From Streptantibioticus parmotrematis (GTDB taxonomy: Bacteria > Actinomycetota > Actinomycetes > Streptomycetales > Streptomycetaceae): DNA of 64,000 bases. Location: contig NZ_JAINVZ010000005.1 in assembly GCF_019890615.1 (NCBI RefSeq), positions 1 to 64,000 of the forward strand, in the 5' to 3' direction. The notes under the pieces are model-generated. The model saw only the letters and a list, made by a program, of their open reading frames with translations, was not told the origin of the DNA and did not search any database. Positions 1-64,000 of this stretch are shown piece after piece. The translations under genes and the position numbers were made by a program. The stretch's first letter is position 1; each line of letters opens with the position of its first letter.

Positions 1-297
1 AGTGCGGCCGAAGGCGTCGGCCTTCTCCGCGCCGCCGCCGGATATCGCCACGCCCTTGATGTTGCCGTTGAGGTGCTCGTAGAGCGCGGCGCCCACTCCG
101 GCGATGACGAGGACCAGCACCGACGCGACGATGGCGAGGCGCTTGGGCCAGCTGCGGCGCTTGCGGCGGGACCGGTCGCGTCCGGGGGGACCGGAGCGGC
201 CCGACCGGTGTCCGGACGGCTGGGGCTGCCTGGCGTGCGGGACCGCCGCCCGGCCGCTCTTCGCCGACGCACCCCGGCGGTGCGATACCTCGGTCAT
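1..297 (-). CDS. LytR-CpsA-Psr (LCP) family protein, N-terminal part
   Basis: The reading frame stays open to the window edge, so only the first 99 codons are present. It starts ATG at 297. A basic, Arg/Ser/Gly-rich cytoplasmic tail of about 55 residues is followed by one hydrophobic segment (IVASVLVLVIAGVGAALY) and then YEHLNGNI and EKADAFGRT. That is the usual layout just before the LCP catalytic domain in streptomycetes. LCP proteins are membrane-anchored phosphotransferases that attach polymers such as teichoic acid or arabinogalactan to peptidoglycan outside the cell. The catalytic domain lies off the window, so the assignment rests on the N-terminal pattern alone. Confidence 0.7.
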   Translation of the reverse strand, partial: MTEVSHRRGASAKSGRAAVPHARQPQPSGHRSGRSGPPGRDRSRRKRRSWPKRLAIVASVLVLVIAGVGAALYEHLNGNIKGVAISGGGAEKADAFGRT

Positions 298-823
298 GCC
301 ACACCCTTACGCGATCGAGTCGAGCCCGGCGCCCCGGTCGGCGCCGACGGCACATGGCGACGCGACGGGGTCGCGTCTTCGTGTGCACCCCTGGTGGTAG
401 ACGACCGATCCAAGCCGAAGGTTGCACGGTTGCGCAAGGTATCGAGTATCTGTGGAGCGAGCGTGAGTCCGCTGTGAACAGCCCTGTCACGGCCCCTTCA
501 CAACGGGGCGTTTCCCACGCCGTACCCACGGCTGCCACTCGCGTGCGCGACCGGGGTCGCAGGCCCGCCGTGCCGGGAACGTGCCGCTCGTGCGGCGGAT
601 CGGGACCACGAAGTGTATGCGGGGAACGTGTGACGTCCGGCGAGACGAGCGCCACATCCCGAGGGGTGGTGCGGGTCCCCGCGACGTGCGACCACCGCGT
701 CATCGGCCCGCCCGTGGCCGGAACGGTGTCGTGTGAGATGGGCAACATCCCATCTGGCCGCCGCCCGTTATCGCCGCCGATGTGCCGATTGGCGACGTTG
801 CGGTGTGCGGGCGCGCGCTCTGC
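298..823. other. Intergenic region upstream of the LCP gene
   Basis: No convincing gene in this 526-bp gap. The open frames lack ribosome binding sites and recognisable protein sequence. It should contain the promoter of the minus-strand LCP gene and the 3' region of the diacylglycerol kinase gene. Confidence 0.5.
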
Positions 824-1705
824 TCAGGCCAGCAGCCGCAGCGCACCCGGCAGCACCCGCGCGGTCACCGGCAAGGCGGCGTCGACCTCGCCGTCGGCAC
901 CGTACGGCAGCGCGCGGTCCGCCTCGATGCGCACCTCGCGCCCGCGCAGGACCTCCACCTGCGGGCGCCGCACGTGACGGCCGTCCTTGAGTTCGTTCAT
1001 CACCGCGAAGAACAACGGGCGCGGCGCGTCGTGGATCACCACGACGTCCAGCAGCCCGTCGTCCACCGCGGCTCCGGGCGCGATCAGCCGGCCGAAGCCG
1101 TAGTAGCCGGAGTTGGCGGCCACCACGGTGTAGCCCTTGCGCCGGTACGTCGTGCCGTCGACCGTGACGCGGTAGTCCGCGGCGCGCCACATCGCCACCG
1201 CGCGCAGTCCGCCGAGGTAGTACGAGGCCGCCCCGCGCAGCAGCCGGGAGGCGTTGGCGTGTGCGTTGGCGACGGCGTCCACACCCGCGTAGACACTTCC
1301 GAGGACGGCGACGCGGTCGTGCGCCGCGGACTCCACCTCGATCGCGTCGACCTTCCTCGGCTCCCCGTGCAACAGCACCTGGGCCAGTGCCGCCGGATCG
1401 GTCGGCAGGCCGAGCGCCCGCGCGAAGTCGTTGCCACGTCCGGCCGGGACGATGCCGACCAGCGCGTCGGTCCCCGCCAGCGCCCCCGCCACGCAACCCG
1501 CCATACCGTCGCCGCCGACGCCCAGCACCACCCGGCCGCGTCCGGCGGCGTCGCGGGCCAGCTCGCGGGCGTGTTCCAGGCCCCGGCTGTACTCCACCTC
1601 GACCTCGGCGCCCGCCTCCCGCAGCAGCCGGGCGAGCGGGATGAGCGCCGCCGCGCCCTGGGACCCGCCCGCGGTGGGATTGACGACGGCGGTGAACTGT
1701 CGCAT
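824..1705 (-). CDS. Diacylglycerol kinase family lipid kinase
   Basis: 293 aa, starting ATG at 1705 with GGAG upstream. It matches the DAGK catalytic family (YegS/BmrU/Rv2252): N-terminal VVNPTAGG, then the nucleotide-binding GVGGDGM and GIVPAGRGNDFARALGLP, and a C-terminal beta-sandwich half containing DDGLLDVVVI. These enzymes phosphorylate diacylglycerol or related lipids at the inner membrane face. It lies 86 bp downstream of the AGPS-like flavoprotein on the same strand, the order of M. tuberculosis Rv2251-Rv2252. A role in phospholipid, ether-lipid or PIM-type lipid supply is inferred from that context. The lipid substrate cannot be read from the sequence. Confidence 0.88.
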   Translation of the reverse strand: MRQFTAVVNPTAGGSQGAAALIPLARLLREAGAEVEVEYSRGLEHARELARDAAGRGRVVLGVGGDGMAGCVAGALAGTDALVGIVPAGRGNDFARALGLPTDPAALAQVLLHGEPRKVDAIEVESAAHDRVAVLGSVYAGVDAVANAHANASRLLRGAASYYLGGLRAVAMWRAADYRVTVDGTTYRRKGYTVVAANSGYYGFGRLIAPGAAVDDGLLDVVVIHDAPRPLFFAVMNELKDGRHVRRPQVEVLRGREVRIEADRALPYGADGEVDAALPVTARVLPGALRLLA

Positions 1706-1791
1706 GGGGAAGCTCCGTTGGGGCTCGGCGGTGGACTTCACGGGTGTGGTGTGCTGGGGGCGGTCGGCGTCCGCCGGGGCGGGGGAGTGCG

Positions 1792-3384
1792 TCAGCGGTT
1801 GTAGAGCGGGGGCAGCAGGATGCCGGGGTTGAGGACGCCCGCCGGGTCCAGCCGGTCCTTGACCGCGTGCAGGATCTCCACCCCGAGCGGTCCGATCTCC
1901 CGCGCGTACCAGTCGCGGTGGTCGGTGCCGACGCCGTGGTGGTGGCTGATCGTGCCACCGGCCGCCAGGATCGCGTCGCACGCGGCGCGCTTCGCCGGTG
2001 CCCAGTGCGCCACCGGGTCCTCGCCCTGCGCGGAGACCACCGTGAAGTACAGCGACGCGCCGGCTCCGTAGACGTGGCTGACGTGGCACATCACCAGCGG
2101 TGGCGTGCCCGCGCCGGTGAGCGTGTCGGTGAGCGCCGTGCGCACCGCCTCGTACAGCTCCGGGACGCGCGACCAGACCGCCGCCGTCTCCAGCGTCTCG
2201 GCGAACGCCCCGGCGTCCAGCAGCGCGTCGCGCAGGTAGGGCGCCGAGAAGCGGCCGTTCGCCCACTTCGCGCCCGGCTCCTCGCCCAGGAACTCGCCGC
2301 CCGCCGCCCGCAGCACGGCCCGGGCGCCCTCCCTGCGCTGCGCGACCTGAGCCGCGGTGCCCTCGTACCCGGCGATCGCCAGGCAGCCCGCGTCCGACGA
2401 CAGGCCGCCGCCGATGGCGTCCGGGTCGGCCAGGCCGATCAGCGTCTCGGCCTCGTCGGACAGCCGCAGCACGGTCGGCGACGGGCCGTCCTGCGCCAGC
2501 CGCCGCAGCGCCGCCTGCCCGTCGGCGAACGAGGCGAAGCGCCACCCCTCGTACACCTTCACCTCCGGCACCGGGCTCACTCGGACCGTGACCGAGGTGA
2601 TGACGCCGAACGCGCCCTCGGAACCCAGCACCAGTTGCCGCAGGTCGGGCCCGGCCGCCGAGCGCGGCGCCCGCCCGATGTCCAACGTGCCCTGCGGAGT
2701 GGCGACCTGGAGGGAGACGACCATGTCGTCGAAGCGGCCGTAGCCCGCCGAGGCCTGGCCGCTGGAGCGGGCCGCGGCGAAGCCGCCGATCGTCGCCCAC
2801 TCGAAGGACTGCGGGAAGTGGCCCAGGGTGAAGCCGTGTTCGGCGAGCAGTTCCTCGGCGCGGGGCCCGCGCAGGCCGGGCTGGAGCACGGCGGTGCGCG
2901 AGACCGGGTCCACGTCCAGCAGGCCGTCCAGCCGCCGCAGGTCGAGCGCGACGAAGCCGTCGTGGGCGCGCGGTGCCAAGCCGCCGACGACCGAGGTGCC
3001 GCCGCCGAACGGGACGACCGCGACGCGGAGTTCCGCGCAGGCCCGCAGGATCGCGAGCACCTCGTCGTGGGACGCGGGCAGCACCACGGCGTCCGGTGCG
3101 TCGGCCACCGAACCGGTGCGGATGCGCAGCAGGTCCGGGGTGGACTTGCCCCGGGTGTGCCGCACCCGGCTGACGTCGTCGGTGCGCACGTGGGTCTCGC
3201 CGACCGCGTCACGCAGCGCGTCGAGCGCCTTGGCGGACAGACGGCACGGCGCGGGCTCGACCGCCTCCAGGGGCTTGGGCGCCGCCTGCCGCGGCCGGAC
3301 ACCCAGCAGGTCGCGCAGCAGTCCCACCACCGAATCCGGCAGCGGAGTGGCCTTGGCGGGGTCGCCCCATCCGCTCCACAGCAT
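1792..3384 (-). CDS. FAD-binding oxidase, alkyl-DHAP synthase (AGPS)-like
   Basis: 530 aa from ATG 3384 (MLWSGWGDP, the typical start); in-frame GTGs run up to 3408. The N-terminal PCMH-type FAD domain carries VVPFGGGTSVVGGL, and the C-terminal oxidase domain has the HHHG motif characteristic of alkyldihydroxyacetonephosphate synthases, ending in LNPGILLPP. In eukaryotes AGPS swaps the acyl chain of acyl-DHAP for a fatty alcohol to make ether lipids. The actinobacterial homologue (Rv2251 type) has no proven reaction. Its neighbours glpD (which makes DHAP) and a lipid kinase fit a glycerolipid role. It is divergent from the TetR gene across about 100 bp. Confidence 0.85.
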   Translation of the reverse strand: MLWSGWGDPAKATPLPDSVVGLLRDLLGVRPRQAAPKPLEAVEPAPCRLSAKALDALRDAVGETHVRTDDVSRVRHTRGKSTPDLLRIRTGSVADAPDAVVLPASHDEVLAILRACAELRVAVVPFGGGTSVVGGLAPRAHDGFVALDLRRLDGLLDVDPVSRTAVLQPGLRGPRAEELLAEHGFTLGHFPQSFEWATIGGFAAARSSGQASAGYGRFDDMVVSLQVATPQGTLDIGRAPRSAAGPDLRQLVLGSEGAFGVITSVTVRVSPVPEVKVYEGWRFASFADGQAALRRLAQDGPSPTVLRLSDEAETLIGLADPDAIGGGLSSDAGCLAIAGYEGTAAQVAQRREGARAVLRAAGGEFLGEEPGAKWANGRFSAPYLRDALLDAGAFAETLETAAVWSRVPELYEAVRTALTDTLTGAGTPPLVMCHVSHVYGAGASLYFTVVSAQGEDPVAHWAPAKRAACDAILAAGGTISHHHGVGTDHRDWYAREIGPLGVEILHAVKDRLDPAGVLNPGILLPPLYNR

Positions 3385-3473
3385 GTCCTCAGCGCCCACC
3401 TGCACCACCCGCTCCGTCGCGCCGCCCGGCGACCGCGCGGCGTGGGCCGCCGCTTGCCGCCGTCATCTCGTTC

Positions 3474-3488
3474 GTTACACTGTTACAC
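3474..3488 (+). promoter_or_regulatory. Leaderless promoter and direct repeat before the TetR gene
   Basis: GTTACAC occurs twice (3474-3480 and 3482-3488) separated by one base, and the second copy touches the TetR ATG. TACACT at 3477-3482 fits a -10 hexamer ending 6 nt before the ATG. There is no room for a Shine-Dalgarno, so the mRNA is probably leaderless. The repeat may also be the autoregulatory TetR site. Confidence 0.45.
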
Positions 3489-4085
3489 ATGACGCCTATT
3501 CGTCACAACAGCCGGGACGACGCCGTGCTGGACGCGGCCCGCGACTGCGTACTCGCCGTGGGCGTGCGCCGCACCACCCTCACCGACGTGGCGCGCCGGG
3601 CCGGGGTCTCCCGGATGACGATCTACCGGCGCTGGCCCGACGTGCGGGCACTGGTCGGTGACGTCATGACGCGTGAGTGGGTGGCCGTCGCGCTCGGCGC
3701 GGCGCCCGAACCCGACAGTGCGGTGCCGGTGCGCGCCCAGCTCGTCGAGGGCCTGGTCGAGGGCCTGCGCGCGTTCCGCGAGCACCCGCTGCTGCGCAAG
3801 ATCCTCGACGTCGATCCCGAACTGCTGCTGCCCTATCTGGTCGACCGGCGTGGCGCCAGCCAGAACGCGCTGCTGGAGGTCCTGATCGACGCGGTGCGAC
3901 GGGGGCACGAGGACGGCTCGGTGCGCGCCGACCACCCGGTGCGGCAGGCCCGTTCCGTCCTGCTGGTGGTGCAGTCCTTCGCGCTGTCGCTGCGGACGAT
4001 GACCGACGACGCCGACCCCGAACTCGCCGAAGCCGCCTTCCACGACGAACTGCGGCACATCCTGGAGAGGACCCTCGCCCCATGA
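3489..4085 (+). CDS. TetR family transcriptional regulator (Rv2250c-like position)
   Basis: 198 aa. The N-terminal helix-turn-helix is clear: TTLTDVARRAGVSRMTIYRRW at about residues 29-49. The ligand-binding half is all-helical and less conserved. It starts ATG at 3489 with no ribosome binding site. Its stop overlaps the glpD start (ATGA), so the two are translationally coupled. It is divergent from the AGPS-like and lipid-kinase genes and probably represses both arms. The inducer is unknown; a lipid or acyl ligand is an inference from the neighbours. Confidence 0.88.
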   Translation: MTPIRHNSRDDAVLDAARDCVLAVGVRRTTLTDVARRAGVSRMTIYRRWPDVRALVGDVMTREWVAVALGAAPEPDSAVPVRAQLVEGLVEGLRAFREHPLLRKILDVDPELLLPYLVDRRGASQNALLEVLIDAVRRGHEDGSVRADHPVRQARSVLLVVQSFALSLRTMTDDADPELAEAAFHDELRHILERTLAP

Positions 4086-5668
4086 GCGCCAACCTCGACG
4101 CCGACGCCCGCCTCCTGCCGCACTCCCTCACCGCGGGCCGCCGCGCCCGCGAACTGTCCCGGCTCGGCGACGGGGCCACGGTGGACGTGCTGGTCGTCGG
4201 GCTCGGCGTGACCGGCGCCGGGGTCGCCCTCGACGCCGCCGCGCGCGGCCTGAGCGTCGCCGCGATCGACGCCCACGACCTGGCGTTCGGCACCTCCCGC
4301 TTCAGCTCCAAGCTGGTCCACGGCGGCCTGCGCTACCTGGCCTCCGGACAACTGGACGTGGCACACGAGAGCGCGGTGGAACGCGGCGTGCTGATGGAAC
4401 GCACCGCCCCCCACCTGGTGCGCGCCCAGCCGTTCGTGCTGCCGCTGACCCGGCTGACCGGGCACCGCGGCGCCGCGCTCGCCGCCGCGGGACTGCGCGC
4501 CGGCGACCTGCTGCGCCTCGCGGCCGGCACCCGGCGCGGCACGCTGCCCGGGCCGCGGCGGCTGTCGGCGGTCGAGACGCTGCGCGCCGCCCCGGTGCTG
4601 CGGCCGTACGGGCTGCGCGGCTCCCTGCTGTCCTGGGACGGCCAACTCGCCGACGACGCCCGCCTGGTGACCGCGATCGCCCGCACCGCGGCGGGGCTGG
4701 GGGCCGGCATCCTGACCCGGGTACGGGCGCTGTCCGTCGGCGGCTCCGGAGCGCGGGTGCGCGACGAGACGACCGGCCAGGAACTCACCGTCAAGGCGCG
4801 CGCCGTCGTCAACGCCACCGGCGTGTGGGCCGACCGGCTCGTCGGCGACATCCGGCTGCGGCCCTCCCGCGGCACCCACCTCGTGCTGCGCGCCGAGAGC
4901 CTCGCGGGCCTGACCACCGGACTGCACCTGCCCATCCCCGGCGAGACCAGCCGCTTCGTGCTCGTGCTGCCGCAGGGCGACGGCCGGGTCTACGTCGGCC
5001 TCACCGACGAGCCGGTCGACGGGCCGGTCCCGGACGTGCCCGAGGTGCCCGAGTCCGACATCGGCTTCCTGCTCGACATCCTGGGCACCGCCCTGGACGC
5101 CCCGGTCCACCGGCGCGACGTGGTCGGCGCGTTCGCCGGGCTGCGACCGCTGCTCGACACCTCGGGCGACGGCACCGCCCGCACCAGCGACATCTCCCGC
5201 AAGCACGCCGTCCTCACCTCGCCCGAAGGCGTCGTGACCGTCGTCGGCGGCAAGCTGACGACCTATCGGCGGATGGCCCAGGACGCGGTGGACGCCGCGG
5301 TGGCCGCACGCGGCCTGACCGCCGGGCCGTGCCGCACCACCCGGCTGCCGCTGGTCGGCGCGGCCTCCCCGGTGACGCTGGCCGGACTGCCCGCGCCGCG
5401 CCGCCTCGTCGCCCGCTACGGCACCGAGGCCCCGGCGATCCGGGCGCTGGGCGACGCCGACCCGTCGCTGCGCGAGCCGGTCGCCTCCGGCAGCGACGTC
5501 ACCCGCGCCGAGCTGCTGTGGGCGGTACGGCACGAAGGCGCCCTCGACGAGGCCGACCTGCTCGACCGCCGCACCCGCGTCGGCCTGGTCCCCGCCGACC
5601 GCGCCGAGGCGCTGTCCGCCGCACGCGAGGCGCTGGCCGCCGGGGCGGAGTCGCGCGCCGGAGCGTGA
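4082..5668 (+). CDS. glpD: Glycerol-3-phosphate dehydrogenase/oxidase
   Basis: 528 aa, ATG 4082, overlapping the TetR stop by 4 bp. It has an N-terminal Rossmann FAD motif (GLGVTGAGVALDAAARG), the family signature GTSRFSSKLVHGGLRYL, and late in the chain VVGGKLTTYRRMAQDA followed by the C-terminal helical domain. It oxidises sn-glycerol 3-phosphate to DHAP with FAD at the membrane, passing electrons to quinone. DHAP is also the backbone for ether-lipid synthesis, which connects it with the divergent AGPS-like gene. The length is near the usual 520-580 residues. Its position equals glpD1 (Rv2249c) in the mycobacterial cluster. Confidence 0.93.
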   Translation: MSANLDADARLLPHSLTAGRRARELSRLGDGATVDVLVVGLGVTGAGVALDAAARGLSVAAIDAHDLAFGTSRFSSKLVHGGLRYLASGQLDVAHESAVERGVLMERTAPHLVRAQPFVLPLTRLTGHRGAALAAAGLRAGDLLRLAAGTRRGTLPGPRRLSAVETLRAAPVLRPYGLRGSLLSWDGQLADDARLVTAIARTAAGLGAGILTRVRALSVGGSGARVRDETTGQELTVKARAVVNATGVWADRLVGDIRLRPSRGTHLVLRAESLAGLTTGLHLPIPGETSRFVLVLPQGDGRVYVGLTDEPVDGPVPDVPEVPESDIGFLLDILGTALDAPVHRRDVVGAFAGLRPLLDTSGDGTARTSDISRKHAVLTSPEGVVTVVGGKLTTYRRMAQDAVDAAVAARGLTAGPCRTTRLPLVGAASPVTLAGLPAPRRLVARYGTEAPAIRALGDADPSLREPVASGSDVTRAELLWAVRHEGALDEADLLDRRTRVGLVPADRAEALSAAREALAAGAESRAGA

Positions 5669-5984
5669 AGGGGACGCGGGACGTGAAAGGGGAGCGGGAC
5701 GCGGCGAGCGTTGCGGACGTACGGCACGTGCGGGAGGTGGCGGGCCCGGCGGACATGCGGGACGCGGCAGACGTGCGGGCGTCAATCCGTACGCCGTTCG
5801 GGCGGTCCGCCGTTCGGAGGGATCGCGTCGCGGCACACGCGCCGCGGCGACCGGTCGCCGCACGCCGTCGCGCGTGTCGCGTTCGCGGCATTACCGGCCC
5901 TTTCGGTTAGCTTGCGGAGGCGGTGCGGCCGCCGGGCCGGACGCACCGCGTCCGCCCACCGCCCCCGCTACCGAAGGCGCCGAC
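5669..5984. other. Intergenic region between glpD and the S53 peptidase gene
   Basis: No gene recognised. The first part contains loose repeats of a gcggacgt-like word. The last part carries GAAGG at 5973-5977, the ribosome binding site of the downstream GTG start. Confidence 0.4.
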
Positions 5985-7202
5985 GTGTCCGCATCCCGTT
6001 CCACCCGCCGGCTGTGCCACGCCGCAGCCGCAGTCGTCTCGGCCCTCGCGCTCACCGCGACCGGTCCCACCGCCGCCCAGGCCCGCCCCTCGGGCCCGGT
6101 CGCCAAGCGCCTGTGTTCGCAAGGTGGCCGCCCCGGCGTCATGGCCTGTACGGCGCTGGCCCGCACCGACGTCACCGTCAAGGCGATGCTGGGACCCGGG
6201 GTCAGCCCCGGCGGCTTCGGGCCGGCCGACCTGCGCGCCGCCTACGGGCTGCCCGCGGACGGCGGGTCCGGCCAGACCGTCGCCATCGTGGACGCCTACG
6301 ACGACCCCAACGCGGAGAAGGACCTGACCGCCTACCGCAAGCAGTTCGGCCTGCCGGAGTGCACGACGGCGAGCGGCTGCCTGCGCAAGACCGACCAGAC
6401 CGGCGGGACCACCTACCCCGAGGGCAACTCCGGCTGGGCCGGGGAGATCTCCCTCGACCTCGACATGGTCTCCGCCGTCGCGCCCAGCGCCCACATCCTG
6501 CTCGTCGAGGCCAAGTCCGCCGACCTCGACGACCTGGGCGCCGCCGAGAACGAGGCCGTCGCACTCGGCGCCAAGTACGTCTCCAACAGCTACGGCGGCG
6601 GCGAGACCTCCTCGGAGACCGCCGCGGACGCCAAGTACTTCCGGCACCCCGGCGTCGCCATCACCGCGGCCTCCGGTGACTCCGGCTACGGCACGCAGTA
6701 CCCGGCGGCCTCCCCCGACGTGGTGGCGGTCGGCGGCACCAGCCTCAAGCGCGGGCCCGACACCCGGGGCTGGACGGAGGCCGCGTGGGGCGGCACCAAG
6801 GCCGGGCAGGGCGCCGGCGCGGGCTGCTCGGCGTACGAGCCCAAGCCGTCCTGGCAGCACGACAGCGGCTGCGCCCGGCGCACCATCGCGGACGTCTCCG
6901 CGGTCGCCGACCCGGCCACCGGCGTCGCCGTCTACGACACGTACCAGGCGGGCGGCTGGAACGTCTACGGCGGCACCAGCGTCTCCGCGCCGCTGATCGC
7001 CGCCGTCTACGCGCTCGCCGGCCCGCCGAGCGCCAACAGCTCGCCCGCGTCGTTCCCGTACGCGCACGCCTCGGCGCTCAACGACATCACCACCGGCTCC
7101 GACGGCACCTGCACGCCCGCCTACCTGTGCACGGCGGGACCGGGCTACGACGGCCCCACCGGCCTCGGCACGCCGAACGGCACCACGGCGTTCACCGGCT
7201 GA
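5985..7202 (+). CDS. Secreted S53 (sedolisin-type) serine-carboxyl peptidase
   Basis: 405 aa from GTG 5985, preceded by GAAGG at 7-nt spacing; an upstream in-frame ATG at 5874 lacks a site. The signal peptide ends near AQA (residue 33). The S53 triad is visible: Glu154 and Asp158 in GEISLDLD, and Ser332 in GGTSVSAP. The oxyanion-hole Asp is Asp232 in SGDSGYG. The usual long inhibitory prodomain is absent or very short. Several cysteine pairs (QGG..MAC, PECTTASGC, CTPAYLC) suggest disulfides. It probably acts as an extracellular acidic-range endopeptidase. It stands alone, convergent with the next gene over a 15-bp inverted repeat. Confidence 0.88.
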   Translation: MSASRSTRRLCHAAAAVVSALALTATGPTAAQARPSGPVAKRLCSQGGRPGVMACTALARTDVTVKAMLGPGVSPGGFGPADLRAAYGLPADGGSGQTVAIVDAYDDPNAEKDLTAYRKQFGLPECTTASGCLRKTDQTGGTTYPEGNSGWAGEISLDLDMVSAVAPSAHILLVEAKSADLDDLGAAENEAVALGAKYVSNSYGGGETSSETAADAKYFRHPGVAITAASGDSGYGTQYPAASPDVVAVGGTSLKRGPDTRGWTEAAWGGTKAGQGAGAGCSAYEPKPSWQHDSGCARRTIADVSAVADPATGVAVYDTYQAGGWNVYGGTSVSAPLIAAVYALAGPPSANSSPASFPYAHASALNDITTGSDGTCTPAYLCTAGPGYDGPTGLGTPNGTTAFTG

Positions 7203-7212
7203 CGGCCCGTCC

Positions 7213-7269
7213 GGCACTGGTGACCGGCGGCCGGTCGACCGAGCCGTCCTGCCACCGGTCACCAGTGCC
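7213..7269. terminator. Bidirectional terminator, 15-bp perfect stem
   Basis: GGCACTGGTGACCGG (7213-7227) pairs perfectly with 7255-7269 over a 27-nt loop, between convergent genes. The right arm covers the stop codon of the minus-strand gene. Confidence 0.7.
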
Positions 7270-8710
7270 GTGCCCGGGGGGACGCACTCGGCGCGGGACG
7301 CGGTGAACCGCCCAGCGGGGCCAGGGTCGCGCCGGTGGCCACGCCGTTGGCGTCCGTGGTGACGGTGACGGGGTCGGGGACACCCAGCAGCGCGCCGCAG
7401 CCGAGGTTGGTGAACGACTGGCCGGCGCGCAGGGCGAGGAACGCGAAGAGGTTGGCGGCCGTCCCGGCGTCCGCCGAAGGCGCGGCGGACAGCAGCGCGC
7501 GGTCGCGGAAGACCCGCTGGACGCCCGCGGGGTCGCCGAACATCCTGCGGCAGTAGGCGGCGCCGTCGCCGTGGTCGGTCGCGTCGAGCGGGGGCTGGCC
7601 CACCCCGGCCCGGTACAGGTTCGTCTTGGTCGTGCTCGGCCTCGTGCCCCTCAGCGTCATCGGGTCGTCGAGCGGGACCAGGGCGACCGGCGCCCGCTGC
7701 CCTGCCGCCGCCGACAACTCGTCCAGCGGCAGCGCGGCGCTGGGCTGCCCGTCGCTGGACTGGTCCGGCGCGGTGGGCGGGGTGCAGCCCAGCGCCGGGT
7801 CGACGAACTGGGCGAGCAGCAGGTTGTCGCTGCCGTTCGCCAGGTCCGTGGCGTGGGGGAGTGCGGCGTGCCCGGCGGCGTCGTTCTGCGCGATCCGGCC
7901 GTGGCCGTCGGCGAGGTAGTGGGTCACCACGTTGTCGCTCTGGTCCTGGTCCACCACCGAGAAGTCCCGTGTGGTCGGACACGGCATGCCGTCCTTCGCC
8001 GTCCCCAGCGCGGGCAGCTTCAACTGCTTCGCCGCGATACGGGCGCCTGCGGCCTTGAAGAACGCGGGTGCGTCGCAGTAGGCGAACTGGCCGAAGAGCG
8101 AACCGTTCAGGCCACCCACGCATTTGGCGCTCGTGAGCGCACGGGTGCCGGAGGCCGAACGCAGGGTCAGATCGGTGCCGTTGAACCCGAACCAGATGCC
8201 CACCGTGGAGCCGGCCGGCACCGTGGCGGGGGCGGGCGGCGCTCCCGGCCTGCGGCCCGCGTCGGTCACCAGCGGGTCGTAGAGCGTGAGGCCGCCGGAC
8301 TTCGTCAGGACCGCCGCCTCGACGAACGCCGACTGCGCGGGGTTCGCCTCGTGACAGGGGCCCTGCGCCGGGTCGGTGGCGGTCAGCCGGTAGGGCGTCG
8401 CGAGCCCCTTGGCGGTGAGCGGGTCCGCCGGGACGACGAGGGTGCAGTCGGGGTTCGGCTGCGGCGGGGAGCTGCGGGTCGGCGCGAGCCGCGCGGGGGA
8501 GCCGTGGGCCGACGCCGCAGGGCCCGCCGCGTCCTGGGAGGCGAACACGGTCCCGGCGATCCCGCCCATGAGCAGCGGCAGTCCGGCCAGGGTCAGCGTG
8601 AGTTTCGACAGCCGCCGCCGCAGGACCCTGCGCCGTCGAAGGCGCTGTCGCGGGTGCCGCCGCAGGTGCCGTCGCGGCTGCCCGCGCCCGTCGTCGCGCT
8701 CGTGTGCCAT
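7259..8710 (-). CDS. Exported or membrane-anchored protein of unknown function
   Basis: 483 aa, ATG 8710. The N-terminal 34 residues are extremely Arg-rich, followed by one hydrophobic segment (LTLTLAGLPLLMGGIAGTVFA), which gives a Sec/Tat-like signal or a type II anchor. The mature part has paired cysteines and motifs such as CTLVVPADPLTAKGLATPY, GPCHEANPAQSAFVEA and VGIWFGFNGTDLTL. I recognise this only as a hypothetical-protein family; it shows no catalytic motif. The C-terminal tail is Pro/Ser/Arg-rich. It stands alone. A cell-surface or extracellular function is likely, but nothing more can be said. Confidence 0.75.
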   Translation of the reverse strand: MAHERDDGRGQPRRHLRRHPRQRLRRRRVLRRRLSKLTLTLAGLPLLMGGIAGTVFASQDAAGPAASAHGSPARLAPTRSSPPQPNPDCTLVVPADPLTAKGLATPYRLTATDPAQGPCHEANPAQSAFVEAAVLTKSGGLTLYDPLVTDAGRRPGAPPAPATVPAGSTVGIWFGFNGTDLTLRSASGTRALTSAKCVGGLNGSLFGQFAYCDAPAFFKAAGARIAAKQLKLPALGTAKDGMPCPTTRDFSVVDQDQSDNVVTHYLADGHGRIAQNDAAGHAALPHATDLANGSDNLLLAQFVDPALGCTPPTAPDQSSDGQPSAALPLDELSAAAGQRAPVALVPLDDPMTLRGTRPSTTKTNLYRAGVGQPPLDATDHGDGAAYCRRMFGDPAGVQRVFRDRALLSAAPSADAGTAANLFAFLALRAGQSFTNLGCGALLGVPDPVTVTTDANGVATGATLAPLGGSPRPAPSASPRARHW

Positions 8711-9080
8711 GAGTGACCTCGTCCCGTAGTCAACGCGTGCACGTCAACCTCCTTACGGGTGCGGCGGGTGGGGCGTTCAGCGACTCTCGACGGCGGGCGG
8801 GGTGTGCGCCGGTCGCTGGTGGCGGTGCGAGGCGCGCCGGTCGCTCGGCGCCCTGAGAATCATTCGAACTGTGCGAGGGCTCAATGCCCTTGCGGGACAA
8901 GCGATACGACACCAATGGGTGAATTGTGCGATTAATGCGTTTGTCTTCGGTCTGTCTAGATTCCGTAACGTCTGCGGCGTTTCCCCCGTGGAGGCGGTGG
9001 CGCGGGTGCATCGTGATGCGTGCCCGGCCGGAAACGGCCCGGGAATCCGCATCACAGCAACTCGAAAGGCACGATGCTTT
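8711..9080. other. Divergent intergenic region with promoter(s)
   Basis: This 370-bp gap separates divergent genes. The stretch 8855-8975 is clearly less GC-rich than its surroundings, as expected for promoter DNA. AAAGG at 9065-9069 precedes the ATG at 9081. No other gene is supported. Confidence 0.45.
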
Positions 9081-9356
9081 ATGGCTGAAGGGTTCAAGCG
9101 AGTACTCGCTCTGGGCGCCGCCTCCGTCGCGCTCGCCGGCGGGGCCGTGCTCTCCTCGGTCGGTGTCGCCTCGGCCGCCCCGGTCCACCACCCCGCCCCG
9201 GTGTCCGCCCACCACGTGGGCCACTCGCGGTGCCACGAGGCCAGGGGCTACTGGACCCGCACCTGGCACCCCGCCTACCGCGACCGGCACGGCTACCGCC
9301 ACGCCGGGTACTGGACCCGCACCTGGCACAAGCCGCGCCTGGTCTGCGTCCGCTAG
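9081..9356 (+). CDS. Small secreted His/Trp-rich protein with an internal repeat
   Basis: 91 aa, ATG 9081 after AAAGG; an ATG at 9074 in another frame gives only 4 codons. A clean signal peptide ends near ASA (residue 32). The roughly 59-residue mature chain has ten histidines, two cysteines (51 and 89) that could form one disulfide, and the octapeptide GYWTRTWH twice (56-63 and 76-83). No known domain is recognised. His and Trp clustering suggests metal or surface binding, as inference only. A 14-bp-stem terminator follows, so it is a single-gene transcript and probably well expressed. Confidence 0.75.
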   Translation: MAEGFKRVLALGAASVALAGGAVLSSVGVASAAPVHHPAPVSAHHVGHSRCHEARGYWTRTWHPAYRDRHGYRHAGYWTRTWHKPRLVCVR

Positions 9357-9366
9357 TCGCGTGGCC

Positions 9367-9400
9367 GGGAACCCCCGCCGTCCCCACGGCGGGGGTTCCC
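9367..9400 (+). terminator. Strong hairpin terminator, 14-bp stem
   Basis: GGGAACCCCCGCCG (9367-9380) pairs perfectly with 9387-9400 around a 6-nt loop, 10 bp after the stop of the small secreted protein gene. Confidence 0.8.
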
Positions 9401-9429
9401 CCGTGTCCAGGAACGCCTACGCTGGCGCC

Positions 9430-10452
9430 ATGAGCGATCCGCGAGTGATCACCGTACGACCCGAGACCGGCTCCTACGCCTGGACCTTCGGCGGGGCCGC
9501 GCCGGTGGCCAGGATCGCGCCGGGAACCGTGCTCGACCTCTACACCGAGGACTGCTTCGCGGGCCGGGTGCGTTCGGACAAGGACCTCGTCTCCCAGGTC
9601 TGCGAGTTCCCGTTCCTCAACCCGCAGACCGGCCCGTTCCACGTCGAGGGCGCCGAGCCGGGCGACACCGTCGCGGTGCACTTCGTGTCGATCGAACCGG
9701 CCCGCGACTGGGCCGCCTCCACCACCGTCCCGCTGTTCGGCGCGCTCACCTCCACGCACGCCACCGCCACGCTCCAGCCGCCGCTGCCCGAAGTGGTGTG
9801 GATGTGGGAGCTGGACCGCGCCCGCCGCACCTGCGCGTTCACCACACGCCGCGAGGGATTGCGGCTCGAACTGCCGATGGAGCCCATGCACGGCACGGTC
9901 GGCGTGGCCCCGGCCAACCTGGAGGTGCGCTCCGCGCTGGTGCCCGACGCGCACGGCGGCAACATGGACACCCCGGAGATGCGCGCCGGGACCACCTGCT
10001 ACCTGGGCGTCAACGTGGAGGGCGCGCTGCTGAGCCTCGGCGACGGCCACGCCCGCCAGGGCGAGGGCGAGACCTGCGGCGTCGCGGTGGAGTGCGCGAT
10101 GAACACCGTCGTCGTGGTCGAACTCCTCAAGGGCGTCGCCACCCCCTGGCCGCGGCTGGAGTCCGACACCCACATCATCTCCACCGGCTCGGCCCGCCCG
10201 CTGGAGGACGCCTTCCGCATCGCCCAACTCGACCTGGTCCAGTGGCTGGTGCGCGACTACGGGCTGGAGGAGCTGGACGCCTACCAGTTCCTCACCCAAG
10301 CCGTGGAATCCCCGCTGGCGAACGTCTGCGACACCAACTACACGGCGGTCGCCAAGATCCGCAAGGAGTGGCTGCCGCCGGGCATCCCGCACCGCGACCT
10401 GCACCGCCGACTGCGCGCCACCGCGGCCGAGTTGGCGGGCGTCGTGGGCTGA
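9430..10452 (+). CDS. Acetamidase/formamidase family protein
   Basis: 340 aa, ATG 9430. It matches the FmdA/AmdA beta-sandwich hydrolase family: PGDTVAVHFVSIEP, the HGTVGVAPA segment, then MDTPEMRAGTTCYLGVNVEGALLSLGDGHARQGEGE split by family-typical spacing, the region that carries the metal-binding Asp and His. Members hydrolyse formamide, acetamide or related amides to ammonia and the acid in the cytoplasm. The substrate is not predictable. There is no operon partner; the gene is convergent with the next one, with only 21 bp between. Confidence 0.85.
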   Translation: MSDPRVITVRPETGSYAWTFGGAAPVARIAPGTVLDLYTEDCFAGRVRSDKDLVSQVCEFPFLNPQTGPFHVEGAEPGDTVAVHFVSIEPARDWAASTTVPLFGALTSTHATATLQPPLPEVVWMWELDRARRTCAFTTRREGLRLELPMEPMHGTVGVAPANLEVRSALVPDAHGGNMDTPEMRAGTTCYLGVNVEGALLSLGDGHARQGEGETCGVAVECAMNTVVVVELLKGVATPWPRLESDTHIISTGSARPLEDAFRIAQLDLVQWLVRDYGLEELDAYQFLTQAVESPLANVCDTNYTAVAKIRKEWLPPGIPHRDLHRRLRATAAELAGVVG

Positions 10453-10473
10453 CCGACCGGTCGCCCCGGCTGC

Positions 10474-11781
10474 CTACCGGCTCGGCTTCGGTTCCGGCAC
10501 CAGCCGCAGCAGCGTCCCCAGCACCCGGTCCACCCGGTCCCGCGGCGGATCGTCCGTCAGCCCCACCAGCAGCCGCGCCATCCCGTCGAGCACCGCGGGC
10601 GACCCCATCACCCAGCCGTTGAGCAGGGGTTGGAAGCCGGCGCGGGAGAACACGTGCTTCGTCAGCACGTTGCCCAGCCGGTAGTGGCGGCCCCAGCGCC
10701 TGGACATCTCCACCGGGTAGCGGCCCAGGGCCCGTTCGTGTGCCGGGCCGTCCGGCACCGTGAGCGCCATCGCGACGGCCTCGGCGGCCACCTCGCCCGC
10801 CTCCAGCGCCTGCGCGATGCCCTCGCCGTTCCACGGGCTCACCATGCCGCCGCTGTCGCCGACCAGCAACAGGCCCCGCCCGTACTGCGGATGCCGGTTG
10901 AACCCCAACGGCAGCGCGGCGCTCAGGACCTGGCCCTCCGCCGCGTCGCCCTCACCGGGGCGCAGGCCCCAGTGCGCGGGGGTGCGGGCCAGCCAGTGGT
11001 CCATCGTGGCACGCAGGTCGACGGTGCCGTTGCGGCGGTTGGGCAACGCGCCGAGGCCGACGTTGACCCGGCCGTCACCCATCGGGAAGATCCAGCCGTA
11101 GCCCGGCAGGTAGCGGTCGGTGCCCGGCAGCCGCAGGTCGGCCCAGAGCTCCAGGTACTCCTCCTGGGAGCGCTGCGGGCTGCGGTAGTAGCGGCGCGCG
11201 GCCGTCGCGATCGGCTGCCGCTCGTCGCGCCGCAGGCCCAGGCCCAGCGCCAGGCGCGCGGAGGCGCCGTCGGCCGCGACCACCACCCGCGCGCGGTACT
11301 CCGATTCCGTACGCTCCGGGCCCACTTGGGCCCGTACGCCGATCACCCGGCCCGCGCGGTCGGTCAGCGCGCCGGTGACCTTCGTCCCGGTACGCAGCCT
11401 GGCCCCGGCCCCGACCGCGTGCCGGGCCAGCAGGTCGTCGAAGTCGTGGCGGGTGCGGGTCAGCCCGAAGTCCGGGTAGCGGCCGAGCCGCGGCCACTCG
11501 ATGAGCGCGGACCGCCCGCCGGCCACCCAGCGCATCCCGCGCGAGCGCGTCCACCCCGGCCCGTCCACGTCGACGCCCATACGGATCAACTGGTGGACGG
11601 CGCGCGGCGTCAGACCGTCACCGCAGACCTTCTCGCGCGGGAACTCCGCCTTCTCCAGCAGCAGGACGTCCACCCCCGCCCGGGCCAAGTGGTACGCGGT
11701 GGCCGACCCGGCGGGGCCCGCGCCCACCACGATCACCGCCGCGTCGTCGCGGTCCTTCGGCTGGGGCGTCGTCGGTGGCAT
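10474..11781 (-). CDS. Geranylgeranyl reductase family FAD oxidoreductase
   Basis: 435 aa, ATG 11781. The N-terminal dinucleotide fold is VIVVGAGPAGSATAYHLARAG with LLLEK, then the family motif FPREKVCGDGLTPRAV. The second FAD motif is GLLLVGDSGGMVSPWNGEGI. These enzymes saturate isoprenoid double bonds; actinobacterial members include the menaquinone-side-chain reductase MenJ, so reduction of a polyprenyl or menaquinone chain at the membrane is the best guess. It stands alone here rather than beside nuo genes. Substrate assignment is inference. Confidence 0.85.
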   Translation of the reverse strand: MPPTTPQPKDRDDAAVIVVGAGPAGSATAYHLARAGVDVLLLEKAEFPREKVCGDGLTPRAVHQLIRMGVDVDGPGWTRSRGMRWVAGGRSALIEWPRLGRYPDFGLTRTRHDFDDLLARHAVGAGARLRTGTKVTGALTDRAGRVIGVRAQVGPERTESEYRARVVVAADGASARLALGLGLRRDERQPIATAARRYYRSPQRSQEEYLELWADLRLPGTDRYLPGYGWIFPMGDGRVNVGLGALPNRRNGTVDLRATMDHWLARTPAHWGLRPGEGDAAEGQVLSAALPLGFNRHPQYGRGLLLVGDSGGMVSPWNGEGIAQALEAGEVAAEAVAMALTVPDGPAHERALGRYPVEMSRRWGRHYRLGNVLTKHVFSRAGFQPLLNGWVMGSPAVLDGMARLLVGLTDDPPRDRVDRVLGTLLRLVPEPKPSR

Positions 11782-11857
11782 CGCGGCCCTTTCGGCGTGG
11801 TCGGGCAGGTCGTCCGCGAGGGTCGCGGTGAGCGCAGCATGCCACGCCCGGGCCGGT

Positions 11858-12019
11858 TCAGTCCTTGACCACCTGGTAGATCCCGTAGATCACACCGGGC
11901 ACGTGACCGAGCAGCTGGAGCAGGAACGCCCACAGCACCTTCAGGCTCGGCCCCTCCTTGATCAGCACCGCCAGCCACGGCAGCACCAGACACAGCAGCA
12001 CCAGCAGCACCTTGAACAT
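11858..12019 (-). CDS. YqaE/Pmp3 family small membrane protein
   Basis: 53 aa, ATG 12019. It has two hydrophobic helices: residues 3-20 (LLVLLCLVLPWLAVLI) and about 28-48 (VLWAFLLQLLGHVPGVIYGIY). The closing PGVIYGIY pattern is typical of Pmp3/UPF0057 peptides, which influence membrane potential or stress tolerance. The first helix lacks the usual acidic start. The gene is too short for ordinary ORF filters. Confidence 0.8.
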   Translation of the reverse strand: MFKVLLVLLCLVLPWLAVLIKEGPSLKVLWAFLLQLLGHVPGVIYGIYQVVKD

Positions 12020-12097
12020 GATCACTCCCAACGGCCGGAACCACCGCGACGGCCGGAACCCGCCGCGTCGTTTCCCCGGTACCCCGCCCGGCCCGTC

Positions 12098-12197
12098 TCA
12101 GACCCGGCGCACGACACCGAAGATCAGGCCCGGGGCGCGAGGAGGCAGACACCGGCGCACGAAGCCGAGGCTCAGACCCGGCGCACGACACCGAAGA
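12098..12197. repeat. Duplicated 3' end of the methyltransferase gene
   Basis: The 26 bp at 12172-12197 encode the last codons and stop of the methyltransferase. They recur exactly at 12098-12123, 74 bp away, with a third degraded copy around 12145-12170. The distal copies still spell GLIFGVVRRV-stop and GLSLGFVRR on the minus strand. Confidence 0.75.
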
Positions 12198-12981
12198 GTC
12201 CCTCGCCGTCCGCCGACGGGCACACCAGGGTCTCGGCCGCCCCGCCCGCGTCCTCGGCCCACTCGGCGAAGCCCTGGTGGGTGCTGATGTCGTCGACCAG
12301 CATGACCCCGCCCGGCGCGAGCACCCGGGCGACGCGGTCCATCTCGAAGCGGGTGTTGCGCGCGGTGTGCAGGCTGTCGTGGACGAAGAGGTCCACCCGG
12401 CCCAGCCGCCGGGTCAGCCCCGGCAGCCTGCGGCGGCTCGACCCCGGCACGTACGACCAGCGGTCCCGCAGGCGTCCCGGCACCGCCGCGCCGGTCTGCG
12501 CGTGCAGCGCCGGCTCGAACGGGTGGGGCAGGTCGACGCTCCACAGATGACCGTTGCCGTTGACGGCCAGTGCTGTCAGCGCGAATCGCGTCACGACACC
12601 GCGCGCCACGCCGGTCTCCACCACGACATCCGGCGTGGTGTGCCGCACCGCGCACCACACCGCGCGCGCCAACGAGCGGTCCGCGTCGCTGTAGTGCCCG
12701 TAGGTGTGCCGCCCGAAGGCCAGCCCGCGCGCACGCATTCCAGCCACCACCGCGTCCCACTCCCGGTCGGCGCCGACCCGCTCCGGGCAGGGCCACGGCG
12801 CGCCCAGCAGGCGGTGCAGGTCCCGCTCCCACGCGGGGTCCACGGTGTGGTCCACCGGGTGCTCCCAGTGTCTGGCCGCTTCCTCCGGCAGGTACGACAG
12901 GGCCTCCACCGGATCCGCGGCGAGCGCGCGGGCGAAGCGCGTGACCCGGTGTCCGCCGCCGTGTGCCGCGGTACGGGGCAT
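12172..12981 (-). CDS. Class I SAM-dependent methyltransferase domain protein
   Basis: 269 aa, ATG 12981. The N-terminal 80 residues have no recognised domain. The Rossmann methyltransferase part starts with VVVETGVARGVVTRFAL (motif I-like) and continues with LWSVDLPHPF, VDLFVHDSLHT and LAPGGVMLVDDIS, close to the Methyltransf_24/cephalosporin-hydroxylase-like group. The substrate is unknown and there are no biosynthetic partners. The last codons (GLFGVVRRV) are duplicated downstream, so the true C-terminus may have moved during evolution. The next gene upstream on the same strand is pyrophosphatase, 32 bp away. Confidence 0.78.
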   Translation of the reverse strand: MPRTAAHGGGHRVTRFARALAADPVEALSYLPEEAARHWEHPVDHTVDPAWERDLHRLLGAPWPCPERVGADREWDAVVAGMRARGLAFGRHTYGHYSDADRSLARAVWCAVRHTTPDVVVETGVARGVVTRFALTALAVNGNGHLWSVDLPHPFEPALHAQTGAAVPGRLRDRWSYVPGSSRRRLPGLTRRLGRVDLFVHDSLHTARNTRFEMDRVARVLAPGGVMLVDDISTHQGFAEWAEDAGGAAETLVCPSADGEGLFGVVRRV

Positions 12982-13013
12982 GCCTCCAGGGTAGGACCGC
13001 GTCCCGCGCCGGG

Positions 13014-13514
13014 CTATCCGGCGTGTTCGACGCCGCGCTTGCGGGACGCCTCGATCTCGTCGTACGCGCCGTCCCGGCCCTCCCAGTGCGAGCCCTCGAC
13101 CGACTTGCCGGGTTCCAGGTCCTTGTAGACCTCGAAGAAGTGGGTGATCTCCAGCCGGTCGAACTCGGAGATGTCACCGATGTCCTGCACGGATCCGTAC
13201 CGCGGGTCGTGGGCCGGGACGCACAGCACCTTGTCGTCCGGCCCGTTCTCGTCGGTCATGCAGAACATGCCGATGGCCCGGCACAGGATCACGCAGCCGG
13301 GGAAGGTGGGCTCGCCGACCAGCACCAGGGCGTCCAGCGGATCGCCATCCCGGCCCAGGGTGCCGTCGACGAAGCCGTAGTCCGACGGGTACTTGGTGGC
13401 CGTGAACAGCAGCCGGTCCAGCCGGATGCGGCCCGTCTCGTGGTCCATCTCGTACTTGTTACGGGAGCCTTGGGGAATCTCGACCACCACGTCGAACTCC
13501 TCCGGTGCAGCCAT
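13014..13514 (-). CDS. ppa: Inorganic pyrophosphatase
   Basis: 166 aa, ATG 13514 with a good GGAGG site; an upstream in-frame ATG is unsupported. It is a family I soluble pyrophosphatase: EIPQGSRNKYEMDHETG, YPSDYGFVDGTLGRDGDPLDALVL (the DxDPxD metal site) and the C-terminal KSVEGSHWEG. It hydrolyses PPi to 2 Pi with Mg2+ and drives biosynthetic reactions in the cytoplasm. The length is typical for the bacterial enzyme. Confidence 0.96.
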   Translation of the reverse strand: MAAPEEFDVVVEIPQGSRNKYEMDHETGRIRLDRLLFTATKYPSDYGFVDGTLGRDGDPLDALVLVGEPTFPGCVILCRAIGMFCMTDENGPDDKVLCVPAHDPRYGSVQDIGDISEFDRLEITHFFEVYKDLEPGKSVEGSHWEGRDGAYDEIEASRKRGVEHAG

Positions 13515-13792
13515 CGCCGGCCTCCTCGTCGTCTGACGCCGCTCGATCTCGCTCGATGCCGTCGTTCGGCCCCGCATGGGTGATCCCACCGCCGCAGGCG
13601 AATCGCACGATATCAGCGGGACAGCGAGTTTCCTCCCCATCGTCGCGCCGATGTCTGGATACGGACGCGGCACCGCCCGAAGGGATGAGGCGCGCGGGCC
13701 CGGCGCTGACCGGAACCGGCGCCCGGCCCGCCCGCGCGGCGCGCTGCGTTACGTTGGAGCGGCCGCAGCCCGCCGTACCGCAGGAGCAGCCC

Positions 13793-14767
13793 GTGCCCCA
13801 ACTCACCCACGCCGACGTCGAGTCCGCCGCCGGACGCGTCGCCGGACGCGTGCGCCCCGTCGCCGTCGCACGGCTCGACCCCGACGAGACCCGTTCCTAC
13901 GGGGTCGAGGCCCCGGCCGTCGTGTGGTTCGCGCTGGAGTACATGCAGCACACCGGCTCCTTCAAGGCGCGCGGCGCGCAGAACTTCCTGCTGGCCCACC
14001 GCGCGGCCGGCACCCTCCCGCGAGCGGGCGTGACCATCGCCTCCGGCGGCAACGCGGGCCTGGCCTGTGCCTGGGCGGCCCGGGAACAGGGCGTGCGGGC
14101 CACCGTCTTCCTCCCCGAGACCGCGCCCGCCGTCAAGGTCGCCCGGCTGCGCTCGTACGGCGCCGAAGTGCGGCTGGTCGGGCAGGGGTACGCGGACGCG
14201 CTGGTGGCGTGCGGGAAGTTCGCGGCCGACAGCGGCGCCCTGGCCAGCCATGCCTACGATCACCCACTGATCGCGGCGGGTGCGGGGACGTTGCTGACGG
14301 AGCTGCGGGAGCGGATTCCCGCGCTGGACACGGTGGTTGTGGCGGTCGGCGGTGGCGGGCTGCTCGCCGGGGTCGCGACCGCCGCCGGCCACCACGGGAT
14401 CCGCACCGTCGCCGTCGAACCCGACAACTGCCGTGCGCTGGACGCCGCGTTGCGCGCCGGTGAGCCGGTCGACGTGGAGATCGACTCCGTCGCGGCGGAC
14501 TCCCTGGGCGCCCGGCGGGCCGGGCCGATGGCGCTGGCGGTGGCACGGCGGGACGACGTGCGTACGGTGCTCGTCCCCGACGCCGGGATCGTCCGTGCCC
14601 GGCAGGCACTGTGGGACCAGCGCCGGATCGCCGTCGAACACGCCGCCGCCACCGCCCTCGCCGCCCTGCGCGGTGCCTACGCCCCGGCGGCGGGCGAGAC
14701 GGTGGCCGTCGTGCTGTGCGGCGCCAACACCGACCCGGGCGACCTGACCGGCCGGGACCGGGGCTGA
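13793..14767 (+). CDS. PLP-dependent serine/threonine dehydratase-type enzyme
   Basis: 324 aa from GTG 13793, AGGAG 6 nt upstream. Fold-type II PLP enzyme: the Schiff-base lysine lies in HTGSFKARGAQN, the substrate loop is ASGGNAGLACAW, and the phosphate-binding loop is VGGGGLLAG. There is no C-terminal ACT regulatory domain, so it resembles the short catabolic or biosynthetic threonine/serine dehydratases rather than full IlvA. It deaminates Thr or Ser to the 2-oxo acid. The methyltransferase gene follows after 5 bp, so they probably share a transcript. Confidence 0.85.
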   Translation: MPQLTHADVESAAGRVAGRVRPVAVARLDPDETRSYGVEAPAVVWFALEYMQHTGSFKARGAQNFLLAHRAAGTLPRAGVTIASGGNAGLACAWAAREQGVRATVFLPETAPAVKVARLRSYGAEVRLVGQGYADALVACGKFAADSGALASHAYDHPLIAAGAGTLLTELRERIPALDTVVVAVGGGGLLAGVATAAGHHGIRTVAVEPDNCRALDAALRAGEPVDVEIDSVAADSLGARRAGPMALAVARRDDVRTVLVPDAGIVRARQALWDQRRIAVEHAAATALAALRGAYAPAAGETVAVVLCGANTDPGDLTGRDRG

Positions 14768-14772
14768 AACCG

Positions 14773-15522
14773 GTGTTCACTCCCGAGGGCCCCACCGTCC
14801 GCGAGCTGGCCGTGCAGGCGCTCTCCTCGGTCGAACGGGGCTACGACCTGCTGGCGCCGAAGTTCGACCGCACGCCGTTCCGCACGCCCGCGCCGGTGCT
14901 GGACGCGGTGCGGGACGCGTTGTGCGCGATGGGCCCGGTCGAGGACGGCCTCGACCTGTGCTGCGGCACCGGCGCGGGCGCGCGGGTGCTGGGCGCGGTG
15001 TGCCGGGGGAGTGTCACCGGCGTGGACCTCAGCGACGGCATGCTCACGGTAGCCCGGAGCACGTACGGGCAGGCCGCCTCGGCATCCTCGGACGAAGGCC
15101 TGCCCGCGCCCCGGCCGCGCTGGGTGCGCGCGGACGCCCGGGCCCTGCCCTTCGGTCCCGCCTTCGACCTGGTCGTGAGCTTCGGCGCCTTCGGCCACTT
15201 CCTGCCCCGGGAGTGGCCGGGGCTCTTCGCCGAGGCGCGCCGGGTGCTGCGGCCCGGCGGGCGCTTCGTCTTCCCGCTTCCGGCGCCCGCGCCGCCCGGC
15301 TCGCCCCTGTACTGGTCCCTGCTGGCCTTCGACGCGGCGATGCGGGTGCGCAACCTCGTGTGGCGGCCGCCCTTCGTCATGTACTACCGGCCCTTCCGGC
15401 TCGGCCCGGTGCGCGAGGAGCTGACCAGGGCGGGGTTCACGGTGCGCCTGGTCGCGCTGCCCGCGCTGGGGCGGCGGCCCGACGGCAGCCCGCGGTGCCG
15501 CATGGTGGTGGCGGAAGCCTGA
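14773..15522 (+). CDS. Class I SAM-dependent methyltransferase
   Basis: 249 aa from GTG 14773, 5 bp after the dehydratase stop, with no clear ribosome site of its own. Methyltransf_11/25 motifs: GLDLCCGTGAGARVL (motif I), VTGVDLSDGML (acidic loop), ADARALPFGPAFDLVVSFGAFGH, and RVLRPGGRFVF. The C-terminal region has aromatic-rich substrate-side segments (PPFVMYYRPF). The substrate is unknown. The link with the dehydratase is positional only. Confidence 0.82.
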   Translation: MFTPEGPTVRELAVQALSSVERGYDLLAPKFDRTPFRTPAPVLDAVRDALCAMGPVEDGLDLCCGTGAGARVLGAVCRGSVTGVDLSDGMLTVARSTYGQAASASSDEGLPAPRPRWVRADARALPFGPAFDLVVSFGAFGHFLPREWPGLFAEARRVLRPGGRFVFPLPAPAPPGSPLYWSLLAFDAAMRVRNLVWRPPFVMYYRPFRLGPVREELTRAGFTVRLVALPALGRRPDGSPRCRMVVAEA

Positions 15523-15641
15523 GCCCGCCGTATGCCACCACCGCGTCGGGGCTTCGCAGCCGCGTCAAATCCCCGTCAAGGCGGACCGTTGTGACCTGGC
15601 GGCCGCGAGCTGGGGGTATGCTGTGAGAAGTTTGTACAGGC

Positions 15642-15805
15642 ACCTCGTTCGGTGAGGCGTCTTCACGGACACAGGCCACTGACCCGACGACGTCGAGAGA
15701 CGCCCAGGTTCAGGACAGGTCTCCCCGGCCTAAGGGGTGACCCCAAGTGGCTTCCCCCGAAGGGGGATTACGCCGTGGAGTGCCAAAGCTCTGACGAGTT
15801 GGGGT
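15642..15805 (+). promoter_or_regulatory. M-box (ykoK) magnesium riboswitch
   Basis: The leader matches conserved M-box blocks in order: CTCGTTCGGTGAGGC at 15644-15658, GCCACTGACCC, GAGAGACGCC, GGACAGG, then ATTACGCCG, GAGTGCCAAAGCTCT and ACGAG near 15795, the arrangement known from B. subtilis ykoK. A plausible -10 (TATGCT) lies at 15617-15622. M-boxes bind Mg2+ and switch expression of Mg transporters off when Mg is plentiful. Here it precedes the Nramp-related and MgtC genes. I identified it by eye; a covariance-model search would settle the ends. Confidence 0.87.
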
Positions 15806-15890
15806 GAGCCGGTCGCATCGGACCGGTCTGCTCCCTTGCCGCGTCGCACGGCGCGCTGTCGCGCCCTGACCGGAAGGAGGCGAGAGACGC

Positions 15891-15965
15891 ATGGATTCCA
15901 GTAGTAGTCCGGGCCACAGTAGGCCCACATCCCGCATGTCCTCGCATTCTTCCGGCACGCGGTAA
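15891..15965 (+). CDS. Possible leader peptide between the riboswitch and the transporter gene
   Basis: A 24-codon ORF, ATG 15891, preceded by GGAAGGAGG at about 7-nt spacing, the best ribosome site in this leader. The peptide is Ser-rich (MDSSSSPGHS...), with four serines after Met-Asp. It begins 85 bp after the aptamer and ends 175 bp before the transporter ATG. It may couple translation to the expression platform, as leader ORFs do upstream of some Mg transporter genes. That role is inference. Confidence 0.5.
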   Translation: MDSSSSPGHSRPTSRMSSHSSGTR

Positions 15966-16105
15966 CACCTTCCCCTGCGCGGCCGAGACCCGCGTTCCCG
16001 CCATCCGCACGGCCCGATCGCCGTGACGGATCGCAGCCCTGCGCCCACGCGCCGGGCCGACGACGCCTGCGCTCGCGCCGGGAGGGGATTCCGCATGCCC
16101 CCAAC

Positions 16106-16134
16106 ACCTCCCCCCGTGGGGGGACTTGGGAGGT
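16106..16134 (+). promoter_or_regulatory. Hairpin able to hide the transporter ribosome binding site
   Basis: ACCTCCC (16106-16112) is the exact complement of GGGAGGT (16128-16134), which contains the Shine-Dalgarno of the ATG at 16140. A C-run/G-run around 16111-16123 can form the inner stem. This is a possible translational expression platform for the M-box. Confidence 0.5.
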
Positions 16135-16139
16135 ATCTC

Positions 16140-17792
16140 ATGACCGACACCACCTTCGACACCACGACCGCCGCGCGGCGCACCGCCGTCCTGGACGACG
16201 CCCACATCGGCGACATCCGCGGCGCCCTCGGCACCGTCAGGCTCGACGACACCGCACCGCGCACCGGGCTGTCCGCGCGGCTGAAGACACTGCTCGCCAT
16301 CGTCGGCCCCGGCCTGATCGTGATGGTCGGCGACAACGACGCCGGCGCGTTCGCCACGTACGGGCAGGCCGGGCAGAACTACGGCACCCATCTGCTGTGG
16401 ACCCTGCTCCTGCTGGTCCCGGTGCTCTACGCCAACCAGGAGATGGTGCTGCGGCTCGGCGCGGTCACCGGGGTGGGGCACGCGCGGCTGATCCTGGAGC
16501 GGTTCGGCCGGTTCTGGGGCGCGTTCAGCGTCATCGACCTGTTCCTGCTCAACGCCTTCACCCTGGTGACCGAGTTCATCGGCATCACCATGGCCGCCGG
16601 ATACCTGGGACTGCCGAAGACGGCCGCGGTGGTGCTGGCGGCGGGCGTCATCATCGCCTCCGCGTTCACCGGCTCGTTCCAGCGGTTCGAGCGGATCGCC
16701 ATCACCCTGTGCGCGGCCTCGCTGCTGCTCGTTCCCATCTACTTCATGGCGCACCCGGCGACCGGCCGGATGCTCCACGACTTCGTGGTGCCCGGAATGC
16801 CGGGCGGCAGCGGGCAGTTGTCGACCGTGATGCTGCTGATCATCGGCATCGTCGGCACCACCGTCGCGCCCTGGCAGCTGTTCTTCCAGCAGTCCTACGT
16901 CATCGACAAGCGCATCACGCCGCGTTTCATGGCGTACGAGAAGGCCGACCTGTGGATCGGCATCGTGGTCGTCGTCATCGGCGCGGGCGCCATGATGGGA
17001 TTCACCGCCGCGGCCTTCGCCGGCAGCCACGCGGCCGGGCACTTCACCGACACCGCCGGTGTCGCGCACGGCCTCGCCGCCCACGCGGGCAAGGTGGCGG
17101 GCGTGCTGTTCGCCATCGCACTGCTGGACGCCTCGATCATCGGCGCGTTCGCCGTGTCCCTGTCGACCGCGTACGCCATCGGGGACGTCCTCGGCCTCAA
17201 GCACTCGCTGCACCGGGGGATCTCCGGCGCCAAGGGCTTCTACGCGGTCTACGCGGGCCTGGTCGCCGCCGCCGCGGCCATCGTGCTGATCCCCGGATCG
17301 CCGCTCGGCCTGCTGACCGAGGGCGTGCAGACACTCGCCGGGGTCCTGCTGCCGTCGGCGTCGGTCTTCCTGCTGCTGCTGTGCAACGACCGCGCGGTCC
17401 TCGGCCCTTGGGTCAACGGCCCGAGGACCAACGCGTTGATCTCGGCGGTCGTCGGGGTGCTGATCACGCTGTCGATCGTGCTGACCGCGTCCGTGCTCTT
17501 CCCGTCCATCTCCGCCGGGGCGATCCTCGACATCATGGCGGCCTGCGGGGTCGCCGGGGTGATCGCCATCGGCTACGCGGAGGTGCGCCGCCGCCGCAAG
17601 GGCTGGGCGCGCGCCGGGCGGGAGATCGACCGCACCGGGCGGCTGGACTGGCGGATGCCACCGCTGGAGACGCTGTCCAAGCCCGTGCTGTCCACCGGCT
17701 ACAAGGTCGGCATGACCGCGCTGCGCACGTACCTGCTGATCGCCATGGTGCTGGTGGTCGTCAAGATCGTGCAGGCAGCCCTGGCCCACTGA
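16140..17792 (+). CDS. Nramp-related divalent metal transporter, probable Mg2+ type (NRMT)
   Basis: 550 aa from ATG 16140 with GGGAGG upstream; ATG 16095 is an alternative start. It has about 11-12 membrane helices of the Nramp fold after a 45-residue cytoplasmic tail. In helix 1 the canonical DPGN is replaced by GDNDAG (residues 64-69). In helix 6 the canonical MPH is replaced by TVAPWQ (241-246), removing the methionine that favours transition metals. Nramp-related Mg transporters also lack that methionine, and the upstream Mg riboswitch supports Mg2+ uptake. The C-terminal cytoplasmic end contains a basic stretch (EVRRRRKGWARAG) before the last helix. MgtC-type follows after 44 bp. Confidence 0.87.
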   Translation: MTDTTFDTTTAARRTAVLDDAHIGDIRGALGTVRLDDTAPRTGLSARLKTLLAIVGPGLIVMVGDNDAGAFATYGQAGQNYGTHLLWTLLLLVPVLYANQEMVLRLGAVTGVGHARLILERFGRFWGAFSVIDLFLLNAFTLVTEFIGITMAAGYLGLPKTAAVVLAAGVIIASAFTGSFQRFERIAITLCAASLLLVPIYFMAHPATGRMLHDFVVPGMPGGSGQLSTVMLLIIGIVGTTVAPWQLFFQQSYVIDKRITPRFMAYEKADLWIGIVVVVIGAGAMMGFTAAAFAGSHAAGHFTDTAGVAHGLAAHAGKVAGVLFAIALLDASIIGAFAVSLSTAYAIGDVLGLKHSLHRGISGAKGFYAVYAGLVAAAAAIVLIPGSPLGLLTEGVQTLAGVLLPSASVFLLLLCNDRAVLGPWVNGPRTNALISAVVGVLITLSIVLTASVLFPSISAGAILDIMAACGVAGVIAIGYAEVRRRRKGWARAGREIDRTGRLDWRMPPLETLSKPVLSTGYKVGMTALRTYLLIAMVLVVVKIVQAALAH

Positions 17793-17836
17793 GCGGGCCC
17801 GTACCCACCGCAATCCGGACGAGGAGGAGGTGCACC

Positions 17837-18307
17837 ATGCACACTCTGACCACCTTCGACTTCCTGACCCGGCTCGCCACCGGCGTGGCCTGCGGCGCGC
17901 TGATCGGAGTCGAGCGCCAGTGGCGGGCCCGGATGGCGGGCCTGCGGACCAACGCCCTGGTCGCGGCGGGGGCGACGCTGTTCGTGCTGTACAGCGTCGC
18001 CGTCGGCGATCCGTCCAGCCCGACCCGGGTCGCCTCCTACGTGGTGTCCGGCATCGGCTTCCTGGGCGGAGGCGTCATCCTGCGCGACGGCGGCGGGGTG
18101 CGCGGGCTCAACACGGCCGCCACGCTGTGGTGTTCGGCTGCCGTGGGCGTGCTGGCCGCCTCGGGCAGGACGGGCCTGGCGGTGCTGGGCACGCTGGCGG
18201 TCCTCGGCATCCACCTCGTGCTGCGCCCCGCGGGGCGGATGCTGGACCGCACCCCGGCGTCCTGCCCGGAGCAGGAGGAGGAACCGGCCGACCGAGTGCC
18301 GGTGTGA
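17837..18307 (+). CDS. MgtC/SapB family membrane protein
   Basis: 156 aa, ATG 17837 with GGAGGAGG in front. The N-terminal MgtC domain has the typical start FLTRLATGVACGALIGVERQ, then AGLRTNALVAAGATLFV and ASYVVSGIGFLGGGVILRDG, with about four membrane helices. The family is linked to growth in low Mg and to control of the F-ATPase. The C-terminal cytoplasmic domain seen in long MgtC is missing; the tail is short and acidic. It is co-transcribed with the Nramp-related gene under the M-box, which places it in Mg homeostasis. Confidence 0.9.
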   Translation: MHTLTTFDFLTRLATGVACGALIGVERQWRARMAGLRTNALVAAGATLFVLYSVAVGDPSSPTRVASYVVSGIGFLGGGVILRDGGGVRGLNTAATLWCSAAVGVLAASGRTGLAVLGTLAVLGIHLVLRPAGRMLDRTPASCPEQEEEPADRVPV

Positions 18308-18370
18308 CGACCCATCAGGTCAAGTGCTGGAGTGACGCACCGTCAGGTAGCGTGCTTATGTGATGGCTTG

Positions 18371-19213
18371 TCAAGTGTACTGACCCAGGAACCCCTCGAC
18401 CGTGCCGCTGAACCGAGCCGGGTCGTCCAGCCACGGGTAGTGACCCGCCCCCGGCTGGACGACCATCTCGGCCCGGCGGAACCGTCCGGCGATCTCCTCC
18501 GCCACCCCCGGGCGCGGCGCGCTGTCCAGCTCACCGGCGAGCACCAGCACCGGCACGTCCGGCACCGCCGCCGGCGGCTCGAACGCGCCGGGTGCGACGT
18601 AGTGCGCCGTCGCCTCGTCGTTGGTCTGCTCGACCTCGCCCGCCGCGTGCGCCCGCGCGGCGTCGTCCCAGCGTCCGTAGAAGAACGGCGTGGCCGCGTC
18701 GAAGTCGGCGTCGGTCGCGGTGCCCGCCCAGACCGCGTCGTACGCCGCCCGGGCGCCCGCGGCCCAGGGTTCACCGGCCCGCAGGTCGGCGGCCTGAGCA
18801 CGGTGGGCGGTGGTGAACTCGATACCCAGCACCCGGGCCCTGGCGGTGATCAGGCACAGCGCGCGCACCCGATCCGGGTGGCGGGCCGTGTACTGCAACG
18901 CGAGGTCGCCCGCGGCCGAGTGCGCCAGCAGGTCCATGCGCTCCAGCCCGAGGTGACGCCGCAACGCCTCGACGTCGTCCACGAGCCGATCGCACCGGTA
19001 CGTCGCCGGATCGGCCGGAACCCCCGAGCCCCCGGTCCCCCGAGCGTCCAGCATGACCAGCCGCCTGCGCGCGTCCCACCCCCCGAGGTCCCCGAGGTAG
19101 GCGGAGGCCCGCATGGGCCCACCGGGCAGACACAGCAACGTCTCACCGGAGCCGCGCACATGGAAGGCGAGCGGTGTCCCGTCATCGGCACAGAAGATCG
19201 GCATGGGCCCCAT
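18371..19213 (-). CDS. Alpha/beta hydrolase
   Basis: 280 aa from ATG 19213 (ATG 19204 also fits). Alpha/beta-hydrolase fold: LCLPGGPM (HG-loop equivalent), LDARGTGGS, nucleophile elbow AHSAAGD, the acid in VPVLVLAGELDSAPRPG, and a catalytic His in GAGHYPWLDD. The pattern DARGTGGS plus GGP resembles proline iminopeptidases and related S33 enzymes. The substrate is unknown. It lies 56 bp downstream of the damaged P450 gene on the same strand, so all three genes 18371-21245 may have formed one operon. Confidence 0.82.
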   Translation of the reverse strand: MGPMPIFCADDGTPLAFHVRGSGETLLCLPGGPMRASAYLGDLGGWDARRRLVMLDARGTGGSGVPADPATYRCDRLVDDVEALRRHLGLERMDLLAHSAAGDLALQYTARHPDRVRALCLITARARVLGIEFTTAHRAQAADLRAGEPWAAGARAAYDAVWAGTATDADFDAATPFFYGRWDDAARAHAAGEVEQTNDEATAHYVAPGAFEPPAAVPDVPVLVLAGELDSAPRPGVAEEIAGRFRRAEMVVQPGAGHYPWLDDPARFSGTVEGFLGQYT

Positions 19214-19269
19214 CCTGGGGAGCCGTCCCGTGGCGTGGCAAGCGGGATACGCCACTGCCCGCCCACGCG

Positions 19270-20412
19270 TCACCCCGCAGGCAGCTCGAGTCTCAAGAAT
19301 TTCAGCCCGTTGATGAAGTTGGACGTCAGGCGTCGCGGGGGTTCGGCCAGGCGGGGTGGCGTGGGGAGGGCCGTGCGGAACTCGTCGTAGAGCGTGGCGA
19401 GTTGGAGGCGGGCGAAGTGGGCGCCCAGGCAGACGTGGGGGCCGTCGCCGAAGGAGACATGGGGATTGGGGGAGCGGGTCAGGTCGAGGCGGTACGGGTG
19501 GGGGAAGACGCGTTCGTCGTGGTTGGCGGAGGCGTGGAGGACGACCACCTTCTCGCCCGCCCGGACCCGCGTTCCGGCGAGCGTGGTGTCGTGCGCGGCG
19601 GTACGCCGGAAGGTCAGCACCGGAGGATGGCGCCGCAGCAGGAAGAAGAACATCTCCAGCTCGGGGACGGTCAGTTCGGCGTCGGTGGCCAGCGCCGTCA
19701 GCACGTCGTCGCCCGGGTGGCGGCGCTTGTGGGCGGCCAGCTCGCGCGCGTAGCCGAACATGTCGGCCAGCGCGGACGGCGAGCGGGGGTCGACCGGCGA
19801 GCCGTCCGCCGTGGACGTGTCCGACGCCTCGTCGGGGTCCTGGTAGCCGATGACCCGCCGCGTCCAGTGCAGCAGCAGACCCCGGTCGCCCGGCGGCACC
19901 CCCAGCAGATCGGTGAGGTTCAGCAACGCGTACTCGTCGGTGACCCGCGCCACCACATCACACGTGCCGTCTCCCGCCCGCGCTTCCGCCAGCGCCCCCG
20001 CCACCAGGGACCGGGCCCGCCCGCGCACCGCCTCCCGGAAGCGCGCCACACGCCCGGGCGTGAAGGCCCGGCTGACCAGCCTGCGCAGCCGCAGGTGGTG
20101 CGGCGGGTCCTGGTTGAGCATCATCCGCCGGACGAACGGCAGATCGGCCGGATCCGGGTCGCGGATCTGTGTCGCGCCCAGGCACGAGGAGTACGTGGCC
20201 GAGTCCTTCAGCACGCGCACCACGTCGGCGTGCCGGGTGACCGCCCAGAAGCCGGGGCCCGCGGGCCAGCCCAGCACCTCCGGCTCGTCCTGCCAGGCCA
20301 CCGGGCAGTGGTCGCGCAACACCCGGTACCGCCCGTACGGCACGCCGCGCGCGTACCGCCGGGGGTCGAAGACGTCCGGCCCCGCACCTCGGTGCCGAAC
20401 CTCAGCCGGCAC
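19270..20412 (-). CDS. Cytochrome P450 with internal deletion, probably inactive
   Basis: 380 aa from GTG 20412, which has GGAGG 7 nt upstream and overlaps the preceding hydrolase stop by 11 bp. The N-terminal half is a normal bacterial CYP (DPPHHLRLRRLVSRAFTPG as the C-helix region), and the heme loop FGDGPHVCLG with Cys328 is intact. At Leu259-Arg260 (near base 19635) the chain jumps from EMFFFLL directly to RRHPPVLTFRRTA. About 45 residues are missing, including the I-helix oxygen-activation motif (AGxET type) and the K-helix ExxR. The frame is preserved. Without ExxR the heme pocket should not form, so I expect a non-functional product or an assembly error. Confidence 0.8.
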   Translation of the reverse strand: MPAEVRHRGAGPDVFDPRRYARGVPYGRYRVLRDHCPVAWQDEPEVLGWPAGPGFWAVTRHADVVRVLKDSATYSSCLGATQIRDPDPADLPFVRRMMLNQDPPHHLRLRRLVSRAFTPGRVARFREAVRGRARSLVAGALAEARAGDGTCDVVARVTDEYALLNLTDLLGVPPGDRGLLLHWTRRVIGYQDPDEASDTSTADGSPVDPRSPSALADMFGYARELAAHKRRHPGDDVLTALATDAELTVPELEMFFFLLRRHPPVLTFRRTAAHDTTLAGTRVRAGEKVVVLHASANHDERVFPHPYRLDLTRSPNPHVSFGDGPHVCLGAHFARLQLATLYDEFRTALPTPPRLAEPPRRLTSNFINGLKFLRLELPAG

Positions 20413-21245
20413 TGCCGTTCCCCTCCGGCCCGTCGACCGCACAGGCCGTATCAGCCGCGTCGGCGGCGTCGGCGCGGGCGTCGGCGCGCAGGAAGTCCTC
20501 GACGACACGGATGAGTTCGAGCGGTGTCTCGTCCATCGCGTAGTGACCCGCCGAGACGAGCTCGACGAGTTCGCCGCGCTTGAACCAGCGCATCCAGGTC
20601 GCGCGCTGGACCTCGGCGGTCAGTGCCGGGTCCAGCGCGCCCACCACGGCCAGCGCGGGCACGGTGGATCCGTCGACGCCCCCGTGGAAGTCCTCGCCCG
20701 CCCAGGAGGTGAACCAGGCGTGGAAGGCCTCAGCGTCACTGCGCTCCAACGACCCGCGCACCATGCGGTCGAGCCAGGCGGCGGGACGGCGGCTGCCGGT
20801 GGTGAAGTCGATGATGGCGCGACGGTTGTCCGGCGAGCGGGCCGCGCCGTCGAACAACTCGTGCTGCTCCGGCGGCAGCGGCAGGCCGGACGCCGGGACC
20901 GGTGAGACCCCGACGAGCCTGCGCACCCGCTCCGGCGCGAGCGCCACCACCCGCTGCGCGACGCTGCCGCCCATCGAGTGACCGATCACGGAGAACCGTC
21001 GCCATCCCAGGCTGTCGGCGAGCGCGATCACGTCCTCGGCGCCCTCGGGTCGTGGTGAACGCGCCGGAGACGTCGCGCGCTTCGCCGTAGCCGCGCAGGT
21101 CCACCACCGCGTACTGGAACGCCTCGCGGTCGAGGTCGGCCAGCAGCGGATCGTACGCGGAGCGGTCGGCGAACCAGCCGTGGATCGCGATCACCTTGTG
21201 CGGACCGGCACCGTGCAGTCCGTGGGGCAGGGCCAGTGGGCTCAC
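20402..21245 (-). pseudogene. Alpha/beta hydrolase gene with a frameshift
   Basis: The N-terminal part reads from GTG 21245 (SPLALPHGLHGAGPHKVIAIHGWF... to VSGAFTTT). The rest continues in another frame from EGAEDVIALADSLGWRRFSVIGHSMGG to the stop at 20402. One extra base in the GGG run at 21047-21049 accounts for the break. Both halves are otherwise good alpha/beta-hydrolase sequence, including the GHSMGG elbow and the late AGHYAMDE His. Either a recent mutation or a sequencing error. It is upstream of, and translationally coupled to, the damaged P450. Confidence 0.75.
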
Positions 21246-21407
21246 TCCGACTCCCGTCGCCGTACGCGCCGGGCGGCCCGGCACCGCCCGTGCTGCCGTG
21301 TCGGCTCCACGGTGGCGGCCCGCCGCCCGGGCGCGCAAGAGCCCGTTCGTGTGCGACACGGTGACCCTCCGGCCGATCGGGCGGCGCCGTCCGTCGCGGC
21401 CGGCCCG

Positions 21408-22250
21408 TCAGGAACCGCAGCTGCCCTTGCCCGGGCCGCCGAGGTGGAACGAGGTGCGGGTGACCGACCCCGCGTCGTAGTAGTCGGGGCTGGTGGTCTG
21501 CACCGTGAGGTCCGGCCGGTCCGCGCTGCCGTACAGCCGGAATCCGGCGATCCAGGAGGACCGCCACGAGGTGCCGGGACGGCCGTTGCCCATCTGGGTG
21601 CACGACGGCACGTCCGAGGCGTCGGCCGCGACCTCGCCGAACGCGGTGATCTTCTGGGCGCTGGTGTACGTGCCGTTCCACAGCGAGCCGGGGAAGTAGC
21701 CGACCGCGTGGCCGTCGTAGAAGATCCACCAGTCGCCGCCCAGCTCGCGGATGGCGAAGCTCCCCGCGTGACCGGCCGGCAGCGGCATGCCGGGGGTGAC
21801 GGTGTGCGAGACCTGGACGAAGCCGCAGCCGTTGTAGCAGGACTCCTGGCCGTCGACCCAGTGGTAGACGAACAGATGCGGCCTGCCGTCGCCGTTGTTC
21901 ACCTGGCGGTCCACGGTCCAGCCGACCTCCACGGTGGAGGTCGCGCCGGTGTTTTGCAGGGCCAGCTCCTGGAGCGAGTGTTCGTCCTGCTGGGCGGGGT
22001 TGACCACCGGGTCGGCGATCTCCATGCGGACGCTCGCGCCGGTCGCGTCTGTGATCTGGCGGCCGTAGACGTAGTCGTAGCAAGCGCCGTACCAACATGT
22101 CGGGTTGTCGGTCCCCGTGGCGGCTGCTCCGGTGGCCGGGGGAGCGGAGGGCAGGGGCCGGGGCGCGGCCTGGGCGGACTGGCCGGTGAGCAGGGTGAGC
22201 GCGGCAGCGGCGGCGGTCAGTCCCACCGTGAGGCGGGTGCGTATGCGCAT
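21408..22250 (-). CDS. Secreted neprosin-domain protein
   Basis: 280 aa, ATG 22250. The signal peptide ends near AQA (residue 28). The mature protein follows the neprosin/DUF239 pattern: HSLQELALQNTGATSTVEVGW, PHLFVYHWVDGQESCYNGCGFVQ, DWWIFYDGHAVGYFPGSLW, ITAFGEVAADASD and a final MGNGRPG region. Characterised plant neprosin is a post-proline endopeptidase of the glutamic peptidase type. The conserved Glu in this copy may be in the early PQELA/EVGW strands, but I cannot assign it surely. It is divergent from the XRE-TPR gene across a palindrome. Confidence 0.82.
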   Translation of the reverse strand: MRIRTRLTVGLTAAAAALTLLTGQSAQAAPRPLPSAPPATGAAATGTDNPTCWYGACYDYVYGRQITDATGASVRMEIADPVVNPAQQDEHSLQELALQNTGATSTVEVGWTVDRQVNNGDGRPHLFVYHWVDGQESCYNGCGFVQVSHTVTPGMPLPAGHAGSFAIRELGGDWWIFYDGHAVGYFPGSLWNGTYTSAQKITAFGEVAADASDVPSCTQMGNGRPGTSWRSSWIAGFRLYGSADRPDLTVQTTSPDYYDAGSVTRTSFHLGGPGKGSCGS

Positions 22251-22336
22251 GAGGGGTCTCCGTCGGTCGGGTGGAGGGAGAGGGAGGGCGGCGGGTCGGA
22301 CGCCGTGCGGGCGAAGGCCGGTCGCGCCGGAACAGT

Positions 22337-22370
22337 CCATGTAAGTGCTCAAGTAACTTCACTTACATGG
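22337..22370. promoter_or_regulatory. Perfect 11-bp inverted repeat, candidate operator
   Basis: CCATGTAAGTG (22337-22347) and CACTTACATGG (22360-22370) are exact complements. The 12-nt spacer itself contains AAGTAACTT. The site sits in the 207-bp gap between the divergent neprosin-type and XRE-TPR genes and is AT-rich for this genome, as expected for overlapping promoters. The neighbouring XRE regulator is the likely binder. Confidence 0.65.
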
Positions 22371-22457
22371 GGAGTTAAGCTAGACCGGAAGGCGGCGGCT
22401 GGCAAGGTTTCCGCCGGGACTCCGGCGCGGGGCCCGGCAGGGAGGGAAGAGGTGGCC

Positions 22458-23930
22458 ATGTCCACGGGAAGCGGGGACTCCGGCGAGGACGGGCGCTCCG
22501 AGGGGCAAACCGGTGTGCAAACCGGTCGGCAAACCGGCGTGCGACCCGGCGCGCGGTCCGACGCACGGCCCGACGCGCGCTCCAGCGCCAAGGAGATCGG
22601 CTCCCGCATCCAACGCCTGCGCACTGAAAAGAAATTGACGCAACGTCAGCTCGCCGGCACACGGTACACCGCCGCGTACGTCTCCACCGTGGAGGCGGGC
22701 AAGGCCCGCGCCTCGCAGACCGCCCTGCGTTATCTCGCCGAGCGGCTCGGGACGACCTACGAACAGCTCGCCGAAGGCGTCCCCGCCGGTCTGCGTGCCG
22801 AGCTGCGCGAACGGCTCGCCGAGGCGGACCGCCTGGCCGACGAAGGCTCGGGCGAACACGCGGAACAGACCCTCGTCGCCCTCCTCGAACGCGCCGCCGA
22901 CCACGAACTCCCCGACCTCCAGGCCGACATGAACGTTGCCCTGGGACACTGCATGCTGCGCCGAGGCGCGCTCGCCGAGGCGCGCGAGTGCTTCGACCGC
23001 GCCCTGGGCCTGCTGGCCGACCAGCCGCTGCCCACCCGGGTCCGGGCCATCCGCGGCCAGGCGATCGCCCACCAGCTCGGCGGCGACATCCGCTACTCCT
23101 GCTACCTGCTGGAGCAGACCATCGACGAGCTGAACGGCGGCGGACTGCCCGACCCGGCCGCGCTGCTCCTGCTCTACGCCACGATCATCACGCCGTACCT
23201 CGACATGGGCGCCCTGGAACGCGCCGCCAAGGCCGCCGACCTCGCCCTCGATCTCGCGCCCCGCGTCGCCGACCCGGTCGTGGTCGCCGGACTGCACCGC
23301 TCGGTGGCCCGCACCCTGGCGGGCGGCGGACGCTTCGACGAGGCCGAGGCGTACCTCGTCAAGGCGCAGGAGGTCTACGAGCAGTGGCAGATCCGCGCCG
23401 AACTGGCCCAGTGCCACTGGATGCGCGGCTACCTGCACACCCAGCACGACCGCCTGGCCGACGCCGAGGACGAACTGACGTGCGCGCTGGGGATGTTGCG
23501 GTCCACCGGCGCCGCCTTCTACGCCACCCAGGTCGAGGTCGAACTCGCCGACGTGCGCTTCCGGCGTGGCCACGGCGCCGACGCCGAGCAACTCCTCACC
23601 ACACTGCTCGCCGGACTCGGCCCCGGCCACGGCACCGTGCACGCCGCGGCCGCGCACCGGCTGCTCGGCCTGATCCACGAGCAACGTGGCGAACCGGCCG
23701 ACGCCGAACGGCACTACCGGGCCGCGCTGCCGCTCCAGGAGGAGGCCGACGCCGCCGGGGACCTCGCCGACACCGCGCGGCTCCTCGGTGACCTGCTGGA
23801 GCGGCAGGGTCGCCTCAAAGACGCCATCGCCGCCTACCGGCGCGGTCTGACGGGACTGGCCCGGCCCGGCACCACCACCCTCGGCCCCGCCCCCGCCCCG
23901 CCGCCTGTCACCCCCCGGCCGACGCGGTGA
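22458..23930 (+). CDS. XRE-type helix-turn-helix regulator with TPR repeats
   Basis: 490 aa, ATG 22458 with a purine-rich GGAGGGAAGAGG upstream. Residues 1-45 are low-complexity (Gly/Arg/Thr/Asp repeats). An XRE HTH follows at about 47-105: IGSRIQRLRTEKKLTQRQLA, TAAYVSTVEAGKARAS, LRYLAERLGT. The remaining 370 residues are helical tetratricopeptide repeats of the kind that bind peptides or partner proteins, as in RRNPP-type regulators. It is divergent from the neprosin-type gene and its 3' end overlaps the convergent STM4011 gene by 23 bp. A secreted peptide or protein signal is possible but unproven. Confidence 0.85.
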   Translation: MSTGSGDSGEDGRSEGQTGVQTGRQTGVRPGARSDARPDARSSAKEIGSRIQRLRTEKKLTQRQLAGTRYTAAYVSTVEAGKARASQTALRYLAERLGTTYEQLAEGVPAGLRAELRERLAEADRLADEGSGEHAEQTLVALLERAADHELPDLQADMNVALGHCMLRRGALAEARECFDRALGLLADQPLPTRVRAIRGQAIAHQLGGDIRYSCYLLEQTIDELNGGGLPDPAALLLLYATIITPYLDMGALERAAKAADLALDLAPRVADPVVVAGLHRSVARTLAGGGRFDEAEAYLVKAQEVYEQWQIRAELAQCHWMRGYLHTQHDRLADAEDELTCALGMLRSTGAAFYATQVEVELADVRFRRGHGADAEQLLTTLLAGLGPGHGTVHAAAAHRLLGLIHEQRGEPADAERHYRAALPLQEEADAAGDLADTARLLGDLLERQGRLKDAIAAYRRGLTGLARPGTTTLGPAPAPPPVTPRPTR

Positions 23931-24798
23931 CCACGACCGGGTCCGCCCGCCGCGGCCAGTCCCGTGGCACGCGTTCCAGCACCCCGCCCGCGAAGACGTC
24001 GTACAACGGCAGCGATTCCAGGTGCACGTAACCGATGTGGCAGTCACACACGCCGAGCGGGCACGGCCGCGGGCGCAGCGCCACGCGGTACGAGCCGTCG
24101 TAGAGGTTGCCGAGGGGTTCCGGCACGAAGTGGCAGCGTCGCACCGTGCCCTGCCCGTCGACCGAGATCACCGACTCGCCGGTGCGGCACGCCCGCCCGG
24201 CACTGGCGTGCGGATGCCTGCTGTAGCCGAACAGCGGGTCCAGCGCGGTCCATCGGGCGGCCTCGGCGTCGGTGTACGTCCGCCCCTCCTGCGCGTTGAC
24301 CCACAGGTAGACGTGGTCCGGCAGGGCCGCACGCATCCGGCGAGCGGCCTCCAGATGCGCGGGGTCGCCCACCACGCCGACGCTGTAGCGCACCCCCGCC
24401 GCGTCCAGTTCACGGCACTTGCCCAGGAAGCGGTCGTGCCCGACCTGCCCGGGGTGGTACGTGGTCCACAGCGCGAGCGTGTCGCGGTCGGCGTCCGCCG
24501 TCCAGCGCACCCGGTGACTGAGGTTGGTCTGCACGGCGACCCGGGCGACGTGCGGCAGGCGGCTCAACTCGGCCAGCGTGTCGCGGTACCAGGACCGCAC
24601 CAGGCCCTCGCCCCACGGGGTGAACAGCAACGACAGCCGGTCGCCCCGCTGTTCGGCCGCCCACCGCGCGAATCGCTCCAACGCCTCCCGGTCCGCGACC
24701 AGTTCGGCCCGGGTGTCGCGGCGCTTGGCGAACGGGCAGTACGGGCAGTCGTAGTCGCACGAGGCCAGCGGGCCCCGGTACAGCACGGTCAGGTCCAC
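23908..24798 (-). CDS. STM4011 family radical SAM protein
   Basis: 296 aa from GTG 24798, GAGGTGA upstream overlapping the stop of STM4012. The radical SAM cysteines are Cys14, Cys18 and Cys21 (CDYDCPYC). The partial barrel continues with LLFTPWGEGLVR and RVAVQTNLSHRV. The C-terminal third has further cysteines (GRACRTGE, VRRCHFVP, CPLGVCDCHIGY), suggesting an auxiliary Fe-S cluster as in SPASM/twitch enzymes. Last gene of a five-gene operon. The family name comes from Salmonella; reaction and substrate are unknown. Auxiliary-cluster radical SAM enzymes often modify peptides, which is only a guide here. Confidence 0.9.
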   Translation of the reverse strand: MDLTVLYRGPLASCDYDCPYCPFAKRRDTRAELVADREALERFARWAAEQRGDRLSLLFTPWGEGLVRSWYRDTLAELSRLPHVARVAVQTNLSHRVRWTADADRDTLALWTTYHPGQVGHDRFLGKCRELDAAGVRYSVGVVGDPAHLEAARRMRAALPDHVYLWVNAQEGRTYTDAEAARWTALDPLFGYSRHPHASAGRACRTGESVISVDGQGTVRRCHFVPEPLGNLYDGSYRVALRPRPCPLGVCDCHIGYVHLESLPLYDVFAGGVLERVPRDWPRRADPVVVTASAGG

Positions 24799-24804
24799 GG
24801 CGTC

Positions 24805-26244
24805 TCACCTCGCCCGGTAGTCGCTCATCGCCGCCCGGGCGCGCTCCGAGAAGAACGCGGGCCCGACCGCGTCGGAGTGCGCCAGCCCCTCGGGCGTCAG
24901 CCGCAGCACGCCCACGGACTCGCCCGCGCCGTCCAGCCAGCCCCTGACCCGCAGTTGCTCCAGGTCGCCCGCGAAGTCGTCCTCGGGACGGGTGCCGAAT
25001 CGTTCGCGGTACGAGGCGGCCGCCAGCCCCTCGGCCTGGAGCAGCGACTGCACGAGATGGCGGCGGCGCGACTCCCGCGCGTCCATCCACCAGCCGACCT
25101 CGGCCACGTCGAAGTCGGACGCGGGGCGTGACACGTAGTCGTCCACGATGCCCCTGATCTCCGTCATCGACACCGCGTAGTCGAACGAGTAGTGCAACCG
25201 CCGGGTGTAGGAACGCGAACCGCAGCCCAGGCCCACCATGCCATCGGTCTGACAGCAGTACTCGGTGCCCGCCGTGCGGCCCGCGCCCGGCACCGGTGCC
25301 ACGCCCGCCCGGCGGAACATCCGCATCGACACCTGCTCGTAGCCCGAGGCGAGCAGGTGGTCGCGGCCCGCGCGGTACAGCGCGAGACGTCGCCGGTCCC
25401 ACTCCGGCTCCGGCGCGTCCGCGCCCTCCCGGCGCCCGAGACCGGTCAACGGCCGCACGTAGAGCGGGTAGAGGTACAGCTCTTCCGGCTCCCAGGCGAG
25501 CGCCGCGTCGAGGGAGGTGCGCCAACTCGCCGCCGTCTGGCCGTCGATGCCGTAGATGAGGTCGATGTTGAGCACCGGGACCCCGGCGTCCCGCACCCGG
25601 CCGAGGGCGGCTTCGACGTCCGCCCTGCGCTGCGGGCGCACCGCCGCCCTGGCCTCGTGCGGCACGAAGCTCTGCACGCCCAGGCTCAGCCGGGTGGCGC
25701 CGCGCGCGGCGAGCACGGCGAGCCGGTCGGCGGTCGCGGTCGCCGGGGACGCCTCCACCGACAGCGGGACCGCGCTCAGGTCGGCGCCCATGCGGACCTC
25801 GGCGATGTCGCACAGCCGCTCCAGCTCCGCGGCGGTCAGGAACGTCGGCGTGCCGCCGCCGAAGGCCACCTGCGCGTAACGGGCGCCGGGGCCCAGCGCG
25901 GCGGCCACCCGCGTAGCCTGCCGCTCCAGCGCGTCGAGGTAGGCACCCGTCAGGCCGTCGGGGGCGCCGATGCGGGTGAACAGGTTGCAGAAACCGCAGC
26001 GCACCTCGCAGAACGGTATGTGTGCGTACAACGACAACGCGTCCTTCGGCTCGTCGGCCCACACCCGGTCCAGCCGGGGACGCGGATCCAGCGGCCGGTA
26101 GGCGGTCTTGTGCGGGTAGGCGTAGACGTAACTCTGGTACGGGGACTCGTGAGACGCCTTCGGCACCTGCGGTACATGCGGCGTCTGCGGCGTCGGCGGC
26201 TCACCGGGGTGCGCGGCCGGGGCGGGGTACGGGGCAGTGCTCAT
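24805..26244 (-). CDS. STM4012 family radical SAM protein (HemN-like)
   Basis: 479 aa, ATG 26244, overlapping the STM4013 stop by 4 bp (ATGA). A Pro-rich N-terminal 30 residues precede the HemN-like core: HIPFCEVRCGFCNLF with Cys79, Cys83 and Cys86, FGGGTPTFL, and RLSLGVQSF. The C-terminal region corresponds to the HemN C-terminal domain. HemN itself decarboxylates coproporphyrinogen III, but many relatives do not (HutW, methyltransferases, heme chaperone HemW). Placement inside the STM4011-4015 operon argues for a dedicated unknown role rather than heme synthesis. Confidence 0.92.
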   Translation of the reverse strand: MSTAPYPAPAAHPGEPPTPQTPHVPQVPKASHESPYQSYVYAYPHKTAYRPLDPRPRLDRVWADEPKDALSLYAHIPFCEVRCGFCNLFTRIGAPDGLTGAYLDALERQATRVAAALGPGARYAQVAFGGGTPTFLTAAELERLCDIAEVRMGADLSAVPLSVEASPATATADRLAVLAARGATRLSLGVQSFVPHEARAAVRPQRRADVEAALGRVRDAGVPVLNIDLIYGIDGQTAASWRTSLDAALAWEPEELYLYPLYVRPLTGLGRREGADAPEPEWDRRRLALYRAGRDHLLASGYEQVSMRMFRRAGVAPVPGAGRTAGTEYCCQTDGMVGLGCGSRSYTRRLHYSFDYAVSMTEIRGIVDDYVSRPASDFDVAEVGWWMDARESRRRHLVQSLLQAEGLAAASYRERFGTRPEDDFAGDLEQLRVRGWLDGAGESVGVLRLTPEGLAHSDAVGPAFFSERARAAMSDYRAR

Positions 26245-27146
26245 CGTCGGGCTCTCTCGTCGGAGTCCTGCCGCGCGGCCGCGGGCAGCGTGAAGTGGGC
26301 GTACGGCACCGTCCACACGGACTCGTGGCCGATCCGGTGACCGCTCCAGCCGTCGTCGCCGTAGGCGGTGCCGTGATCGGAGCAGACGATGGCGAAGCAG
26401 GGGCGGCGCTGTGCCATCGCCGCGAAGAGCCGCGGCACGTGACGGTCCACGTACTCCAGCGCGGCGGCGTGCGAGGCGCGGGTGTCGCCGTGCTCCTTCG
26501 TCGCGCCCGGCAGATGGTGCCAGTTGGGCTGGTGCAGCGCGGAGACGTTCACGAAGAGGAACAACGGCTGCTCGGGCGCCTGCCGGGCGTGTTCCTCGGT
26601 GATGCGTTCTGCGAGTGCCACCTGCGTCTCGAAGGACGTGGCAGAGGTGACGCCGGTCTGCGGGCTCCAGTGGCTCTCCTGGAACAGACCGGGCAGCACG
26701 GACCCCAGCGCGGCCGTCTTGCTGAAGAAGCCGACCCCGCCGACGCACACCGTCCGGTACCCGGCCTCGGCCAGCCCCGAGACCAGGTCGGGCGTGTCGT
26801 AGACGAAGGACGTCGTCGCGGTGGACTCACTGCCCGCGAACCGCGCCGCGAACAGCCGGGGATGAGGCCCCGGCGAGTCGGCGGGCGTGGGCAGGAACCC
26901 GGCGAAGATCGCCTGATGGGCCGCGTAGGTGAAGCTGCCCGGGCTGTGCCGGCGCTCCCAGCGACCGCCGGGCAGCCGGGCCGCCAGGTTCGGGGTGCGG
27001 CCGGCCGCGGCCAGCTCGGCGGCCACGTCGTACCGCAGGGTGTCGAGGGTGACGAACAGGATGTCGTGGCTGCCGACGATCCGGCGCATGTCGACGTCGG
27101 ACGCCTGCTCCTGCCGGGGCCACCCGGCAGGTGAGGGATCGTTCAC
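26241..27146 (-). CDS. STM4013/SEN3800 family hydrolase (alkaline-phosphatase fold)
   Basis: 301 aa from GTG 27146; both ends overlap neighbours by 4 bp. Metal-site motifs of the alkaline phosphatase/sulfatase superfamily are visible: ILFVTLDTLRYD near the N-terminus, CSDHGTAYGDD with Asp and His ligands, then GHRIGHESV. The usual sulfatase CxPSR formylglycine site is absent. The nucleophile position is probably the Thr in GSFTYAAHQAIFAG, so a phosphatase or phosphotransferase-like activity is more likely than a sulfatase. No signal peptide, so cytoplasmic. The substrate is unknown. Confidence 0.9.
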   Translation of the reverse strand: MNDPSPAGWPRQEQASDVDMRRIVGSHDILFVTLDTLRYDVAAELAAAGRTPNLAARLPGGRWERRHSPGSFTYAAHQAIFAGFLPTPADSPGPHPRLFAARFAGSESTATTSFVYDTPDLVSGLAEAGYRTVCVGGVGFFSKTAALGSVLPGLFQESHWSPQTGVTSATSFETQVALAERITEEHARQAPEQPLFLFVNVSALHQPNWHHLPGATKEHGDTRASHAAALEYVDRHVPRLFAAMAQRRPCFAIVCSDHGTAYGDDGWSGHRIGHESVWTVPYAHFTLPAAARQDSDERARR

Positions 27147-28399
27147 TTCGGTGTTCCTTCTGGTGTTCCTTTTGCTGGTCGCGGTCCGTCCGCTGTTTGT
27201 GTTCTCGGTCTGTCCGCCGTTCGCGGGCTGTCCCGCGCGCGCAGCACGGCGGCGGTGAACGCCGCGTACGTGTCCGCTCCTTCGGCGCCCGAACCGGGCA
27301 GGCCGGTCAGCCCCGGCAGCAGGTCGCCGAAGGCGTTGACCTCGCCGACCGCGTGCCCACGCAGGTTCGCCGACGGCAGGACGTCGACCGCGACGACCGG
27401 GCTGCCCGGGAAGAGCCGGGCCGTGCGCTCACAGGTCTCCAGCACGGCGGGCCACTCGGGCCCGCTCGCGTCCCGGAACGCCGACAGGTCGCCGCGGGCG
27501 CCGCCGAGGTGGAGGTTGGTGACGGGATTGCGGCTGGTGCGCAGCACCGCGTGGGTGGCACGCCCGGCGGTGACCACGACCCGCAGGTCGCAGGGCTTCC
27601 CGTGCGGCGACGCCTTCGGCAGCCACCGTTCCACGTGCAGCCGCTCACCGGCCAGCACGTCGAACAGCGCCCGCAACTGGGGCTCCTGCGTGTAGCGGCG
27701 CACCCGCAGCGAGTTGAACAGCGCCGGGCGGCCGTCGACTGCGGTGCCCAGAGCGGCGGACGTGGTGGCCCGCGCCCGGCCGCGTGGACCCAGCTCCACG
27801 GCGACCACACCGGAGGCGGACGAGGCGTGAGCGGGCTTGACGAACGCCCGGGGCATCCCCGCCGCGAGCAACCGCTCCCGCAGGTCGTCCCACCCGGTCA
27901 CCGGCTCGCCACCCTGATCGAGCGCCCGCGGCACGGGCACCGCGGCGTCCGCGAGCAGCGCGTGGGTGCGCCGCTTGTCGAACATCACCGCGATCTCGTC
28001 CGGGTCGGCCAGCAGGACGCACCCCGGCACGGCCGCCGCCGTACGGGCCAACTCCCGCAGGGCCGCGGTGAACCGCTCGTACCACGCCGTGCCGCCGCCG
28101 ACCCGCGTGGAATCCCAGCCGCCGCCCAGCGCGTCACCGCGCAGCAGCCGGTCGACCCGCTCGTCCTCGCCGGGCGAGTCGATCCGCAGCAGCGTCCCGG
28201 GCGCGGGTACCGCGCCGGGTGCGCCGCGCAGCACGTCGGCCCAGGCCAGCACGGCCGGCTCCGGCCCGCCCGCGGCCAGCACGGCGGTCCGGAAGAGGCC
28301 CACCCGGCGGCTGCCGGGATTGCCGACCACGGTGAAGCGCGCGGACCGCCGCGGGTCGGGGGCGAGGCGGCGCCCCGCGGGAACGATCGAGGTGGCCAA
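27143..28399 (-). CDS. STM4014 family protein, ATP-grasp-like
   Basis: 418 aa. The frame opens at TTG 28399, 3 bp after the STM4015 stop. TTG is the only plausible start before the conserved FTVVGNPGSRRVGLF, so the exact N-terminus is uncertain. The central and C-terminal parts look like an ATP-grasp ligase: RTHALLADAAVPVP, RAFVKPAHASSASGVVAVE (ATP-binding loop), and VVAVDVLPSANLRGHAVGEVNAFGD with the late acidic/Asn metal ligands. ATP-grasp enzymes join carboxylates to amines or thiols through acyl-phosphates. The tail is Arg/Pro-rich. Substrates unknown. Confidence 0.87.
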   Translation of the reverse strand: MATSIVPAGRRLAPDPRRSARFTVVGNPGSRRVGLFRTAVLAAGGPEPAVLAWADVLRGAPGAVPAPGTLLRIDSPGEDERVDRLLRGDALGGGWDSTRVGGGTAWYERFTAALRELARTAAAVPGCVLLADPDEIAVMFDKRRTHALLADAAVPVPRALDQGGEPVTGWDDLRERLLAAGMPRAFVKPAHASSASGVVAVELGPRGRARATTSAALGTAVDGRPALFNSLRVRRYTQEPQLRALFDVLAGERLHVERWLPKASPHGKPCDLRVVVTAGRATHAVLRTSRNPVTNLHLGGARGDLSAFRDASGPEWPAVLETCERTARLFPGSPVVAVDVLPSANLRGHAVGEVNAFGDLLPGLTGLPGSGAEGADTYAAFTAAVLRARDSPRTADRPRTQTADGPRPAKGTPEGTPK

Positions 28400-28402
28400 G
28401 GT

Positions 28403-29347
28403 CTACTCGTCCACCGCGACGTAGTACCAGGCCTGCCCGTCGTACTCGTCCGGCTTCTCCTGCTCGCTGAGGTCCACCGTGACACCGGCCGGCTCCAGGG
28501 CCTCACGTATGCGCGCGACCATGCCGTCCGACAGGAAGTGGTGGTGCAGGTCGAGTTCGGCCAGGTGGGTCAGCGACTGCCCGCCCAGGAGGGCTTCGGC
28601 ACCGGCGTCGGTGAGGGTGCCCATCGAGAGGCTGAGCGAGGTGAGTCCCGGCACCACCGCGGCCCTCGCGACCGCTTGCGCGATGGCGTCCTGCGACTCG
28701 CTGTCCTGGAGCCCGAGATGACGCAGCGACGGGAAACGGCCGGCCTCCAGCAGCGGCGCGATGTCCTCCACCGTGGCGTCGCCGCCGTAGTTCTCCACGC
28801 CGAGCCACAGCTCCAGCCGCTCCAGCGCGGGCAGTTCACTGGACGCTATGCCGCGCACCACGGCTGCGGACATGCCACCGGACTCCAGCCGCAGCGTGCG
28901 CAGGTTCGCATGCCGCACCGGGGTGAACTCGCGGTGGCCGCCGCGGGCGCCGAGCTCCTCCAGTCCGGGGAAGGCTTCGAGGACCGGTGCGAGGTCGGTC
29001 TGCTCGATCCAGGAGATCTCGTTCTCCTCGGAGACGATGTCCCCCAGGAAGAACGCCTTGAGCGAGGGGAGGCGGTCGGCCGACTCGACCAGCCGGGCCA
29101 CCTCCGCGGACGCGTCCTCGTCGTACATGTGGTCGCTCCACGGCCCGAATATGAGCGCGGTGACCCGGCTCGTGTCGACGGACTCCAAGAAGACCGGCCA
29201 GATGGCCTCGATGTCCTTGTCGGCCGACCAGTCGTGCCCCAGCCGCCAGGCGACCTCCCCGGCCGCGGGCAGCCCGTCCTTCCGGCCCTCCGCCGGGAAC
29301 TCGAAGACCTTCAGGCCGTGGAACTCGGTGAGGTGTTCTACACACAT
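28403..29347 (-). CDS. STM4015 family protein, leucine-rich repeat type
   Basis: 314 aa, ATG 29347 with AGGAG 8 nt upstream; first gene of the operon. The N-terminal 90 residues form a compact domain. From about residue 90 on there are leucine-rich repeats of the form LPSLKAFFLGDI, FPGLEELGARGG, LPALERLELWLG, FPSLRHLGLQD, VPGLTSLSLSMG and LTHLAELDLHHH, giving about seven turns. The C-terminus is a short WYYVAVDE segment. LRR proteins bind other proteins; here it may present a substrate to, or scaffold, the two radical SAM and ATP-grasp enzymes. That is inference. Confidence 0.9.
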   Translation of the reverse strand: MCVEHLTEFHGLKVFEFPAEGRKDGLPAAGEVAWRLGHDWSADKDIEAIWPVFLESVDTSRVTALIFGPWSDHMYDEDASAEVARLVESADRLPSLKAFFLGDIVSEENEISWIEQTDLAPVLEAFPGLEELGARGGHREFTPVRHANLRTLRLESGGMSAAVVRGIASSELPALERLELWLGVENYGGDATVEDIAPLLEAGRFPSLRHLGLQDSESQDAIAQAVARAAVVPGLTSLSLSMGTLTDAGAEALLGGQSLTHLAELDLHHHFLSDGMVARIREALEPAGVTVDLSEQEKPDEYDGQAWYYVAVDE

Positions 29348-29484
29348 CGGAATCGCTCCTCGCACGCCGCGGAATATGTGCCAAGTCCTATCAGGAGGCA
29401 CTGACAATCCCGTTGCCCGGAGGGGCGGATGGGGCGTGACGAGGGAGGGAACGCTGGGTCGACTGCCGCGGTCAGGCGCCGTGC

Positions 29485-29685
29485 TCACGCACCGCGAGGG
29501 GAGGGCGGCGCGTCCGAGGCGGAGCCGTCGTCGCGCCCGGAGCCGGAGCCGTTGCCCGGGCCTGAGCCGTCCTCGTCGTGGTGGCGGGCGCCGCGGTAGG
29601 CGAGGCCGCCCATCATGACGACGAGGGTGCCGACCACGAAGGCGATCACGGCCAGCGAGAAGCCGATGGTCTCCAGAGCGATCAT
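29485..29685 (-). CDS. Small single-pass membrane protein
   Basis: 66 aa, ATG 29685 with GAGGGG upstream. One strong transmembrane helix (residues 7-31: GFSLAVIAFVVGTLVVMMGG) is followed by a charged, Gly/Ser/Asp-rich cytoplasmic tail. No recognised family. It lies upstream of the STM4015 operon on the same strand, with 137 bp between them, so it is probably transcribed separately. Confidence 0.65.
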   Translation of the reverse strand: MIALETIGFSLAVIAFVVGTLVVMMGGLAYRGARHHDEDGSGPGNGSGSGRDDGSASDAPPSPRGA

Positions 29686-29803
29686 GCCGACCCCCTCGGA
29701 AGGAACGGCCCGGGTGAGAGTCCCGTGCGCGGGCCCGGTCCCTGCCAGGCTAACCCGCGCCCCCGCCCGCCGCGATCCAGACCGCTGCCCGCACCCCGTA
29801 CGG

Positions 29804-29848
29804 CCGTGGCCGCCTCCGCCAGAGCTGCGAGCTGCGGGGCGGCCACGG
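29804..29848. terminator. Inverted repeat, candidate terminator
   Basis: CCGTGGCCGCC (29804-29814) pairs exactly with GGCGGCCACGG (29838-29848), with a 23-nt loop. It lies between the small membrane protein gene and the NRPS remnant. Confidence 0.45.
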
Positions 29849-29920
29849 ACCTGTGAGGGACTTACGCGGCCCGCCCGGGGCCGGGCAGGAAGCCGGTGCC
29901 GACGAGGTACGACAGATACG

Positions 29921-30578
29921 TCAACAGTGTTCCGTCAGCAGCGTCCGTTCCGTCAGCGCGGGCAGGTGCGGACCCGCCGCCACCGCGCGGCGATTCCGCG
30001 ACGAGTCGAGCGACCGGTCCTCCCGGACGGTGGCGCACGCCGCGCGGATGCCCGGCAGCGATGTCAACGCGGCCTCCACCTTGCCGAGTTCGATGCGGAG
30101 GCCGCGCACCTTGACCTGGTCGTCGGCGCGCGAGAGGTATTCCAGCTGCCCGTCGTCGTTCCACCGCACCACGTCCCTGGTGCGGTACATCCGGCCACCG
30201 GCGGGACCGAACGGGTCGGCCACGAAGCGGTCGGCGGTCAGGGCGGGACGGCGCAGGCGGGAGAGGAGGGAACCGCTGAGGCCGTCGATGGCGACGTCGT
30301 GGTGGCGCACGTACCACCAGTGCAGTTCGGGACCGAGCCTGAGCAAGGCGTACGTGCGTCGGGGCGCGGTGATGGTGTCCACCGTCGCCATGTCGTCCGC
30401 CATGTACCGCTCGGCGGGGGCGACCGGGTCGGCCCGCGCTGAGGTCCACGCGGTGCACATGAGTGAGTGACCCGCGCACCACCCGCTGGTAGACGGCATC
30501 GTCCTGGCTCACGAACTCGGTGTTGATGCTTCCACAGGAATCACCCAGCTTTTCGACAACCCTTTCGAGGTTGTTCAT
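29921..30578 (-). pseudogene. Non-ribosomal peptide synthetase remnant (condensation + adenylation)
   Basis: Read right to left, the first part (about 30578-30440) has condensation-domain sequence in one frame ([18 protein letters not shown]). It continues in a second frame with [31 protein letters not shown] and the catalytic HHxxxDG motif (HHDVAIDG). The text then jumps straight to the end of an adenylation domain: [49 protein letters not shown] frameshift and an in-frame deletion of several hundred residues are therefore present, and the frame stops soon after. It is on the same strand as mbtH, consistent with a once intact mbtH-NRPS locus. Confidence 0.8.
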
Positions 30579-30949
30579 CGAGCGGCCCGCGGATCTCTAC
30601 GCATTCGCCGATGTTGCACTTCGGACTCTTCGGATCGATTGCCTGCCCGTCCCACACGCATTCCTGCGAAGCGGTGAGGGGGAGGAGGCGGTCCTCGGCT
30701 TCGTGCCTGGTGCTTCTGCCCTTTCAGGGGTGGCTTCCGGATATTCCATTTGGGCATGGCGAAGCCATCGGGGGCACTCGTCGGATGTTCCCGGGCAGCG
30801 TCGCTGCCGCCGGACAAAAGAACCTCGTCCGGCGCACATGATTTCGCGCACGGCTTTGCCCTGTGGAATGGGGATGACCAGATGATGAACCGGAACCGAG
30901 CGGTCGGGTCGGACGCGGTCCGCAGGAGCTGCTGCGGACCGTCCGGCCG
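30579..30949. other. Non-coding remnant DNA
   Basis: This stretch lies between the NRPS and transposase remnants. Frames are open by composition only. I recognise no protein family, RNA or repeat in it. Confidence 0.4.
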
Positions 30950-31154
30950 CGAGAGGGCCGGAAGCGCGGTGGGTGCGGTGGCCTGCGTGTTCAGCCAGTT
31001 GCCAGCCGTTTTTGCGGCCGACCGGGTCGAGCAGGGCGCGGACGTAGTCACGCATGCGGCGTCGCAGGTCGGCGCGGCCGAAACGGTGGCCGATACGCAG
31101 GAAGAGGTCGTTGAGTTCACGGTCCCAGGTCGCGTCGGCGAGGTCATCGATCAC
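30950..31154 (-). pseudogene. IS701-type transposase, N-terminal fragment
   Basis: From ATG 31154 the frame gives ATWDRELNDLFLRIGHRF, RRRMRDYVRALLDPVGRKNGWQLAEHAG, matching the N-terminus of IS701-type transposases. After about residue 60 the sequence degenerates; the expected PDG-QQLL segment appears in another frame after roughly 25 extra bases. The catalytic DDE domain is absent. A dead fragment. Confidence 0.65.
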
Positions 31155-31305
31155 ACGGGGAGGCTGCCCTCATCACCGCTCAGGCAGTTCCCGGTGCCAC
31201 TCGTTGGAGGGGCGGTCAGTCAAGACTGCCCCTGACACCCTATCAGCCAACTACACTCCCCGACGACGCCTCTGACCAGGCAAGATAGCGAAACGCTGCT
31301 GGAGT

Positions 31306-31333
31306 ACTAGGGCGTGTATCGGGTCGTGATCAA
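31306..31333 (+). repeat. Left terminal inverted repeat of the IS5-bounded element
   Basis: Pairs with 35300-35327 with mismatches at repeat positions 10, 15 and 16 only. It is 51 bp upstream of the truncated transposase start. Confidence 0.8.
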
Positions 31334-31383
31334 TATGGCGGTTTCTGACTCTCGGTGATTTGCGATCCTGTAGATCGTCTTGC

Positions 31384-31559
31384 ATGACGCGAGCGCAACT
31401 GAGAGATCGAGAGTGGGAGTTCATCGAGCCGTACCTGCCGATCGGCGAGTACGGCCCGTATCCGGTACGGCTGCGGCAGCAGTTCGAAGGCGTGGTCTGG
31501 AAGTTCCGCTCGGGAGCGCAGTGGCGGGAGATGCCCGCCGAGTTCGGCGCCTGGGACCG
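31384..31559 (+). pseudogene. IS5-family transposase, 5' fragment
   Basis: ATG 31384 opens a typical DUF4096/IS5 N-terminus: DREWEFIEPYLPIGEYG, GVVWKFRSGAQWREMP, AEFGAW. After AEFGAW (about 31555) the family sequence stops and the frame runs into DNA antisense to the AraC gene. The catalytic domain is missing. Confidence 0.8.
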
Positions 31560-31613
31560 TTCACAATTTGTAGAGGGCATCCGGTCGGCGCTGCGGACAC
31601 TGGTGGTCCTGGC

Positions 31614-32486
31614 TCAGCTGCCGCCCGCTGGCCGGGCAGTGGCGCGGAAAGCGGTGGGTGACTGTCCGGTGTGGACGATGAAGAAGGTGGAGAAGTTCGA
31701 CGGGTCGCGGAAACCAAGGCGGCGGGCGAGGCGGGCGACCGGCTGGTCGGTATGCGCGAGCAGCCGGCGGGCTTCGAGGACGAGCCGGCGGTTGATGGCC
31801 TGCTTCGGTGACTCCCCGGTGGCGGCCTGGGTGGCCCGGTTGAGCGTGCGGGCGGAGTAGCCAAGCCGCTGGGCGTAGTGCTCGACATCGTGGGCTGTGG
31901 CGAAGTCCCGCTCCAGGAGGTCCCGGAACCGCGCGTCGAGTCCGGTGGGATCGGGCCGCCTGGGGTCCGGGGCGTGCCGGGCCAGTTCCAGGATGAGCAG
32001 AGACAGCAGGTGGCGCAGTGTCTCGGTCTGCACGACCGTGGGCCGCCCGGAGCCGGCCGCCCGGGTGTATTCACGCCGGAGCGCGCGCCGGGTCGGCTCG
32101 AACGGACCGGTGGCTTCGACCGGGCCGCCGTGGTCGCCGGCGAGGCCGGCCGCGTGCGTGCCGGGGATCAGGAAGTCTGGCTGGAACAACACCAGGTCGC
32201 CGGTGGCCTGTTCGCCGAACACCTGGACCCGGCCGGGCCGCACCCACAGCATCGATCCCATGGCCAGGTGGTGTTCCTCGAAGTCGACGGTGTGCGTCGT
32301 GGAGCCGCTGGTTACCAGCACCAGGAGGTGGAAGGCGGGGCGCTGAGGCGAGCTGAGGTAGCCCGGAGGTGCCATCGCCCACAGTTGCGCGATGGTCATC
32401 ACCTCGATATCGAACGGTGTCGGCGCCTGGAACGGCACCCGGCGGATCGCCTGTCTTGTTTTCACTGGTCCAGGTCCCTTCTCCAC
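31614..32486 (-). CDS. AraC family transcriptional regulator
   Basis: 290 aa, start at 32486 (the codon is preceded by GGGACC-type sequence; an internal Met is possible). The N-terminal cupin-like sensing domain includes FHLLVLVTSGSTTHTVDF and WVRPGRVQVFG. The C-terminal double HTH includes VEHYAQRLGYSARTLNRATQAATGESP and VARLARRLGFRDPSNFSTFFIVHTGQSP. It is divergent from the alpha/beta hydrolase gene with only 60 bp between, so it probably controls that gene pair and itself. All three lie inside the IS5-bounded element as cargo. Confidence 0.88.
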   Translation of the reverse strand: MEKGPGPVKTRQAIRRVPFQAPTPFDIEVMTIAQLWAMAPPGYLSSPQRPAFHLLVLVTSGSTTHTVDFEEHHLAMGSMLWVRPGRVQVFGEQATGDLVLFQPDFLIPGTHAAGLAGDHGGPVEATGPFEPTRRALRREYTRAAGSGRPTVVQTETLRHLLSLLILELARHAPDPRRPDPTGLDARFRDLLERDFATAHDVEHYAQRLGYSARTLNRATQAATGESPKQAINRRLVLEARRLLAHTDQPVARLARRLGFRDPSNFSTFFIVHTGQSPTAFRATARPAGGS

Positions 32487-32546
32487 CAGCGCTGATCCCT
32501 AATCTGATCACTGTATTCAGTGATCGCACGAGAAGGGGCCACAGGT

Positions 32547-33350
32547 ATGACCGAGCTGCAACTGACTGATTCTCGCATCAAAACCGGAGCAGCGACGCTG
32601 CATGTCGAGCAGACAGGCGAGGGCACACCGGCGCTGGTGTTCCTGCACTACTGGGGCGGGTCGACCCGGACCTGGCACCCGGTGTTCGAACGCCTGGCCG
32701 GTCAGGGGCACTGCGTGGCCATCGACCACCGTGGCTGGGGCCGGTCGACCGCGCCCGCGACCGGTTACGCGACCGGCGATCTCGCCGATGACGCGCTGGC
32801 CGTGATCACCGAGATGGGTTTGACGGACTACGTGCTGGTCGGGCACAGCATGGGCGGCAAGGTCGCGCAACTGATCGCCTCCCGGCGCCCGGCCGGGCTG
32901 CACGGCGTGGTCCTGGTTGCCCCGGCACCAGCCAAGCCCGCATCCGTCCCCAGCGAGGTCCGAGCACAGATGGCCGCCGCCTATGACAGCCGTGAGTCCG
33001 TACTCGCCACCCTCGACGCCGTCCTCGCGCACGCGCCGCTCGGGGCGGAGATCCGCGAGCAGATCGTCCAGGACAGCCTCGCGGGTGCCGAACCGGCCAA
33101 GCACGAGTGGCCGGCGCGGACAATCCTCGAGGACGTCTCGGCCGACCTCGCCCGGATCGAGGCCCCGGTCCTTGTCGTGGCCGGCGAGCACGATCGGGTC
33201 GAGCCGGTCGACCTGCTGCGCAGCCACGTGCTCGCGACCATTCCCGGAGCGCAACTGGAGGTCATTCCCGGCGCTGGCCACCTGCTGCCGGTGGAGAAGC
33301 CCGATCAACTCGGTGATCAGATCGCGACGTTCCGGAAGCAGATCGGCTGA
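32547..33350 (+). CDS. Alpha/beta hydrolase (cargo gene)
   Basis: 267 aa, ATG 32547 with AAGGGG upstream; a GTG at 32520 in frame is less likely because it sits in the promoter. Classical fold: LVFLHYWGGSTRTW, IDHRGWGRS, nucleophile elbow GHSMGG (Ser in GHSMGGKVAQL), acid in VLVVAGEHDRVEP, His in PGAGHLLPVEKP. It resembles haloperoxidase-like and C-C hydrolase-like members; the substrate is unknown. The next gene starts 1 bp after its stop, so they are coupled. Divergent AraC suggests inducible expression. Confidence 0.87.
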   Translation: MTELQLTDSRIKTGAATLHVEQTGEGTPALVFLHYWGGSTRTWHPVFERLAGQGHCVAIDHRGWGRSTAPATGYATGDLADDALAVITEMGLTDYVLVGHSMGGKVAQLIASRRPAGLHGVVLVAPAPAKPASVPSEVRAQMAAAYDSRESVLATLDAVLAHAPLGAEIREQIVQDSLAGAEPAKHEWPARTILEDVSADLARIEAPVLVVAGEHDRVEPVDLLRSHVLATIPGAQLEVIPGAGHLLPVEKPDQLGDQIATFRKQIG

Positions 33351-33351
33351 C

Positions 33352-34185
33352 ATGGCACTGGTCAAGATCACCACGAGCGAGGCCGCGTTCGGCGGTCACG
33401 ACCCGGCGCGGATCGCTGCCGCGCTCGGTGGGCTGACCTATACCGCGGAGGGATTCCGGGACAGCGCCATCGCACCCGAACTGATCTGGGTGCTGTTCGA
33501 GCAGTTGCCCGCGACCGCGTTCCTCAAGGCGGCCGGCCTCCCGCAGAAGCCGCTCTACTACGTGGAGGTCAGCACACTGCGCGGTGCCATCACCGAGGAC
33601 GCGAAGCTGGACCTGGGCGCGCGGATCACCCGGGAACTCATGGCCGTCGAGGGCTGCGCACCGACCGACGAGAACACCCAGCGCATCTGGATCCGCTTCA
33701 TCGACATCGCCGACGATGACCTCGTCGTCGGCGGACAGGCCACGTCTCTGGCCACGCTGAGGGCGCTGATCGCCTCGGCAGGCCGAGGAAAGGAAACACC
33801 GGTGGATCACGCGATCATCACCGACCCGGCGACCTTCGCCGGCGCGTTCGACCAGGCACTCAACGCGGGCGACCTGGACCGGCTGCACAGCCTCTACGAC
33901 CCGGACGCGACCATGCGGACCTCCGATGGATCGGTGGTTCACGGGCACGAACAGGTCGGCCAGGAGCTGAGGCGACTCATCGCGGCCGACGCGCGGCTGG
34001 AGAACCGGACCCGGCACGTGTTCCGGCAGAAGGACGTGGCCCTGATCGTGGTCGACTACACGCTGCACATCACCACTCCCGACGGGCAGCGAGTCGACAC
34101 CCAGGGCACCGCCACCAACGTCCTTCGGCACACCTCAGGGCTCGGCTGGCGCATGATCATCGCCAACCCGCCGGGCATCGCCTGA
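33352..34185 (+). CDS. Tautomerase-like domain fused to an NTF2/SnoaL-like domain
   Basis: 277 aa, ATG 33352. Residues about 1-145 resemble the tautomerase superfamily (LYYVEVSTLRGAITEDAKLDLGARITRELM, RIWIRFIDIADDDLVVGG). Residues about 155-277 look like a SnoaL/DUF4440 NTF2-like fold (FDQALNAGDLDRLHSLYDPDATMRTSDGSVV, VDYTLHITTPDGQRVDTQGTA). The catalytic N-terminal Pro of tautomerases is absent: the chain begins Met-Ala-Leu-Val. So either a different chemistry or a binding role. The two domains may act on one small substrate together with the preceding hydrolase. The fusion itself is unusual. Confidence 0.75.
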   Translation: MALVKITTSEAAFGGHDPARIAAALGGLTYTAEGFRDSAIAPELIWVLFEQLPATAFLKAAGLPQKPLYYVEVSTLRGAITEDAKLDLGARITRELMAVEGCAPTDENTQRIWIRFIDIADDDLVVGGQATSLATLRALIASAGRGKETPVDHAIITDPATFAGAFDQALNAGDLDRLHSLYDPDATMRTSDGSVVHGHEQVGQELRRLIAADARLENRTRHVFRQKDVALIVVDYTLHITTPDGQRVDTQGTATNVLRHTSGLGWRMIIANPPGIA

Positions 34186-34350
34186 CTGAACGCACCCGGT
34201 CACCGCACCAGTACCAGCTGATCAGGCGGTTGACCAGCCGCCAACAATTCCTGATCCGAAGGGGGTGTGCAGATGACGATGTTCGTCCAGGGTGGCCACT
34301 CGGCTCCTGTTTGAGCTGCCCCGAGTTTCGTGGAGTCCGCGATCGTGTGA

Positions 34351-35234
34351 TCAAGCGGTCTGCGGGGCTTCCTCCAGTTGCGCCCAGTACGCCTGTTCGT
34401 ACTCGTTGGGCGGTACGTAGCCGAGGGCGGAGTGGAGTCGTTCGCTGTTGTACCACGCGACCTGTTGGAAGACGGCCCGCTCGACCACGTCGAAGTCTCG
34501 CCAGGGTCCCTGATGCTCGGTCAACTCTGCCTTGAACGTGCCGTTGAGGGCTTCCGCCGTCGCGTTGTCGTAACTGTCTGCGACGGACCCGACCGACGCG
34601 GAGGCGCCGACCTCGGCGGGACGCTCCGTGTATCGGATGGACACGTATTGGGCGAGTTCAACCGGTGGTCGCAACACCGGGCTGTTGTCGTGAGCGTAGC
34701 TGTTCCTCGAATACCTCGGTCGGTGTCCGCCAGCCGAGGACTTCGCGGGGCCGGTTGTCGATCGCCAGGGCGACGGCTTCGAGGTCCGCGGACGACCACC
34801 GGGAAAGGTCGGTGCCCTTCGGGAAGTACTGACGCAGCAGCCCGTTTGTGTTCTCGTTCGTCGGTCGTTGCCAGGGCGAGTGCGGATCGGCGAAGAACAC
34901 CTTCGTCCCGGTGTCGAGAGCGAACTGGGCGTGGCCGGAGAGTTCCTTCCAGCGGTCCCAGGTGAGGGTCTTGCGTAGCGACGGATCAGGCCGGCCAGAC
35001 GAGCGCATCGCCGGCCGCAGCGCCCGGTCAGCACGCCACTGCCGCCGAAGTCCTACGGGCGCATCGCCGGTCTTCCTGCTCCAGCCCTCCGGAGCAATCT
35101 TGAACACCTCCGAAATCAAGGTGGTGCGACGATCGATTGAATTCGCCTTGAGACCCGCGGTCGCTGTGATGGACCAGGTCGGCGTCCTTCTTGATCTTTT
35201 CTATCACTGTGCAGCGGAGACGTAACAGCGATTT
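34351..35234 (-). pseudogene. IS3-family transposase C-terminal part, interrupted
   Basis: On the minus strand, 35234-35148 ends in DADLVHHSDRGSQ, the DDE-domain motif of IS3 integrases. The sequence resumes at 34650 with YVSIRYTERPAEVGA, SVADSYDNATAEALNGTFK, FQQVAWYNSERLHSALGYVPP and stops at 34351. The gap is filled by the IS30 remnant. The N-terminal half and orfA are missing. Confidence 0.8.
34651..35147 (-). mobile_element. IS30-family remnant, 497 bp, with intact ends and target duplication
   Basis: The ends are 28-bp imperfect inverted repeats (GGCGAGTTCAACCGGTGG... at 34651-34678; partner 35120-35147). TTG is duplicated directly outside (34648-34650 and 35148-35150), exactly splitting the Gln codon of the IS3 frame. 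Inside, the minus strand encodes only the C-terminal DDE part of an IS30 transposase (LTWDRWKELSGHAQFAL, DPHSPWQRPTNENTNG, LRQYFPKGTDLS). The N-terminal half was deleted, leaving a MITE-like derivative. Confidence 0.85.
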
Positions 35235-35303
35235 TCGCGGGCCGGCCTCCACCTTCGCGGCGCGATGATCTGGATCAAGGACCTCACCAGAGCTGTCGCT
35301 TGA
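35228..35303 (+). pseudogene. IS5-family transposase, 3' fragment
   Basis: The plus strand reads RAGLHLRGAMIWIKDL-TRAVA-stop, the usual C-terminal end of IS5-type transposases. The stop at 35301-35303 lies inside the right inverted repeat. This is the missing end of the gene that begins at 31384. Confidence 0.65.
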
Positions 35304-35327
35304 TCACGACCAAATACGCGCCCTAGT
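35300..35327 (-). repeat. Right terminal inverted repeat of the IS5-bounded element
   Basis: Reverse complement of the left end at 31306-31333 with three mismatches. Its outer CTAG supplies the TAG stop codon of mbtH. Confidence 0.8.
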
Positions 35328-35544
35328 CGGTCTGCCGGGCCCGCATGGCGGCGACGAGACTGGCCGGGCGCATGTCGGTCCAGTTGGCCTCGACGAAGTC
35401 GAGACACTCCTGCCGCGAACCCTCGGGTCGCGCCACTTCCCACCCCGCCGGCACCTCGGAGGTGGCGGGCCAGAGCGAGTACTGACGCTCTTCGTTGACC
35501 ACAACGACGAATCGAGCAGAATCATCGTCAAAAGGATTGCCCAC
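35323..35544 (-). CDS. mbtH: MbtH-like NRPS accessory protein
   Basis: 73 aa from GTG 35544 with GGGA upstream. All family landmarks are there: NPFDDDSARFVVVVNEERQYSLWP, VPAGWEVA, CLDFVEANWTDMRPASL. MbtH proteins bind adenylation domains of NRPSs and help them fold and activate amino acids. The gene is intact, but its stop codon lies within the terminal repeat of the IS5-bounded element, so the last few residues may have been changed by the insertion. The NRPS it served is probably the remnant at 29921-30578, on the same strand beyond the insertion. It may still serve other NRPSs in trans. Confidence 0.92.
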   Translation of the reverse strand: MGNPFDDDSARFVVVVNEERQYSLWPATSEVPAGWEVARPEGSRQECLDFVEANWTDMRPASLVAAMRARQTD

Positions 35545-36101
35545 GGCTTCCCTGTCTCTTCTCGTCCACGGGCCGGTTGGTGTCCAACGAGAGGCCGGGA
35601 CGGTTGTGCGCTCCCTGACCATGCGCTCCGGCGCGCTCGATATTCCGTCCGGTATCGATCGAGCGTGAGTACGCTACACCACCAAATCTTCACACCGGCG
35701 CGATTCGCGAATCCTACGCCCGGGCCCACCCTCTCCATGCGTGAACGGCGGAATTGAGCCCGCACGTCGGGGGTCCGTGGAGTCGGTCGATCGGTCCTTT
35801 CTGTCGAGTGTCGGTGGCGACCAGGGCGGTTGTTTCACAGGTTTCTCGCGGTTGTGCTTTTGGCAATCGCCAGCCCCGTCAAGAGTGGTGAAAACCGGCC
35901 ACCGCACGCCCGATATGTACGTCTATGATCCCGAGTGGGGCGTAGTGCCGGGCGCTCTGACAAGCTGGGGGCGTATGGAGGCCTGGAGGCGCACGTACTT
36001 GTTGGCATCCGCTGTTTGACGCCCCCTTCGCGCCCGCTGCCATCGGCGAGGCCGCCCGATAATCGATCGCCGCAGGCCCGGTGTGCTGGGAGCATGCCGC
36101 C
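35545..36101. other. Intergenic region upstream of mbtH
   Basis: No gene supported in this 557-bp gap; open frames lack ribosome sites and family similarity. It should contain the mbtH promoter (minus) and that of the methyltransferase gene (plus). Base composition is less GC-rich than average around 35640-35720 and 35860-35940. Confidence 0.4.
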
Positions 36102-36863
36102 ATGGGTGACACGTTCGAGGACTTGGTGGCGGAGGCGGAGGCCGCCTCCGTCGAGGGCTGGGACTTCTCCTGGCTGGATGGGCGGGCTACTGAGGAGCGT
36201 CCGTCGTGGGGCTATCAGCGCCTCATGGGAGAGCGCATGGCCGACGCATCGGCTGCCCTCGACATCCAGACCGGCGGCGGAGAGGTCCTGGCCGCCGTGC
36301 CGAGGCCGGCGCCCCTGACGGTGGCCACGGAATCCTGGCCGCCGAACGTCGCCAAGGCGACCCGCTTGCTGCACCCGCTGGGCGTCGCGGTGGTCGCGGA
36401 CGCCGACGAGCCCCCGCTGCCCTTCGCGGACGAGGCCTTCGACCTGGTGGTGAGCCGGCACCCGGTGACGGTGTGGTGGGACGAGATCGCCAGGGTCCTG
36501 CGTCCGGGCGGTACGTATCTGTCCCAGCAGGTCGGCCCCGCGAGCGTGTTCGAGGTCGTCGAGTACTTCCTCGGGCCGCAATCGCCCGCGGTCCGCAGGG
36601 GCCGCCATCCCGACGACGCCCGCGCGGGCGCGGAGTCGGCCGGGCTTGAGGTGGTCGACCTGCGCCACGAGCGGTTGCGCACCGAGTTCTTCGACATCGG
36701 CGCGGTCGTCTACTTCCTGCGCAAGGTCATCTGGATGGTGCCCGGATTCACGGTCGACCTTTACCGGGACCGACTCCGGCAACTGCACGAACGCATCGGC
36801 GCGGAGGGCCCGTTCGTCGCCACCACTACGCGCTTCCTCATCGAGGCGCGTAAGCCGAGCTGA
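36102..36863 (+). CDS. SAM-dependent methyltransferase domain protein
   Basis: 253 aa, ATG 36102. Class I methyltransferase core: ALDIQTGGGEVLAAV (motif I), LTVATESWPPNVAKA, DEPPLPFADEAFDLVVSRHPV, RVLRPGGTYLSQQVG. The C-terminal part has IWMVPGFTVDLYRDRL. Close homologues are generic actinobacterial methyltransferases of unknown target, some rRNA-modification-like. No operon partner. Confidence 0.8.
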   Translation: MGDTFEDLVAEAEAASVEGWDFSWLDGRATEERPSWGYQRLMGERMADASAALDIQTGGGEVLAAVPRPAPLTVATESWPPNVAKATRLLHPLGVAVVADADEPPLPFADEAFDLVVSRHPVTVWWDEIARVLRPGGTYLSQQVGPASVFEVVEYFLGPQSPAVRRGRHPDDARAGAESAGLEVVDLRHERLRTEFFDIGAVVYFLRKVIWMVPGFTVDLYRDRLRQLHERIGAEGPFVATTTRFLIEARKPS

Positions 36864-37170
36864 GCGGAGAGCGTGGGGGAGGGGCGTCGTCGGCAGGGGG
36901 GCGTCGTGGGGAGGGGCGTCGTCGGGAGAGGGCGAAGGGGAGTGCGGGAGTCGGAAGCCGGAAGTCGGAAGCCGGAGGCCGGGAGTCGGAGGCCGGGAGT
37001 CGGGAGCCCGTGCGGCCGGAATCACTTCTTGTGGGCCACGACCCGACGCGTTGACAATGCGCATGCCAACTCCCGGGCAATCCCCGGGAGTCCACACCGC
37101 GCCGGACCACAGACCACGAACCACGGACAGGTCAGGGGTTCCGGGCGGACATGCGGAGAGGACCCCCCAC
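36864..37170. other. Intergenic region with G-rich repeats
   Basis: No gene. 36885-36935 has three loose copies of an AGGGGCGTCGTCGG-like unit, followed by the 7-bp array described separately. The 3' part, less GC-rich around 37040-37090, should hold the promoter of the protease gene. Confidence 0.5.
36946..37008. repeat. Nine tandem copies of a 7-bp unit (GGRRGYC)
   Basis: GGGAGTC, GGAAGCC, GGAAGTC, GGAAGCC, GGAGGCC, GGGAGTC, GGAGGCC, GGGAGTC and GGGAGCC follow each other without a gap for 63 bp. The strand is purine-rich with a GG/GGG run in every unit. Confidence 0.85.
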
Positions 37171-38139
37171 ATGAACAAGCCTCTCGTCGCCGCTCTCGCC
37201 ACGCTGGCCCTGGTGGGAGCGAGCATCTCCACCGCTGCGGCGGTGCAGGCCGACCCGGCACACTCCGACCCGGCACACTCCCCGGGTTCCCCGACTCGTA
37301 CCGTCTCCGTCCATCGCGCCCCCGCCGGCGCGGCCCGCGCCGACACCGCCCGCACGGGAACCACTCGCACGGGAACCACTCTCACCGGCACCGCCCCCAG
37401 GGCGACGACCGACTTCTCCGGCATCGTCGCGCTGGACGACTGCTCCGGATCGCTCATCCGTGTGCCCGCCTCGTCGGTCAACGACCCCGCGCTGGTGCTG
37501 ACGAACGGCCACTGCCTGGAGACCGGCATGCCGACGGCCGGTCAGGTGATCGTGAACCAGGCCTCCAGCCGCACGTTCACCCTCCTTAAGTCCAACGCGG
37601 CCAAGGCCGGCACCTTGCGCGCGACCAAGGTCGACTACGCGACGATGACCGACACCGACATCACGATCTACCAACTCAACGCCACCTACGCCCAGATCGA
37701 GCAGCGCTACGGTGTCAAGCCGCTGACGCTCTCGCCGGACCACCCGGCGGCCGGGACCTCCATCGCCGTCGTCTCGGGGTACTGGAAGACCGTGTACGCG
37801 TGCGGTATCGACGGGTTCGCCTACCAACTGCACGAGGCCGACTGGGTCTGGAAGGACTCGGTCCGTTACACCTCCGCCTGCCACACCATCGGCGGCACGT
37901 CGGGTTCGCCGGTCGAGGACGTGGCGACCGGGCAGGTGGTCGCCGTCAACAACACGCTCAACGAAGACGGTCAGCGCTGTTCGCTGGACAACCCCTGCGA
38001 GGTCGACCAGAACGGCCAGGTGACCGTGCACGAGGGCATCGGGTACGCGGAGGAGACCTACGGCATCGTGCCGTGCGTCGCCCAGGGCAACACCATCGAC
38101 CTGAGCCTGCCGGGCTGTACGCTCCCCAAGCCGTCCTGA
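37171..38139 (+). CDS. Secreted trypsin-like serine protease
   Basis: 322 aa, ATG 37171. The signal peptide ends around AAA-VQA (residues 23-27). A low-complexity Thr/Arg/Ala/Pro region (about 30-75) with repeats such as DPAHSDPAHS and TRTGTT follows; it is likely a propeptide or linker. The catalytic domain has LTNGHC (His), TDTDITIYQL (Asp) and the Ser in IGGTSGSPV. Cysteine pairs match a chymotrypsin-fold S1 enzyme. Target proteins unknown. It stands alone. Confidence 0.85.
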   Translation: MNKPLVAALATLALVGASISTAAAVQADPAHSDPAHSPGSPTRTVSVHRAPAGAARADTARTGTTRTGTTLTGTAPRATTDFSGIVALDDCSGSLIRVPASSVNDPALVLTNGHCLETGMPTAGQVIVNQASSRTFTLLKSNAAKAGTLRATKVDYATMTDTDITIYQLNATYAQIEQRYGVKPLTLSPDHPAAGTSIAVVSGYWKTVYACGIDGFAYQLHEADWVWKDSVRYTSACHTIGGTSGSPVEDVATGQVVAVNNTLNEDGQRCSLDNPCEVDQNGQVTVHEGIGYAEETYGIVPCVAQGNTIDLSLPGCTLPKPS

Positions 38140-38366
38140 GTCGTGGCCGCCGCCGAGTCGCCCTGAGCGGTCACGCGGTGCCGTCCTGTGTCGTCTTGAG
38201 CAGTTCGCCGCCGCGCTGTTCCGAGCGGTGGTCGCCGCCTCCACCCCAGGGTGGAGAAGCGCCCGGGAGGGGTGGAGGCGGAAGGTGGAGAGGGGCCGCC
38301 CGGATCAACCCGGCGATCAACCCGTCGGCTGAGGACGCGGCGGCCCGACCGGAGCAGTCTGGTGCC

Positions 38367-38885
38367 GTGAACACCACCGACTACCTCATCAACGGCATCC
38401 TCGTGCTCCTCGTCGTCCGGCAGATCCGGGCCCGGCGCCTGGACATGACGAGCCTCGTACTGCCGGTCGTCCTGGTCGGCGGCGCCGCCGCGTACTACCT
38501 GCGTTCCGTGCCCACCGCGGGCAACGACCTCACGCTAGAGCTGACGTTGGGCGGTTCCGGCGCGCTGCTCGGCGTCCTGTGCGGCCTCACCACCCGGCTC
38601 TGGCGCGGCGAGGACGGGGTCTACTCGAAAGCGGGCGTGATCGCCGCCGTGTTGTGGGTGCTGGGCATGGCCACCCGGATGGGCTTCGCCTTCGCCTCCG
38701 ACCACGGTGCCGCCGGCCGCATAGCCGACTTCAGCCGGAACCATCAGATCACCTCGTCCCAGGCGTGGGTGGCGGCGTTCGTCCTGATGGCGCTCGCGGA
38801 GGTGGTGACCCGCCTGGTGGTCATCCGCTACCGCGCCCACCGGCTCGACTCCACCGCGAACCCGGCTGCCGCGGTCGCCGCGTGA
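38367..38885 (+). CDS. CcdC/DUF1453-like integral membrane protein
   Basis: 172 aa from GTG 38367. About five hydrophobic helices: LINGILVLLVV, MTSLVLPVVLVGGAAAYYL, LTLGGSGALLGVLCGL, AGVIAAVLWVLGMATRM and AWVAAFVLMALAEVV. An acidic/aromatic loop follows the third helix (RLWRGEDGVYSKAG). The order RQIRARRLDM after the first helix is typical of DUF1453 proteins. Function unknown. The frame of the downstream kinase opens with GTG overlapping its stop, so the three genes 38367-41154 probably form one operon. Confidence 0.72.
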   Translation: MNTTDYLINGILVLLVVRQIRARRLDMTSLVLPVVLVGGAAAYYLRSVPTAGNDLTLELTLGGSGALLGVLCGLTTRLWRGEDGVYSKAGVIAAVLWVLGMATRMGFAFASDHGAAGRIADFSRNHQITSSQAWVAAFVLMALAEVVTRLVVIRYRAHRLDSTANPAAAVAA

Positions 38886-39145
38886 ACACCGCACGACGTC
38901 GGCCCGACAGGCCTTCCCGGGCCGCGACCGAGGCTCCCGACCGGACCCCGACCCCGACCCCGGCACCGGCACCGGTCCCGGACCTCGGTGTGCACGGTGC
39001 CTCCACGCCGCAGGACACCCCCGTCACACCGGGCGTCCCTGTCGCGCAAGGCGCCTCCACCGGACAGGGTGTCTCCACCGGACAGGGCGCCTCCACCGCG
39101 CAACGTGCCTTTGCCCTGCAAGGTGTCTCTTCTATGCTGCGTCCC

Positions 39146-40441
39146 ATGAGCACGTCAGGACCCGCCGAAGGGGAGGGCGACACTCCCCGGGTCGCCGAGG
39201 CCAGGCGCCGTGCGGCGCAGCGGGAGCACCGGCAGAGTGCGCGGATGCACCTGGCGCTGTGGGTGGTGATGGGGCTCATCGTGGGCTTCGCCGTACCGGG
39301 GCGGCCCCGGCTCGGGTTCACCGGCGAAGGGCTCGGCATCAGCCTGGCACTGGCCGGTTGCCTGGTGCCGCTGAGCCTCGCGGCGCTGGACCGTGAGCCG
39401 CGGTCCCGGGCCGGTACTGCCGTCCTGCCGCTGATCGTCGGTGTCAGCGGCAACGCGCTGGCCGTGCTGCGGCCGACCTTGCTGATGGAGATACCTGTCG
39501 CGACCGCCGTGGCCATGCTCTTCGCCCGGCTCCGGCCGAGGACCGCGCTGCTCCTCGCGGCCCCGCTGGTGGTGGCGATCGCCGTGATCACCACCACCAG
39601 CGTGCCTTCCGGCATCTCGCTCCAGGCGGGACTGTCCTCCGTGCTGCTGTGCGTGGTGCTCGGCGCCTCGTACGTCTTCTCCCGGCAGGCCCGGCTCGGC
39701 CAGAACCGGACCGAACTGCTCCTCGCCGAACTGGAGGACTCCCGGGAGGCGGAGGCTCGGGCCGCCGCGGTCGCGGAACGCACCCGTATCGCAAGGGAGT
39801 TGCACGATGTGCTCGCCCAGTCGTTGTCGGCGCTCTCCGTGCAACTGGAGGGTGCCCGTAAGCTGGCCGAACGCGATCAGGTGGACCCCGCGCTGCACCG
39901 GTTGATCGTGCGCGGTGGCGAGTTGACCCGCGAGGGGCTCTCCGACGCGCGGCGTGCGGTGGCCGCGCTGCGCGGGGACGACGTGCCCACGCTGCACCAG
40001 CTCACCGCGCTCGTCGACCGCTGCCGCCGCGACCTCGGCCTGCCCATCGCGCTGTCGGTGACCGGGGAGCCCCGGCAGCTGACCCCGGACGCGAACCTGG
40101 CCCTGTACCGGGGCGTGCAGGAGGCGCTGACCAACGCCGCCCGGTACGCACCCGGTTCACCCACCGCTGTGCTGCTGCGCTACACCGCGGAAGGCACCAC
40201 CCTGACCGTCACCGACCAGGGCCGACCCGCAGCCCGACGGGCAGACGGCGACGAGGGGAACGGGAGCGGGGACGACAGCGGGAACGGGTTCGGGGAGGGG
40301 AGCGTGGCGGCCGCTCGGGCGTGGACCGGCGGCGGCAACGGTCTGCGCGGCATGCGGGAGCGGATCGAACGGGTCGGAGGCCGTACGCACGCCGGGCCGC
40401 AGGGGCGAGGCTGGAACGTGGAGATGGAGATACCCGGGTGA
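39146..40441 (+). CDS. NarL-type sensor histidine kinase
   Basis: 431 aa from ATG 39146. The frame is open back to GTG 38882 (519 aa), but that stretch is Pro/Ala/Gly low-complexity with weaker third-position GC. About five to six membrane helices with very short loops form the sensor. HisKA_3 H-box: ERTRIARELHDVLAQSLSALS (His in ELHDVL). HATPase: EALTNAARYAPGSP and GNGLRGMRERIERVGG, separated by a Gly/Asp/Ser-rich insert. It autophosphorylates and passes phosphate to the next gene's regulator. The signal is unknown; it could be membrane state, given the upstream membrane protein. Confidence 0.88.
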   Translation: MSTSGPAEGEGDTPRVAEARRRAAQREHRQSARMHLALWVVMGLIVGFAVPGRPRLGFTGEGLGISLALAGCLVPLSLAALDREPRSRAGTAVLPLIVGVSGNALAVLRPTLLMEIPVATAVAMLFARLRPRTALLLAAPLVVAIAVITTTSVPSGISLQAGLSSVLLCVVLGASYVFSRQARLGQNRTELLLAELEDSREAEARAAAVAERTRIARELHDVLAQSLSALSVQLEGARKLAERDQVDPALHRLIVRGGELTREGLSDARRAVAALRGDDVPTLHQLTALVDRCRRDLGLPIALSVTGEPRQLTPDANLALYRGVQEALTNAARYAPGSPTAVLLRYTAEGTTLTVTDQGRPAARRADGDEGNGSGDDSGNGFGEGSVAAARAWTGGGNGLRGMRERIERVGGRTHAGPQGRGWNVEMEIPG

Positions 40442-41154
40442 GCGAGGCCGCAGGCGTGATCAGGGTCCTGGTCGCCGATGACCAACGGGTGACCCGCGAG
40501 GGCCTGATGCTGTTGGTCGGCCTGAACGCCGGGATGGACGTGGTGGGCGGTGCGGCGGACGGTGCCGAGGCCGTCGAGCTGGCCCGCGAACACCGGCCCG
40601 ACGTCGTGTTGATGGACCTGGCCATGCCGGGCATGGACGGACTCGCCGCCACCCGGGTCCTGCGGGAGGACGCACCGGGGATCGCCGTGCTGGTGCTGAC
40701 GACGTACGCGGACGACGCCTCGGTCTTCCCGGCCCTGCGCGCGGGAGCCAAGGGGTACCTGACCAAGGACGCCGGCGCCGACCAGATCGAACACGCCATC
40801 CGGACGGTGCACGGCGGCCGGACGTGGCTGGACCCGGTGGTGCAGGCCCGATTGGTCACCGCGGTCACCGATGGCCTGCCTTCCGACGGCCGGGACGCGA
40901 AGGATGAGGTCGCGACGGATGAGGACGACCCCGGGTCCGGCGCGGCGCCGGGGCTGCCCGATGGTCTGACCGCGCGCGAGGGGGAGGTGCTGCGCCTGAT
41001 CGCGCAGGGCCTGTCCAACGGGGAGATCGGCGAACGGCTCTTCCTGGGCCGTGCCACGGTGAAGACGCACGTCAACCGGATCTACGCCAAGACCGGTGCC
41101 CGCGACCGGGCGCAGGCGGTCCGCTACGCGTATCGCACGGGCCTGGCACAGTAG
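40438..41154 (+). CDS. NarL/LuxR-type response regulator
   Basis: 238 aa from GTG 40438, overlapping the kinase stop by 4 bp. Receiver domain: VLVADDQRVTREGL, phospho-acceptor Asp in VVLMDLAMPGMDG, VLVLTTYADD, and Lys in GYLTKDAG. A polar linker (about 145-172) rich in Asp and Gly is followed by the LuxR HTH: LTAREGEVLRLIAQGLSNGEIG, RATVKTHVNRIYAKTGARDR. It activates or represses target promoters once phosphorylated by the preceding kinase. Targets not visible here, although the palindrome at 41192 lies just downstream. Confidence 0.93.
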   Translation: MSEAAGVIRVLVADDQRVTREGLMLLVGLNAGMDVVGGAADGAEAVELAREHRPDVVLMDLAMPGMDGLAATRVLREDAPGIAVLVLTTYADDASVFPALRAGAKGYLTKDAGADQIEHAIRTVHGGRTWLDPVVQARLVTAVTDGLPSDGRDAKDEVATDEDDPGSGAAPGLPDGLTAREGEVLRLIAQGLSNGEIGERLFLGRATVKTHVNRIYAKTGARDRAQAVRYAYRTGLAQ

Positions 41155-41191
41155 CGAGCGCGTGCCGTGCCGCGCCGCACATGCCAGGTGA

Positions 41192-41210
41192 AACTGACGA
41201 TGCGTCAGTT
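41192..41210. promoter_or_regulatory. Inverted repeat AACTGAC-N5-GTCAGTT, candidate operator
   Basis: Perfect 7-bp arms (41192-41198 and 41204-41210), immediately followed by TATAGT, which could be a -10. The form CTGACG...CGTCAG-like resembles sites bound by TetR-family repressors in actinobacteria. It is about 150 bp upstream of the exported-protein gene at 41363. Confidence 0.5.
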
Positions 41211-41362
41211 ATAGTGCGTCGCAACGACATGCACCTCATCGGTGGCTGTCATATTTTCGCCATGGCGACTTCCCGTGGTGTTCGGCCGCTGGCTGTGCGC
41301 CGCTGCCGCGCCTCACCATGAACACGGCCTACCCCCACCTCCCTGACAGGAGAAGGCTTGTC

Positions 41363-42322
41363 ATGCACACGTTTACCATGCCCGGCAGGGCGCGGCGTCT
41401 CCTTCGCGCCATCGCGGCCGCCACGGTCGGCGGCCTGATGCTCGTCGCCGCGAGTACGACCGGCGCCGCGGCCCGACCCGTCCCGCAGTCACCCCCCGGC
41501 CCGAGTGCTCCGGTGCGCGGCACGGTCCAGGGCCGCGTCCTCGGAGCGCGTGCCGTCACCGCCAGAAACCGCGCGGCCGTCGAGAGATTCCGGCAGCTGC
41601 GTTCGTCAACGCGTACACCCCGGCTGGCGGACTCCACCCATCACGAGTGGTGGGGCACCAAGGTGTCCGCCTCCAGTCACGCCCTCACCTCCGTCATCGC
41701 CACCCAGAGCGTGGACACCTCGCTGCGGCTCACCAACAGCGACGACGTCCTCTACGCGCCCACCCTCAAGCCGCGCGACGGCGCCTGCATCGAGATGGTG
41801 ACCGTTCACACCAACGACCAGCCCCAGATCTGGGCGTGGGACTGGTGCACCAGCACCGGACAGGACGTGGGTGCCAGCGTCGACGTCGACAGCTCGTTCC
41901 TCAAGGACTACGGGACGACGGTGAACGGCCGCAGCGCGTACACCGTGGAGGTCGCGCTCACCGACGCCGCCAGCAACACGTGGACGGCCTACCTCTACGA
42001 CTACGCGACCAAGGCCTGGCAGACCTTCTTCACCAGCGGCGGCACCGACCAGGCGGGTGTCGACTACGGCTGGGACATGTTCGAGTTCTACTCCGCGGTC
42101 GACCGCTCCACCGGCAACGTCCAGGTCTGCGACGACCTGTCGGGCCGGACGGTCGAGAGCAGCTCCCTCCAGGTCCAGACGTCGGCAGGCTGGTCGCCGG
42201 CCGACCCGGGCAACTCCTCCGCGTTCCCCAGCGATTCGATGGACCCCTCCACGTACCTGTGCAGTGGGGTGGCGAGTTCGATGGTCACGCCGAACAGCGA
42301 TTGGCAGGTGTCAGTGAGCTGA
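41363..42322 (+). CDS. Secreted protein of unknown function
   Basis: 319 aa, ATG 41363 with AGGAGAAGG upstream; an upstream ATG at 41318 is less likely. The signal region runs RRLLRAIAAATVGGLMLVAAS with cleavage near AAA/ARP. The mature protein is rich in Trp, Thr, Ser and Asp, with two or three cysteines (GACIEMV, DWCTSTG, CSGVAS). Motifs HHEWWGTKVSASSH and YDYATKAWQTFFTSGGTDQAG suggest a beta-sandwich extracellular or binding domain. No catalytic motif recognised. The regulator site at 41192 may control it. A 10-bp-stem terminator follows. Confidence 0.7.
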   Translation: MHTFTMPGRARRLLRAIAAATVGGLMLVAASTTGAAARPVPQSPPGPSAPVRGTVQGRVLGARAVTARNRAAVERFRQLRSSTRTPRLADSTHHEWWGTKVSASSHALTSVIATQSVDTSLRLTNSDDVLYAPTLKPRDGACIEMVTVHTNDQPQIWAWDWCTSTGQDVGASVDVDSSFLKDYGTTVNGRSAYTVEVALTDAASNTWTAYLYDYATKAWQTFFTSGGTDQAGVDYGWDMFEFYSAVDRSTGNVQVCDDLSGRTVESSSLQVQTSAGWSPADPGNSSAFPSDSMDPSTYLCSGVASSMVTPNSDWQVSVS

Positions 42323-42344
42323 CGCACCCTCAACAGTGCGGCAT

Positions 42345-42370
42345 GGGGCGGGCCTTCACTGGCCCGCCCC
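42345..42370 (+). terminator. Hairpin terminator, 10-bp stem
   Basis: GGGGCGGGCC (42345-42354) pairs exactly with GGCCCGCCCC (42361-42370) over a 6-nt loop, 23 bp after the secreted-protein stop. Confidence 0.75.
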
Positions 42371-42458
42371 GTTCGCGTGCGTATGTGGTACGGGCTCCGG
42401 ATCGACCTGCGTCCGGAAGCGCGCCGTCCTCACCCTCCGATCGCTGACCTGCGCGGCG

Positions 42459-42918
42459 GTGACCACCCGCGACGTCGCCATCGCGGAGGAAGTGACGGCG
42501 GTGGTGCGGTCGTTGGGGCTGGAGACCCGCCCCGACACCGGGCCGGTGCCGCCGCGATCGGTCCAGGTCATGGAGATCGCCGTCGACGCACTCGACATCG
42601 CCGCGATCCGGCCGTTCTGGAAGGCGGTGCTAGGTTACGCCGACGAGGCCGGGCACGACGGGCCCGAGGACCCGCTCGTCGACCCGCTGGGCCAGGGACC
42701 CGCAGTGTGGTTCCAGCGGATGGGCCGCCCGCGTCCGCAACGCAACCGCGTGCACTTCGACGTCTGCGTTCCGCATGACGAGGCGGCGGGACGCGTCGAG
42801 CGCGCCCGTGCCGCCGGAGGCCGCCTCGTCAGCGCGGACGCGCCCCCGCCTTCTGGATCCTTGCCGACGCCGAGGGCAACGAGGTCTGCGTCACGACCTG
42901 GCAGGGCAGGCCGACTGA
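42459..42918 (+). pseudogene. VOC-family (glyoxalase-like) protein, truncated and frameshifted
   Basis: From about GTG 42459: VTTRDVAIAEEVTAVVRSLG is the tail of a pterin-dehydratase-like N-terminal domain. VQVMEIAVDALDIAAIRPFWKAVLGY, VDPLGQGPAVWFQRM, RPQRNRVHFDVCVPHDEAAGR and AAGGRLVSADA then follow as a VOC domain. After the C5 run at 42843-42847 the correct continuation (AFWILADAEGNEVCVTTWQGRP, stop at 42918) is in another frame, so one base seems to be missing. The N-terminal half is also lost. Confidence 0.65.
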
Positions 42919-42987
42919 TCCGGGTGCGCCTGGTCCGACCGAAGCTCCGGCCGGACGGCCCCCACCGGGCCCGGGGTGCGTCAATCC

Positions 42988-44487
42988 CTACCGTGCCCCC
43001 GCCATCGGGCGTGGCGCACCGCCACGTACCAACCGTCGGAAGTCGCGGGCGGAGCCCGGTGGGGTGGGGAGGCGGCCTGCTGACGCGTCGGTGAGGAGGG
43101 AGTCCGCCGTCTCCTGGGCGCACAGGCGGTTGGCGCCGATGCCGCCGGACGGACCGCGCTTGATCCAGCCGACGACGTACGTGCCGGGCGCCGCCTCCAC
43201 TCGGCCCCGGTCGTGCGGAACGGTCCCGGTCGCCTCGTCGAACGGCAGGTCCGGCAGCGGCGTGCCCCGGTAGCCGATCGCGCTGACCAGCAACTGGGCG
43301 TCGATGTCGCCCGTGGTGGTCCGCACCGAGGACACCCGGCCTAGGCCGCGTACCTCGACCGGCGCGCAGGAGAAGCTCAGCACGATACGGCGACCGGGCG
43401 GTGGGGCGGAGCCGAAGTCGACCGGTTCGATCGGCACGTCGTGCAGCAGTGCCGCGTGATCGGTGGGATCGGCCGGGTCGGCGCGGGCCAGCGCGGCGCG
43501 TGTTTCGGGGGAGTCGGCGACGACCAGCCGCACGCCGGGCAGGTGCTTGAGCGCGTGCAGTTCCGGCCAGGTGTAGGCCGCCTGCCCCGGCCCGCGGCGG
43601 CCGAGGACGACGACCTCGCGCGGACCGCCGGCCCGCAGGGCGTCGAGCGCATGGGCGGCGATGCCGGTGCCGGCCAGGCTGTCGGGGTCGACCGCCAGCA
43701 GGCGGGCGACGTCCAGGGCCACGTTGCCGTTGCCGACGACCACCGCACGCCGCACGCCGGTCAGGTCGACGAGGTTGGCGGGCGCTTCCGGGTGGTCGTT
43801 GTACCAGGCCACGAAGCGGGTCGCGGGCAGGCTGCCGGGCAGGTCGGCGCCGGGGACGCCGAGCGGCCGGGGGGCGGCCGCGCCCACCGCGTAGACCACG
43901 GCGTGGTGATGGCGTACGAGGTCCGCGTGCGTGACGTCGGTGCCGACCTCCACACCGAGATGGGTCCGCACCCGTGGGTGCCGCAGCAGCGCGGCGAAGG
44001 ACTCGCCGATCCCCCTGGTCCCGACGTGGTCCGGCGCCACCCCGAACCGCACCAGCCCGCCCGCCACCGGGAGCCGGTCGATCATCGTCACCTCGGCATC
44101 GGCGCAACGCAGCAGCTCCTGCGCCGTGTAGCAGGCGGCGGGGCCGGTGCCGACGATCGCGACCCGGGGCGCGGGCGTGCCGGGTGGCAACGACCGCGGG
44201 ATCCTGGGCTCGGTCCACGCCGGGTTCGGATCGCGGTCGGCGTAGTAGCGGGCGCCGCGTTCGGCGTAGACGGCGTCCGGGCCGGTGAGTGTGTCGGCGG
44301 GCTTCACCGCGTCCACCGGGCAGGCGTCGGCGCAGGCACCGCAGTCGATGCAGGTGCGCGGATCGACGTAGAGCACGTCGGTGGTGCCGAAGTCCGGCTC
44401 CCCGGGGGCGGGGTGGATGCAGTTGACGGGACACACCGCGATGCATGACGCGTCCGTGCAGCAGGTCTGGGTGATCGCGTAGGCCAT
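42988..44487 (-). CDS. FprB-type ferredoxin-NADP+ reductase with fused ferredoxin domain
   Basis: 499 aa, ATG 44487. Residues 1-70 are a bacterial-type ferredoxin with two cysteine sets (CCTDASCIAVCPVNC and CIDCGACADACP) for two Fe-S clusters. The rest is an adrenodoxin-reductase-like flavoprotein: RVAIVGTGPAACYTAQELL (FAD), VVVGNGNVALDVARLL (NADPH), and the C-terminal TYVVGWIKRGPSGGIGANRL. It carries electrons from NADPH to a ferredoxin or directly through its own. Next to a diiron oxygenase gene 107 bp upstream on the same strand, it is the obvious reductase partner. Confidence 0.92.
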   Translation of the reverse strand: MAYAITQTCCTDASCIAVCPVNCIHPAPGEPDFGTTDVLYVDPRTCIDCGACADACPVDAVKPADTLTGPDAVYAERGARYYADRDPNPAWTEPRIPRSLPPGTPAPRVAIVGTGPAACYTAQELLRCADAEVTMIDRLPVAGGLVRFGVAPDHVGTRGIGESFAALLRHPRVRTHLGVEVGTDVTHADLVRHHHAVVYAVGAAAPRPLGVPGADLPGSLPATRFVAWYNDHPEAPANLVDLTGVRRAVVVGNGNVALDVARLLAVDPDSLAGTGIAAHALDALRAGGPREVVVLGRRGPGQAAYTWPELHALKHLPGVRLVVADSPETRAALARADPADPTDHAALLHDVPIEPVDFGSAPPPGRRIVLSFSCAPVEVRGLGRVSSVRTTTGDIDAQLLVSAIGYRGTPLPDLPFDEATGTVPHDRGRVEAAPGTYVVGWIKRGPSGGIGANRLCAQETADSLLTDASAGRLPTPPGSARDFRRLVRGGAPRPMAGAR

Positions 44488-44594
44488 GGTCCGGTTCCGT
44501 GGGAGTGACGTGGTGATGGCACGTCAGGTGTGGTGATCGGGGCGGGTGTTCGTGGACGGGCGCGCGGCGCGGGCCCGGGTTCGGCGCCCGCGGA

Positions 44595-45554
44595 TCAGAG
44601 CATGTGGACCCGCTGGTAGATGGCGCTCGACGGCCGGGTCAGCAGGCCGGACGTGCCGAGGAAGTCCATCAGTGGCGCGGAGCCGGTGCGCATCATCGCG
44701 TGGTGGTGACGGTTGTTCCTCGCCGCCGCGACCGCCCGCCTGGTGTCCAGGCCCGCCGCCGCGTAGACGCCCTCGTTGACCAGGCTGGTGATGATGAAGT
44801 ACGCCACGACCGCGATCGCCAGCGCGGAGGACCGCTTGCGCAACGTGCCCGCGTGGCGCACCCGTTCGCGGATCTCGGCGCGCGCGAACCGCATGTGCCG
44901 GGACTCCTCGACCACGTGGATCCGGCTCGTGGTGCGCACCAGGTCGAGCACGTTCGGCGCGCGCATCGCGTCGCGCTGCATGACGTCGAGGACCTCCTCG
45001 GCGACCAGGATGCCGCCGTACGCCACTTCGGCGTTGCCCACCGTCTTGAGGATGCGGGCGAGTTCGACCACCGGGCGCTTGGGGAAGTAGGCCGGAATGC
45101 CCATCTTCTGGCAGGCGCGGGCGAACATGATGGAGTGCCGGCACTCGTCGGCGATCTCGGTCAGCGCGAACTGGAACTCGGCCGTCGCGTAGTCGCGCAC
45201 GTACTGGTCACGCAGGACCAGCTGCTGAAGGATCATCTCGAACCACACGCCGGTGCTCATGATCGAGGCCACCTCGTGCCGGGTGAGCGTGACCCGCTGC
45301 GCCTCGGTCATCTCCTGCCACAGCCGGGTGCCGTACAGCGTGCTCCACTCGGGATTCAGCCCGTAGGCGTCCTCCGGGAGCGGCGCGTCCCAGTCGACCT
45401 CGGTCGCCGGGTCGTAGCTGAGCATCGCCGAGGACTCCAGCAGCCGGCGCGAGACGTCCTCCGCCTCCCTGGGCGGGCGCCCCTGGTCCTGGCGCGCCGG
45501 GGAGCCGGCGGCCGCGGTCGGCCGGGGTGCGGGGGTGTGCGTGCTGTGACTCAC
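44595..45554 (-). CDS. AurF-like diiron oxygenase
   Basis: 319 aa, ATG 45554. The chain is helical with diiron ligand patterns: VWFEMILQQL (Glu), ALTEIADECRHSIMFARA (Glu-x-x-His), YGGILVAEEVLDV (Glu) and TTSRIHVVEESRHMRFAR (Glu-x-x-His). The AurF family N-oxygenates arylamines such as p-aminobenzoate; other members have unknown substrates. It shares its strand with the FprB-type reductase and is divergent from a TetR gene with a palindrome between. Not associated with an obvious natural-product cluster, so detoxification or lipid modification are alternatives. Confidence 0.85.
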   Translation of the reverse strand: MSHSTHTPAPRPTAAAGSPARQDQGRPPREAEDVSRRLLESSAMLSYDPATEVDWDAPLPEDAYGLNPEWSTLYGTRLWQEMTEAQRVTLTRHEVASIMSTGVWFEMILQQLVLRDQYVRDYATAEFQFALTEIADECRHSIMFARACQKMGIPAYFPKRPVVELARILKTVGNAEVAYGGILVAEEVLDVMQRDAMRAPNVLDLVRTTSRIHVVEESRHMRFARAEIRERVRHAGTLRKRSSALAIAVVAYFIITSLVNEGVYAAAGLDTRRAVAAARNNRHHHAMMRTGSAPLMDFLGTSGLLTRPSSAIYQRVHML

Positions 45555-45592
45555 GGCTCGATACCTCCCTTGCGGGGGTCGGTGAAGTTACA

Positions 45593-45607
45593 GGTACACC
45601 ATGTACC
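45593..45607. promoter_or_regulatory. Palindrome GGTACA-N3-TGTACC, candidate TetR operator
   Basis: Perfect 6-bp arms in the 144-bp gap between the divergent AurF-like and TetR genes, 39 bp upstream of the oxygenase ATG. The gap is less GC-rich here. The adjacent TetR is the likely binder. Confidence 0.6.
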
Positions 45608-45698
45608 CGTTAAAGCTGAGGGTAAAGCCACACCACCGCCCAGGCATAGCCCCCGGTGCCGGGGAATCCGGATCGGCGCCCGCCGATAGACTCGGCAC

Positions 45699-46400
45699 AT
45701 GCCCCCGAGACAGGCCCCGCAGCAGGTGGACGGACGCAAGACGCGCTGGGAGGGGCAGCACGAACGGCGCCGCACGGAGTTCGTGGACGCCGCGATCACC
45801 GCGATCGCCCGGTTCGGGCCCGAGGTGTCCACCCAGCAGATCGCCGACGAGGCCGGGGTGGCGCGCACTCGTCTGTACAAGCACTTCGCCGACGCGGGAG
45901 ACCTGCAACGCGCGGTCGCCGCCCGGGCCGCCGAATCGGTCACCGCCGCGCTGCAACCCCTGTGGCGCCCGCGCGGCACGCCGATGGAGATGATCACGAA
46001 CGCGGTCGGCGCCTACGTCGGCTGGCTGCGCGAGAACATCCACCTGTACCGCTACCTCAGCCGCCACACCGGCACGATGGACGCCGTCGCCGACATCAAG
46101 ACCGCCATCGGGGCCCACCTGTCCGGGCTCTTCGCCGGCTATCTGACCGCCCTCGACGGCGATCCGCGCGCGGCCGAACCGCTGGGTTTCGGCATCGTGG
46201 GATTCGTGGACACCGCCAGCGTGCGCTGGGTCGACCACGCCGACGGGCTCGGCCACGAGGAACTCACCGCGCAACTCGCCCGGTGGATCTGGTGCGTCCT
46301 CGACGAGACGCTGCGCGCGAGCGGCCTGAGCCTCGACCCCCACCAGCCGCTCGATCTCGAACATCCCGCGGCGGCCACCGAACAGGCCACCAACTCGTAG
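45699..46400 (+). CDS. TetR family transcriptional regulator
   Basis: 233 aa, ATG 45699. HTH: RRTEFVDAAITAIARFG then VSTQQIADEAGVARTRLYKHF at about residues 44-66. The C-terminal half is a TetR ligand-binding domain (YVGWLRENIHLYRYLSRH, TAIGAHLSGLFAGYL). It is divergent from the AurF-like oxygenase and reductase genes and most likely represses them and itself. Inducer unknown. Confidence 0.9.
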   Translation: MPPRQAPQQVDGRKTRWEGQHERRRTEFVDAAITAIARFGPEVSTQQIADEAGVARTRLYKHFADAGDLQRAVAARAAESVTAALQPLWRPRGTPMEMITNAVGAYVGWLRENIHLYRYLSRHTGTMDAVADIKTAIGAHLSGLFAGYLTALDGDPRAAEPLGFGIVGFVDTASVRWVDHADGLGHEELTAQLARWIWCVLDETLRASGLSLDPHQPLDLEHPAAATEQATNS

Positions 46401-46429
46401 GTGTCCGAGCCCTGTTGGGCAGCGCGAGA

Positions 46430-46468
46430 GGCCCGGAGCGGATCGCCTCGCGGCGGCCGCTCCGGGCC
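46430..46468. terminator. Bidirectional terminator, 12-bp stem
   Basis: GGCCCGGAGCGG (46430-46441) pairs exactly with CCGCTCCGGGCC (46457-46468), between the convergent TetR and carboxypeptidase genes. Confidence 0.8.
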
Positions 46469-46491
46469 GGGGTGTTGCCGTCGTGCCGGGA

Positions 46492-47955
46492 TCAGTGCAC
46501 GCGTGTGGCGGCCGTCGTCCGTGCCGAAGCGGGCGCCTTCCGCGCCGACGCGGCCGTCGTCTGATACGGCGTCGCCGCGTGCTGGGCGGCGTAGAGCAGT
46601 GCGGGCTCCATCTTCGGCCAGAAGTAGCTGTCCTGGCACGAGTAGCGCGGGGTGAAGCCGTCGCAGCCGCGGTTGTCCACGTCACCGATCTCGATGGTGA
46701 AGCTGGCCAGCCCCAGTTTGTCGTACGTCCAGTCGTCGGTGCCGCCGGACGCGTCGTAGAGGATCTCGCCGGCCTGGCCGTACTGGAAGCCGGTGATCGA
46801 TCCCATCTGCTGGGCCAGGGCGCGCAGCGCGGTGTCGTTGCCGGTGTGCACGGTGGAGTCGTACTCCCAGGGGAAGAGCACCATTCCGGCGTCGCTGTGG
46901 AGGGTGATCATCATGCCGCGCGCGGTGTCGGGCGCCGGGTCGGTGACGCCGGAGCCGGTGCGCACCGCCGGGTACAGCTCCCGGAACAGCTGCTCCAGCG
47001 CGGTGTTCTCCACCTCGGAGTCGGCCGAGGGACCGCCGTACTCCTCGTCGCACGGCTGGTCGGAGGTGCCGGAGGTGTCCCAGTGGGTGCCGGCGTTGCG
47101 GTTGAGGTCGACGCCGATCTGATTGTTCTCACCGGTGCCGCAGCCGGAGCCCTGGGCGTTGTCGGCGTTCTTACGTTGCAGCACCGGATGGTTGCCGCCG
47201 CGTGCCACCATGTCCACGCCGTCCGGGTTGGCGTCCGGCACCACCCACATCTCGGTGCTGTTCATCAGGTTCGTGATGGCCGGGTCCTTGCCGTACTGAC
47301 TGGTGAGTTCGTCGATCCAGCGCCATGCCATCTCGCCGGTGGTGAGTTCGCGGGCGTGGATCTGGCTCATCAGGAAGAAGCGCGGCTTGGGCGAGTCGGG
47401 GTTCAGCCCGCAGTCGCCCTGGTTCATCTTGGTGACGCAGATGGCCTTGAGGTCCTCACCGCCGCGGCCGTGCTGCTTGAGCCAGGACTGCCCGTAGGTG
47501 ACGACGGTGGCCAGGCCCGGGTACCGGGCGGCGACCTGGTCGAGGTGGGCGTACTGCGCGTCCACGGTGTGGTAGCCGCCGTCGAACGTGTCGTTGACAC
47601 CGGTGCCGTGCGGTCGGGTCGCGAGCGGTACGGGCGCGGGCATCGTCTTGTCGACGGTGGGACCGAACCCCGCGAGCCGCAGCCTGACCCCGGTCGTCGC
47701 GTCGCCCATGACGAACAGGTCCGCGCCCTGCCGTCGTTCGAGCAGGTCGTAGCCTCCGGCGATCAGGGTTCTCGCGTCGTGTTCGAGGTCGTGGGTGTGG
47801 ATCCGGTAGACGTAGTCGGTGGCGCGGGCGGTGCCGGAGGTGGGATCGGCCGCCGGGGGTGAGGCGTGGGCGGCGGTGACCGCCTGGGGTAACAGGGTGG
47901 CGGCGAGTGCGACGACCGCACCGGCGGCGATGCCCGCCAGGCGTGTGCGTGACAT
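46492..47955 (-). CDS. Secreted M14 zinc carboxypeptidase
   Basis: 487 aa, ATG 47955 with GGGAGG upstream; an in-frame start at 48015 lacks a site. The signal peptide ends near AHA (residue 31). A prodomain-like part (about 45-115) is followed by the peptidase: zinc ligands His200 and Glu203 in QIHARELTTGEMAW, the third His in MITLHSDAGMVLFPW, and the catalytic Glu in SFTIEIGD. WVVPDANPDGVD and GVDLNRNAG are family hallmarks. It removes C-terminal residues from extracellular peptides. The terminal 20 residues are Ala/Thr/Arg-rich. Confidence 0.92.
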   Translation of the reverse strand: MSRTRLAGIAAGAVVALAATLLPQAVTAAHASPPAADPTSGTARATDYVYRIHTHDLEHDARTLIAGGYDLLERRQGADLFVMGDATTGVRLRLAGFGPTVDKTMPAPVPLATRPHGTGVNDTFDGGYHTVDAQYAHLDQVAARYPGLATVVTYGQSWLKQHGRGGEDLKAICVTKMNQGDCGLNPDSPKPRFFLMSQIHARELTTGEMAWRWIDELTSQYGKDPAITNLMNSTEMWVVPDANPDGVDMVARGGNHPVLQRKNADNAQGSGCGTGENNQIGVDLNRNAGTHWDTSGTSDQPCDEEYGGPSADSEVENTALEQLFRELYPAVRTGSGVTDPAPDTARGMMITLHSDAGMVLFPWEYDSTVHTGNDTALRALAQQMGSITGFQYGQAGEILYDASGGTDDWTYDKLGLASFTIEIGDVDNRGCDGFTPRYSCQDSYFWPKMEPALLYAAQHAATPYQTTAASARKAPASARTTAATRVH

Positions 47956-48148
47956 GGGACGACCTCCCAGTGGGGGATGGGTGCCGATCGATGCCGATGA
48001 ACGTGGCACGGCCAATATGGCATGGGGGCGGCTTCGCGAAACAGGGCGGGCGACCGCGGGTGGCGCCGCTTTTCGGGCGTGCGCGGCCGTCTGCCCTGTT
48101 CGGTGTTGCGGGAAGACGCAATGGCGGCAACACGCCGCCGCGCGGCCT

Positions 48149-48196
48149 TCAGTTCATCGCGTCGCGCACACCTCAGTTCATCGCGTCGCGCACACC
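48149..48196. repeat. Perfect 24-bp tandem duplication at the 3' end of the GH18 gene
   Basis: TCAGTTCATCGCGTCGCG plus CACACC occurs at 48149-48172 and again at 48173-48196. On the minus strand each copy encodes GVRDAMN and a stop; the second copy lies just past the real stop. Confidence 0.9.
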
Positions 48197-49105
48197 CTGG
48201 TACCAGCTCTGCGGGCCGCCGCTGCCCTGGGCGTTGAAGTACTCCCATCCCGCGACGCCCGCGAAATCGGAGTGTTCGGAGACCAGGGAGCGCAGGGTGG
48301 AGTCGAGCGTGCTCGGGTCCACGTACCCCGAGCAGTTGGCGGAGTTGGTCACCGTGCCCGCCACCACGCGGGAGGCGGCGAACCCGGCCGAGACCACGGC
48401 GTCGTAGTCCGAGGTGCCCGACAAGTCACCCCAGCCGCAGTAGAACTGGGCGTTGTACCAGCTGATGTCGGAGCCCACGTCCTGCTCCAGCGTGCGGTAG
48501 TCGAAGCCGCCGGAGAACGTGGAGCCGCCCGACAGATCGCTCGCCACCGGTGCCATGGCGATCACGAACGAGCTGCCGAAGTCGGTGCGCAACTGCCGGA
48601 TGAGGTGCTCGGTGTCGGCGAGCGAGAAGGGCTCCTCGATGTCGAGGTCGACGCCGTCGAGGTGATAGGTGCGCAGGGTGTCCCTGAGCAGGCCGTAGTA
48701 CGTGGTGAAGTCGTCGTGGAGGTTGGCGTACGTGCCCTGTGCGGCGCCGCCGAGCATCGCCTCGACGCGTACGCCCGACTTCTGGAGCGCGGCGAGGTCG
48801 GACCACATCCGGTCGAACTTCGCCGCCGACGGCGGATCGTCGTTGAGGTGGACCGTGCCGTCGCTGTCGAGGTGGAACGCGGCGAGGTCGATGTCGGTGG
48901 CGATGCCGCCGAGGGGCGACGGGGAGACGTAGGCGCCGTTGTCGTACTGGGTCTGGTAGTACGCGACGACGTGGCGGGCCGTGTCGGCCGGACGATGGTG
49001 GGCGGGGGAGGCGTGCGCGCTGCCGGTGGCGGCTGTCAGACAGGCCAGGAGGCAGGCCACCACCGCGACGAGGGCGGTCAGAGGGGCGCGTGCGGTGTGC
49101 GACAT
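48173..49105 (-). CDS. Secreted GH18 family glycoside hydrolase
   Basis: 310 aa, ATG 49105. The signal peptide ends near AHA (residue 32). TIM-barrel motifs: HVVAYYQTQYDNG, MLGGAAQG, and the GH18 catalytic DxxDxDxE as D150-G-V-D153-L-D155-I-E157, with Glu157 as acid. WYNAQFYCGWGDL and GVAGWEYFNAQ complete the fold. No carbohydrate-binding module. It could be a chitinase or an endo-beta-N-acetylglucosaminidase (EndoH-like); the short single-domain form and Asn/Gly-rich loops fit the second somewhat better. A palindrome upstream (49174) suggests carbon-source control. Confidence 0.87.
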   Translation of the reverse strand: MSHTARAPLTALVAVVACLLACLTAATGSAHASPAHHRPADTARHVVAYYQTQYDNGAYVSPSPLGGIATDIDLAAFHLDSDGTVHLNDDPPSAAKFDRMWSDLAALQKSGVRVEAMLGGAAQGTYANLHDDFTTYYGLLRDTLRTYHLDGVDLDIEEPFSLADTEHLIRQLRTDFGSSFVIAMAPVASDLSGGSTFSGGFDYRTLEQDVGSDISWYNAQFYCGWGDLSGTSDYDAVVSAGFAASRVVAGTVTNSANCSGYVDPSTLDSTLRSLVSEHSDFAGVAGWEYFNAQGSGGPQSWYQGVRDAMN

Positions 49106-49173
49106 GAGCGATCCCTTCGGCGGGGGTCGGCTGGTCGTACCAGTGCCAGGAGGCTACGCCGCCCGTCACCGCC

Positions 49174-49187
49174 CGACAACGTTGTCG
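49174..49187. promoter_or_regulatory. Palindrome cGACAACGTTGTCg, LacI-type operator candidate
   Basis: A perfect 14-bp palindrome with a central CG, the form typical of LacI/GalR regulators, 69 bp upstream of the GH18 start. No LacI-family gene is in the window, so the regulator would be encoded elsewhere. Confidence 0.55.
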
Positions 49188-49211
49188 CACAAGGAAGTTG
49201 ACGACACGTCA

Positions 49212-49267
49212 TCGCCGCGGCGCGGCACCCGGCCCGGGGGAGGGGGCGGAGTGCCGCGCCGCGGCGA
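49212..49267. terminator. Terminator with a 17-bp perfect stem
   Basis: 49212-49228 (TCGCCGCGGCGCGGCAC) pairs exactly with 49251-49267, loop 22 nt. It follows the minus-strand LysM gene and precedes the GH18 promoter. Confidence 0.8.
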
Positions 49268-49290
49268 CGACGGTGTGTGCTACGGCCGGT

Positions 49291-49968
49291 TTAGTACGGG
49301 CCGTTGACGTTGTCGATCGAGCCGTACACGTGGTACGCGTAGTTGCAGGCCGCGGTGATGTTGGCGACCGGGTCCGTCAGGTTCCACGACGTACCGGGGA
49401 CGTGGTACGCGTTGAACGTGGGCTGGATGACCTGGAGCAGGCCCTCGGACGGGGTGCCCGCCGCGGCGTTGGAGTCCCAGTTGTTCACGGCGTTGGGGTT
49501 GCCGGACGACTCGCGCATGACGTTGCGGTAGATGCCGTCGTAGGAACCGGGGATGCCGTTCTGCTGCATGATCGCCAGCGCGTTGCGGATCCACCCGTCC
49601 AGGTTGTTCGGGTAGCTGACGGTCGAGGTGGTGTCGGCGACCGTGGTGGCGTTGATCGCGCCGGACTTCGCCGCGGTGGTCTTGGCGCTCGCGGAGAGCT
49701 TCAGCACCTCGCCCGGCTTGATCAGGTAGGGGCTGGCGATGTGGTTGGCACCGGCCAGGGTCTTCCAGCCGCCGGGGATGTGCTCGTGCCTGGCGATCGA
49801 GGCGAGGGTGTCACCCGCCTTGACCGTGTAGGTGGTCGGGGTGGGAGTCGCGGCTTCGGCCGTTCCGGTCCCGACCGCGCAGGTCAGGGCGACGGCACCG
49901 GCGGCGACGGCGGAGCCGACAGCGGCCAGGCGGGTCCTGGAGAGGCGGTTGAAGGCAGAAATGGACAT
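49291..49968 (-). CDS. Secreted LysM and lytic-transglycosylase-like (SLT) protein
   Basis: 225 aa, ATG 49968. The signal peptide ends near AEA (residue 39). LysM domain at about residues 46-90: TYTVKAGDTLASIARHEHI, GGWKTLAG, YLIKPGEVLKL. Then an Ala/Thr/Ser linker. The SLT domain has a putative catalytic Glu in RNVMRESSGNP, the region GLLQVIQPTFNAYHVPG, and DPVANITAACNYAYHVYGS. It binds peptidoglycan through LysM and cleaves glycan strands, as in cell-wall remodelling or resuscitation-type proteins. Its long 5' region has a hairpin. Confidence 0.9.
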   Translation of the reverse strand: MSISAFNRLSRTRLAAVGSAVAAGAVALTCAVGTGTAEAATPTPTTYTVKAGDTLASIARHEHIPGGWKTLAGANHIASPYLIKPGEVLKLSASAKTTAAKSGAINATTVADTTSTVSYPNNLDGWIRNALAIMQQNGIPGSYDGIYRNVMRESSGNPNAVNNWDSNAAAGTPSEGLLQVIQPTFNAYHVPGTSWNLTDPVANITAACNYAYHVYGSIDNVNGPY

Positions 49969-50093
49969 GGAGCGGATCTCTTCCGGGGTTGGCTGACCGC
50001 AGTTGCCGGTTCCCTCGGCAAAAGAGCCCGCAATTCGTTTAGCGGGGCGCTGCGGCGGGGACATTCTTAGCCGCCGGAATTTCGCCAGACAAT

Positions 50094-50128
50094 TGCCCTC
50101 ATTACTAAGCCGACTAGTGGTGAGGGCA
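50094..50128. promoter_or_regulatory. Hairpin in the upstream region of the LysM gene
   Basis: TGCCCTCA (50094-50101) pairs with TGAGGGCA (50121-50128). The loop continues with ACTA...TAGT pairing. It is about 130 nt upstream of the LysM start. It could be a transcript hairpin or an operator. Confidence 0.4.
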
Positions 50129-50333
50129 TTTCCGTACCGCCGTTTGCGGCCGGAATCCCAGAGATGTCAAGGCCGGATAAGTCCACTAGAGCCCTTCGTA
50201 AGTGACGTGGGTCCTATGTCCGGCATCACATCCGAGAAGGGATGAAACGGACTAATGGGTGCGCGATGTTCGAGGTTCCGAAGGGTCGGCGAGGTGGAGA
50301 AAGGGTGCGGCCGATAATCCTGTTTAACGCTGT

Positions 50334-51491
50334 TTAACGGGTCAAATCGGGCATCTTGTCAGGGGTGGCGGCGGTGGCGCGCGGGCCGGCCGCCCGGGCG
50401 TCGGCCAGCAGCAGGCAGACCAGGACCGCGGTGGCGAGCGCAAGGGCCGCCCAGCCCGCTCCCCACAGCGCGACCGGACCCGCCGAGCAGACCGCCACCG
50501 CGCCCAGCAGGCGGCTCACCGGCCAGCCGCCGGACAGCGTGCGGCGGAAGCAGGCCAGGCCCAGGAGGTAGAGGGCGAGCCCGAGCGGGACGAACCAGGC
50601 GGCGAGCCCGTGCGACGACACGCCGAAGGAGTCGATCGCCTTCTGCATGCCGACGGAGGTGACGACCACGCCGAGGATCATCACGAGGTAGGCGTAGCCG
50701 AAGGAGTACAGCGCCGTCCGCGGGCGACGCTTCGGCCCGACCGCCTCCAGCAGCCGTTCGCTGTCGCGTTCCTCGCGGTCGAAGTACAGCCACCACATCG
50801 CGGCGCTCAGCGCCAGGGCGAGCAGGGAGCCGAGCAGCACCGGGGGCAGCCGGTCGGAGGAGGTGGCCGCGGACCCCACCTCCGCGATGGACTCGCCGAG
50901 CAGGATGATCACCGCGAGCCCGTGCCGTTCCACGAAGTGCCCCACGCCGACGGTGAACCCGCCGATGCCCGCGATGAAGGGGGACACCACCTGCAGCACG
51001 CAGGCCGCGGCCAGCAGCCAGACCCGCTCGCGCACGGGCCCCGCTCCCGCCGCCACCACGATCAGGGCGCTCGCCGCGTTGAGCGGCCCGAGCCGGGAGA
51101 TCCCCAGCCGTCCGGAGGTGCCGAGGAAGCCGACGGTGTGGACCGTGACGACGACCAGGTAGGCCAGCGCCAGGACCAGGCCCCAGGGGCCGGGCTCGAA
51201 CGCGCGCGGGACCGCGAGGGACATCACGAAGAACGCGGCCATGCCGGTGAGCAACAGCAGCCTGGGCCGGGTGCGTTCCAGGTCGAGGGAGTTGGTGAGC
51301 CAGGCGTAGCCCCCGTACATCCACCAGGTGATGGCGAGCAGCACCGTGACCCGGGCCAGGCCCTGACCGGTCGGACGCGCGGCGAGCGTCGAGGCGATCT
51401 GGGTGATCGCGAAGACGAAGACCAGGTCGAAGAAGAGCTCCAGGGGTCGCACGCTCTGCGCAGGGGCGGTCGGGCCCTGTGGTGGCGTCAC
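50334..51491 (-). CDS. Low-temperature-requirement A (LtrA) family membrane protein
   Basis: 385 aa from GTG 51491, overlapping the phosphatase stop by 4 bp. About twelve transmembrane helices. LtrA signature near the N-terminus: RPLELFFDLVFVFAITQIA, then TWWMYGGYAWLTN, and in the middle FVERHGLAVIILLGESIAEVG. The family is linked to growth at low temperature in Listeria, but the molecular role is unknown. Coupling with a tyrosine-phosphatase-type gene is notable. Confidence 0.9.
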   Translation of the reverse strand: MTPPQGPTAPAQSVRPLELFFDLVFVFAITQIASTLAARPTGQGLARVTVLLAITWWMYGGYAWLTNSLDLERTRPRLLLLTGMAAFFVMSLAVPRAFEPGPWGLVLALAYLVVVTVHTVGFLGTSGRLGISRLGPLNAASALIVVAAGAGPVRERVWLLAAACVLQVVSPFIAGIGGFTVGVGHFVERHGLAVIILLGESIAEVGSAATSSDRLPPVLLGSLLALALSAAMWWLYFDREERDSERLLEAVGPKRRPRTALYSFGYAYLVMILGVVVTSVGMQKAIDSFGVSSHGLAAWFVPLGLALYLLGLACFRRTLSGGWPVSRLLGAVAVCSAGPVALWGAGWAALALATAVLVCLLLADARAAGPRATAATPDKMPDLTR

Positions 51492-51928
51492 GCCGGGATT
51501 CTGCCAAAGCGCGCGACGTACCGCCGCTGCCACGGGGTCTCGACGGCGCGGGAGGAGTAGTGGGACCGCACGTACGCCACCGCGTCGGCCGGTGGCACGC
51601 CGTCCAGGATCGCGAGGCAGGCCAGCGCGGTGCCGGTGCGGCCCTGTCCGCCGCCGCAGGCGACCTCCACACGGTCCGACGCGGCGCGGTCCCACGCCTC
51701 GCGCAACGCTTCCGAGGCCGCCGCGCGGTCGGAGGGCAACCGGAAATCCGGCCATCTGATCCAGCGGGACTCCCACGGCGCGGCGGGCGGCTCGTGCCCC
51801 AGGAGATACAGACCGAACGTCGGCGAAGGCCCTTCGGGCAGCGGTCGGCGCAGGCCCCGCCCGCGTACCAGCCGTCCGGACGGCAGCGGCAGTACGCCCG
51901 CAGCGGCGGGGTTCCAGAGCGTGGGCAC
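51488..51928 (-). CDS. Protein-tyrosine-phosphatase-type protein
   Basis: 146 aa, ATG 51928. The Cys-x5-Arg signature is VEVACGGGQGRTGTALA, with Cys as nucleophile and Arg six residues later. The general acid is probably the Asp in WIRWPDFRLPSD. Small size and the form WPDF.LP fit the dual-specificity/PTP-like group of actinobacteria. It probably dephosphorylates a protein or small molecule in the cytoplasm. Translation is coupled to the LtrA membrane protein. Confidence 0.82.
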   Translation of the reverse strand: MPTLWNPAAAGVLPLPSGRLVRGRGLRRPLPEGPSPTFGLYLLGHEPPAAPWESRWIRWPDFRLPSDRAAASEALREAWDRAASDRVEVACGGGQGRTGTALACLAILDGVPPADAVAYVRSHYSSRAVETPWQRRYVARFGRIPA

Positions 51929-52057
51929 GGGCTGAGCCTATCGAGTGTGCGGAGGGAAGTTGACGGAATTGCGGTGGGTGCGGGGGAGGCGGATGTGATG
52001 CGATGAGGCGGCTGGTGATCCGGTCGTTCATCCGATGAGAGGAATGTGGGGGTTGTC

Positions 52058-53401
52058 ATGAACCTGGCCTCACGAGGTAGGTCCCTGCCGTTGATGGCGG
52101 CCGGCGTGCTGTGCGCCGCGCTGGGCCTGTTCCCGGCCGCGGAGGCCGGCGCCGCCGTGCCCGCGTCCGTGCCGCACGCGGGCGCCGACGCCGCGCATCC
52201 CGTACAGAACCCCTCGGCGGTCGTGGCGTCCTCCGCCGCCGACTCCGACCCGGTGTTCACCGCGCCGGTCAGCACCAGCCAGTGCCGCAAGCAGATCGCC
52301 CGCGGCTGCTACTCCCCTCTTCAGTACCGCACCGCCTACGACCTCGACCCCCTCTACAAGCAAGGGATCACCGGCCGGGGCCGGACCATCGTGATCGCCG
52401 ACTCGTACGGCTCCCCGACCATCCAGCACGACCTGGACGTCTTCGACCACCAGTGGGGCCTGCCGAACACCACGGTCGACGTGGTCAAGTGGGGCGACGT
52501 GCCGAAGTTCGACCCCAAGAACGCCGACATGACCGGCTGGGCCGGTGAGACCACCCTCGACGTGGAGGCCGCCCACGCCGTCGCCCCCGGCGCCCGCATC
52601 GTGCTGGTGGAGACCGCGGTCTCCGAGACCGAGGGCGACGTCGGCGTGCCGGAGATGATGAGCGCGATCAACCACCTGGTCGATCGGGGCACCGGCGACG
52701 TCGTCTCGATGAGCTGGGCCACCAGCGAGGCCGAGTTCCCCGGCTTCAGCCAGGGCGACTACACCGCGCTGACCTCCCAGCGGTACGCGTTCGTCAACGC
52801 CGCCCGGCACGGCGTCACCCTGACCGCCAGCTCCGGCGACGGCGGCGGCGACGCGAAGCGCCTCGACGCGGCCTGGCCCGCCGGTGACCCGCTGGTCACC
52901 GCGATCGGCGGCACCGAACTGCACCTGAACGACCAGGGCAAGCGCACCGCCCCGGACAGTGCCTGGTCGGGCAGCGGCGGCGAGCGGTCCAAGGTCTTCG
53001 CCCGCCCCTCCTACCAGGATTCGGTCCGCAAGGTCGTCGGCACCCACCGCGGCACCCCCGACATCAGCATGGCCGCCTCCACCGACGGCGCGATGTGGAT
53101 GTACTCCAGCTTCGACCCCGCCAACGTCGGCTGGACCGCGGACGGCGCGGGCACCAGTGAGGCGTCCCCGCTGTTCGCCGCCGTGGTCGCGCTCGCCGAC
53201 CAGGCCGCTGGACACCGCCTCGGCCAGATCGACGACGACCTCTACCGGCTCCAGGGCCACGCCCACAGCGGACTGGTGGACGTCACCACCGGTCGCACCG
53301 GCACCGCGGGATTCCCCGCCACCCGCGGCTACGACCAGGCCACCGGTCTCGGCACGGTGGACGCGGCGGTCCTGGTGCACGCCCTGGCCCACCGCTCCTG
53401 A
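52058..53401 (+). CDS. Secreted S53 (sedolisin-type) serine-carboxyl peptidase, second copy
   Basis: 447 aa, ATG 52058, GGGGG upstream. The signal peptide ends near AEA/GAA (residues 28-33). Triad: Glu164 and Asp168 in WAGETTLDVE, Ser367 in GAGTSEASP; Asp261 in SSGDGGGD. A short cysteine-containing stretch (QCRKQIARGCYSPLQY) leads into the domain. It is clearly a different branch from the S53 gene at 5985: the active-site segment is GAGTSEASP rather than YGGTSVSAP. Extracellular proteolysis. A single gene. Confidence 0.9.
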   Translation: MNLASRGRSLPLMAAGVLCAALGLFPAAEAGAAVPASVPHAGADAAHPVQNPSAVVASSAADSDPVFTAPVSTSQCRKQIARGCYSPLQYRTAYDLDPLYKQGITGRGRTIVIADSYGSPTIQHDLDVFDHQWGLPNTTVDVVKWGDVPKFDPKNADMTGWAGETTLDVEAAHAVAPGARIVLVETAVSETEGDVGVPEMMSAINHLVDRGTGDVVSMSWATSEAEFPGFSQGDYTALTSQRYAFVNAARHGVTLTASSGDGGGDAKRLDAAWPAGDPLVTAIGGTELHLNDQGKRTAPDSAWSGSGGERSKVFARPSYQDSVRKVVGTHRGTPDISMAASTDGAMWMYSSFDPANVGWTADGAGTSEASPLFAAVVALADQAAGHRLGQIDDDLYRLQGHAHSGLVDVTTGRTGTAGFPATRGYDQATGLGTVDAAVLVHALAHRS

Positions 53402-53510
53402 CGGCCGGACCATGATCCGCCAACGCCCCACCCGCGCCGCCTCGTTGTGGCAGGGTGGGGCGTCGGCGGTCCCGGACGGACGAGGCCGCGAAGCCCAGGA
53501 GGGACACACG

Positions 53511-54404
53511 GTGGCAGCGACAGTGGCGGTGCTCGGCCCGGGCGGGGTCGGGGGATTGCTGGCGGGCCTGCTGGCCCGGGCCGGCAGGCGTGTGGTGTGC
53601 CTGGCCGGCGACGACACGGCCGGGGCGCTGCGCAAAGACGGCATCACCGTGCACAGCGCGGCGCACGGGGACTTCACCACGCCCGTCGAGGCGGACACCG
53701 TGCTGCGCGAGACACCGGACGTCGTCCTGGTCACCGTGAAGCAGACCGCCCTGGCGAGCGCGCTGGAGCGCGTCCCGCCCGCACTGGTGGGCCCGGGCAC
53801 GGTGATCGTCCCGCTCCTGAACGGTGTCGAGCACATGGACGTGCTGCGCGAGCGCTACCCGGACGCCCACGTGGTCGGCGCGACGATCCGCGTGGAGTCG
53901 ACCCGGACCGCCCCCGGCGTCATCGAGCACGGCACCCCCTTCACCGCGCTGCGGCTCGCCTGCGCCACGCCGGAGCCCGCCGCGCTGACGCAACTGGCCG
54001 AATCGTTGCGCGGCGCGGGCGCCGAAGTCGTCGTCGGCGGTGACGAGAAGGCCGCACTGTGGGACAAACTGGCCGTGCTCGCCCCGTTCGCCCTGCTCAC
54101 CACGTACTTCGGCACGCCGGTCGGCGAGGTCCGCACCACTCACCGGCAGCGGATGCTCGGCGTCATCGAAGAGGTCACCGCGGTGGCCCGCGCGGCGGGG
54201 GCCACCGTCACCACCGACGCGGTCGTCACGTTCTTCGACACCGTGCCCGAGACCATGAAGTCCTCGATGCAGCGCGACGTCGAGGCGGCACGGGCCACCG
54301 AACTCGACGCGATCGGCGGCGCCGTGCTGCGCGCGGCCGAACGGCACGGCGTCCCGGTGCCCGACACCACCGCCCTGGTCGATCGGCTGCGGGGACACGG
54401 ATGA
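53511..54404 (+). CDS. 2-dehydropantoate 2-reductase family protein (ApbA/PanE)
   Basis: 297 aa from GTG 53511, GGAGGG 8 nt upstream. N-terminal Rossmann NADPH site VAVLGPGGVGGLLAGLLARAG, middle LVTVKQTALASALE and VPLLNGVEHMDVL with the catalytic Lys/Asn region, and the C-terminal helical domain with ALWDKLAVLAPFALLTTYFG and MKSSMQRDVEAARATELDAI. It reduces ketopantoate to pantoate in vitamin B5 synthesis, or a related 2-keto acid. The nitrilase gene starts inside its stop codon (ATGA), suggesting a shared pathway that may not be pantothenate. Confidence 0.88.
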   Translation: MAATVAVLGPGGVGGLLAGLLARAGRRVVCLAGDDTAGALRKDGITVHSAAHGDFTTPVEADTVLRETPDVVLVTVKQTALASALERVPPALVGPGTVIVPLLNGVEHMDVLRERYPDAHVVGATIRVESTRTAPGVIEHGTPFTALRLACATPEPAALTQLAESLRGAGAEVVVGGDEKAALWDKLAVLAPFALLTTYFGTPVGEVRTTHRQRMLGVIEEVTAVARAAGATVTTDAVVTFFDTVPETMKSSMQRDVEAARATELDAIGGAVLRAAERHGVPVPDTTALVDRLRGHG

Positions 54405-55333
54405 CCCGGCTGACCGCCGCCGTCGTCCAGGCCGGCTCCCACCTGTTCGACACCGCGCGCAGTCTCGCCAAGGCCCGCGAACTGATCCGGGAGGCGGCCG
54501 CCGCCGGAGCCCGGGTCGTCGTCCTGCCGGAGGCCTTCCTCGGCGGCTACCCCAAGGGCCTGGACTTCGGGGTTACCGTGGGCGCCCGCTCCGCGCCCGG
54601 CCGGGAGGAGTACCGGCGCTACTACGACGCCGCGATCGACGTGCCCGGCCCGCAAACGGCCGAACTCGGCGACCTCGCCGCCGAGTTGGGCATCCACCTG
54701 GTCGTCGGCGCCGTCGAACGCGGCGGTGCCACGCTGTACTGCACCGCGCTCTTCCTCGGCCCCGACGGCACCCTCCTGGGCAAGCACCGCAAGCTCATGC
54801 CGACCGGCGCGGAACGGCTGATCTGGGGCTTCGGCGACGGCTCCACCATGCCCTCGGTCGACACCGGCGACGTCCGCCTCGGCGCGGCGATCTGCTGGGA
54901 GAACTACATGCCGATGTTCCGCACCGCGATGTACGCCAAGGGCGTCGACCTGTGGTGCGCCCCCACGGTGGACGACCGCGCGGTGTGGCAGGCCACGATG
55001 ACCCACGTGGCGCTGGAGGGCCGCTGCTTCGTGCTCAGCGCCTGCCAGTACCTGCTGCGCTCCGACCTGCCCGGCGACGTCCACCCCGTGCAGGGCGACG
55101 AGTCCGGCACGGTGCTGATCAACGGCGGCAGCGTCATCGTCTCACCGCTCGGCGAGGTACTGGCCGGGCCGCTGCGGGACGGCGAGGGCATCCTGACCGC
55201 CGAACTGGACCTGGCCGAACTCGCCCGCGCGCGCTTCGACTTCGACGCCACCGGCCACTACGCGCGGCCCGACGTCTTCAGCCTCCACGTGGACGACCGC
55301 GCCAAGCCCGCCGCCCGCCCGGCCGTGCCGTAG
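54401..55333 (+). CDS. Nitrilase / carbon-nitrogen hydrolase family protein
   Basis: 310 aa, ATG 54401. The Glu-Lys-Cys triad is clear: PEAFLGGYP (Glu), KHRKLMPTGAERLIWG (Lys), AAICWENYMPMFR (Cys). The CWENYMP form with the RLIWGFGDG segment is typical of true aliphatic or aromatic nitrilases (branch 1) rather than amidases. They convert nitriles to carboxylic acids and ammonia, acting as helical filaments in the cytoplasm. Coupled to the ketopantoate-reductase-like gene. Substrate unknown; the pair might degrade a branched hydroxynitrile or similar. Confidence 0.9.
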   Translation: MTRLTAAVVQAGSHLFDTARSLAKARELIREAAAAGARVVVLPEAFLGGYPKGLDFGVTVGARSAPGREEYRRYYDAAIDVPGPQTAELGDLAAELGIHLVVGAVERGGATLYCTALFLGPDGTLLGKHRKLMPTGAERLIWGFGDGSTMPSVDTGDVRLGAAICWENYMPMFRTAMYAKGVDLWCAPTVDDRAVWQATMTHVALEGRCFVLSACQYLLRSDLPGDVHPVQGDESGTVLINGGSVIVSPLGEVLAGPLRDGEGILTAELDLAELARARFDFDATGHYARPDVFSLHVDDRAKPAARPAVP

Positions 55334-55353
55334 CCGATCGCAGGCGCACGTCG

Positions 55354-55388
55354 GCGGGGCCGCGCCGTTCACCACGGCACGGCCCCGC
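55354..55388. terminator. Bidirectional terminator between convergent genes
   Basis: GCGGGGCCG (55354-55362) pairs exactly with CGGCCCCGC (55380-55388), and an inner CCG/CGG can extend it. It separates the nitrilase and YbaK-type genes. Confidence 0.65.
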
Positions 55389-55405
55389 TCACTTCGCGGT
55401 CCCGG

Positions 55406-55924
55406 TCAGGCCGCCGCTTCCTCCGCGATGCGCTCCACCCGCGGGGAGGCCGCCTTCACGTAGTCCCCGGTGTCGAGGGACAGCGACAGGTGCAGCTCAC
55501 CGGCGTTGAAGAACATCCGCGGGTGCTCCAGCAGCGCGGGGTCGACGACCAGTTCCAGCGCCGCCGGGTCGAACGAGAACGGCACGATGGAGCCGCTCAC
55601 CGAGCCCGACAGCCGCTCGGCGGTCTCCTGCTCGACGAACGAGACGTGCTTGGCCTCCCACAACTCGCGGATCCGGCCCAGGTCGACCCTGCGGTCGCCG
55701 GGCACGACGGCCAGCACGTAGTGCGAGGTCTTCTTGGTCACCTTCACCCGCGTCACCACGCACTTGGCGGCCTGCGACAGCGCGTTGCCGCGCAACCGGC
55801 TGACCACGTCGGTGCGGCCCTCCGGCTCGTGCTCGATCACCTCGTACGTGGCGCCGTTGCGGTCCAGCAGCGCCACCAGCCGGTCGAAGACCCGGTCCGG
55901 TGCCGCCTCGTGCTCCGATGTCAT
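55406..55924 (-). CDS. YbaK/EbsC-type aminoacyl-tRNA deacylase
   Basis: 172 aa, ATG 55924, overlapping the oxygenase stop by 4 bp. YbaK-like editing fold: YEVIEHEPEGRTDVVSRLRG, the catalytic-type Lys in QAAKCVVTRVKV, YVLAVVPGDRRVDLGRI, SGSVSGSIVPFSF, FFNAGELHLSLSLDTGDYVKA. These proteins hydrolyse wrongly charged aminoacyl-tRNAs (Ala/Cys/Pro types) in trans. Last gene of a five-gene operon with a PP-loop ATPase and ATP-grasp enzyme. It could protect the producer against an amino-acid analogue made by the pathway, or act on an aminoacyl-tRNA or acyl intermediate. Both are inference. Confidence 0.87.
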   Translation of the reverse strand: MTSEHEAAPDRVFDRLVALLDRNGATYEVIEHEPEGRTDVVSRLRGNALSQAAKCVVTRVKVTKKTSHYVLAVVPGDRRVDLGRIRELWEAKHVSFVEQETAERLSGSVSGSIVPFSFDPAALELVVDPALLEHPRMFFNAGELHLSLSLDTGDYVKAASPRVERIAEEAAA

Positions 55925-56730
55925 CCCCACACCACCGCCCTTTCGAGTCCCTCGTCCAGGCCGAGGAAGAATCCCATGGTGAGCCGGTCCGAGCCGTGCA
56001 CGCGCTCGATGGAGTGATAACGGGTGGGGTTTATCAGATACACGTCCCCGGTGCGCGGCTTGAATTCGTGGCACGCCACGCCTTCCACCACGGCCTCGTC
56101 GTAACCGAGGCCGCCGGGGATCTTGTGCACCTCGTCCACCGGCTTCCACTCCTTCTGGTACATGCGCAACTCGCCGCCCTCGTCGCACTCCTGGAGGCAC
56201 ACCACGCAGCTTAGTTGGAAGGCCTGGTCCGCGAGGACGATCCCGCTCCCGGCCGCGTCGCGCATGATGTTGTCGTTGTGCAGCGGATTGCGCACGCCGT
56301 CCGCGTGGATGCGCACCACCGAGGGGGAGTAGCGGCGCCCGTCCGGCTCGGCGGCCGGCTCCAGTGACCGCAGGGAGAACGCCTCCCGCAGCGCGCCGCG
56401 CACCTGGGCGTCGAGGTCGAAGTCCACCCCGGCGAGCATGGCCATGGCGGCCTCCGCGTCCGGGTAGTACTCCTCGACCCGGTCCAGGTACTTCGCCAGA
56501 TAGGGGCCCACCGTGGTCAGCGCGCCGTTGACGTACTGCGTGGTGGAGGCGTTGGCCAGCAGCTTGCCGACCCGGTCGCGGTTGACCGCGAAGGCCTCGG
56601 CGGGCAGCAGGCCGCGCAGGACGACCACGGCGGTCTCGCCATGCGCCAGCCGGCTCAGGAGCGCGGGGTCGGGGCGGTTGACGGCCGCGTCGTCGACGAC
56701 GACACGGGTCCACGTTTCGGCGGTCGCCAT
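55921..56730 (-). CDS. 2-oxoglutarate/Fe(II)-dependent oxygenase-like protein
   Basis: 269 aa, ATG 56730. Facial triad: His151 and Asp153 in NPLHNDNIM, and His239 in PTRYHSIERV with Arg243 for 2OG binding. The strand CVVCLQECDEGGELRMYQKEW and the end LTMGFFLGLDEG complete the double-stranded beta-helix. It hydroxylates or desaturates a small molecule or peptide. It is 11 bp after the amidotransferase gene and overlaps the YbaK-type gene. Substrate unknown; probably an intermediate of the operon's pathway. Confidence 0.85.
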   Translation of the reverse strand: MATAETWTRVVVDDAAVNRPDPALLSRLAHGETAVVVLRGLLPAEAFAVNRDRVGKLLANASTTQYVNGALTTVGPYLAKYLDRVEEYYPDAEAAMAMLAGVDFDLDAQVRGALREAFSLRSLEPAAEPDGRRYSPSVVRIHADGVRNPLHNDNIMRDAAGSGIVLADQAFQLSCVVCLQECDEGGELRMYQKEWKPVDEVHKIPGGLGYDEAVVEGVACHEFKPRTGDVYLINPTRYHSIERVHGSDRLTMGFFLGLDEGLERAVVWG

Positions 56731-56741
56731 GGTGTTCTCCT

Positions 56742-57473
56742 TCACGAGAGTACGGGGTCGGTGGCGGGTGCGAGCGGGACGCGCAGCAGAAGACCGGGCT
56801 CCAGCGGCCGCCACTGCTCGGGCGGCGCCAGCGACGGCACCACCTCGGAGGCGACCACCCGGAACCGCTCGGTGGTGACGGTGTGCATGCGGAAGTAGCG
56901 CTGCGCGGCGGTGCCCGGGGTCGTCCAGTGGATGACGTAGGCGTGGTCCGGGCTGACCGCGATGGCGTTGCCCGAGCTGCCGCCCTGCGGAATGGCAGCG
57001 AGCAGGCGCAGAGTTGACGCCTCGTCAAGCTCCCGGGTGTCCCGCGGCACGATGTAGTCGAAGTACTCGCCGGAGTCGAACTCCGACTCCGCCATCCCCA
57101 GCAGCTGGTGGACGGTGGGCAGGAACCCGTTGTGCATGAAGTACCACGGGTACGCGCCGCCGCGCTCCAGCGGATGGGTGCAGCGCAGGCCCTGGTTGCG
57201 CGGCAGGGTGGCGTGCCGGGCGTGGACGGCGAGGAAGTCGGTCTCCACCCCCCTGATCGGGGAGTCCTCGGCACTTTCGCCCAGCGGGCGCACGTCGCGG
57301 TGGACGGCGAGGCCGTGCGGCGCGTCGTGCTGCCGCCACACCGCACCCCAGCCGTTGGGGTGGACGTTCGTCGGGCCGTCGTGGTCGGCGGTGCGGCCGC
57401 AGCTCATGTCGACGGCGGCGTCCAGGATGTCGCCCGCGTCGAAACGACCGGTGGCCAGGATCAGTCGGCACAT
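56742..57473 (-). CDS. Class II glutamine amidotransferase domain protein
   Basis: 243 aa, ATG 57473. It begins Met-Cys-Arg-Leu, so after Met removal Cys becomes the N-terminal nucleophile of an Ntn glutaminase. Supporting motifs: HPNGWGAVW, FLAVHARHATLPRNQGLRCTHPL, WYFMHNGFLPTV. It releases ammonia from glutamine. As a stand-alone domain it needs a partner synthetase; the PP-loop ATPase or ATP-grasp enzyme of the same operon are candidates, by analogy with asparagine synthetase, where glutaminase and PP-loop synthetase are one chain. YafJ-like proteins with other substrates are an alternative. Confidence 0.88.
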   Translation of the reverse strand: MCRLILATGRFDAGDILDAAVDMSCGRTADHDGPTNVHPNGWGAVWRQHDAPHGLAVHRDVRPLGESAEDSPIRGVETDFLAVHARHATLPRNQGLRCTHPLERGGAYPWYFMHNGFLPTVHQLLGMAESEFDSGEYFDYIVPRDTRELDEASTLRLLAAIPQGGSSGNAIAVSPDHAYVIHWTTPGTAAQRYFRMHTVTTERFRVVASEVVPSLAPPEQWRPLEPGLLLRVPLAPATDPVLS

Positions 57474-57478
57474 GGGGG

Positions 57479-58765
57479 TCAACCTCGCAGTCGGGGGGAG
57501 ACGATCGGCCGCAGCAGCGACTGGACGTGGGCGCAGTTGTCGCCCGCGACGACCACCCGTCCGACCGAGCCGGTGTGCCGGGCCAGGTCGGAGGCGAGGA
57601 CCTCGCGATCGGCCGCGGACAGAGGCTCGGTGTCGGGGAGCGGCGCCGCGCGCTGCACCTCCACGTCGTGGCCCTGCGCGGCCAGTTCGGCACCGGCGTC
57701 CAGCTCCTGTCGCGACACCGCCGCGATCTGGCCGACGGCACGCTCCCGGACGGGGGAGAGGGCGGGCGGACGGCCGTCGAGGTGGACGGCGAAGACCGCC
57801 TGCGCCCACGAGTCGCCGGTCGCGCGCTCCACCAGGCCCACCAGACCGCCACCGGAGAGCCGGAACCCCATCTCCACGAAGACCGGCCCGGCCTCGCCCT
57901 GGATGACGTCCACGTGGAACGGGCCCTCGCGGTAGCCGACCGCGTCCAGGCAACGTGAGGTCAGCTCCCGCAGCCCCTCGTCCGCGCTGTCGCCGTGCCG
58001 GGCGAGGTGGCCGACCTCGCGGAAGCCGGACAGTCCGGGGGCGTCCGGCACCTCCTCCAGCGTGGTCAACTTCTCGCAGACACTGAGCAGATGGGGGCGG
58101 CCGCCGTGGGCGACGCCCTGCACGGACAGCTCGGGGCCCTTGACGTACTCCTCCGCCAGGACCGAACCGAACTCCCCGCCACCGTAGTTGCGCATGCCGC
58201 GGATCAAGTCCGCCGCGTACGACCGCTGTTCCGGGTCGTCCACCAGCACGACCCCGAGACCACCGCCGCCGTCGGAGGGCTTGACCACCTGCGGGTAGCC
58301 GAGGTCGTCCGGCGGTCCGTCAGGGGTGAGCACGGCGAACCGCGGCTGGGCGACGGCGGCTCCGGCCCGCCGCAGGGCCTCGCGCTGCTCGCGCTTGTCC
58401 GGCGGCCGGAACGCCTCGCCCACCGCCGGCCAGGGCGCCGAGCCGACCGCGCGGGCCACCGCGAAACCGGCGTACACATACCGTTCGAACCCGGTGAGCA
58501 CCAGCCGGGGCGCCACTCCCGCACCGGCCAGCGCCGCCGTGACGGCGGCCTCGTCCTGCGGCCGCTCGACCGCGACCTGAAGGTCGAACGGCCGGCGGCC
58601 CAGCATCCGGCGCCACCGCAGGTACGCCGGTGTCTCCACGAGCACCGCCCGCATACCGCGCTCGCGCGCCTGGTCCAGGTACGGGTCGAGCCCGTCCCGG
58701 GTCGCGCCGAGCTGGACGAAGTCGTCCCCGGCGCGCCGTGCGAAGTCCTCGCCAGTAGCGGTCAC
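57479..58765 (-). CDS. ATP-grasp family ligase
   Basis: 428 aa from GTG 58765, 3 bp after the PP-loop gene stop. N-terminal Rossmann-like domain (AVLVETPAYLRWRRML). ATP-grasp core: YPQVVKPSDGGGGLGVVLV (glycine-rich loop), SVLAEEYVKGPELSVQGVA, and FHVDVIQGEAGPVFVEMGFRLSGGG with metal-binding Glu and Asn-equivalent. This is the carboxylate-amine ligase type of L-amino-acid ligases and biotin-carboxylase-like enzymes. It makes an amide or ester via acyl phosphate. Substrates unknown. Confidence 0.9.
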   Translation of the reverse strand: MTATGEDFARRAGDDFVQLGATRDGLDPYLDQARERGMRAVLVETPAYLRWRRMLGRRPFDLQVAVERPQDEAAVTAALAGAGVAPRLVLTGFERYVYAGFAVARAVGSAPWPAVGEAFRPPDKREQREALRRAGAAVAQPRFAVLTPDGPPDDLGYPQVVKPSDGGGGLGVVLVDDPEQRSYAADLIRGMRNYGGGEFGSVLAEEYVKGPELSVQGVAHGGRPHLLSVCEKLTTLEEVPDAPGLSGFREVGHLARHGDSADEGLRELTSRCLDAVGYREGPFHVDVIQGEAGPVFVEMGFRLSGGGLVGLVERATGDSWAQAVFAVHLDGRPPALSPVRERAVGQIAAVSRQELDAGAELAAQGHDVEVQRAAPLPDTEPLSAADREVLASDLARHTGSVGRVVVAGDNCAHVQSLLRPIVSPRLRG

Positions 58766-58768
58766 GCG

Positions 58769-60292
58769 TCACCGGCCGGACAGCAGCTCGGGCACCAGCG
58801 GCCCGTCCGCGGAGTGCCGGGTGGAGATGACCTCCTTGTGCGGGTCGCCCTCCAGGATCGAGTCGATCAACTCGCCCTGATCCGCGCCCGCCGTCGCCGA
58901 CGTGATCCGCAGCGAACCCCGGTACAGGACCCGCAGTTGATCGAGCGTCAGGCCCGTGGCTGACTCCAGGCGGCCGGTCAGGGCCGCGTCGCCCTCGGCG
59001 CCGTCGAGCAGCGCGTGCACCCGCGGCGCGGCCTCGGCCAGGTCGGGCTGCTCGGCCCGCAGGTACTCCTCCAGACCCGCGCCCTTCTCGGTGAACGGCG
59101 CGTACACCATGGCCACCAACTGCTCCTCGGTGAGGCCGTAGGCGTCCAGCGCGTACGCGTCCATGGCGGCCCGCATGCGGTCGGCGGCGCCTTCGTACCG
59201 CTCGCGCATCAGCTCCACCAGCTGCGGCGGGAACTCCTTCTTGCCCATCAGCGAGATGGCGAACCGCACGTATTCGTCGAGCCCGTCCGCGTAGGTGCGG
59301 CCGTAGCGGCGTTCGCACTTCAGCGCGCGCAGGTGTGCCATGAGCGCGGGGTTGCCGCAGTCGGACTCGGTGAAGCTGAAGGCGATGTCGTCGAAGCGGA
59401 AGCCCAGGTACTCCGTCAGCAGCTCCCAGTGGTCACCGGAGGCGTAGGCGGTGTCGTCGTAGATGGAGAAGAACCGCAGGCCCTCGCGGACGTCGGTGGT
59501 GATGGCGTGGTCCGCGATCACACCGGAGGCGTCGGGGCCGTGGATGTCGGCGAAGTACGCCTGCGAGATGTTGTCCAGCGCGGCCAGGAAGCCCTTGAAG
59601 CCGGAGCGCTGGTCGCGGGGCGGCTGGAGACCGAAGCGCTTGGCGAGCCGGGACACCCACAGGTAGTAGTCGCGCTGCTCGCGCTGCGAGTCACCGGTGA
59701 TGATCAGGTCCACGCCGCCGTCGTGACCCGCCGCGAGCCCGAAGGAGTTGACCATGCTGAGGTTGCAGGCGTTGCAGAACGTGGGGCGGGCGTCGGCGGC
59801 CGTGCGGTGGCCGGTCATCAGGATGTCGACCCGGTTGCGCTCCACCACGTCCGCGTCCTGGGATACGTCCACGTCGAACGGGCGCACCCGGCGGCCGTCG
59901 ATGAGCAGCAGTTCGCAGGCAGGGTCCTCGGCCAGGCGCAGCGCGCCGTAGACGCGGTCGATGTTCTCCATCACCGCCCGCGGCATGCCCGCGTGCCGGT
60001 TGGTCGCGACCCGCATGCGGAAGGTCGTGCCGTGCAACTGGAAGAGGACCAGCTGCATGGCCCGCACGAAGGTGAGGGTGTACGAGCTGTCCTTGCCGCC
60101 GCCGTACGCGACCAGCACGACGCTGCTGCCCAGCGGCCGGTCGTCGGGCAGCGCGTCGTGCAGCCGCATCGCGCAGCGCACGGCGCCCTCGTAGTTCTGC
60201 GTGGACAGGACCGCGCGTAACTCGCGCAGCGCGTCGGCACGCAATTCGCTGATATCCGCGGAAACGCCGGAGGATGACACGGCAGAAGGCAT
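58769..60292 (-). CDS. PP-loop (N-type) ATP pyrophosphatase-like protein
   Basis: 507 aa, ATG 60292. PP-loop VAYGGGKDSSYTL at residues 62-74, the GGxDS pattern used to adenylate substrates (asparagine synthetase, tRNA thiolases, NAD synthetase). Later VDILMTGHRT and a CNAC pair (Cys173, Cys176), as in tRNA-thiolating TtcA/ThiI relatives. The C-terminal half (about 300-507) is helical and unique. No THUMP or RNA-binding domain is seen. First gene of the operon. It probably activates a carboxylate or amide for attack by ammonia, sulfur or an amine. I do not recognise a characterised orthologue. Confidence 0.82.
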   Translation of the reverse strand: MPSAVSSSGVSADISELRADALRELRAVLSTQNYEGAVRCAMRLHDALPDDRPLGSSVVLVAYGGGKDSSYTLTFVRAMQLVLFQLHGTTFRMRVATNRHAGMPRAVMENIDRVYGALRLAEDPACELLLIDGRRVRPFDVDVSQDADVVERNRVDILMTGHRTAADARPTFCNACNLSMVNSFGLAAGHDGGVDLIITGDSQREQRDYYLWVSRLAKRFGLQPPRDQRSGFKGFLAALDNISQAYFADIHGPDASGVIADHAITTDVREGLRFFSIYDDTAYASGDHWELLTEYLGFRFDDIAFSFTESDCGNPALMAHLRALKCERRYGRTYADGLDEYVRFAISLMGKKEFPPQLVELMRERYEGAADRMRAAMDAYALDAYGLTEEQLVAMVYAPFTEKGAGLEEYLRAEQPDLAEAAPRVHALLDGAEGDAALTGRLESATGLTLDQLRVLYRGSLRITSATAGADQGELIDSILEGDPHKEVISTRHSADGPLVPELLSGR

Positions 60293-60735
60293 GGTGGGGT
60301 GTCCCTTTCGGAAAAGCGGAACGACTGGTTTCTGGTTTCTGGTGTCTCGGCGTCCGTCACGCACGGACGCCGGAGATCCGTGTCGTCGCGGACACGGCGG
60401 ACGGTGCCGCGCTTTCGGCAGCCCGCCCGTCAAAAAACGGAACGGTCCCTGCGGTTCGTCGGCCGACGACGCACCGGGGAACTGCCGCTGCGGCTGATCA
60501 ACTGCGAAAAGACGTCACAAGAACGCGGACCGGTCCACGGCAGGCGGGACTATCCGCGACAACACGCGAAGCGTCGGTCGCGAGGAAAAGACATGTGCGA
60601 TGCGGCCCCCCGTCGAGATTCCCCCGGCCCCGCTTACCAACCCGGGGCTCGCGCTTCAATCTCCAGGAGGTTGCGGGACGGTGTCAACAGCCCGGCGTGG
60701 TTTGGCTGATACCCGGTTGGCCGAATGCGGGCGGT
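60293..60735. other. Promoter region of the PP-loop operon
   Basis: 443 bp between the operon start and the 3' end of the LysR gene. No gene or RNA recognised. A short direct repeat (tttctggtttctgg) is at 60328-60342. The long spacer suggests regulated transcription of the operon. Confidence 0.4.
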
Positions 60736-61680
60736 TCACCGATCGCCCGGTTTTCCGGTTCCGGGAACGCCATCGGGGACGGTCGCGGCATCCCAATGGC
60801 GACGCAAAGCGTCGAGTACCGCGCGCACGGCGGGCCGCCGTTCCGCTTGACCGCGCCACGTCGCGGACACCTGACGCGACGGCGCCGGGCGCATCGGCAC
60901 CGCGCGGACCCCGGCGGGCAGCGCCCGGCGGCCGAGCCGAGGCAGCACCGTCACTCCCAACCCGGCCGCGAGCAGCGCCACTTGCGACTCGTGCTCCTCC
61001 ACCTGATAGGCGATGTCGGGCCGTGCGCCGCAGCGGGCGAAGGTACGGGTCAGCCACTCGTGGCACATCGCGCCGGGGCCCTGGCTGATCCACCGCTCAC
61101 CCAACAGGTCCGACGGCGTCAGCGTCTCCCGGCCGGCCAGCGGATGCCCGGCGGGCAGCACCACGTCGGCGACGTCCTCCCCGAGCGGCGAGGCCGACAG
61201 GGAGCCGGGCAGCACCAGCGGGGTGTTGTGCCAGTCGTGCACCACCGCGACGTCCGCCTCGCCCCTGACCACCTGGGCGGTCGAGCGGTTGGGGTCCAAC
61301 TCGACCAGACGGCAGTCGAGTTCGGCGTACCGCCCGGACAGCTCCGCGACGGCGGCGGCGACGAAACCACGGCACGCCGTGGGGAACGCCGCCAGCACCA
61401 GTCGGCCGGTCGGCACGCCCCGGCTGTCCTCCAGCTGCGCCTGCGCCCGCTCCAGGACGGCCGTGACCTGGTCGGCCGCCTCCACCAGCAGCCAGGCGGC
61501 GGGCGTCAACTCCGCACCACTGCCCTTGCGTTCCAGCAGTTCGGCGCGGACCTCACGTTCCAGCTTGGCGATCTGCTGGGAGACGGCCGAGGGGGTGTAG
61601 CCCAGGGCGACGGCGGCGCGGGCCATGGAGCCGTGCTCGGCGATGGCTTTGAGGGCGCTGAGCCGGCTGAGATCGAGCAT
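60736..61680 (-). CDS. LysR family transcriptional regulator
   Basis: 314 aa, ATG 61680. N-terminal winged HTH: LDLSRLSALKAIAEHGSMARAA, ALGYTPSAVSQQIAKLEREV. Effector domain with GRLVLAAFPTACRGFVAAAVAEL and LDPNRSTAQVVRGEADVAVVHD. Divergent from the EamA transporter gene with about 100 bp between, the classical layout of a LysR that controls an exporter. Confidence 0.92.
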   Translation of the reverse strand: MLDLSRLSALKAIAEHGSMARAAVALGYTPSAVSQQIAKLEREVRAELLERKGSGAELTPAAWLLVEAADQVTAVLERAQAQLEDSRGVPTGRLVLAAFPTACRGFVAAAVAELSGRYAELDCRLVELDPNRSTAQVVRGEADVAVVHDWHNTPLVLPGSLSASPLGEDVADVVLPAGHPLAGRETLTPSDLLGERWISQGPGAMCHEWLTRTFARCGARPDIAYQVEEHESQVALLAAGLGVTVLPRLGRRALPAGVRAVPMRPAPSRQVSATWRGQAERRPAVRAVLDALRRHWDAATVPDGVPGTGKPGDR

Positions 61681-61784
61681 GAAGCCATGCTAATCCCCAC
61701 CCTTCAGGGATGGTCGCTGGCCGGGGCGACCCCGATGTTGATTTCATGGTCCACGCATGTGAAGCGCGCTCAGGAAGGTCCCGT

Positions 61785-62732
61785 ATGAAGCCCGCCCATG
61801 TCGCTCTCGCTGTTGTGGTGGCTGCCGTCTGGGGCGTGAACTTCGTCGTCATCGACGTGGGGCTGAGCGACTTTCCCCCGCTGCTGTTCTCGGCGGTGCG
61901 CTTCACCCTCGCCGCGGTTCCCGCGGTGTTCTTCGTGGGGCGGCCCCGGGTGGCCTGGCGCTGGGTGATCGCGGTCGGAATCGCGCTCGGCGTGCTGAAG
62001 TTCGGATTCCTGTTCATGGGAATGGACTCGGGAATGCCGTCCGGAATGGCCTCCCTGGTGCTCCAGGGCCAGGCGGTGTTCACCGTGCTGTTCGCCGCGG
62101 TGCTGCTGCGCGAGAAGCCGCGCAAGGTACAGGTCGCCGGAATGCTGCTGGCGACCGCCGGAATCGTGGTGGCCGGAACGGATTCCGGGGCGGCGGGACC
62201 GCTCGGCCCGTTCCTCATGGTGGTCGGCGCCGCCGCGTTCTGGGGCGTGTCCAACATCGCGATGCGCAAGGCGAGTCCGCCGGACATGTTCCGCTTCATG
62301 GTCTGGGTGAGCGTCGTCCCGCCCATTCCGCTGGCGCTGATCTCCGTTCCGTACGAGGGCTGGCACAAGGACATCACCGCGCTGCGCGACATCTCCTGGG
62401 GCGGTGCGGGCGCCGCCCTGTACGTGGCGTGGGGTGCGACGCTCTTCGGATTCGGCGTGTGGGGTTTCCTGCTGCGCACCTACGACTCGCCGACCGTGGC
62501 CCCGTTCTCGCTCCTCGTACCGGTCTTCGGGCTCGCCGCCGCGTGGGTCTTCCAGGGCGAGCGGATGACGCTGACGACGTCGTTCGCCGCCGCGCTGGTG
62601 GTCGTGGGCATCGCCATCGGCATGCTGCGCCCCGGCAGCGTGCCGTTCCTGCGGCGCGGAGCACCGTTGCCCGCCGTGGCGCCCGCGGACGCCGACCCGA
62701 TGCCCGCCGCCGAGGACACGCCGGTCGCCTGA
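61785..62732 (+). CDS. EamA/DMT superfamily transporter
   Basis: 315 aa, ATG 61785 with GGAAGG at 6-nt spacing. Ten transmembrane helices in two EamA repeats: AHVALAVVVAAVWGVNFVVIDVGL opens the first, FLMVVGAAAFWGVSNIAMRKA the second. The C-terminal tail is Pro/Ala-rich. It exports small metabolites or amino acids. The substrate is probably the LysR inducer. The nearby PP-loop operon makes it a candidate exporter of that product, as inference. Confidence 0.9.
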   Translation: MKPAHVALAVVVAAVWGVNFVVIDVGLSDFPPLLFSAVRFTLAAVPAVFFVGRPRVAWRWVIAVGIALGVLKFGFLFMGMDSGMPSGMASLVLQGQAVFTVLFAAVLLREKPRKVQVAGMLLATAGIVVAGTDSGAAGPLGPFLMVVGAAAFWGVSNIAMRKASPPDMFRFMVWVSVVPPIPLALISVPYEGWHKDITALRDISWGGAGAALYVAWGATLFGFGVWGFLLRTYDSPTVAPFSLLVPVFGLAAAWVFQGERMTLTTSFAAALVVVGIAIGMLRPGSVPFLRRGAPLPAVAPADADPMPAAEDTPVA

Positions 62733-62941
62733 GGGCGCGCCGGCCGTCCAAGGGCGCGCCGGCTGGCCGAGGTACGCGGCACACGTCGCCCTCCGGCCTG
62801 CCCGCAGCCGTACCGCAACACTCGTGTGACCCTTTGGGGTGGGATCTTCCCGGAGACCCGCGCCGTGCCATCTTCTCGTGCATCGTGGGTAGGCGGCCGC
62901 GTGTCCCAAGCTGCCCCTGTCCACAGGAGGTTGGAGTCCCC

Positions 62942-63901
62942 ATGCCGATGAAGGCCCGTCCGCCCCAACGTCTGCGCCACGGCTGCGCGGTCGCACTGAC
63001 CTCGGGCGCCGTCCTGGTCAGCGGGACGCTCGCCACCACGGCGCAGGCCGCGCCGACACGAGCGATGCCGACCCGGACCGCTCCGGTGAAGGCCGCGGTG
63101 GCGAGGACCGCGACCGTGAAAGCGCCCTCCATCGTGGCGAAGGGCGGCTACGTGATGAACGACGCCGCGGGCCGCGCCCTGTTCGCCAAGGCCGCCGACA
63201 CCGCTCGCTCCACCGGTTCCACCACGAAGATCATGACGGCCCGGGTGGTGCTCGCCAGCAAGAACCTCGACCTGAACGCCAAGGTGACGGTCCAGAAGGC
63301 CTACAGCGACTACATCGTCGCCAAGAACGCCTCGTCCGCCCATCTGATCGTCGGCGACAAGGTCACCGTCCGCCAACTGCTGTACGGCATGCTGCTGCCC
63401 TCGGGCTGCGACGCCGCCTACGCCCTCGCCGACACCTTCGGCAGCGGCACCACGCGGGCCGCGCGCGTGGCGTCGTTCATCGCGAAGATGAACGCCACGG
63501 CCAAGAGCCTCGGACTGCGCGACACCCACTTCGACTCGTTCGACGGCATAGGCAACGGCGCCAACTACTCCACGCCGCACGACCTGTCCGTCCTCGCGGC
63601 GAGTGCGATGCGCTACAGCACGTTCCGCTCCATCGTGGACACCAAGTCGACCCGGCAGACGGTCACCACGGAGTCGGGCGGCTACCGCTACATGGACTGG
63701 AGCAACACCGACAACCTGCTCACCGCCTACCCCGGCACCATCGGCGTCAAGACCGGCTCGGGTCCCGAAGCCGGGTACTGCCTGGTCTTCGCGGCCGTAC
63801 GCAACGGCAAGACGCTGATCGGTTCGGTGCTCGACTCCACCACGGAAGCCACCCGCACCACCGACGCGGAAAAGCTGCTCAACTACGGCTTCAGCCGCTA
63901 G
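62942..63901 (+). CDS. D-alanyl-D-alanine carboxypeptidase (S11, PBP5/6 type)
   Basis: 319 aa, ATG 62942. The signal peptide ends near AQA (residue 36). An Ala/Thr/Arg-rich low-complexity stretch (38-62) follows. The SxxK motif is Ser93-T-T-Lys96; the SxN position reads PSGCDAAYALA (Ser-Gly-Cys, common in streptomycetes); KTG is GVKTGSG. No C-terminal membrane anchor, so secreted or wall-bound. It trims D-Ala from peptidoglycan pentapeptides and so limits cross-linking. A strong terminator follows. Confidence 0.93.
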   Translation: MPMKARPPQRLRHGCAVALTSGAVLVSGTLATTAQAAPTRAMPTRTAPVKAAVARTATVKAPSIVAKGGYVMNDAAGRALFAKAADTARSTGSTTKIMTARVVLASKNLDLNAKVTVQKAYSDYIVAKNASSAHLIVGDKVTVRQLLYGMLLPSGCDAAYALADTFGSGTTRAARVASFIAKMNATAKSLGLRDTHFDSFDGIGNGANYSTPHDLSVLAASAMRYSTFRSIVDTKSTRQTVTTESGGYRYMDWSNTDNLLTAYPGTIGVKTGSGPEAGYCLVFAAVRNGKTLIGSVLDSTTEATRTTDAEKLLNYGFSR

Positions 63902-63912
63902 GACAACACACC

Positions 63913-63951
63913 GTGCGCCCGGTCGCCGCGAACGCGGACGACCGGGCGCAC
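63913..63951. terminator. Bidirectional terminator, 13-bp stem with inner stem
   Basis: GTGCGCCCGGTCG (63913-63925) pairs exactly with CGACCGGGCGCAC (63939-63951), and CCGCG-AA-CGCGG forms the top. It lies between the carboxypeptidase gene and the next, convergent gene. Confidence 0.85.
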
Positions 63952-63973
63952 AGTCATGTGTCTGCGCGGGTTG

Positions 63974-64000
63974 TCAGCCCGCGCGAGCGAAGGCGCCCGG
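63974..64000 (-). CDS. C-terminal end of a minus-strand gene (partial)
   Basis: The last eight codons and stop (PGAFARAG) of a gene that enters from the right. The frame is inferred from the common streptomycete ending and the bidirectional terminator next to it. Nothing can be said about function. Confidence 0.35.
   Translation of the reverse strand, partial: PGAFARAG

Follow-up and report, generated by a model that had tools for sequence, protein, structure and literature searches.

Cargo genes between two truncated IS5-family ends at an mbtH stop codon in Streptantibioticus parmotrematis: a candidate decayed passenger-carrying insertion sequence

A 4.0-kb element in Streptantibioticus parmotrematis is, with slightly better than even confidence, the decayed remnant of one passenger-carrying IS5-family (IS427-like) insertion at the stop codon of an mbtH-like gene. 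It lies within a stretch of 64,000 nucleotides, referred to here as the window. The best support for this reading comes by analogy from relatives in other genomes, in which an IS5 unit of ~5.5 kb carries an MMPL transporter and two-component genes as passengers. The cargo is also absent from this site in another genome of the same genus, and 96% identical to a block in a different genus. The window element itself looks dead: it is now without a transposase of its own and would need a related one from elsewhere.

Element ends and insertion site

The element is bounded by 28-bp inverted-repeat arms (31306–31333 and 35300–35327), which match at 25 of 28 positions (89% complementary) and ranked first among the best 25 of 125 inverted pairs in a repeat search of 28–39 kb. 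As a random control, 200,000 arm pairs taken from the window gave a maximum of 20 matches, and the earlier note's claim that repeats of this length and similarity bound 4.0 kb was confirmed. The IS ends proper (31310–35323) read GGGCG...CGCCC, and are enclosed by CTAG at 31307–31310 on the left, where the TA of the presumed target duplication occupies 31308–31309, and by CTAG at 35323–35326 on the right.

The left IS5 piece (31310–31566, forward strand; ~260 bp) comprises the left inverted repeat and the transposase N-terminus (31384–31566; DUF4096, E 9.6e-15), and aligns to positions 1–261 of full-length copies of ~1105 bp; the right piece (35241–35323, forward strand; ~85 bp) comprises the transposase C-terminus and the right inverted repeat, and aligns to positions ~1019–1105 of those copies. 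The C-terminus encoded by the right piece, GLHLRGAMIWIKDLTRAVA-stop, is in a different frame from the left piece; the transposase of full-length relatives is likewise spread over two frames, and in one of them (L020) both frames match NF033580 (IS5 family transposase) above the cut-off, with further matches to DUF4096 and DDE_Tnp_1. It had also been claimed that an IS5-family transposase starts inside the left end and finishes inside the right end, and both terminal pieces were indeed found. The window copy is without ~750 bp of the IS middle, and its transposase gene is truncated on both sides. Compared with 17 references, the left piece is closest to L020 (85.5%), and for the right piece L020 and L017 tie as closest (91.8%). 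This nearest-reference test agrees with a single insertion site for the two pieces, and is weak, the right piece being short and two references tied.

We assigned the element as IS427-like from its transposase, repeat and TA features alone; the shared features are an IS5-type transposase in two frames, imperfect terminal repeats, and TA at both ends. The portion of PMC3281130 available to us describes the IS427 group as having two overlapping ORFs and mostly 2-bp duplications, with one of 4, and as comprising elements of 832–865 bp, whereas the full-length relatives here measure ~1105 bp.

The right CTAG carries, on its complement, the stop codon of the mbtH-like gene (35323–35622, reverse strand; MbtH, E 6e-25), whose frame is intact and whose stop codon is the insertion site. 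The search for an empty site, proposed earlier, succeeded in G001, the one other genome of the genus that the search covered. There, window positions 30258–30977 and 35323–38962 are collinear and some 50 bp apart; 30978–35322 is absent, cargo included, and beside mbtH stands a single, uninterrupted CTAG containing the mbtH stop codon. Since G001 has no insertion here and its break coincides with a single CTAG, the two IS ends most likely belong to one insertion site, a conclusion that rests above all on this empty site. TA is present at both element ends, but relatives also have a near-constant CTAG at theirs, so TA or CTAG by itself does not tie the two ends together; we accordingly rejected the TA duplication as proof of a single insertion. 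Within the window CTAG is ~15-fold rarer than base composition alone predicts (11 found, 162 expected).

The left CTAG also adjoins the end of an IS701-family remnant (30971–31306, reverse strand; the 5′ end of the element), with DNA matches of 92% and 88% to plasmid elements annotated IS701. Both plasmid copies end with GGAGTA followed by CTAG, as does the window remnant, and its broken ORF had no Pfam match. IS701 likely inserted into CTAG, followed by the IS5 unit into that same CTAG; the reverse order may also apply.

Full IS copies with the same ends, which the earlier note suggested looking for, were not found: DNA search of this genome (7.4 Mb, 83 contigs) revealed no other copy of either IS end; apart from the element itself, the left 267 bp matched a single stretch of 27 bp, which is not an IS end. 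Neither did DNA search reveal a helper IS5 in this genome, although a strongly diverged helper could escape such a search. Across the family, the left IS5 piece was matched in 207 of 394 genomes sampled (E <= 0.001), many of these matches being weak.

Cargo genes and interior debris

The cargo begins with an AraC-family regulator (31614–32486, reverse strand; 290 aa; HTH_18, E 5e-23), followed by an alpha/beta hydrolase (32547–33350, forward strand; 267 aa; Abhydrolase_1, E 9e-27) and a 277-aa ORF (33352–34185, forward strand) with a C-terminal SnoaL/DUF4440 domain (DUF4440, E 2e-11; SnoaL_2, E 3e-11). Described earlier as a regulator-hydrolase-tautomerase module, the block does hold the regulator and the hydrolase, whereas the tautomerase is weakly founded: the N-terminal part of the 277-aa ORF had no Pfam or NCBIfam match, and is weakly tautomerase-like by comparison with nine PDB tautomerase sequences (E 0.055–0.13). 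Alanine follows the start methionine of this ORF, in place of the N-terminal proline of known tautomerases. For the fused protein, the structure model (mean pLDDT 48.1) was too poor for structure search, and no relative was confirmed among viral contigs scanned with the SnoaL fusion. In a hydrolase scan of genome contigs, the best 80 of 263 loci showed 49–57% identity and came mostly from Proteobacteria; in their fetched flanks, a SnoaL relative was present at 11 of the 80 and an AraC relative at 2.

It was correctly anticipated that cargo lies between the two transposase pieces, but the interior also holds IS3 and IS30 debris. The 3′ part of an IS3-family remnant (34311–34650, reverse strand; rve_3) is interrupted by an IS30-family element (34651–35147, reverse strand), and continues at 35148–35202 on the reverse strand, where it is truncated on its inner side (aligned to 35198, last bases by eye). 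The IS3 remnant matches at 90% a plasmid copy that is continuous where the window IS3 is interrupted, and neighbouring plasmid copies are annotated IS3. The IS30 element is flanked by TTG (34648–34650 and 35148–35150) and is missing ~1 kb from its middle, its two adjacent blocks being 1 kb apart in an annotated IS30 (L152). In a plasmid stretch from S. anthocyanicus (L153), a longer IS30 interrupts this IS3 at the identical point, which indicates a shared nest or a preferred target. Filler separates these parts: 46 bp between the left IS5 piece and the cargo (31567–31612) and ~55 bp between the cargo block and the IS3 remnant (34255–34310), both without a convincing match among plasmids or fetched loci, and ~38 bp between the IS3 and IS5 pieces (35203–35240), also without a convincing match.

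We found one close copy of the cargo, in a Streptomycetaceae genome of another genus (G358), which carries window positions 31613–34254 at 96% identity with 32613–33336, i.e. most of the hydrolase, deleted. Its AraC regulator is 96% identical in amino acids, and the 277-aa ORF is also open. Against this copy, dN/dS is below 1 both for AraC (0.275, 29 changes) and for the N-terminal portion of the fusion (0.475, 26 changes); its SnoaL portion, with 1 synonymous and 3 replacement changes, offers too few to inform. The rest of the window had no match at E <= 1e-4 in the 19-kb stretch fetched from G358, so no IS5, IS3 or IS30 piece is seen at that cargo. One side of its flank, with a LysR gene, is found in several relatives.

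No other close cargo copy was found in 394 family genomes (E <= 1e-20; the next match by E-value after G358 is 68% identical), 392 genomes of the G358 genus (E <= 1e-60) or 394 class genomes (E <= 1e-50). These three samples overlap, and they yielded no second instance of this cargo between these IS5 ends; the earlier suggestion to look for the same cargo elsewhere with these ends thus led only to the G358 copy, which is without them. Because that copy has no IS5 ends and no further close copy was seen, the cargo, judged by its distribution, probably spreads horizontally, and either takes more than one path or sheds its ends on the way.

Passenger-carrying relatives of the IS5

We fetched 20 longer stretches around IS5 left ends, a biased choice made up mostly of cases with no whole right end at normal spacing and of second copies, and a few ordinary copies. 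Three of the 20 (L183 from G079, L186 from G101 and L189 from G183) hold one common unit: an IS5, an MMPL transporter, a histidine kinase, a response regulator and, closing the unit, another IS5 right end (~120 bp). The unit measures ~5.66 kb in L183 and L186, where the IS5 is full length, and ~5.47 kb in L189, where it is internally deleted; the three are 96–98% identical over long shared blocks, with different flanks. Internal deletions of the left IS5 copy occur in the units of G183, G063 and G037. Among ten sequences examined, the inner right end was degenerate in all seven readable copies, and the outer right end kept CTAG in seven of seven, one of them (G101) with a mismatch.

For the G101 insertion, an empty counterpart exists in G086, where the left flank matches up to the IS and the right flank resumes within 58 bp; the site there reads CTGA, not CTAG. 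For the G079 element, searching with the left flank for an empty site gave only short matches. The MMPL element looks like a clear new case of the known passenger-carrying IS kind. In the leading matches of a literature search with few subscription journals, no MMPL-carrying IS5 in Streptomyces stood out.

The MMPL cargo was matched in 24 of 179 family genomes (E <= 1e-100), in 22 of them at 92% identity or higher. An IS5 piece of at least 78 bp lies within 1.5 kb of this cargo in 12 of the 22 genomes and not in the remaining 10, matches in G020 (68%) and G180 (27 bp) being left out of the count. As the cargo of these related elements also occurs without such a piece within that distance, we rejected the G358 copy as a refutation of the passenger reading for the window element.

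Competing explanations and biological meaning

Under the preferred reading, we infer that the gene block arrived together with the IS5 ends, as a compound or passenger-carrying IS. The unit would have comprised a left IS5 copy, the cargo, and a right IS5 end, moved whole by transposase acting on the outermost ends. Later, IS3 would have entered downstream of the cargo, IS30 would have entered or come along with IS3, and deletions would have taken out internal sequence from the IS5, whether one copy or more, and from IS3. The loss of ~750 bp of the IS and the ragged junctions fit a decayed compound element better than simple insertions into an IS. The earlier description as a passenger-carrying IS derivative held in that the ends flank one site and the family carries passengers elsewhere; on the other side, the samples searched gave no second copy of this cargo between these ends, DNA search of this genome gave no helper, and the G358 copy is without IS5 ends. 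Further points against it are a target duplication of only TA, within a CTAG that is near constant in relatives, and inner junctions whose filler has no convincing match.

A possible but less probable account is that a single ordinary IS5 entered at the mbtH stop codon, lost its activity, and only afterwards gained the cargo and the IS3 and IS30 debris by illegitimate recombination and insertion, losing its own ~750-bp middle and never acting as a mobile unit. The interior has been reshaped by IS3, IS30 and deletions, so the cargo could have entered a resident IS5; remnants of IS3, IS30 and IS701 crowd the site, and the G358 cargo exists without IS5 ends. In addition, of 48 conserved positions in the left IS5 piece 5 carry replacements, which exceeds the number in 20 of 22 references, against a cargo 96% identical to its G358 counterpart; the piece may have been dead before that cargo arrived, i.e. 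it may be the older of the two. Such accretion is seen in this IS5 family. In L182, three pieces of the IS5 are separated by genes whose ORFs look like IS3, IS21-like and group II intron proteins, and in L181 the IS5 is interrupted by a gene resembling a reverse transcriptase (labels from ORF reading). The pieces in these relatives join without loss, whereas here ~750 bp is gone and the junctions carry filler. Moreover, we recognised no mobile ends belonging to the cargo block itself, so its entry would need an unexplained recombination.

It is improbable that two independent IS5 insertions, around cargo that arrived otherwise, only resemble one element. The inner ends of both pieces are lost, so a shared origin is not directly visible, and for the short right piece two references tie, which makes the nearest-reference comparison weak there; but G001 lacks all sequence between the ends, the ancestral site lies at the right flank, and two insertions would need either a common CTAG site or a tandem arrangement. 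Least credible of all is a currently mobilisable, MIC-like cassette whose working ends let a helper IS5 transposase move the whole 4.0-kb unit: its terminal repeats are well preserved (25 of 28) and related copies are common in the family, but it is single-copy in a genome where DNA search gave no helper, and no second copy appeared in the genome samples searched.

The preferred reading places the window element, most likely, as a decayed case of the known passenger-carrying IS kind. Like composite (compound) transposons, it has two IS ends flanking unrelated genes; it differs in that neither side has a complete IS copy, the outermost ~260 and ~85 bp being all that is left. MICs consist of passenger genes between IS ends without a transposase. 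The window element likewise has passenger genes between IS repeats without the transposase gene of that IS, but differs in its transposase fragments at both ends and the foreign IS debris inside. In the portion of PMC3129680 available to us, MICs are listed with elements some of which, though devoid of a transposase, a related one can activate, and transporter ISs are those with passenger genes unrelated to transposition between IS ends; MIC231 appears in a title in the reference list of PMC2266710, also seen in part. L183 and L186, with MMPL and a full-length IS5, fit the transporter IS, whereas the window copy differs, its transposase being broken on both sides.

Tentatively, and at somewhat below even confidence, we propose that this IS5 lineage has repeatedly acted as a gene carrier in Streptomycetaceae, with at least two unrelated cargoes: the MMPL/two-component block, the clear case, and AraC/hydrolase/SnoaL, the decayed one. 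An IS5 copy would pick up neighbouring genes and a second right end; decay of the inner right end would then lock the cargo in. If this is true, small IS elements, usually treated as gene disruptors, carry regulatory and metabolic genes between Streptomycetaceae, entering at a rare CTAG tetramer, here at a stop codon and with the gene left intact. The window copy would then show the decayed look of such a carrier, and the MMPL relatives its better preserved form.

An IS5 unit with MMPL cargo

We found one IS5 unit, approximately 5.5 kb in size, that carries genes for an MMPL transporter, histidine kinase and response regulator together with a second right end (L183:5002-10656, L186:5001-10656 and L189:4798-10264); its flanks differ among the three genomes concerned. 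The MMPL/kinase/regulator cargo was matched in 24 of the 179 family genomes. A block of these genes with 94% identity was also observed on a Streptomyces xanthophaeus plasmid (L243; NZ_CP116356.1 190733-201012), for which the gene table, itself incomplete, lists no transposase within 3 kb of the block.

Relatives of the AraC/hydrolase/SnoaL cargo

The copy of the window's cargo in G358, a Streptomycetaceae genome of another genus, has lost most of its hydrolase gene (L150:11175-11180); the AraC and SnoaL fusion frames are still open. A second AraC/hydrolase pair was observed within the window's own genome (G000:C6:10813-12592; loci L006 and L008), its DNA being approximately 67–69% identical across the matched parts, and a pair of that kind is also found in G001, another genome of the same genus.

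The mbtH neighbourhood compared with G001

Relative to G001, approximately 18 kb is absent from the window at the junction 30257/30258, and the sequence adjoining this junction matches annotated NRPS genes; the NRPS beside mbtH is therefore probably a remnant. Approximately 4.3 kb of the window (25174-29474) is extra, with no match at the corresponding place in G001. This stretch contains an ATP-grasp-like ORF (27143-28399), adjoined by radical-SAM-like ORFs, all labelled by reading alone.

Interruptions and entry points of IS copies

The IS5 copy at L181:6664-10184 is interrupted between its positions 955 and 956 by approximately 2.4 kb containing a reverse-transcriptase-like ORF, so labelled by reading; the insert is perhaps a group II intron. 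In several plasmid records, we observed IS3 adjoined or interrupted by IS30 (window 34311-35202 compared with the plasmid stretches L152 and L153), and in L153, from S. anthocyanicus, IS30 occupies the same position relative to IS3 as in the window. This recurrent association, including the shared point, may reflect either target preference or common descent. At the IS5 left ends of four further loci (L011, L023, L031 and L032), GCAGTA stands immediately 5' of CTAG and resembles the IS701 end adjoining the window's IS5 copy; IS5 may frequently insert beside IS701 ends.
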